Virus record (IMG/VR): IMGVR_UViG_3300027911_000070 | Location: 1-22,357 of that record | Reading direction: 5' to 3' (one strand) | DNA from: a virus | DNA: 22,357 bases | Notes under the pieces: model-generated | Told to the model about the DNA's origin: nothing | Databases searched by the model: none | The model's input: only the letters and a program-made list of their open reading frames with translations | Translations under genes and position numbers: made by a program | Part shown: piece after piece, positions 1 through 22,357 of the stretch | How the letters are laid out: each line of letters starts with the position of its first letter | How positions within the stretch are numbered: position 1 is the first letter of the stretch

Positions 1-482
1 GTTAATTTAAGGGCAGTCGTAGTTGCTCCACCACTAACAATTGCACCGGGCAAAAATGCATGGGGGGTTACAACCCCCATGACATTAAGACCCGTTGCAG
101 CTAAGAATGCAGTCGTAGCGCCCGTATAACCAATTGAGATAAGCGGAGCTTGAGGGGAAGTTCCACCAGTCACAGGGGTTATTAAATCTACTAAAATATC
201 CCGAATAATGCCATTTTTTGGCACAGTACAGGGCTGTTTTAGGTCGTTTTTTAAGGAGCCAGTTGTTGCACCCGCTGTAGTTGCACCGCTTAAAGTATAG
301 TCCCAAATACATTTCTGAGACCGAAGACGCATTTTTTCAACCGCAGTCCCAAGCTGAGCTTTCGCTGCATTTTGGGGGGAAAATCGGTTAAGTAAAAATT
401 CGTTTTCATTAACTTCAGAATATGTGGCTGCAAAAGAGGTGGTAGCTACTAAGGCAAGACAAAATGCTAATATATTCTTCAT
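1..482 (-). CDS. Signal-peptide-bearing phage protein, partial (C-terminus beyond left edge)
   Basis: The open frame begins with ATG at 480-482 and continues without a stop to the left edge, giving about 160 residues. A strong GGAGG lies five bases before the start. The N-terminus MKNILAFCLALVATTSFAA looks like a classical Sec signal peptide: a lysine, a hydrophobic core, then a small-residue A-x-A-type end. The rest is rich in Gly, Thr, Ala and Val, as expected of a beta-rich structural protein, and carries two cysteines near residues 58 and 84. It is the next gene after the major capsid protein in the late operon, so a virion or secreted role is inferred from position. A signal peptide on a gene in a head operon is unusual. 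I do not recognise the family. Confidence 0.75.
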   Translation of the reverse strand, partial: MKNILAFCLALVATTSFAATYSEVNENEFLLNRFSPQNAAKAQLGTAVEKMRLRSQKCIWDYTLSGATTAGATTGSLKNDLKQPCTVPKNGIIRDILVDLITPVTGGTSPQAPLISIGYTGATTAFLAATGLNVMGVVTPHAFLPGAIVSGGATTTALKL

Positions 483-498
483 TTTTTCCTCCAAAAGG

Positions 499-531
499 TT
501 GGGGGGGAGCCCATAGTGAGCCCTCCCCCAA
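499..531 (-). terminator. G/C-rich stem-loop between capsid gene and next gene
   Basis: GGGGGAG at 503-509 pairs with CTCCCCC at 523-529 around a 13-base loop. On the minus strand it lies directly after the capsid stop codon, and the bases after it include a short T run (CCTTTTGG). It could be a partial terminator that lowers expression of the downstream gene, or an mRNA 3'-end stabiliser. It stands just ahead of that gene's GGAGG, so full termination seems unlikely. Confidence 0.4.
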
Positions 532-536
532 ACAAA

Positions 537-1820
537 TTAGTAGCTGATGCCGAATAGAACTCCGCAATACGAAGGACGCTTAACTACAAGCTCTCCGAAT
601 AGGCAGATATCTACGATATATTGGAAGCCAGTTGTGTTTCTGACTTCAAAGTATTCGATTCCATCAGGAGACTTACGTTTTCTGAAGAAACCGTTCGAAT
701 AGAAGGTCAATGCTCTCCAGTCAATGAAGTAAATGACATCATCATCTGCTTCTTGAACTCCGACGAGCTTAACCGATCCCTTGGTTACAGATCCAATTTG
801 AACTTCCATCCAGCCGTACTGAGAAGCCTTCTGTGAGTTTGGAACCACATTGAAAGCACCTTTAGATGCTTCAATTACCTTCATGCAAGAACCAATGTTC
901 TTGTAGCTCATGACGACATCGGTTGGAGCGCCTTTACCAAACTGACGAATTGTGGTTAGGGCATCAAAGATTTTTTCCATGATGTTAACCGCAGTGATAG
1001 TTGTACCACTTACGTTGATCGCCTGGAGGTAAGGATATAGAGTTTTTGTTACCCCATATAGCTGAGCATCTCCGCCGTTTGCAGCAGAGAGGAAAGCTCC
1101 ACGGATAGAACTGAATGCATTACCAGAGGTAGGATCAGCGCCATCATTGTAGAACTTAGCATTGTTAGCAGTCGTGTAAGCAGAAAGATTGAGTGGAGTA
1201 CCACCAGCGCGGGTAGTAGCTACAGTAACAACCTGGGTATTCATATCGATGTTCTGAATGTAACCAGCAGCAGAGGTTGCAGTTACATCGTCTTTTACGA
1301 ATACTTTTTGCTTAACTACAAATCGGTCAGGACGATCCACAGTTGCAAGACCCGATGCAAGTGAAGCGTTGTCTGAAGCGAATTTAGCAAAGTGAGCGCC
1401 ATTCATTAAGTTCACGGACAATACGTTTTTCAAGTAGTCCATGAAATCGCTGATGGTGTCAGGAAGCAATTTCAAGAAGTTCTTTTCAGAAATCTTGTCA
1501 TGCTCCATGATATCGCGATGATTAAAGATCATCGATCCCCAAATTTCTTTGGCGGTCGTCACACGGCCTCTAACGTAGGTGTCTTCAGCTACGTCGGTAG
1601 ATCCAGTGAGTGATCCGAAAGCTACAGAGCTTGCGCCTGCGGCTTTAAAAGGGACGATCAAAGCAGCTTCACCAGTAGTAGAGCTACCAGTTAGCCAGCC
1701 GTCATCACGTTCGATATTAGAAATGATATAATCCCGCTTGATCAGCTCTTCTTTGAGCAAGTCATTTGGGAGATAGTCATTTAGCATTTGGCTAAATGAC
1801 CGAGTCGTCGAAGTTCCCAT
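537..1820 (-). CDS. Major capsid protein, P22/HK97-fold type
   Basis: This 427-residue protein is called as the major capsid protein from its size, its composition and its place directly after the scaffold gene. The start ATG at 1818-1820 has a clear AGGAG five to six bases upstream. The N-terminal part contains a helical stretch (about residues 8-35), then a beta-rich middle with an exposed Gly/Ser/Thr-rich loop. The C-terminal third ends with a beta-strand and hydrophobic segment, including a run of aromatic residues around YSNGFFRKRKSPDGIEYFEV, typical of coat proteins in P22-like podoviruses. It should assemble on the portal with the scaffold product. A perfect 10-bp inverted repeat lies just inside its start (see 1776-1800). 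The exact subfamily was not determined. Confidence 0.8.
   Translation of the reverse strand: MGTSTTRSFSQMLNDYLPNDLLKEELIKRDYIISNIERDDGWLTGSSTTGEAALIVPFKAAGASSVAFGSLTGSTDVAEDTYVRGRVTTAKEIWGSMIFNHRDIMEHDKISEKNFLKLLPDTISDFMDYLKNVLSVNLMNGAHFAKFASDNASLASGLATVDRPDRFVVKQKVFVKDDVTATSAAGYIQNIDMNTQVVTVATTRAGGTPLNLSAYTTANNAKFYNDGADPTSGNAFSSIRGAFLSAANGGDAQLYGVTKTLYPYLQAINVSGTTITAVNIMEKIFDALTTIRQFGKGAPTDVVMSYKNIGSCMKVIEASKGAFNVVPNSQKASQYGWMEVQIGSVTKGSVKLVGVQEADDDVIYFIDWRALTFYSNGFFRKRKSPDGIEYFEVRNTTGFQYIVDICLFGELVVKRPSYCGVLFGISY
1776..1800. repeat. Perfect 10-bp inverted repeat at the start of the capsid gene
   Basis: GTCATTTAGC at 1776-1785 is followed by ATTTG and then by its exact reverse complement GCTAAATGAC at 1791-1800. 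In the mRNA this makes a 10-bp hairpin about 20 bases downstream of the capsid start codon. It could tune translation or serve as an operator. The half-site GTCATTTAG also occurs in the non-coding control region at 8233-8241. Confidence 0.7.
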
Positions 1821-1843
1821 TTATTCTCCTAAGTTTTGCTTAC

Positions 1844-2818
1844 TCAATTCATTTGAGCAGCTAGTTTTTTTAAATCGTCGATTGATCTTGGTCCTTTTGA
1901 TTTTACCGGAGTGCTGGACTGGCCACCGATATTTGGAATCGTTTTAGGAGCAGGTTTTACAGGGATTTGTCCAGCGGAAGCTCCAGCATTTTGCGGTGCG
2001 GGTGCTTTAGCTTGACCAAGTCCATAAATCTGCATCACTTCCTTCACGGCTTGGGCGACCGGAAGATCCACTTTTCCACCTGATCTATGCCATGTAAGCT
2101 CGCCATGATTAATGACAGCTTCCAAGAATGCCCCAGGTTTTCCTACCTGAGCATCAAATTGACTGATTACCGGGGCTAGATCAGGTCTACCCGCGGTATA
2201 TTCTAACTCCAGGCGCTTGGTCTGTGCGGCCTGTGTCTGATACTGCTCGGCTAAAGCCTGGTTTTGCCTCTCCAGGTTATATGCTTGGCGCTCGGCTTGC
2301 GTTCGAGCATCCAAAGCTGCTTTTTGATCCGGCGGTAATTCATTATATTGTAGAGTCTTTAAAGCATATTGCAAGATTTGTTGTTTGGGGATCGCTAATT
2401 TGTCAAAAAAGGCATCTAAATCACCTCTTTTGTAATCTGATCTTGCCGCTTCAATTTGGCTGTTTAATGAGGTAAAATTGGAGTTTACTGACTCAAAATT
2501 CTTCTTTAATTCCTGATGACGGGTCTTAATCGTATCAACACCATAAGCCCGAGTGAAAATATCCCTTACTTCCTTCTCAGATTCAGCATCTTTGATAAGA
2601 GATCGAAACTTTTCGGGGATTTCTCCTTCATAATCGAAGGATTTGAACTTGTAATTAGGTGCATATGCTGGGGCCTGAGACTCTCCGGTGGGTTGAGCCT
2701 GATCTCCCACCGCTTCTGGGGCTGTTTGAGGTGTATCTGGAGTTTGCGCCGCACCTTCTGATGCTCCATTTCCTATTTCTGTACCAACTGATGTCCCTGA
2801 TTCAATTTCATCTACCAT
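1844..2818 (-). CDS. Capsid scaffolding protein
   Basis: The protein has 324 residues, with an acidic, low-complexity Gly/Ala/Pro/Gln-rich N-terminus (1-55). A long charged helical and probable coiled-coil middle (about 60-215) includes a Gln-rich segment. The tail is Pro/Ala/Gly-rich and ends in a basic-amphipathic helix (GPRSIDDLKKLAAQMN). This layout, and its position between portal and capsid genes, fits a phage scaffold whose C-terminal helix contacts the coat protein, as in P22. The gene overlaps the portal gene's end by 11 bases, so translation is probably coupled. A small hairpin CTCAA-ATGAA-TTGAG spans its stop codon, upstream of the capsid ribosome-binding site. I see no protease motif. 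Confidence 0.75.
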   Translation of the reverse strand: MVDEIESGTSVGTEIGNGASEGAAQTPDTPQTAPEAVGDQAQPTGESQAPAYAPNYKFKSFDYEGEIPEKFRSLIKDAESEKEVRDIFTRAYGVDTIKTRHQELKKNFESVNSNFTSLNSQIEAARSDYKRGDLDAFFDKLAIPKQQILQYALKTLQYNELPPDQKAALDARTQAERQAYNLERQNQALAEQYQTQAAQTKRLELEYTAGRPDLAPVISQFDAQVGKPGAFLEAVINHGELTWHRSGGKVDLPVAQAVKEVMQIYGLGQAKAPAPQNAGASAGQIPVKPAPKTIPNIGGQSSTPVKSKGPRSIDDLKKLAAQMN

Positions 2819-5003
2819 ACGTCAATCCATTCCCTGCTTGAGGTATTTGCCACGGTGACATCCCTGGTCCTTGGGGTGCCATATGGCCTTGGTTCGGTGG
2901 GTTGGCCTGCCCGCCGGGTTGTGTAGGTGACATTTTGTTCGCTATCTGAGCCTGCGCTCCTTGATTCATGTCCTCTAACTGCTGAAGGTCCTGTCCTTGG
3001 GCCTCCAGTTGTTGTACTAGCCATTGCAAAGACGAGTAAGGAATTCTTGCACGCTTAGAAGTTGTGGGATCTTTAGGATCTGGTACATAGAGATCGCACA
3101 CAGCCATATAACCATCCGTTGGGATATACCCAGACTTAGCTCTTTGAACTGCTAGTTGGTTCTGAGCCTCAATCTGCTGGTGCTGATCAATTATTTGTGC
3201 ATAAAGTTGTTGCACTTGAGGTGGAAGAAATGGAAAATCGGCCTTCCTCATCCGTGAAGAAAGCCGTTTGATGAGATAGACGTGATTGTCATATTGATTC
3301 ACTTGTGGCATCTGGCCCCGATCAAGCGCCAAGATGTCATTGACTGCGGAATCATAGTCAATTGTCAGGTCATCAAAGCTTTCGTCAAAGTTTGCGTAAG
3401 GCATTTGACGTAAAATTTTGCCCATATCCTCGGGCTTAAGCTGAGCGCCCGCATACTGGAGCGCGTGGTTTAGAACCATCTGCTTACCGAGCTTTGTCTC
3501 TATGTCATCGCTCTGAGGTTCTACTTTAATCTGATAGCAAATATCTTTTGCGTTTTTAAACTCAGGGATATTGATCTGCTCATTCCTACCAACTGCATAG
3601 ATTGTTTGATCATCGGGGAGATGGACTTTGGCCAGCTTCAAATAAGTTTTACATACGTTTACAAGAAAAGACTCAAAACGCCTTACATTTCTTTGGAAAT
3701 ATCTTTTCTTTGAAGCAGCTTGGAAAAGAAGGGTATAAGGTTCTTGGCCGCTTTGATCTTTGAGAGTGTCTTCTTCAACTCCCATGACCTGATATAGCTC
3801 TTGTATTTGAGAGAGCATATATTGGGTGTATTGGGAGCCGTCTCGTCCTGGAAGAACTCCGGGTTCTTGTCCGGTGTAATTAATCGATCTAACACCGGGT
3901 AATTCCATTCCAGGGGATACTTTAGTTCCATTTTGTATGAGTAGCTTATCGTCGCCGAGAGTAATTTGATGTTCGGCAATCTTTGAGGCGGATCGATTAA
4001 TCTCCACCTGATAGGGTCGCATTTGCTTGATTGGGGAGCGCCCACGAGGAGTTGTGGGAATAGTCTCGTACGCTTTGTAGACAATAGGAAATATTGATCC
4101 GGGCAAGACCCCTTGAGCAAGTATACCCTCTTTGGTTGTAATGAAAAAGTACCCCTCTGGATACCTGGCGCTTTGCCTGAAATAGTATTCTCTAACGGCT
4201 GCATGGTTCTTTACTCTTTGATACCCGCCGCGAGCATTGTCAAATACAATGAATGTTTCATCCTGAGATTCTTTTATGAACTTCTGAACCTCCGGATCAC
4301 CTTCAAACATTTTCTTAAGCTTCTCAAGAGGAACCATTTTTTGGATCTCAAGATAGCTTGATTCATCCATCGTTTTGCACGACGGGTCGCGTCTTAGGTT
4401 AAAGCCATATATGTCCTCAAAAACAAAAGCCCCAGCAAACACGGGCTTTGTCTTATCTGGCATTGGCTGGCCCATCTGATCAAACATTGGCTGACCAGAA
4501 GCTTCATCCACCAATTGCTCAAAGTGAGTGACTGGACCACCTTGAGGATCATAGAATATCTTCGTGGCCACTTCCCCTATATTTACAAAACAATCAGCCC
4601 ACTCATCAATTCTGTCTGTCTCAATCGAATACTTCTCGCAAGCATCCTGCCAAACTGACTCATGAAGCTCCGCTGCTTTTTGGTCCGATAGCTCTGAGGA
4701 ATTTTTTGGTTCAAACCCAACCCCCGGAGCAAGGGCTATAATGTTATTGGAGTAGATTTTGCAGATTTTTTGAACGTGATTTTTGGTGAGGCGGATCTTT
4801 TGCTCTGAATTAAGCTCTTTAGTTTCCCTGAGCCGTCTAAAAAAATTCGAGTATTTGCGGTTGTAGTGCTCGCCCGAAACCAATAAAAGGTTTGAGCGCA
4901 TTTCTGAGAAAATCTCAACGTCGCAGGTTTCACCTTCTAGGTGCAAGGCATTTAAAGCCTCAATGTCATGAACCTGCGTCAGATTGTCCGGCTTCATCTC
5001 CAT
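2808..5003 (-). CDS. Portal protein, P22-like
   Basis: This roughly 731-residue protein matches the size and character of P22-type portal proteins. The N-terminus is helical with many charged residues (EMRSNLLLVSGEHYNRKYS), followed by a wing/stem region containing the tryptophan-rich segment VWQDACEKYSIETDRIDEWAD. The C-terminus has long Gln-rich helices (from about residue 600) ending in a Pro/Gly/Gln tail, like the barrel region of long portals. It forms the dodecameric ring at the packaging vertex and would contact the terminase encoded just upstream. The frame opens with TTG at 5006, but ATG at 5001-5003 is preferred; another in-frame ATG lies at 4997. The start overlaps the preceding small gene by about 38 bases, consistent with translational coupling. 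Confidence 0.85.
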   Translation of the reverse strand: MEMKPDNLTQVHDIEALNALHLEGETCDVEIFSEMRSNLLLVSGEHYNRKYSNFFRRLRETKELNSEQKIRLTKNHVQKICKIYSNNIIALAPGVGFEPKNSSELSDQKAAELHESVWQDACEKYSIETDRIDEWADCFVNIGEVATKIFYDPQGGPVTHFEQLVDEASGQPMFDQMGQPMPDKTKPVFAGAFVFEDIYGFNLRRDPSCKTMDESSYLEIQKMVPLEKLKKMFEGDPEVQKFIKESQDETFIVFDNARGGYQRVKNHAAVREYYFRQSARYPEGYFFITTKEGILAQGVLPGSIFPIVYKAYETIPTTPRGRSPIKQMRPYQVEINRSASKIAEHQITLGDDKLLIQNGTKVSPGMELPGVRSINYTGQEPGVLPGRDGSQYTQYMLSQIQELYQVMGVEEDTLKDQSGQEPYTLLFQAASKKRYFQRNVRRFESFLVNVCKTYLKLAKVHLPDDQTIYAVGRNEQINIPEFKNAKDICYQIKVEPQSDDIETKLGKQMVLNHALQYAGAQLKPEDMGKILRQMPYANFDESFDDLTIDYDSAVNDILALDRGQMPQVNQYDNHVYLIKRLSSRMRKADFPFLPPQVQQLYAQIIDQHQQIEAQNQLAVQRAKSGYIPTDGYMAVCDLYVPDPKDPTTSKRARIPYSSLQWLVQQLEAQGQDLQQLEDMNQGAQAQIANKMSPTQPGGQANPPNQGHMAPQGPGMSPWQIPQAGNGLTYGR

Positions 5004-5286
5004 CAACCAGTTCCCCGTTTAGAATCAATTCTTCATATTTTAAGGGATCTGTTAAGAGCAGCTCTTCGAGCTGATTTTCCCTCAAACGAAGTTCTCTTAG
5101 TTCCAGTGATTCCTTGGTTTGTCTCAAATGGACTTCGTCTGAGAGGGCCTGCTCAGATGCAGCGGTGGCACTTAGCTCGGATTTGGTTGGCCTGCCAAAT
5201 TCTAAGCAGAGATCTCCCAAACTAAACTTGGATACTCCGGCTCGCTTGCATAGGTCTATTATGTCTGAAATTTCTTTTAGGTCCAT
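4966..5286 (-). CDS. Small acidic helical protein between terminase and portal genes
   Basis: From ATG at 5284-5286 this gives 106 residues. The first 35 residues (MDLKEISDIIDLCKRAGVSK...) form an amphipathic helix and a possible helix-turn-helix-like fold. Residues 40-85 are a charged Glu/Leu/Arg-rich helix, probably coiled coil, and the tail is strongly acidic (DGDEAGQSDAGS). An in-frame ATG at 5308-5310 would add eight residues but sits inside the terminase end. The gene starts eight bases after the large terminase stop, and its 3' end overlaps the portal start. Position suggests a packaging or head-assembly accessory. I do not recognise the family. Confidence 0.6.
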   Translation of the reverse strand: MDLKEISDIIDLCKRAGVSKFSLGDLCLEFGRPTKSELSATAASEQALSDEVHLRQTKESLELRELRLRENQLEELLLTDPLKYEELILNGELVDGDEAGQSDAGS

Positions 5287-5293
5287 ATAATTT

Positions 5294-7117
5294 TTAATTC
5301 CCGTATAGTTCATTGAATTCTTCAAACTCTGACGTGATCCTGCGCTCTTCCTCTTTATGCTCAAAAGCCTTACGCCTATCGCGGATCTCTAGCTGGGCTG
5401 GGCTTAAATATTCCTCTAACTGTTCAGTTCTTTTTGCCCGGTCCCTATCCCCTTTGATCGAAGCCCAATCCCATGGTATTTTTGAAACCGCATAGCGTAA
5501 CGCATCGCACAGGTCATCTTTTGCTTTGTTCTTTGGGGTAGCTCTTTGAAGTGAGGAGATTTCACCGGCTAGTTTGTAATTGTCCCCCTCGCCATCGTAG
5601 ATTAGGAGCATGTCGTTCTTAAAAAGAGTATTTAGAACCTGCTCTCCTTTATCATGGGATTTTTCAGCCGGCTGAAACGGATCACCCATCCTAGCTGCAA
5701 TTTCAAAAAAATCTCTCGACGCCCAATCGTAGAATTGGGCCGTGGGCTTATACTTCCGCTCTTTTTTAATCTCTAAGTTTTTCTCAACAATATCAGAAGC
5801 CGTTGTTGCGATATTATCCCCGCGCCAAGAAAATATCACCCTTCCCTGCTGAAAGTCAGGACGAACTGCCACGTAGCATAGGGCTGCTGGGTGGTTGTCT
5901 TTCCCCCCTGAGCCTGGATCTGCTCCCACATATATGTGCCACCCACTTGGCACCGGGTGCCCGGGCTTTAGGTGCCTTGCCATATCAAACGACTCATATT
6001 TCTTATCTGAGTCAACTATGAACCTGCCATATACCCGCTTTTGGATCTCAGCATTTGTGGAGCACCGATTTTTCACCTGAAGAATTTTCTCCTCAGACCA
6101 GTGCGATGGCGTTCCATCCTCATAGTAAAGGCAATCGTACATGCTTACCATCTGCTTAAAAGCATTAGGTAGACGCTCTTGCTCCTTGCCGTTTGGCTCT
6201 AAACAAGCCCTCCAAAACTCCTGACCTAAAGTCGCAGTAAATACCATGGAAAAATAACCATCTGAGGATGAGATACGAAACATCAACTCCTCATAAAGCT
6301 CTACTGGGATTTCTTCATCTAGCGCTATGTAATCAACCGTACCTGTTTGAAGGGAAGATGCATCTTGTCCATAGGTTTTGAAATAAATTGTAACGCCCGA
6401 GTTGAAGTAGATTGAGAATATCTCCTTGTTCTTATACTGAGCCTTCCACCCATACCTAGGATCTTCCTTATACTTTCCCTGCGGCAAAAATTGCTGCCAC
6501 TTAGTCTCGTACTCAATTGTAGCTTGGTTTGAGGTAGGGTATAGGTACCAAAACTGCTTAGGTTTATGTCTCCACAAATGCGGCCATAGATCTACATTCG
6601 TCGCCCACTCAATGCATTTTCTAATCTGAGTCGAGCTTTTTGAGATCTGATTGGCAGCACACAGAAGAACAATCTTCTCCCTGCTCTCAAAAAAATCCCT
6701 GGCCCAGGTGTACCACTTAAACCCATAGAGGTGAGGCAAGCCCTCTTTAAGTTCAAGCTCCCTCTCTTTGATCTGGATATACTCAATAACCGTTTGCTTA
6801 TCTTCAAGGGCTATTGGTAGGGGAACATCATCCTCGCCACAAACCACCGGCTCAATGGGCTTTAGTGGTTCTTTATGCAGCAAATCGCTCACCTGAAGCG
6901 GGGGCTCCCCAGGTTTTCTAGCCCTAAATCTAATCTGCTCTCGCTGCTTTCTCTCCAGATCATACAGGTACTGCTGCTCTTTGGTGCGGGCCGATGTTGC
7001 CCTAATCTCATCCTTCGTCTTACCCTTGGTCCAAAGAATACCCCCGCTCCTCGTGGGTTTATTCTTCAATCCCTTTGGCCTACCGGGCTTTCTTTTTGGT
7101 GGGGGAGAGTCCGTCAA
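5294..7117 (-). CDS. Terminase large subunit (ATPase-nuclease packaging motor)
   Basis: The 607-residue protein has both TerL domains. The N-terminus is basic with an AT-hook-like KRKPGRPKG at residues 8-16. The ATPase domain has a deviant Walker A, CAANQISKSS, at 153-162, and Walker B VDYIALDEE at 261-269. The RNaseH-like nuclease domain shows VGADPGSGG with an acidic residue at 400, YDWASRD near 463-469, and KDDLCDALRYA at 533-543. It cuts concatemeric DNA and drives it through the portal. The Walker A has serine where glycine normally precedes the lysine (NQISKS rather than NQIGKS); all other catalytic positions look intact. Its ATG overlaps the stop of the upstream gene by four bases, and the portal gene follows after one small gene. 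Confidence 0.9.
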   Translation of the reverse strand: MTDSPPPKRKPGRPKGLKNKPTRSGGILWTKGKTKDEIRATSARTKEQQYLYDLERKQREQIRFRARKPGEPPLQVSDLLHKEPLKPIEPVVCGEDDVPLPIALEDKQTVIEYIQIKERELELKEGLPHLYGFKWYTWARDFFESREKIVLLCAANQISKSSTQIRKCIEWATNVDLWPHLWRHKPKQFWYLYPTSNQATIEYETKWQQFLPQGKYKEDPRYGWKAQYKNKEIFSIYFNSGVTIYFKTYGQDASSLQTGTVDYIALDEEIPVELYEELMFRISSSDGYFSMVFTATLGQEFWRACLEPNGKEQERLPNAFKQMVSMYDCLYYEDGTPSHWSEEKILQVKNRCSTNAEIQKRVYGRFIVDSDKKYESFDMARHLKPGHPVPSGWHIYVGADPGSGGKDNHPAALCYVAVRPDFQQGRVIFSWRGDNIATTASDIVEKNLEIKKERKYKPTAQFYDWASRDFFEIAARMGDPFQPAEKSHDKGEQVLNTLFKNDMLLIYDGEGDNYKLAGEISSLQRATPKNKAKDDLCDALRYAVSKIPWDWASIKGDRDRAKRTEQLEEYLSPAQLEIRDRRKAFEHKEEERRITSEFEEFNELYGN

Positions 7118-7887
7118 AACTTCTCCGCACCTTGCCCTGAATTCGCAAATCTAACCGCAAGCTGCGTTGGCTTAGATTTCTCCTCAATGGCTTTAAGCCT
7201 AGCCTTAAGCTCATCCATCGATAGGTTCTGTAAGGTTTTCTTTACTTGACGCTCATCCGAATTTACATGCACCGATAGCGTCTTTTGCTCAATTTTTTGG
7301 GTTATAGCCCCATTCACACGCACATCAAGCATCGCAATAATCTTCGTCTTTAACTCCAAGAGTTTGACATTAGGCCTACCTTTGGCATCAGTGTCATCCA
7401 TCTCTAATATATCCCTAAGCTTATCCATCCCAAAATGCAGAGCTTCGGTGGCAACCGCGCTATACGATGCGGGCATGCAAAGTATCCAAGACGCCTTCTC
7501 AGGCTTTGACATATACGAGGACATAAAATGCTCATATGTCATAATCCCCGCAATTATGCGATTCACGCTCATCTTGCGCATATCAAACTGCGCTTCGTCG
7601 TACTCCAGCCAAAATTTTAGGCGTGTCCGGTTGTCGTGGGGAGTTGGGGTACGCCCTTCAGTCTTAAGTGTTTTGTAAACTTCCCTGTCATTTAACCCAT
7701 GCAAATCGGGTCTAAGCAAATACCCATCCTGTAGCTTTTTAGCCACTGAAGGCGGTAGCAGATTACCAATGGAGCGGGGGTTGGACATGTCCCAGAGAGT
7801 GATTCCTTGGGCCTCTTCTGTCGTTGCCAGAGGCGTTTCTAGGCTTATCTCTCTAGTGTGTACGAGATTGTTGGGGCGGCTTGTCAC
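7114..7887 (-). CDS. Candidate terminase small subunit
   Basis: This 257-residue protein is the first gene of the leftward late operon, and its stop overlaps the large terminase start by four bases, the usual place for a small terminase. It is mostly helical. Residues 50-110 (PPSVAKKLQDGYLL...RLKFWLEYDEAQ) could hold a DNA-binding helix bundle, and the C-terminal third is charged helix (ERQVKKTLQNLSMDELKARLKAIEEKSKP), suitable for oligomerisation. The start is GTG at 7885-7887, with no Shine-Dalgarno and a promoter-like pair just upstream, so it may be translated from a nearly leaderless mRNA. An alternative ATG lies at 7786-7788. I did not recognise a terS motif; function is inferred from position only. 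Confidence 0.55.
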   Translation of the reverse strand: MTSRPNNLVHTREISLETPLATTEEAQGITLWDMSNPRSIGNLLPPSVAKKLQDGYLLRPDLHGLNDREVYKTLKTEGRTPTPHDNRTRLKFWLEYDEAQFDMRKMSVNRIIAGIMTYEHFMSSYMSKPEKASWILCMPASYSAVATEALHFGMDKLRDILEMDDTDAKGRPNVKLLELKTKIIAMLDVRVNGAITQKIEQKTLSVHVNSDERQVKKTLQNLSMDELKARLKAIEEKSKPTQLAVRFANSGQGAEKF

Positions 7888-7896
7888 TTATATTGG

Positions 7897-7925
7897 ATTT
7901 TGGTTGGGGAATCGATGTAAGTCAA
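7897..7925 (-). promoter_or_regulatory. Possible leftward late promoter
   Basis: On the minus strand TTGACT (plus-strand 7920-7925) is followed after 17 bases by CAAAAT (7897-7902). The -10 is only 4/6 to consensus. Transcription would begin within about ten bases of the GTG at 7887, which would explain the missing ribosome-binding site. The same TTGACT box recurs in the promoter candidates at 8667 and 13896. Confidence 0.35.
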
Positions 7926-8021
7926 CGGATTTTTTGGGGCTTCGCGGCGGGGGAAATGCCTTCGGCGGGCGGAAAGGTGCAGGGGACTATTCCAACCAAT
8001 TCACTCAGGTTTAAACCCTAC

Positions 8022-8032
8022 CCCCCGCATCA
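8022..8032 (+). repeat. CCCCCGCATCA short copy in the control region
   Basis: An 11-base match to the core of the 14-base repeat, in the divergent non-coding region. The nine-base core CCCCGCATC also occurs at 14649-14657 and, reversed, at 8295-8303. Confidence 0.6.
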
Positions 8033-8136
8033 TCGCTTCTCCGGCCCACCGAATCAAACCGCCAACGGGTATCGCGAATCGCCAACCAATGAGCCATAAT
8101 ATCATACAGTTATGTCGCCTCAGTCTGTGCAGTGGG

Positions 8137-8194
8137 GCATAGAGTCAATGGCCCGTTCGCTGCATAGCAGCGGAGGCTTAGGAGCATAGAGTCA
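8137..8194 (+). repeat. 11-bp direct repeat GCATAGAGTCA
   Basis: GCATAGAGTCA occurs at 8137-8147 and again at 8184-8194, 47 bases apart. The second copy runs on into GTCATTTGAC (8191-8200), whose GTCA and TGAC halves form a small palindrome. Between the copies lies the perfect hairpin CGCTGC-ATA-GCAGCG (8158-8172). The spacing suits a pair of binding sites for a phage regulator, but no protein can be assigned. Confidence 0.5.
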
Positions 8195-8371
8195 TTTGAC
8201 AATTGTTGCGTCATGTGAATGAAGTTCAGTGTGTCATTTAGTAGGTTTAGTCAAGTATAAATGATTCGGCGGGTCATTGGGTATGCTGTGCTGAGATGCG
8301 GGGATTGTTCGCGATAAGGATTATAAAATAGTTGTTGTATTTACTACATAGATGGTGTTTAAGGCATATAC

Positions 8372-8407
8372 CTAGTTACTCAAACTAGATCTATATAATG
8401 AAAGGGC
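8372..8407 (+). promoter_or_regulatory. Leader element: ACTCA-loop hairpin plus GAAAGGGC box
   Basis: CTAGTT (8372-8377) and AACTAG (8383-8388) form a perfect 6-bp stem around the loop ACTCA. GAAAGGGC follows at 8400-8407, six bases before the ATG at 8414. The same arrangement occurs upstream of 8739 and, with a longer loop, upstream of 10577. The GAAAGG part can pair with the CCUUUC at the 3' end of many bacterial 16S rRNAs; the GGC after it is conserved beyond that. Confidence 0.6.
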
Positions 8408-8413
8408 AAGCAT

Positions 8414-8659
8414 ATGAGTGTACTTCAAGCAATTGAAACAGAATACAAAGGACCAGCTAATAACCTGGGTTCAAGAATATATGCCGAATGCAATGGCGGC
8501 AACTTGACTACTGGCTACGACTACGCGTTGACATTAGAAGAAAATCACAAACGGGCGGCTCAGCTTCTAATTGCTCAACTAAAATGGAATGAGGAGTTTA
8601 AGTCTATGACTTCTGGAATGCTTAAGAACCGAAATATAGTTTGGGTATTTAGCCGATAG
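8414..8659 (+). CDS. Small early phage protein (KGP-N-GSRI type)
   Basis: The 81-residue protein starts at ATG 8414, six bases after the GAAAGGGC box. It has the pattern EYKGPANNLGSRIYAECNGG followed by a charged helix TLEENHKRAAQLLIAQLKW. I recall this layout from many uncharacterised phage proteins (KGPTN...GSRI...GG..., then ...EENH..AA..L...L.W). No function is known to me. It is the first rightward gene after the divergent region, so early expression is likely. A promoter for the next transcript lies directly after its stop codon. It has one cysteine, no membrane segment and no recognisable catalytic motif. Confidence 0.75.
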   Translation: MSVLQAIETEYKGPANNLGSRIYAECNGGNLTTGYDYALTLEENHKRAAQLLIAQLKWNEEFKSMTSGMLKNRNIVWVFSR

Positions 8660-8666
8660 ATTGTGG

Positions 8667-8695
8667 TTGACTTCAGGTAATCTATTCAATATATC
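8667..8695 (+). promoter_or_regulatory. Sigma70-like promoter
   Basis: TTGACT at 8667-8672 and TATATC at 8690-8695 are separated by exactly 17 bases. The predicted start near 8702 would place the ACTCA-loop hairpin at the very 5' end of the mRNA for the genes from 8739 onward. Confidence 0.6.
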
Positions 8696-8701
8696 GAAAG
8701 C

Positions 8702-8733
8702 GCATTGACTCACAATGCACTAAAAGAAAGGGC
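8702..8733 (+). promoter_or_regulatory. Leader element: second ACTCA-loop hairpin plus GAAAGGGC box
   Basis: GCATTG (8702-8707) and CAATGC (8713-8718) form a perfect 6-bp stem with the loop ACTCA, identical to the loop at 8378-8382 although the stems differ. GAAAGGGC follows at 8726-8733, five bases before ATG 8739. Different stems with the same loop point to selection on structure and loop. Confidence 0.6.
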
Positions 8734-8738
8734 AAAAT

Positions 8739-8821
8739 ATGCAAAATCTAATTCCTGCACTCCTATGCTTTATAGGTGGGCTAACTGTTTTATTTATTAC
8801 AGCTACGGTAATGTCGCCATG
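8739..8821 (+). CDS. 27-residue single-pass membrane peptide
   Basis: An ATG at 8739 sits five bases after the GAAAGGGC box and opens a 27-codon frame ending at TGA 8819-8821. The peptide is almost entirely hydrophobic, with the core LIPALLCFIGGLTVLFIT, so it should span the membrane once. Its stop overlaps the next gene's ATG (ATGA), so the two are translationally coupled. Its strong leader signals are the best evidence that it is real; the downstream gene has no other ribosome-binding site. It may be a leader peptide needed to translate the next gene, or a small holin-like or exclusion peptide. No homologue is known to me. Confidence 0.65.
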
Positions 8822-9352
8822 AAGTACTATCAGAGGCTTGGTATATATAAAGCGTCGAATCTAACCTTTAATCCTAATACATTTGAGGGATATAGTTATG
8901 CGTGGTATCTAATAACAGCGCGAATAAAAGGTGAGTTGGTTCTAAATACCTACAACTACTCGCCCACGACTAGAAAGCACGTCTACAAGTTGAGGGCACT
9001 CTTAAATGAGTTGGAGTTACCCTATATTGAGATTGAATCTCCTGGCGGATTGCAAAAATTAGAGTCGGCTATGTATCACCACATGAAATCTTTAGCACGT
9101 AAGCAGTTGGCTAACGAATATGCGCGGAATAAAAATGATCAAATAGGGCACTACGATAATAGGTGCCTTATGTGGCTAAAGAGCTGGGGAGTGAAAGCTA
9201 ACTATACCCAAAAAATAGCTAGATTTGAGGCAAAAGTTGAAAGGGAAAATAGATTAGCTTCTCAAAAACAAAAAAGAGTATCTAAGGCGGAGGCTATAGC
9301 TAGAGAGGCACCTAAGCCTATATATCCTCCATTAAGGTTGGTGAGCGCATGA
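8819..9352 (+). CDS. Conserved phage protein of unknown function (YYxxLGIYKASN type)
   Basis: From ATG 8819, overlapping the upstream TGA, this gives 177 residues. The upstream in-frame extension to 8705 was rejected because it runs through the leader hairpin and lacks a ribosome-binding site. The N-terminal half holds YYQRLGIYKASNLTFNP, then a segment with IKGELVLNTYNYSPTTRKHVYKLR, which I associate with an unannotated family in phage early regions. The C-terminal 50 residues form a basic Lys/Arg/Ala helix (KIARFEAKVERENRLASQKQ), suggesting nucleic-acid binding. The next gene starts within its stop (ATGA at 9349). Function unknown. Confidence 0.75.
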   Translation: MKYYQRLGIYKASNLTFNPNTFEGYSYAWYLITARIKGELVLNTYNYSPTTRKHVYKLRALLNELELPYIEIESPGGLQKLESAMYHHMKSLARKQLANEYARNKNDQIGHYDNRCLMWLKSWGVKANYTQKIARFEAKVERENRLASQKQKRVSKAEAIAREAPKPIYPPLRLVSA

Positions 9353-9612
9353 ACCCATTAGTAAAGAAGGCTATTGATCTACAAGACAGTGGAATGTCAG
9401 CTAGAGACGCTGCTGAAAAAGTTGGGGTTACCGTCAATGCAATGCATTTGGCTAGACTTAGGGCGAATAAAAAAGCATCGAAAAGACCCTGTAAAAGGCG
9501 TAAAAAGTTGATTGTAACAGATATACCTAAACCTATGTCTAACTCGGCGGGCTTAATGCTTGTCATTGGGGATAGCTCTGAGATAGCTAAGCTCATAAAG
9601 GATTTAAAATGA
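9349..9612 (+). CDS. Helix-turn-helix DNA-binding protein
   Basis: The 87-residue protein opens with a clear helix-turn-helix: AIDLQDSGMSARDAAEKVGV forms the first helix and turn and TVNAMHLARLRANKK the recognition helix (about residues 8-42). A very basic linker KRPCKRRKK follows. This suits a regulator of the early genes or a DNA-binding adaptor. Its ATG overlaps the previous stop, and its own stop overlaps the next ATG, so it is one link in a coupled early operon. The C-terminal half (SNSAGLMLVIGDSSEIAKLIKDL) may be a small alpha/beta dimerisation part. Its target may be the repeated boxes in the 7888-8413 region, but that is only a guess. Confidence 0.7.
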   Translation: MNPLVKKAIDLQDSGMSARDAAEKVGVTVNAMHLARLRANKKASKRPCKRRKKLIVTDIPKPMSNSAGLMLVIGDSSEIAKLIKDLK

Positions 9613-9986
9613 TAACTATTCGTAAATTGGTTCAAGGTGTCCATATGGGTCTAGGTCATGATGGCTTGCGGGCTTTGCTTAAGCGTGAAGGCATAGATCT
9701 AGCAAGGTTGAGAGAGGGCGATTTGGTCATGCTCATGAATAAAGCGGGCGACAAGCTAAAGATTATTGAGGGGAAAGGGGTTCTAATTGCATATCTCAGG
9801 ATGCCCAAAGGCATAAAGATAATGAAGGAAGCTATCCAATATATTCCTACATGCTTTGGAGGGAGGGGCTTTGACTATGAGAAGGCATGCCAAAAAGCCT
9901 TAGAAACAAGGCTTAATTCTGTCAAAGTTCCATTGAGCCCATTACAGAAGGCTAAGCTAGAACAGCAGGCGATACATGGGAACTAG
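9609..9986 (+). CDS. Small protein resembling IS66 Orf2/TnpB accessory proteins
   Basis: The protein has 125 residues. Residues 11-70 read GVHMGLGHDGLRALLKREG, then LREGDLVMLMNKAGDKLKII, then GVLIAYLRMPKG. That order (an Asp-Gly-Leu helix, a GDL strand, N...GDK+K strand, Y...+ strand) recalls the IS66 Orf2 (TnpB) fold, in which FDGLAALV... is followed by hydrophobic strands with RRGDRLK. No IS66 transposase or inverted repeats are visible here, so if the likeness is real it is a phage-owned protein. The C-terminal 50 residues (ACQKALETRL...KAKLEQQA) are helical. The ATG overlaps the previous stop. It may instead be an unrelated phage protein. Confidence 0.65.
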   Translation: MITIRKLVQGVHMGLGHDGLRALLKREGIDLARLREGDLVMLMNKAGDKLKIIEGKGVLIAYLRMPKGIKIMKEAIQYIPTCFGGRGFDYEKACQKALETRLNSVKVPLSPLQKAKLEQQAIHGN

Positions 9987-10266
9987 AGACGAGATAGCAG
10001 ATATCCTCGATATGATCGCTAGCCTACAATATAGATTCAATAGGTTAAGCGAAAAAATAGTTACAACGCCAGGAATTGTTGTGAAATGCGAGGAAATGAA
10101 TATCTATTATAACATAACTGAGACCCCAATTTTCATTGTCACTAAATGGAGTCCAGACCCGCATGGCTACTCTGCAAAAATTGAGAAGCATACGTGCATA
10201 GGTCCGGGAGAAGGCATAGACATATCCATATTGGGGTTGAGCAGAAACAAGAACGCAAAAGTATGA
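9976..10266 (+). CDS. Hypothetical small phage protein
   Basis: The 96-residue protein starts at ATG 9976, 11 bases inside the end of the preceding gene, and its stop overlaps the next ATG at 10263. An N-terminal amphipathic helix (TRDEIADILDMIASLQYRFNRLSEKI) is a likely coiled coil. A beta-rich part follows, with two cysteines (EMNIYYNITETPIFIVTKW, then KHTCIGPGEGIDISILGL). I do not recognise it. The tight overlaps show that it belongs to the early coupled operon. Confidence 0.65.
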   Translation: MGTRDEIADILDMIASLQYRFNRLSEKIVTTPGIVVKCEEMNIYYNITETPIFIVTKWSPDPHGYSAKIEKHTCIGPGEGIDISILGLSRNKNAKV

Positions 10267-10517
10267 CCGGCAAACAAAAAACTAAGCTCAAGCTACTAAT
10301 CCAAGATATCCGAAAGCACCTAGCCATGAATGGGCATGTGCCGGCGTACTTTGAGCGGACACACAATCAGCCATCTTTGGTGGCTTTGTACGTCTGTCCA
10401 CGGTGCACCGGCTCTATTCTTATATCCTGCACTGAGTCAGGGGAGTTTGGGGTTTCGGGCAAGACCCATCTGAGTCCCTGCATCCAGGCTCAACTGCCTT
10501 TGCAGAACACCCTCTAA
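10263..10517 (+). CDS. Small Zn-ribbon-like protein
   Basis: The chosen start is ATG 10263, which overlaps the previous stop (ATGA) and gives 84 residues. The upstream in-frame extension to 10194 was rejected because it would lie wholly inside the previous gene. A basic helix (TGKQKTKLKLLIQDIRKHLA) is followed by ALYVCPRCTGSILISCTESG and a further cysteine near SPCIQ. CPRC plus two later cysteines could bind one zinc, as in small phage Zn-ribbon proteins. Function unknown. It is the last gene of this coupled run; a leader element for the next gene follows. Confidence 0.6.
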   Translation: MTGKQKTKLKLLIQDIRKHLAMNGHVPAYFERTHNQPSLVALYVCPRCTGSILISCTESGEFGVSGKTHLSPCIQAQLPLQNTL

Positions 10518-10531
10518 AATCGATTTAAACA

Positions 10532-10572
10532 GGCCAAGGCACACTCATGCCTAGGCTAACCAAAGAAAGGGC
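10532..10572 (+). promoter_or_regulatory. Leader element: third hairpin plus GAAAGGGC box
   Basis: AGGCA (10537-10541) pairs with TGCCT (10548-10552) around CACTCA. Outside an A/A mismatch, GGCC (10532-10535) pairs with GGCT (10554-10557), the last pair being G-T. GAAAGGGC stands at 10565-10572, four bases before ATG 10577. The loop again contains ACTCA, one base longer than in the two elements near 8.4 and 8.7 kb. Confidence 0.5.
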
Positions 10573-10576
10573 AAAA

Positions 10577-10786
10577 ATGACCTCCTACGAGTTCCTAAAG
10601 CTATTGACCGAGCGCTTCCCCGAGCTAATGAACAACATCCCCCTAAACCGCGCCACCCAGCAATTGGTGGGGGAGCACATCAACACCTGGCGCAAGGAGT
10701 TATACCTAGCCGTGTCAAAGGATGGCTTGAGGCAGGAGATGATCAAGGCGGGGAAGTTGAAGGACCCCACACAACCTACCCAATAA
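10577..10786 (+). CDS. Hypothetical small phage protein
   Basis: ATG 10577, four bases after a GAAAGGGC box, gives 69 residues. The frame could open upstream at 10547, but that would translate the leader hairpin and the ribosome-binding site itself. The protein is helical and charged: YEFLKLLTERFPELMNN, then a central RATQQLVGEHINTWRKELYL, then a basic C-terminal helix and a Pro/Thr tail. I see no cysteine, metal-binding or membrane motif. G/C content is a little higher than in the genes before it. Function unknown. Confidence 0.65.
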   Translation: MTSYEFLKLLTERFPELMNNIPLNRATQQLVGEHINTWRKELYLAVSKDGLRQEMIKAGKLKDPTQPTQ

Positions 10787-10838
10787 ATCTGCGGCAATTA
10801 AATACCCTATTTATTTTCCACTATTTTGGAGACAAAGA

Positions 10839-11189
10839 ATGGATCAAGTAAAATTAGCAAAGCTTCTGATGCTCACTACCTCGGATTCAGATGGTGAAGC
10901 CTTGAATGCTGTCCGAGCGGCCAATGTGATTTTAAAGAAAGCTAAAAAGAATTGGGAAGAAGTTTTTAAAGATCAGAAAGAGTCTCCTAAAGAAAAAACA
11001 CATCAAAGCTGGTATGACAGAGTGCGTCCTTTAGACCCTGAAATAATTCACATGCTAGAATACTGTTTGGAAAGATTGAGTGGCAGCGGTTACCAATTTA
11101 TTAAGTCCTTAAACACCCAATATAGACTCCGGAGAAGCTTATCTACCAAACAACTTGAAGCACTGCGAAAATGGTATGCAAATCTTTGA
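10839..11189 (+). CDS. DUF2786-like small phage protein
   Basis: The 116-residue protein starts at ATG 10839, ten bases after GGAG. Residues 4-42 read VKLAKLLMLTTSDSDGEALNAVRAANVILKKAKKNW, close to the DUF2786-type pattern (lysine-rich helix, short loop, then E/A-rich helix) found in many phage proteins. The C-terminal half (PEIIHMLEYCLERL...LSTKQLEALRKWYANL) forms two more helices. DUF2786 has no firmly known role. It is the last rightward gene before the repeat-rich region and the inverted primase gene, so it may be linked to replication, but this is position only. Confidence 0.65.
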   Translation: MDQVKLAKLLMLTTSDSDGEALNAVRAANVILKKAKKNWEEVFKDQKESPKEKTHQSWYDRVRPLDPEIIHMLEYCLERLSGSGYQFIKSLNTQYRLRRSLSTKQLEALRKWYANL

Positions 11190-11445
11190 AATTGACGCAA
11201 AATACCTGACTCACAACCGTACAATCGATACAACCGAACAACCGAGGGTTTCCTAATATACCCGCCCCAACATCTTCTAACGCGCGTCACGTTATTTTAT
11301 GACACATCTGCTAGTTACATTCCGGAACATATATTAGAGAAACAACCGGTGGGACTGGTTGTACGGTTGTATTTTACCCCAAAAACCCCCGAATCTATGA
11401 CGCAAACACTAACAAAAACAACTAAAATAGATTATACACACCCCA
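11190..11445. other. Candidate replication origin or convergent terminator region with ACAACCG boxes
   Basis: ACAACCGTACAA at 11213-11224 has an exact reverse complement, TTGTACGGTTGT, at 11359-11370. Further ACAACCG boxes lie at about 11230, 11237 and 11343. ACAACCGGT-GGG-ACTGGTTGT (11343-11363) forms a 9-bp hairpin with one G-T pair. The word TGACGCAAA flanks the set at about 11194 and 11399. An A/T-rich stretch and the palindrome TTCCGGAA lie in the middle. Iteron-like boxes, A/T-rich DNA and the neighbouring primase-helicase gene fit an origin. The region also lies between converging genes, so the hairpin may instead end transcription. Confidence 0.5.
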
Positions 11446-13806
11446 TCAAACATTACTCTGCGTGTCAGTGTAATGCACCCAGACAAAACCCCAAACTGCT
11501 TTTTGCGAGTGTGGTCCGACTGTTTTCCAGCACTTTTGAGCTTTATAGTCAGGAAATATTTGGGCGATTCTTTTACCAAAAATTTGTGCATTTTGGACGT
11601 AGTTTTTATCTGCCTCCATTTGGATTTTATAACGCTCAAAAATATCAGAAAGTAGAAGCACGTCATTCCTATCTCCGGTGGTTCGGAGATTCTCTCTTGC
11701 CCATGTACCCAGTGTGTCAACTTCTTCGGCATACTCAGCCATTTTTTCCAAAGTCGAGGGGTCAAAATCAAGCTTCCCCCTCTCAACCAATCTATTATAT
11801 GCACCGAGCCACCGAGCCAAAATTCCTGCTCGCTCCGGTAGCATTTTTTCAAGGACATAGGGGTCTCTATTACCCTTCTTATCGGTGAAGGTGGCGTTAA
11901 AGGGGATCACAATTAGCCGTCTAAGATACCCTTGAGTAGCATCAATGGAGCTTGGCAGTTGATTACAGGTGTAAATCATTTTGGCTTGGTTTCTAAACTC
12001 ATAGGAGCCAAAATAGAGCTTACGACCTGAAACCGTTCCCCCCGTGATAAGAGATTTGAATATTGTGGAGTCAGTGATTGTTTTGGTGGGGATCTCATCA
12101 CAGGCATTAAATAATTTTCCCTCCAAATTTAGGATATGGACGGGGTCCTCAAGATGCTTAAACGAGACACTAGAGTAATTTTTTGGACCCGCCACACCTT
12201 GAAGGAGTTCAAGGAGTTTTGACTTACCGTTTGAACCTTCCCCCTCAAGGATGAAAGCAAATTGTAACCAACAAGAAGCACCAGAAATACAATAACCTAA
12301 AATCTCTTCTAATAAGGCTATTTTCTGCTTATTTCCTTCACAAACTTCTCCTATAAACTTTGTGTAATTGGGTGTTGCCATATCCCCACACCAAGCATAG
12401 GGAAGTCTATATAGAAAACCATAGTAGGTGTTGTGCGGTTCTATATTTCCGCTTTTAATATCCACAACACCATTCTCAAGGTTTAGTTTTCCTTGGGTAG
12501 TCTCAGCCGAGAAGAATGAAACCGGAGTTAGATTAGTACGCTTTATTTGGCGGCAAAACTCGTCGCTGACTGCTGAGGCGGGGTGTTCTTTCATCCAAAG
12601 AACTGGAAACTCCCTAACACGGGTATCAAAGAAATGGGAGTAAACCCCCCGACTCCACGAGTAGACTATCCCTGTCTCATCCTGGGTGCGGTGGTTATGG
12701 ACCTGCTCAAATTTTGCGAGTAAAGCGGGGTAGCAAATAAGGTCTTTCTTTTTGGGGTCCTTAGAGCGTTTAGTGAATCCACAGTCTTCCCAATAAGAGA
12801 GAGGCTTACCCCAATAAAGCATTTCATCATCTTCAGGCTCATCGGCACAGGTGCTAGAGGGCTCTTCACCAATGGGTCCATGCTCTTTGGTTTCTTCATA
12901 CGCCGGAGGCACAAGCCCCCGCTTCACTGCTTCAATTCCCTCAATGGCGTGGAGGTCGTTAAAATCTAGCTTCTCACACCTACCATCTGCCCAATGGGGG
13001 ACCACAACTCTTACATTGGGGTATTTTGCGTGGATTTTTAGGCATTGATCAACGCCGGGATTGGTTTTTGAGTCTAGCTTTTGATCATTATCAGCGCAGA
13101 GAATAAATGTAGCAGTGGGGTATTTGGAGCCCAAAGCTTCAAGTACTGGGAGAATATTCCCAAGATCAAAGCAAACGATTACCGTTGCATAGTCTAGTGC
13201 TTCATATATAGATGCTCCGGTGGCATATCCCTCACATAGGTAGAAGTGCTCATTATCGCCACCGATGCGGAAAAAAGAGCCATTTTTTCGGCCTCCGGTT
13301 AAAAAAGTTTTGGAGCCATCCTCTTGGATATATTGAAGGGTTGTGAGTTCGCCCATGGTATTGTATGCCGGGATCATCAGAGTGGTTTCGTTGATAATGC
13401 GGGCAGGATGGTAGCGTCTAACTCCCTTGCGCTTTAGGTAGGGGGATTCACCTTCGTCCTTGGCCATGGAGTAGTAAAGTTTAGCTTTAGAGGCGGCGTC
13501 TTTGGCTCGCTCCTCACGAGCTGCTTTGTAGGCTTCAACTTGGGCTTTTGATTCTGCCTCAATCTCTGCGATTTCATCGGGAGTTAAGCCTTCGGTTGAG
13601 GATGTAAAGTGTGGGTGAGGATCTTTTGGGTTGGCATGATCTCCAAAGGTGGCATTAATGTACTCTACTCCGCCTTTAATGAATCTTGAGCCAATGAACC
13701 ATCCACGGGTTTCTCCCCCGTCAATAGGGAAGGATTCAAATGAGCCTGAGAATTGAGGGACATAATGCAATCCTAAAGATTGCATGAAGGATAGTAGTTC
13801 TTTCAT
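11446..13806 (-). CDS. Toprim primase / SF3 (D5-type) helicase
   Basis: From ATG at 13804-13806, with GAAAGGA 11 bases upstream, this protein has 786 residues. The frame could open at GTG 13836, but no ribosome-binding site supports that. The N-terminal half includes a charged helical stretch (about 70-120) and a toprim-like domain: FYLCEGYATGASIYEA near residues 188-203 supplies the catalytic Glu, and FILCADND near 234-241 the acidic pair. The C-terminal half is an SF3 helicase of D5/P4 type, with Walker A EGEGSNGKSK near 521-530, Walker B KLFNACDE near 564-571, and IYTCNQLPSS further on as sensor. It should make primers and unwind the phage DNA. It is the only minus-strand gene in the right two-thirds of the window. 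Confidence 0.88.
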   Translation of the reverse strand: MKELLSFMQSLGLHYVPQFSGSFESFPIDGGETRGWFIGSRFIKGGVEYINATFGDHANPKDPHPHFTSSTEGLTPDEIAEIEAESKAQVEAYKAAREERAKDAASKAKLYYSMAKDEGESPYLKRKGVRRYHPARIINETTLMIPAYNTMGELTTLQYIQEDGSKTFLTGGRKNGSFFRIGGDNEHFYLCEGYATGASIYEALDYATVIVCFDLGNILPVLEALGSKYPTATFILCADNDQKLDSKTNPGVDQCLKIHAKYPNVRVVVPHWADGRCEKLDFNDLHAIEGIEAVKRGLVPPAYEETKEHGPIGEEPSSTCADEPEDDEMLYWGKPLSYWEDCGFTKRSKDPKKKDLICYPALLAKFEQVHNHRTQDETGIVYSWSRGVYSHFFDTRVREFPVLWMKEHPASAVSDEFCRQIKRTNLTPVSFFSAETTQGKLNLENGVVDIKSGNIEPHNTYYGFLYRLPYAWCGDMATPNYTKFIGEVCEGNKQKIALLEEILGYCISGASCWLQFAFILEGEGSNGKSKLLELLQGVAGPKNYSSVSFKHLEDPVHILNLEGKLFNACDEIPTKTITDSTIFKSLITGGTVSGRKLYFGSYEFRNQAKMIYTCNQLPSSIDATQGYLRRLIVIPFNATFTDKKGNRDPYVLEKMLPERAGILARWLGAYNRLVERGKLDFDPSTLEKMAEYAEEVDTLGTWARENLRTTGDRNDVLLLSDIFERYKIQMEADKNYVQNAQIFGKRIAQIFPDYKAQKCWKTVGPHSQKAVWGFVWVHYTDTQSNV

Positions 13807-13866
13807 GGGCAAGCAGTTCCTTTCAAGAGATTTCACGAGGTTGTATTTCTAGAGCAAGTCGGGTAA

Positions 13867-13896
13867 AATGTAGGCGCAAGCGGTTAGACAAGTCAA
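13867..13896 (-). promoter_or_regulatory. Possible promoter of the primase-helicase gene
   Basis: On the minus strand TTGACT (plus-strand 13891-13896) is followed after 18 bases by TACATT (13867-13872). It reads leftward into the primase gene and leaves a leader of about 55 bases. The -35 box is identical to that at 8667. Confidence 0.45.
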
Positions 13897-13929
13897 GCCC
13901 CCGAGCCTATGTCACGATGGGCCGGGGGC
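13897..13929. terminator. Very stable G/C hairpin between divergent genes
   Basis: GCCCCCG (13897-13903) pairs with CGGGGGC (13923-13929). After one bulged A, GCCTAT (13905-13910) pairs with ATGGGC (13917-13922, one G-T pair), giving about 13 pairs and the loop GTCACG. No T run follows on either strand, so a simple terminator is doubtful. It directly abuts the -35 box of the leftward primase promoter and lies 45 bases before the rightward gene at 13975, so a regulatory or insulating role is possible. Confidence 0.4.
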
Positions 13930-13974
13930 AAATTGCTTTACATTCCTTCTCCCCCACCCCAATATATATAGTGT

Positions 13975-14193
13975 ATGAGTAAACACTGGATACAAGACGC
14001 GGTTAAGCATCCCGGAGCTCTTCACAAAGAGTTGGAGGTAAAGCAGGGTGAAAAAATTCCTGAAGAAAAGATTGAGAAGGCAGCCCATGCACCTGGGAAG
14101 CTAGGGCAGAGAGCGCGCTTTGCTGAGAATATGAAGAAGATGAGATCAGTGGATGATTTGAGAGAGCATTTCAAAAAGCACTTTTCAAAGTAG
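13975..14193 (+). CDS. Conserved small phage protein (KHWI..GALHKEL type)
   Basis: The 72-residue protein begins KHWIQDAVKHPGALHKELEV, then GEKIPEEKIEKAAHAPGKLGQRARFAENMKK. This is a widespread small phage protein pattern (xHWI..A.KHPGALH..LGV..G.KIP..K...A......RA..A..L). It is very basic and helical, and often lies among head or replication genes; its function is not known to me. No Shine-Dalgarno precedes ATG 13975. A TATATATA tract ends just upstream, so if that is the -10 box the mRNA would be nearly leaderless. A clear terminator follows the gene, so it is probably a single-gene transcript. Confidence 0.8.
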   Translation: MSKHWIQDAVKHPGALHKELEVKQGEKIPEEKIEKAAHAPGKLGQRARFAENMKKMRSVDDLREHFKKHFSK

Positions 14194-14249
14194 AAGATTT
14201 AAGGTATATAGATAGCGACTACTTTTCATATTTGGCTTTATATTTAGGA

Positions 14250-14287
14250 AGGGGCCTAGAGCACAATAGCTTAGGTCCCTTTTTATT
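14250..14287 (+). terminator. Rho-independent terminator
   Basis: AGGGGCCTA (14250-14258) pairs with TAGGTCCCT (14272-14280) with one G-T pair, then AGC pairs with GCT across a bulged G, leaving the loop ACAATA. The stem is followed at once by TTTTTATTT. It ends the transcript of the gene at 13975-14193 and abuts the next promoter. Confidence 0.8.
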
Positions 14288-14313
14288 TGACATAGACCTA
14301 TACCGAGTATATG
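14287..14313 (+). promoter_or_regulatory. Sigma70-like promoter with consensus -35
   Basis: TTGACA (14287-14292) is a perfect -35 box, and TATATG (14308-14313) is the best -10. The 15-base spacing is a little short. It directly follows the terminator and would start the long rightward transcript near 14320, just before the structured leader. Confidence 0.55.
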
Positions 14314-14326
14314 CCCAATCTATTGT

Positions 14327-14396
14327 AGTTAAACCCCCGCATCACCGGAACAAACAGTGATGGCTTAAGTGGTGCGGGATTAACTAAAGAAAGGGC
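14327..14396 (+). promoter_or_regulatory. Structured leader with the 14-base repeat and GAAAGGGC box
   Basis: AGTTAA (14327-14332) pairs with TTAACT (14380-14385), and CCCGCA (14336-14341) with TGCGGG (14373-14378). Inside, ATCAC (14341-14345) can pair with GTGAT (14357-14361). GAAAGGGC follows at 14389-14396, four bases before ATG 14401. The 5' arm contains one full copy of AAACCCCCGCATCA. The fold could control access to the start, perhaps through a bound ligand or protein. Confidence 0.5.
14331..14344 (+). repeat. AAACCCCCGCATCA repeat, copy in leader
   Basis: One of three perfect copies of a 14-base word; the others are at 19021 and 19170, and a shorter CCCCCGCATCA lies at 8022. This copy is untranslated and forms the 5' arm of the leader hairpin. 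Confidence 0.7.
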
Positions 14397-14400
14397 GACA

Positions 14401-14730
14401 ATGAAAAAATTTGAAAGGTTTCCAGAAGGCTGTAAAGTTGTGGCTTCGATTTATGCTCCTGATAATAAGTTTGTCAGACGTACATGGAAGGAGCGGTTAT
14501 TTACTCGGCCTTGGAAGCCTTTTACCCGCACTAAGTCAGTTGAAGCAAACTGGGCATATTATTTAAAAGACTTAAATACAGCGATTGTAACTTTTAGGAC
14601 TGCAGCTCTTTTAGAGAAAGAAGGTTTTCCTGTAGCCTACGGGGAAGTCCCCGCATCGGTGGTGGAAACTACTCGTATGACTAGTAACAACTCCATGGTG
14701 CGGGGGAATAATGGGGTCTCGGTAACTTAA
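14401..14730 (+). CDS. Hypothetical phage protein overlapping a tRNA-like element
   Basis: The 109-residue protein starts at ATG 14401, four bases after a GAAAGGGC box, at the head of the long rightward operon. It is basic and mixed alpha/beta: VVASIYAPDNKFVRRTWKER, then TKSVEANWAYYLKDLNTAIV and a helix TFRTAALLEKEG. The aromatic- and Arg-rich middle could bind nucleic acid. I do not recognise the family. The last residues (NNGVSVT) are encoded by the first 16 bases of a tRNA-like sequence, so the C-terminus may have been fixed by that element. It has one cysteine and no membrane segment. Confidence 0.7.
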   Translation: MKKFERFPEGCKVVASIYAPDNKFVRRTWKERLFTRPWKPFTRTKSVEANWAYYLKDLNTAIVTFRTAALLEKEGFPVAYGEVPASVVETTRMTSNNSMVRGNNGVSVT

Positions 14731-14783
14731 CTGGTAAAGTCCTGGACGCAGGAGATTGTGGGTTCAACTCCCATCCGAGACCG
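14715..14783 (+). tRNA. tRNA-like element with a shortened anticodon arm
   Basis: GGTCTCGG (14715-14722) pairs perfectly with CCGAGACC (14775-14782) as an acceptor-like stem. A normal D arm follows: TA, then ACTT-AACTGGTA-AAGT with the usual GG in the loop. The T arm is standard, GTGGG-TTCAACT-CCCAT (14758-14774), with a TTCRANY-type loop. Between the D and T arms only about 17 bases remain, five or six fewer than any standard tRNA needs. They fold as TCCTG-GACG-CAGGA, with no seven-base loop and no credible anticodon. It may be a decayed tRNA or a tRNA mimic. A T run follows at 14785. Confidence 0.6.
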
Positions 14784-14803
14784 GCTTTTTTAAAAGAGGA
14801 TAT

Positions 14804-15211
14804 ATGGAAGAAAAATGTTTAGTTTGTGGACATACAGCAGATCAGCACAAAATGTATAAATGCCCAGATAAGAATGCACCCATCGAGTTCAAATTAGGTG
14901 ATATTGTCAGCTTCGGTGGGGTTGAGGGGGTTGTAGCTAAAATGCTTCCTGATCCCGCGTATAAAGTACGAGTTGATTTCCCATGTAAAGAAAATGTGGG
15001 CTTTACGATAGAAGGAAAGTATATATTATGGCACACCGAATCCCTACTCAAGCTAGTCCGCCGCCCCGAACCAGAGAAGCCGAAACCTACTGAACCGAAG
15101 CTTAAGGCGTGGATTGATGGATATGGTAGGATATATGCTGTTCCTGCTGGGGAGGTGAATGAAGATTGGACGCGTGCAGAGTGGTTAGATCAACCCGAGG
15201 AGAGCGAATGA
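14804..15211 (+). CDS. Small protein with Cys/His cluster and SH3-like part
   Basis: The chosen start is ATG 14804, with AGAGGA a few bases upstream, giving 135 residues. The frame is open from TTG 14756, but that lies inside the tRNA-like element. The N-terminus CLVCGHTADQHKMYKC (residues 5-20) offers four cysteine/histidine ligand candidates for zinc. Residues 28-75 (FKLGDIVSFGGVEGVVAKML, then KVRVDF and WHTESLLKLV) look like a small beta-barrel of KOW/SH3 type. A Pro/Glu/Lys linker leads to a short C-terminal module with two tryptophans. Its function is unknown; binding to a protein or nucleic acid is inferred. The next ATG overlaps its stop. Confidence 0.75.
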   Translation: MEEKCLVCGHTADQHKMYKCPDKNAPIEFKLGDIVSFGGVEGVVAKMLPDPAYKVRVDFPCKENVGFTIEGKYILWHTESLLKLVRRPEPEKPKPTEPKLKAWIDGYGRIYAVPAGEVNEDWTRAEWLDQPEESE

Positions 15212-15477
15212 ATAAAACTCTGCGCCCCACTACAGGTAAAAAGTGTGTACCTATAAAAAATAAATGGTGCCCACCCATCATGTTAGTAGCTGATTTTGAA
15301 AACCCAGAGGCTACAGGTTTAGCGGTTTCAAATGTCATAAGGCTCAGTACTAGCGCCAGAGGCCACGGGCTCAGATATGGGTTACCTAGAAGCAAACGAG
15401 GCAAAGCTAGAGGATCTTTTTTGTGGGTTGGCTTTTGTCCTTTTTGTGGTTCCGATGTTTCAAAGAGGACGCCATGA
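15208..15477 (+). CDS. Small Zn-ribbon phage protein
   Basis: ATG 15208 overlaps the previous stop (ATGA), giving 89 residues. The frame extends upstream to 15166, but only inside the previous gene. Two early cysteines (KKCVPIKNKWCPP) and a C-terminal WVGFCPFCGSDVSK supply two cysteine pairs, the usual layout of small phage proteins ending in FCPFCG. It probably binds one zinc ion. The middle is basic with RSKRGKARG. Function unknown. It sits in a chain of overlapping small genes of the rightward operon. Confidence 0.75.
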   Translation: MNKTLRPTTGKKCVPIKNKWCPPIMLVADFENPEATGLAVSNVIRLSTSARGHGLRYGLPRSKRGKARGSFLWVGFCPFCGSDVSKRTP

Positions 15478-15560
15478 GCCCCGGGGGATGTCCTGCTTAC
15501 AGCGTAGGCAAAGAGAGCAAGCTTTCAAACCTGCTGGCGGATTTTGGGAGGATGGAATGA
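15474..15560 (+). CDS. 28-residue peptide coupled on both sides
   Basis: ATG 15474 overlaps the stop of the gene before, and the TGA at 15558-15560 overlaps the ATG of the gene after, so both junctions are ATGA. The frame has 28 sense codons; the peptide reads MSPGGCPAYSVGKESKLSN and ends LLADFGRME. Its last codons contain the GGAGG used by the following gene. This perfect fit suggests it is translated, either as a real peptide or to carry ribosomes to the next start. No family recognised. Confidence 0.5.
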   Translation: MSPGGCPAYSVGKESKLSNLLADFGRME

Positions 15561-15790
15561 CAGAACCAAATCCACTTACACCGCTTCAACTAAAAGAAAG
15601 AGAAGTAATTCTTTTACATCCACTTTCAAAAGAGGTGTTTGAACTCATTAGCGTAATTAGGGAGTTTAGGGGCTTGTTTTCAGAACTATTGAGTCCATCA
15701 AGAACTTATGATGATGGAAGATTTGCTGAGATCTTGGACCTAAGAGATAAGTTAGAGGGCATAGAAAACTTAAAGCATGGTGAAAAATGA
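15557..15790 (+). CDS. Small helical phage protein
   Basis: ATG 15557 has an excellent GGAGG five bases upstream and gives 77 residues. The frame is open from 15377, but that extension runs across the Zn-ribbon gene in another frame. Residues 10-50 form a helix (PLQLKEREVILLHPLSKEVF, then ELISVIREFRGLFSELL), and a charged helix closes the protein (EILDLRDKLEGIENLKHG), so it looks like a small helical hairpin or coiled coil. I do not recognise it. Its stop overlaps the next ATG at 15787. Confidence 0.65.
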   Translation: MTEPNPLTPLQLKEREVILLHPLSKEVFELISVIREFRGLFSELLSPSRTYDDGRFAEILDLRDKLEGIENLKHGEK

Positions 15791-16047
15791 CCCCGGACCT
15801 AACCACGCTGTCGGACAGGGGGCTTGATAAGCTTGTGTCGGAGAAGTTGGGGTGGAAACAGATGCACAACCAAGGAGGTAAGAGAAAGCTTCCTGTGGGG
15901 CGCGACGAAAAAGGGAGATATAAAGTTTTACGCCACTGGTCCACCGATTTAAACGCAGCAATTGAGCTTTGGCAGGGGGGTTGGTGTCTCATTCAATACT
16001 CCGACGGTACTTGGTGTGTGTGTTACCAGGACTTTTACCTTTATTGA
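15787..16047 (+). CDS. Phage ABA-sandwich-like protein
   Basis: The 86-residue protein has the layout LDKLVSEKLGWKQM near residues 13-26, then a variable loop, then HWSTDLNAAIELWQGGWCLIQ at about 50-70, and ends in strand residues. This matches the phage ABA sandwich family (L..LVAEK.mGW... and ...Y.ST...AA..v...), common in tailed phages and without a firm function. ATG 15787 overlaps the previous stop. Two cysteines lie near the end (GGWCLIQ, TWCVCYQ). Confidence in the family is moderate. Confidence 0.75.
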   Translation: MTPDLTTLSDRGLDKLVSEKLGWKQMHNQGGKRKLPVGRDEKGRYKVLRHWSTDLNAAIELWQGGWCLIQYSDGTWCVCYQDFYLY

Positions 16048-16099
16048 CAGCCCCCACGCCCGCCCTCGCCATTGTTTTAGCGTTTTTACAGGAGCAAGC

Positions 16100-16408
16100 A
16101 TGATCACGCAGGATAGAATCAATGAGCTTAGGGAAGTGGCGAAAGCAGCTACGCCGGGGCCTTGGGACGCTAGGTGCAGAGAATTCAGTAACACCGAACT
16201 TCCAAGGAATATTTGGACAGAGTACGGATATATTGCAAAAACAGAAAACTGTGACCAGGTTCAAAACGCAACGCATATAGCCACCTTCAACCCCACCCAA
16301 GTCCTAGAGCTTCTCGATCATATTGAAGTGTATCAAAAAGTGCTTAAAACTGTAGCTAACATGGGTGATCCATTTATAAGAGAGATAGCTAAGGAGGCTT
16401 TGAAATGA
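16100..16408 (+). CDS. Ead/Ea22-like protein
   Basis: ATG 16100 with GGAG five bases upstream gives 102 residues. The open frame extends back to 15962 but lacks any ribosome-binding site and overlaps the previous gene. INELREVAKAATPGPWDARC (residues 6-25), then an acidic loop, then ATHIATFNPTQVLELLDHIE follow the Ead/Ea22 pattern (LR..A.KATPGPW...; ...IA..NP..VL.LLD). This group is common in lambdoid and other phages of Gram-negative bacteria; its role is unclear. A C-terminal helix follows (YQKVLKTVANMG). The next gene begins within its stop, after AAGGAGG. Confidence 0.75.
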   Translation: MITQDRINELREVAKAATPGPWDARCREFSNTELPRNIWTEYGYIAKTENCDQVQNATHIATFNPTQVLELLDHIEVYQKVLKTVANMGDPFIREIAKEALK

Positions 16409-16479
16409 GTTGGCCTGATGCTGCCGTATCTATAGCGACATTAATTTTTTTAGGTTTTGTAGTTTGGCGAGTAAAATAG
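16405..16479 (+). CDS. 24-residue single-pass membrane peptide
   Basis: ATG 16405 overlaps the previous stop and has a near-perfect AAGGAGG seven bases upstream. The peptide is MSWPDAAVSIATLIFLGFVV plus WRVK, one transmembrane span with a short basic end, which would place the C-terminus inside the cell. It opens a run of four membrane-protein genes. It may be a small holin-like, exclusion or assembly peptide; the family is unknown. The strong ribosome-binding site is the main evidence that it is real. Confidence 0.6.
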   Translation: MSWPDAAVSIATLIFLGFVVWRVK

Positions 16480-16495
16480 AGTGAAAGGCTATAAA

Positions 16496-16729
16496 ATGAA
16501 TATTCTTACTTGGATAGGTCTTGGGTTATTTATCACCTCGCTGGTACTGATACAAACGGGGATGTATAGGGATAGAAGAGACAGCCAAGAGCGTTTAAAT
16601 AAAGTAGAGGAAGAGCATAAAAGGCTCTTGAAAAAGTATTTAGCCCCCTACTATGGAGGAGCAGGCTCGGAAGGCACCCCTGTTCCAGAACAAAAGGGTG
16701 GTTTTATTTTAAGAGAGTACTACAAATGA
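16496..16729 (+). CDS. Membrane-anchored coiled-coil protein
   Basis: ATG 16496 lies seven bases after AAAGG and gives 77 residues; GTG 16481 is an alternative that adds five. Residues 3-22 (ILTWIGLGLFITSLVLIQTG) form a transmembrane helix. A charged segment RDRRDSQERLNKVEEEHKRL follows, predicted helix or coiled coil, then a Pro/Gly/Tyr-rich tail. This layout resembles the inner-membrane spanin (Rz) topology, but the protein is short and no Rz1-type lipoprotein overlaps it, so I do not call it a spanin. It is coupled to the next small membrane gene by ATGA. Confidence 0.65.
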   Translation: MNILTWIGLGLFITSLVLIQTGMYRDRRDSQERLNKVEEEHKRLLKKYLAPYYGGAGSEGTPVPEQKGGFILREYYK

Positions 16730-16827
16730 AGCACCCAATTCGGTTTCTACTGTTTTTGCTTGCATTAGTTTTTGTAGCCGGAATATCGTGGCAGCTACCT
16801 CAAGATGTATTTTACCCCGGAGATTAA
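16726..16827 (+). CDS. 33-residue membrane or signal-anchor peptide
   Basis: ATG 16726 overlaps the previous stop, and TAA 16825-16827 is followed at once by the next gene's ATG. The peptide begins MKHPIRFLLFLLALVFVAGI, a basic N-terminus and a hydrophobic core, then WQLPQDVFYPGD. It is either a single-pass anchor or a secreted peptide left after signal cleavage. There is no lipobox cysteine. Its last codons carry the GGAG used by the following gene, so it may serve partly for coupling. Confidence 0.55.
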   Translation: MKHPIRFLLFLLALVFVAGISWQLPQDVFYPGD

Positions 16828-17850
16828 ATGCGCAGATTCTATCCATATGCTCTAGTCCTTGGTGTCTTTTTTGCCACCCGAATCTTTGATACCCCGCCCG
16901 AATACGAGAAGGGTTGGCTAGCCCTAGCAATAGGCCTGGGTTTAGTGGGCTTACTAAGTAAGCCTTTGATTGATAAAAACCCCCGCGTCTTGTCGTTCTT
17001 CTACGCTGCTGGAGCTGCGGCAGCCTTTGGGATGTTTCCAAAAGTCCTGAAGTCTCCGGTATCAACGCTTGGGCTACAGTGGTCGGCAGGACTAGCTCTA
17101 GTGCTTTTCATCCTATTTTTTAGGATACCAGCCCCAATTTTAGCTAGAATTAGGCGAATTTACATTCAGCTTGCACCATTGTTCATTTTGGATATTTTAA
17201 TCCAAGCAGTAAGACGGGTAGCAGATGATCACACTCTGCTCCTTGGAAATCCCTCCCTTCAAGGATGCTTAATTGCAGCACTGCTACCCTTTATTGAAGC
17301 TTGGTATATTTTCTGGCCTGGAGTTTTAGCGGTAGCCCTAACCCTTGCTTCAATGCCTTTAGCAGCCCTTGTCCCTGTGATCTGGTTTAGATTTCCTAAG
17401 ATTAAAGCCCGCTACAAACTAGGCACACTACTCGCTGGGTTTGTAACTTGCGCCTATATCTACCCCGAGTATCTAACCCCACGAGGACGGTTTAACGTCT
17501 GGAGAGAGGCCTATGGTTGGTGGGTCTCCGAACCATCGAGGCTACTTTATGGGGCAGGCTTAGGCACTTCTCAGATACTTGTGCCTTACATCCAAGCCTC
17601 AAATGGGATGCCTTTAACTCAACGGACTTTCTTTTTTAGCTTTCACAATGACTACGCTCAGACTGTATTTGAGTGGGGTGTGCCTTTAGCCATATGCGCG
17701 GGACTTCTACTTCTTCACCGGGTTAGAGTAACCACCGGAGCAAGGCGTGTAGCGTGCTATTCGTTTATGATCTCAATGTTCGGGAACTACATGCTTCATC
17801 ACCCCTTCACGCTGATATTTGGGTTTGCCCTTCTCTGGAGTAGCCTATGA
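16828..17850 (+). CDS. Wzy/WaaL-like polytopic membrane protein (O-antigen polymerase/ligase type)
   Basis: The 340-residue protein has roughly nine or ten membrane segments (about 5-20, 29-48, 54-73, 85-100, 112-127, 145-186 as a pair, 195-212, 283-297, 308-340). The long loop between the last segments carries the Wzy_C/O-antigen ligase signature: RGRFNVWREAYGWW (219-232), LLYGAGLGTSQ (239-249) and SFHNDYAQTVFEWGVP (271-286), with Arg221, Trp225, His273, Asn274 and Glu282 in the expected order. Such enzymes polymerise or transfer undecaprenyl-linked glycans on the periplasmic side. In a phage this could change the host surface and block superinfection. It is the last of four adjacent membrane-protein genes. 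Host wzy and waaL proteins are usually longer (about 400). Confidence 0.7.
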   Translation: MRRFYPYALVLGVFFATRIFDTPPEYEKGWLALAIGLGLVGLLSKPLIDKNPRVLSFFYAAGAAAAFGMFPKVLKSPVSTLGLQWSAGLALVLFILFFRIPAPILARIRRIYIQLAPLFILDILIQAVRRVADDHTLLLGNPSLQGCLIAALLPFIEAWYIFWPGVLAVALTLASMPLAALVPVIWFRFPKIKARYKLGTLLAGFVTCAYIYPEYLTPRGRFNVWREAYGWWVSEPSRLLYGAGLGTSQILVPYIQASNGMPLTQRTFFFSFHNDYAQTVFEWGVPLAICAGLLLLHRVRVTTGARRVACYSFMISMFGNYMLHHPFTLIFGFALLWSSL

Positions 17851-18080
17851 AGTACACGAGAGAAAAGATCTCAAGCCTAATGGGGCATACTGAAGTGATC
17901 TATAAGGTTGAACAATCAAACTTTGAGCTTATAGCCAGCCCTATGGGAATACACTTTAGAGGGACTTCCCCAATAGTCGATGACGCAAAGGGCTTAGGGG
18001 ATTTTGCAGAGCTTGTCTCTAGGGTTTGGGTAGATCATCAAAAGCTTATGCCAAAGATCCTAAAGCCGGGGGAGCATTGA
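17847..18080 (+). CDS. Hypothetical small protein upstream of the SNF2 helicase
   Basis: The 77-residue protein starts at ATG 17847, overlapping the membrane gene's stop. It has an N-terminal basic helix (MKYTREKISSLMGH), a strand-rich centre (IYKVEQSNFELIASPMGIHF) and a helix near the end (LGDFAELVSRVWVDHQKLM). I do not recognise it. Its stop overlaps the likely TTG start of the SNF2-type helicase, so it may be a partner of that enzyme or a coupling gene. No cysteines, membrane segment or metal site. Confidence 0.65.
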   Translation: MKYTREKISSLMGHTEVIYKVEQSNFELIASPMGIHFRGTSPIVDDAKGLGDFAELVSRVWVDHQKLMPKILKPGEH

Positions 18081-19513
18081 ACTATAAGATCAAGCCTTGG
18101 GCGCATCAGCTAACAGCGATTGAAAGGGCAAAAGACTTAAGAGACTTCGCCTTCTTTTGTGAACCCGGCACTGGGAAAAGTTGCATGCTGATCAACACTC
18201 TTAGGCATAAGTTCAACGTGGAGAAGATGATCCTAAAGACCTTGATTCTCTGCCCACCCGTAGTGATCTCAAACTGGGCTAATGAGTGGAAGATGCACTC
18301 AAGCCTAGATTCTAAGCTCATTGTGCAGCTTACAGGCTCTCAGGTGCAAAGACTTAAGACGTTTCAAAGCTCAAACCCAAGATCAGTATTTATCTCAAAC
18401 TATGAGATCACCACAATGCAGGATTTATTTGAGGAGATCAAAGACTGGGGGCCTGAAGTAATTGTAGCAGATGAAAGTCATCGAATTAAGAACTACGCTT
18501 CTCAGCGGGCTAAGCGGTGTATTGAACTAGCCAAGGATGCAAGGCATAGATATATCCTAACGGGCAGCCCCATACTCAATTCCCCATCTGATATTTTTTC
18601 ACAGTTTAAATTTTTAGATGGCGGGGCGACACTTGGCTCTAACTTCTTTGCTTTTCGGGCCAGATACTTTAGAGACGAAAATTGTGGGATGCCAAGGCAC
18701 AAATACTTCCCAAAGTGGGTACCCATGGATGATACCCCAGCTCAGATCAACTATCTAATTGAGCCCCTGTGCGCTAAGGCTAAAAAGTCAGAATGCTTGG
18801 ATTTACCGCCTTTGGTTAAGACGACGATCAAAGTACCGCTTGGACCTGGCCAAAAAGAGGCCTACGAATCAATGAAGAAAGAGTTCATTGCGTTTGTAAA
18901 CGGGAACGCCTGTACGGCAATGCTTGCCATTGTCAAGGCGCTTCGCTTGCAGCAGATAGCATCGGGGTATATGCCTACGGTTGATCAGACTGGAGAGAGC
19001 TTTACAGCCCGCTTTAAGGGAAACCCCCGCATCATGGCGCTAAGGGAGCTTTTAGAGGAGCATACTCCGCACTCAAAAGTGATAGTTTGGGCCTCGTGGG
19101 CTGAGAATTATAAGGACATACGGGCAGTTTTTGAGGATATGGACTTACCCTATGTCGAGCTAACAGGTGAAACCCCCGCATCAAAGCGCACAGCAAACGT
19201 GGATGCTTTTAACAATGACCCATCCATTAGATGCCTGCTTGGGCATCCTGGGAGCGGTGGGATCGGCGTGAACTTGATTTCAAGCAACGTAGCCATATAC
19301 TACTCAAGAACATTTTCTTTGGAGCATGCCATCCAATCTGAGGCAAGAAACTTTCGAGGCGGCTCTGAGATTCATGAGAGTATTCAGCATATAGATTTAG
19401 TAGCTGAGGGGACTATAGATGAGTTTATCCAAACAAAGCTTGCAGAAAAGGTTGAGATAGGGGAGAAGATTTTAGGAAATCTAACTCAAGAACTAATGAA
19501 AGGGCAGATATGA
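18077..19513 (+). CDS. SNF2-type DEAD/DESH-box helicase
   Basis: The frame opens at TTG 18026, but the best start is TTG 18077, overlapping the previous stop (TTGA) just after a GGGGGAG tract; no ATG precedes the ATPase core. From there it has 478 residues. Motifs in order are EPGTGKS (29-35), LILCPPVVISNWANEW (56-71), VADESHRIKN (130-139, a DESH box), YILTGSPILN (159-168), and in the second RecA-like lobe KVIVWASWAENY, GSGGIGVNLI and QSEARNFRGGS. It should move on or remodel DNA during phage replication or recombination; phages often carry one with an exonuclease. Two copies of the 14-base repeat lie inside, in different reading frames. Its stop overlaps the next ATG. Confidence 0.88.
   Translation: MNYKIKPWAHQLTAIERAKDLRDFAFFCEPGTGKSCMLINTLRHKFNVEKMILKTLILCPPVVISNWANEWKMHSSLDSKLIVQLTGSQVQRLKTFQSSNPRSVFISNYEITTMQDLFEEIKDWGPEVIVADESHRIKNYASQRAKRCIELAKDARHRYILTGSPILNSPSDIFSQFKFLDGGATLGSNFFAFRARYFRDENCGMPRHKYFPKWVPMDDTPAQINYLIEPLCAKAKKSECLDLPPLVKTTIKVPLGPGQKEAYESMKKEFIAFVNGNACTAMLAIVKALRLQQIASGYMPTVDQTGESFTARFKGNPRIMALRELLEEHTPHSKVIVWASWAENYKDIRAVFEDMDLPYVELTGETPASKRTANVDAFNNDPSIRCLLGHPGSGGIGVNLISSNVAIYYSRTFSLEHAIQSEARNFRGGSEIHESIQHIDLVAEGTIDEFIQTKLAEKVEIGEKILGNLTQELMKGQI
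19021..19034 (+). repeat. AAACCCCCGCATCA repeat, first copy in SNF2 gene
   Basis: Identical to the copies at 14331 and 19170. Here it is read as the codons AAC CCC CGC ATC A (Asn-Pro-Arg-Ile). Confidence 0.7.
19170..19183 (+). repeat. AAACCCCCGCATCA repeat, second copy in SNF2 gene
   Basis: Same 14 bases, 149 bases after the copy at 19021, but in another reading frame: GAA ACC CCC GCA TCA (Glu-Thr-Pro-Ala-Ser). Protein-level conservation therefore cannot explain the match. Confidence 0.7.
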
Positions 19514-19941
19514 TGGAAATTACAGTAGCAGAGATGGACGCATTGATTCAGAAGATGGTTCAAAAGCGGGAGGAGATAAGGCTTCATAAAGAGATTGGCT
19601 CAAAGCTCAATGCAGAGCTTGAGGCTATGGAGTATCAGGCAGCACTCTTTCTAAAAGAGTCAGAGCGGGAGAGCTATAGAAGTCCGTTTGGGACGGTATA
19701 TACCATCAACAGATGGTCTGTTCAGACACCAAAATCTGACGAGGATAAGATTGCATTCTTTAATTATTTGAAGGAGCGGGGCTTGGATTTGAAGTACATG
19801 TCAGTCAATTCCAACGCGCTTAATTCTTTCTACAACGCAGAGATGGAAGCAGCCAAAGAACAGGGCACCATAATGGACTTTAGGATCCCCGGTATCTCAG
19901 AGCCCACTCTCACAATATCGACCGGACTAAGAAAGGGCTAA
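19510..19941 (+). CDS. Conserved phage protein, SNF2 helicase partner candidate
   Basis: The 143-residue protein starts at ATG 19510 (or 19513), four or seven bases after GAAAGGGC, and overlaps the helicase stop. An N-terminal coiled coil (about residues 5-55, QKMVQKREEIRLHKEIGSKL...) is followed by a beta part (SPFGTVYTINRWSVQTP) and a C-terminal part with DEDKIAFFNYLKERGLD, then VNSNALNSFYNAEMEAAKEQG and DFRIPGISEPTLTIS. I recall similar unannotated proteins beside phage helicase and recombination genes. The coiled-coil start is a little like Gp157 proteins, but the match is weak. Function unknown; a replication or recombination role is inferred from position. Confidence 0.7.
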   Translation: MMEITVAEMDALIQKMVQKREEIRLHKEIGSKLNAELEAMEYQAALFLKESERESYRSPFGTVYTINRWSVQTPKSDEDKIAFFNYLKERGLDLKYMSVNSNALNSFYNAEMEAAKEQGTIMDFRIPGISEPTLTISTGLRKG

Positions 19942-19943
19942 CT

Positions 19944-20756
19944 ATGAACGAGATTATTGATTCAAGCGGAAGAGAATTGGTTAAGAGCCAGACTCAGCAA
20001 AACGAGCAGATTCTAAAGAGCGATATTCAGCTCCCCTGGGTACTCCTCCAACAAGGGCTTTCGGACTTTGTCAGTGAAGGTAAGGCTCAGATGGGGGATA
20101 TGGTTAACTCCATGACGGGTGAGAAGCTTGGGGATAAGAGCAAACCCATTGAGTTTATCCCACTCACAATGAAGAACTCTTGGGTGCTATCTGAGAAGAT
20201 TGGAAATAAGTACGAATACCGTAAGACCTTGCCAAGGGATTCGGGGCTAAGGGATGGTAAAGATCCTTTGGAGATGACGGGAGAGAGCTTGCCTTGGGAT
20301 TTTGTTCATAACGGACTTCCTTGGAAGCGAACAAAAGTTATCACCGTTTACGCGGTTTTGGTAAAAGACATTGTGGGCTTTTTAGAAGAAGTAAAGAAAG
20401 CTCAAGAGACCGGGGATTTTGATCTGGATAAGGCTCTAATGCCCTATGCAATTGGGTTTAGATCAACCTCCTACAATGCGGGTAAGAAAGTAAGCACTCA
20501 GTTTGCCAAAGCTCAAGCGATGGCAGCTTACGGGGCAAAGCCTTATACCAACACAATGATGCTCGGATGCCATATGCAGAAGAACGATCAGGGCACGTTT
20601 TATGTATATGATGTAACTCCGGGTAGAAAATGCACGAAGGATGAGATTGAGCAGGCAGCAAGTCTCTATAAAGTAGTTACTTCAGGCAATGTAAAGACTC
20701 ACGATATTGATACAGGTGCACCGGAAGAATCAGCAAGTTTAAGCGATGAGTATTGA
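19944..20756 (+). CDS. Conserved phage protein of unknown function, possible DNA-binding partner
   Basis: The 270-residue protein starts at ATG 19944, five bases after GAAAGGGC and two after the previous stop. It has LPWVLLQQGLSDFVSEGKAQ and MGDMVNSMTGEKLG near residues 30-65, KPIEFIPLTMKNSWVLSE after that, then TKVITVYAVLVKDIVGFLEE and a beta-rich part near MPYAIGFRSTSYNAGKKVST. The C-terminus is acidic (TGAPEESASLSDEY), as in many single-stranded DNA-binding proteins. Beta-rich core, acidic tail and helicase/exonuclease neighbours make an SSB-like role possible, but I see no OB-fold signature. Treat this as an unassigned conserved phage gene. Confidence 0.75.
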   Translation: MNEIIDSSGRELVKSQTQQNEQILKSDIQLPWVLLQQGLSDFVSEGKAQMGDMVNSMTGEKLGDKSKPIEFIPLTMKNSWVLSEKIGNKYEYRKTLPRDSGLRDGKDPLEMTGESLPWDFVHNGLPWKRTKVITVYAVLVKDIVGFLEEVKKAQETGDFDLDKALMPYAIGFRSTSYNAGKKVSTQFAKAQAMAAYGAKPYTNTMMLGCHMQKNDQGTFYVYDVTPGRKCTKDEIEQAASLYKVVTSGNVKTHDIDTGAPEESASLSDEY

Positions 20757-20788
20757 TTTCCCAATTCCTAACTCATTGTTTAGATACT

Positions 20789-20870
20789 CCCTACGAGTTA
20801 ATGCCCTTTTCGCGTAGGGGTGGTGTAGCTGGGAGCGCCAAAGAGAAGCCTTGAGCAGCTTCATTCCAGC
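20789..20870 (+). ncRNA. Structured untranslated RNA upstream of the Acb2/Tad1-like gene
   Basis: In the 136-base gap, CCCTACG (20789-20795) pairs with CGTAGGG (20813-20819). GCTGG (20828-20832) pairs with CCAGC (20866-20870) and encloses GAAGC (20845-20849) paired with GCTTC (20858-20862). Three nested or adjacent helices suggest a folded leader or small RNA; the first stem lacks a T run, so it is not a plain terminator. The next ribosome-binding site (AGGAGA) lies just after it. No matching riboswitch class was recognised. Confidence 0.4.
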
Positions 20871-20892
20871 ATAAAATAAAAGGAGAAATGAA

Positions 20893-21300
20893 ATGGCATT
20901 AGAGACCTTAAGAGGAATTAAGAAGTTAGGTGATTTTGAGGTTATTGTGATGGATGAGCTTAGAAAAAGATATCCAGAGCGTTTTACAGAGACCGGAGCA
21001 ATGGACCATACGTGGTTTGAGGAGACAGTTCGACCACATAATTTTATCTATGTAAGACACGATAAAAACTCTATATCTTTTACCCTTCAAAATGGACCCG
21101 TGAAAGCTTGGGGAGTTAATGGGTGTCAGGTAGATGCCTTGATTGAAGCGGCTAAAGCTATTTTAGATGGCTTAAATAAACATTTTCCTTGTAGAGAGAA
21201 TGCTTGCGCTATTACCAAGTTAGATGAGGCACTTCATTGGCTTGAGCATCGAACTAAAGACAGGGTTAAAAGACAAGTTGAAGGGACAAATCAAGCCTAA
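20893..21300 (+). CDS. Acb2/Tad1-like helical-hairpin protein, candidate anti-CBASS/anti-Thoeris
   Basis: The 135-residue protein starts at ATG 20893 after AGGAG. The C-terminal half is the notable part: GVNGCQVDALIEAAKAILDG (74-93), then FPCRENACAITKLDEALHWL (98-117) and RTKDRVKRQVEGTN (120-133). Two long helices with a REN..AITKL-EA..WL second helix match my memory of phage proteins carrying the Acb2/Tad1 hairpin domain, which bind cyclic nucleotide or gcADPR signals and so block CBASS or Thoeris. The N-terminal 70 residues are an extra alpha/beta part of unknown role. Many proteins with this hairpin are untested, so inhibitor activity is inference. It follows a structured leader and overlaps the exonuclease gene by one base. 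Confidence 0.7.
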   Translation: MALETLRGIKKLGDFEVIVMDELRKRYPERFTETGAMDHTWFEETVRPHNFIYVRHDKNSISFTLQNGPVKAWGVNGCQVDALIEAAKAILDGLNKHFPCRENACAITKLDEALHWLEHRTKDRVKRQVEGTNQA

Positions 21301-22046
21301 TGAATATACTGCTACTTGATTTTGAATCCACTGGAATTGACCCTAAAACTGCCCGCCCCACTGAGTTTGGGTGGGTATTGGTTGAAACCAATGGGTGGAA
21401 GCCTCTGGTGATGGAGCAGCAGTATTTGCATGAAGATGGGTACCCTGAGATCACTAAGGAGAATTTTGCAGTTACGGGAATATCTCTAAAGGACATTGTT
21501 AGCTTTGGTATGGGCCCAAGAACATACCTCTCAATGGTTCAGCAGTTTTGCTTACTCCATTCAGTTCAATACTTGGTAGCCCACAATGCCTATGGCTATG
21601 ATGAGCCTCTTATGCGAGCGGAAGCTAACCGAGTACCTATTGGGCATTTAGATGCACTCCTTGGGCTACCGTGGATAGATACAAGGGTAGATTTGCCCCA
21701 CAAGTTTGAGCCTGAAAGCCATAAGCTTAAGCACCTAGCCACTGACTATGGCTTTATAAATCCTTTTCCGCATAGAGCCCTAACTGACTGCCTTACTATG
21801 CTTAAGATATGCTCAAACTTTACCTTTGAGGAAATACTTGAGTATAGGTCTATACCTTGGGTTGTAATTAGGGCAGACGTAAGCTACAATGACCGGCAAC
21901 TCGCCAAGGATGCCCGCTTTAGTTGGGAAAAATTGGGTGAGAAGAACTACCCAAAATGTTGGGTTAAAAAGATCAAGATTAATAAGCTTGAGGAACTAAG
22001 GAAGGCATATACCTTCCCAATTGTTGAAATAAAGGAGTCCGTATGA
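21300..22046 (+). CDS. DnaQ-like DEDDh 3'-5' exonuclease
   Basis: The 248-residue protein starts at ATG 21300, sharing one base with the previous TAA. The DEDDh residues are all visible: LLLDFESTG gives Asp7 and Glu9, VAHNAYGYDEPLM gives the ExoII motif with Asp101, and PHRALTDCLTM gives His158 and Asp163. It should degrade single strands from the 3' end, for proofreading or recombination, with the SNF2-type helicase upstream. The last 60 residues (VSYNDRQLAKDARFSWEK...KCWVKKIK) form a separate small domain often attached to phage DnaQ-like exonucleases. The catalytic core is complete. The next gene overlaps its stop by four bases. Confidence 0.88.
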   Translation: MNILLLDFESTGIDPKTARPTEFGWVLVETNGWKPLVMEQQYLHEDGYPEITKENFAVTGISLKDIVSFGMGPRTYLSMVQQFCLLHSVQYLVAHNAYGYDEPLMRAEANRVPIGHLDALLGLPWIDTRVDLPHKFEPESHKLKHLATDYGFINPFPHRALTDCLTMLKICSNFTFEEILEYRSIPWVVIRADVSYNDRQLAKDARFSWEKLGEKNYPKCWVKKIKINKLEELRKAYTFPIVEIKESV

Positions 22047-22318
22047 ATAAGATCGAAAAGTTAGAGAAGATGTTAGCCGAAGCAAAAGCCAAGGAAACCG
22101 CACCCAAGAAGCCAAAGGCTGTAAAAAACCCAAAAGCTCCAAAGGGGAATAAGAAAAACCCAAACGCTTTCTTCTTTTCTATGGATCGCGAAAATCGCGT
22201 GTGGCTCAAGAAGGCCTCCCAGACGTTTGATAGGCCTCAGAGTGAGATCCTAAAAGGACTTCTTACTTTTGCCCGCAAGACCTCTCAGAAGCAAGCCTCT
22301 CAGATTTTTGGGAAGTAA
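22043..22318 (+). CDS. Basic protein with ribbon-helix-helix-like C-terminus
   Basis: The 91-residue protein starts at ATG 22043, with AAGGAG seven bases upstream and ATGA overlap with the exonuclease. The first 40 residues are a charged helix followed by a Lys/Pro/Ala-rich basic segment (KKPKAVKNPKAPKGNKKNP). Residues 41-77 read NAFFFSMDRENRVWLKKASQ then TFDRPQSEILKGLLTFA: one strand, a helix, a turn and a second helix, as in MetJ/Arc-type DNA-binding proteins. It is probably a DNA-binding regulator or nucleoid-like protein. Family assignment is by eye only. Confidence 0.7.
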   Translation: MNKIEKLEKMLAEAKAKETAPKKPKAVKNPKAPKGNKKNPNAFFFSMDRENRVWLKKASQTFDRPQSEILKGLLTFARKTSQKQASQIFGK

Positions 22319-22357
22319 ATGCTTGTAAGGGCGCAAGATGTAGAGAGTGTTTGTAGG
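22319..22357 (+). CDS. Start of a further gene, truncated by the right edge
   Basis: ATG 22319 follows the previous TAA directly and stays open for the remaining 13 codons (MLVRAQDVESVCR). Continuation of the tightly packed operon makes a gene start here likely. No ribosome-binding site is obvious beyond the GGGAAG near the end of the gene before. Too short to assign. Confidence 0.4.
   Translation, partial: MLVRAQDVESVCR

Follow-up and report, generated by a model that had tools for sequence, protein, structure and literature searches.

A Tad1-Family Protein with a Lineage-Specific N-Terminal Segment Encoded by an Uncultured Phage

The tad1 Locus and Its Neighbourhood

The stretch of viral DNA analysed here (the window, 22,357 nucleotides) encodes a 135-residue protein of the Tad1 family. 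The features of the locus are collected in Table 1. The open reading frame is preceded by a ribosome-binding site, AAGGAG at 20880-20885, rated as good, and its stop codon overlaps the start of the exonuclease gene in the sequence TAATG (21298-21302). Many uncultured virus contigs carry relatives whose length equals that of the window protein or comes close to it, and those of equal length share 54-73% identity with it. When tad1 is compared with its closest relatives, pN is 0.18-0.24 while pS is 0.78-0.96, the synonymous sites being saturated, which identifies the product as a selected protein. The gene is thus real and under purifying selection. That the window carries a decayed, non-functional remnant of Tad1 is scarcely credible: clear degeneration is seen in some relatives (both the motif and the tail are missing from L027 and L028, and L036 is shortened), but in the window gene pN lies far below pS and the motifs are intact.

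Table 1. Features of the tad1 locus in the window (positions are those of the window; residues are those of the tad1 product).
Feature	Coordinates	Strand	Remarks and evidence
SNF2-type helicase	18026-19513	+	upstream, replication-type
143-aa protein	19510-19941	+	upstream, replication-type
Pam3 gp34-like protein	19944-20756	+	upstream, replication-type
Untranslated gap before tad1, 136 nt	20757-20892	+	one 7-bp inverted repeat, 20789-20795/20813-20819
Tad1-family protein gene	20893-21300	+	135 aa (coordinates with stop); PDB phmmer, A1 profile, PHROG 2428, hhalign
Residues 1-47, segment specific to the lineage, predicted as strand-helix-helix, replacing the canonical Tad1 N-terminus	20893-21033	+	AlphaFold2 pLDDT 78-92 by block
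Residues 48-79, two strands (the first PHNF) and the QNGPVKAWGVNGCQ loop; homologue of the ligand-pocket loop region in Tad1	21034-21129	+	hhalign E 4.9e-9 over 48-78
Residues 80-126, Acb2/Tad1 helical hairpin, motif C-R-E-N...I-T-K-L-D-E-A..W (R101, N103, T108, K109, W116, R120, R124)	21130-21270	+	PF24729 E 8e-6, VIA-align
Residues 127-135, C-terminal tail R-Q-V-E-G-T-N	21271-21297	+	R127, E130 and G131 identical in 50/50 subfamily proteins
DnaQ-like 3'-5' exonuclease gene	21300-22046	+	PF00929 E 5.6e-9; PHROG 192 E 1.3e-25

The gap in front of tad1 had been taken for a structured RNA leader, and this view finds no support. Shuffling shows nothing unusual in its folding energy (z -0.75, with 47 of 200 shuffles as good), searches of the 136 nt revealed neither an Rfam match nor a promoter- or terminator-like site, and a gap of this kind is absent before tad1 in the relatives L001 and L003. 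The position of tad1 directly before a DnaQ-like exonuclease holds true in the window itself. As a recurring neighbour the exonuclease drops out, since it was not found near tad1 in any of the other relative loci fetched. Among these the neighbourhood of tad1 varies. The order helicase, 143-aa gene, tad1, gp34-like gene is seen in L073, so that a place among replication-type genes recurs once.

These data bear on the idea that the hairpin was co-opted for replication, or for work together with the adjacent exonuclease, rather than for anti-defence. The overlapping start codon of the exonuclease and the similar replication-type surroundings in L073 speak in its favour. The variable neighbourhood, the absence of DnaQ near tad1 in the other fetched relatives, and the retention of the known motifs make it very improbable.

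The phage lineage of the window lies far from cultured phages. No match was obtained when the window was compared as DNA with phage records, and its terminase is 23% identical to that of a Microbacterium phage; among the loci compared, L050 has the nearest terminase (50%) and portal (41%). The head and packaging proteins (540-7887) are nearly devoid of family matches, Pfam giving none for any of them. A tRNA match of 42.3 bits (gathering threshold 29) was found by Rfam at 14716-14782 and is absent from the ARAGORN report. A 340-residue hydrophobic protein is encoded at 16828-17850; it matches Wzy_C (O-antigen ligase/polymerase) below the threshold (E 0.003) and is an unusual product for a phage early gene. 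In one relative, three consecutive pentapeptide-repeat proteins of the ADLSNANL type are encoded shortly upstream of tad1 (L005:2664-4588).

Assignment to the Tad1 Family

The closest known proteins are Tad1 proteins of the CmTad1/CbTad1/SBSphiJ7 type (PDB 8kbb, 7uav-7uaw, 8smd, and 8kbe-8kbf; UPI13470.1 from Bacillus phage SBSphiJ7). A sequence search of the PDB with phmmer gave CmTad1 (8kbb) as the best match of the window protein, with E 5.6e-13 over residues 30-134, followed by CbTad1 with E 5e-8; no unrelated chain stands near these two among the top matches. With the A1 profile, built from seven sequences including SBSphiJ7 Tad1, the E-values were 3.4e-31 and 2.8e-12, respectively. A profile-profile alignment (hhalign) placed residues 48-135 on canonical Tad1, represented by about 25 proteins including the founder SBSphiJ7 Tad1, with a probability of 99.9 and E 2.1e-33. 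The window protein also matches PHROG 2428 (E 2.6e-23). In cultured phages 102 records match, the founder among them, and scans seeded either with SBSphiJ7 Tad1 or with the window subfamily converge on some contigs, e.g., IMGVR_UViG_3300035698_006161 and 3300017963_000062.

The window protein carries the Acb2/Tad1 hairpin domain: its sole Pfam match is PF24729 (Acb2_Tad1_hairpin, E 8e-6), with 26.4 bits just below the cut-off of 27. The sibling L003 exceeds this cut-off with 28.2 bits. Searches with the window protein gave no match in the PADLOC library, no meaningful match in NCBIfam, and no match to the crAss001_48 family PF21825, for which the control was likewise silent. The sequence-only reading had called the protein an Acb2/Tad1 sponge. 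This call is supported and narrows to Tad1, because the match spans the whole C-terminal two thirds of the protein, including the loop and the tail that only Tad1 possesses. The Tad1 family is already known, and the window gene represents an uncultured branch of it with an altered front end, no new type of system.

With CmTad1, CbTad1, and SBSphiJ7 Tad1 the window protein shares the strand and FQxGP...NG loop, the hairpin RENxxxITKLxEAxxW, the R-rich second helix, and the VEGT tail. It differs from them in residues 1-47, a different segment that is about 20 residues longer and contains two predicted helices, in a hairpin turn shorter by one residue, and in Leu94 replacing Phe. Acb2 (T4 Vs.4 and homologues in Pseudomonas phages; PF24729) shares with the window only the hairpin with its motif T-K-L-x-E-A-x-x-W. 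It has about 90 residues and lacks the N-terminal sheet, the Tad1 loop, and the VEG tail, whereas the window protein has 135 residues and a strand-containing N-terminus; BLASTP of the latter against T4 Acb2 gave no significant match. The sponges Tad2 and Acb4 follow the strategy proposed here for the window protein, the sequestering of nucleotide signals. They are tetramers with structures unrelated to Tad1 (PMC12043709, PMC11722364), and neither matches the window protein.

The N-Terminal Segment

The part in front of the hairpin had been described as a further domain of 70 residues. This turned out to be mostly a misreading: hhalign shows residues 48-79 to be ordinary Tad1 and confines the difference to residues 1-47. 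In canonical Tad1 an N-terminal sheet precedes the hairpin (PMC12043709), and since a beta domain of similar size is normally present there, the residues before the hairpin do not constitute an extra domain. SBSphiJ7 Tad1 itself has 142 residues. Where the window protein has residues 1-47, canonical Tad1 has about 28 residues of unrelated sequence. Residues 48-78 still match canonical Tad1 when the hairpin is left out of the alignment (E 4.9e-9). Residues 1-64 alone yielded no match to the canonical N-terminus (E 0.11). HMMER alignments to CmTad1 start further forward, at residue 30 with the single sequence and at residue 26 with a small profile, so residues 26-47 may be distantly related to canonical Tad1.

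The segment of residues 1-47 is common to about 50 distinct proteins of uncultured viruses. It is strongly conserved there: all 50 distinct branch proteins have P28, M37, and F42 in the segment, and all have P48, R55, and D57 after it. Neither the 50,697 cultured phages nor the 72,556 plasmids searched gave a match to the N-terminal 64 residues. PHROG 5149 aligned with the N-terminus at E 0.01; it matched none of nine relative contigs, and the control was silent as well. Residues 1-47 most likely cap the N-terminal sheet in a manner specific to this lineage.

Predicted Structure

An AlphaFold2 single-chain model built from 21 aligned sequences reached a pLDDT of 85 and a pTM of 0.75. It shows a strand at 15-19, helices at 20-26 and 39-49, strands at 52-55 and 60-63, and helices at 80-97 and 101-126. 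The two last helices (pLDDT mostly 87-98) correspond to the C-terminal helical hairpin that had been recognised from the sequence, and the stretch around 64-79, i.e., the loop, is of low confidence in the monomer model. Canonical Tad1 has an antiparallel sheet beta1-beta4 in its N-terminal part; the model strands may correspond to it, with the helices at 20-26 and 39-49 lying between them. The N-terminal part alone (residues 1-78, pLDDT 81) had no fold match in the PDB, which is no proof of a new fold.

A Foldseek search of the PDB with the model gave a best E of 0.97, and Tad1 was absent from the list. Realignment of the Foldseek candidates with VIA-align ranked five CbTad1 entries first, with Z of 7.1-8.8 within residues 64-135 of the single chain and 37-39% identity over 50-68 aligned residues. 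The top match has a Z of 8.8 and an rmsd of 2.0 for 67 residues over 65-135. Helical hairpins easily reach middling Z, and for this reason the match counts only alongside the sequence evidence. In BFVD, the model is matched from end to end by a viral protein of 135 residues (TM 0.87, 48% identity); other matching entries carry the name Acb2/Tad1 hairpin protein. The C-terminal two thirds of the window protein are thus predicted to have a fold like that of solved Tad1.

Ligand-Site Residues and Proposed Function

Sponge proteins soak up the small signalling molecules by which bacteria trigger anti-phage defence. The window protein probably works as a sponge of the Tad1 (Thoeris anti-defence 1) family. 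Most likely it would act as a hexamer that takes up gcADPR, cyclic trinucleotides, or both, with anti-Thoeris/anti-CBASS activity. Tad1 is a hexamer of three dimers, and its ligands have been reviewed (PMC12043709). As in solved Tad1, six copies of the window protein would assemble into three dimers. Each pocket would be lined by one subunit's QNGP...NG loop and C-terminal VEG tail and by the hairpin of its partner. The Thoeris signal gcADPR and cyclic dinucleotides would bind in these pockets, and cyclic trinucleotides, the signals of CBASS and of type III CRISPR-NucC, at the two trimer interfaces. The ligand would be bound without cleavage, keeping the effector silent until replication of the phage is complete.

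The residues expected at these sites are largely present. Structures reviewed for Tad1 put the conserved loop between sheet and hairpin and the C-terminal tail at the gcADPR pocket. The window loop (QNGPVKAWGVNG) and tail (VEGTN) align with the canonical FQxGPxKExGxNG loop and VEGT tail, and the tail is similar in CmTad1 and SBSphiJ7 Tad1. The hairpin and tail set R101, E102, N103, T108, K109, W116, R120, R124, and R127 is kept in the window protein; R101, N103, T108, K109, R120, R124, E130, and G131 are common to it, CmTad1, and SBSphiJ7 Tad1. Position 94 is Leu in the window lineage and Phe in CmTad1, CbTad1, and SBSphiJ7 Tad1. This Phe, F82 of CbTad1, is reported to contact gcADPR, and its replacement by Leu94 might make gcADPR binding weaker or different. 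T108 of the window aligns with T68 of T4 Acb2, where the motif T-K-L-x-E-A-x-x-W corresponds to T68-W76. A natural T68M change in T4 Acb2 was reported to lower ligand binding (PMC12657230).

Variation within the Branch

The branch was sampled as 50 distinct proteins, the window protein included. Almost half of them (24/50) combine a canonical loop with an intact triad R101/T108/K109. The loop is canonical and the triad changed in 14/50, the loop is remodelled to MLTKPASEGGDLNRCQ with the triad intact in 10/50, and both are changed in 2/50. L031 and L057 exemplify a changed motif with an intact loop, L073 and L083 the reverse. The triad is therefore altered in 16 of the 50 proteins, whereas N103, R124, R127, E130, and G131 are invariant in all of them. 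Among canonical-type proteins, R/T/K are kept in 54/62. On a branch tree computed without the triad columns, in which many inner branches are weak, eight triad changes are needed, at least three of them forced by well-supported branches. The proteins with the remodelled loop form one clade with a support of 100/100. It has 12 members (L068, L071-L073, L075-L080, L082, and L083), in which QNGPxKExGxNGCQ has become MLTKPASEGGDLNRCQ and the motif is kept in 10/12. Because the triad is changed in 16/50 and the loop is remodelled in a distinct clade, the data suggest that the two ligand sites evolve separately in the subfamily.

This variation can be read in favour of specialisation in either direction. 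An anti-CBASS sponge of Tad1 fold that has become specialised for cyclic trinucleotides, with a working trimer-interface motif and an altered gcADPR pocket, would fit the intact R-E-N...T-K motif of the window, its Leu94, the replacement of its N-terminal 47 residues, and the clade of 12 relatives with the remodelled loop. The window's own loop and its VEG tail are nevertheless near canonical, and we regard such a specialisation as possible, if unlikely. The opposite case, in which the sponge chiefly takes up gcADPR or some other TIR product and the trinucleotide site is incidental, draws on the invariance of the tail- and pocket-type residues set against the 16 proteins with an altered triad, and on the repeated triad changes on the tree. 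It too seems rather unlikely for the window protein, given that R101/T108/K109 are intact there and in its nearest relatives. A sponge for gcADPR and/or cyclic trinucleotides remains the preferred reading of the window gene, which is an ordinary branch member with intact motifs.

We infer that the triad serves trinucleotide binding because it is common to Acb2. For the branch, the simplest reading is then that the trinucleotide-type site has been repeatedly lost and the gcADPR-type site kept, with one clade altering the loop instead. CbTad1 and another Tad1 can trigger the Panoptes defence (PMC12657218). Since some Tad1 proteins do so, one may speculate that shedding one ligand site is favoured. 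A broader proposal is that the branch, besides exchanging its N-terminal segment, has on separate occasions given up the trinucleotide-type motif or reshaped the gcADPR-type loop. The exchange would retune the pocket for another TIR or CBASS product, and the loss of a site would be an escape from sponge-sensing hosts with Panoptes-type defences; as a whole we consider this improbable.

A well-studied sponge family gains an uncultured branch of about 50 distinct proteins. Among them are natural variants whose changes affect either of the two presumed ligand sites, the remainder being conserved. If binding confirms the pattern, the two Tad1 sites would be separable and under separate selection, which matters for predicting which defences a phage beats and for understanding Panoptes (PMC12657218).

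Some relatives have diverged further. The proteins encoded at L027:5001-5369 and L028:733-1101 are strongly degenerate or repurposed: they consist of the N-terminal segment (51% identity to L003) and a hairpin-like part without the REN..ITK motif and the VEG tail. The contig L016 carries two Tad1-like genes, at 1073-1456 and 5001-5405; one of them is intact, the other divergent, its motif changed to CEQNKKTIACL.
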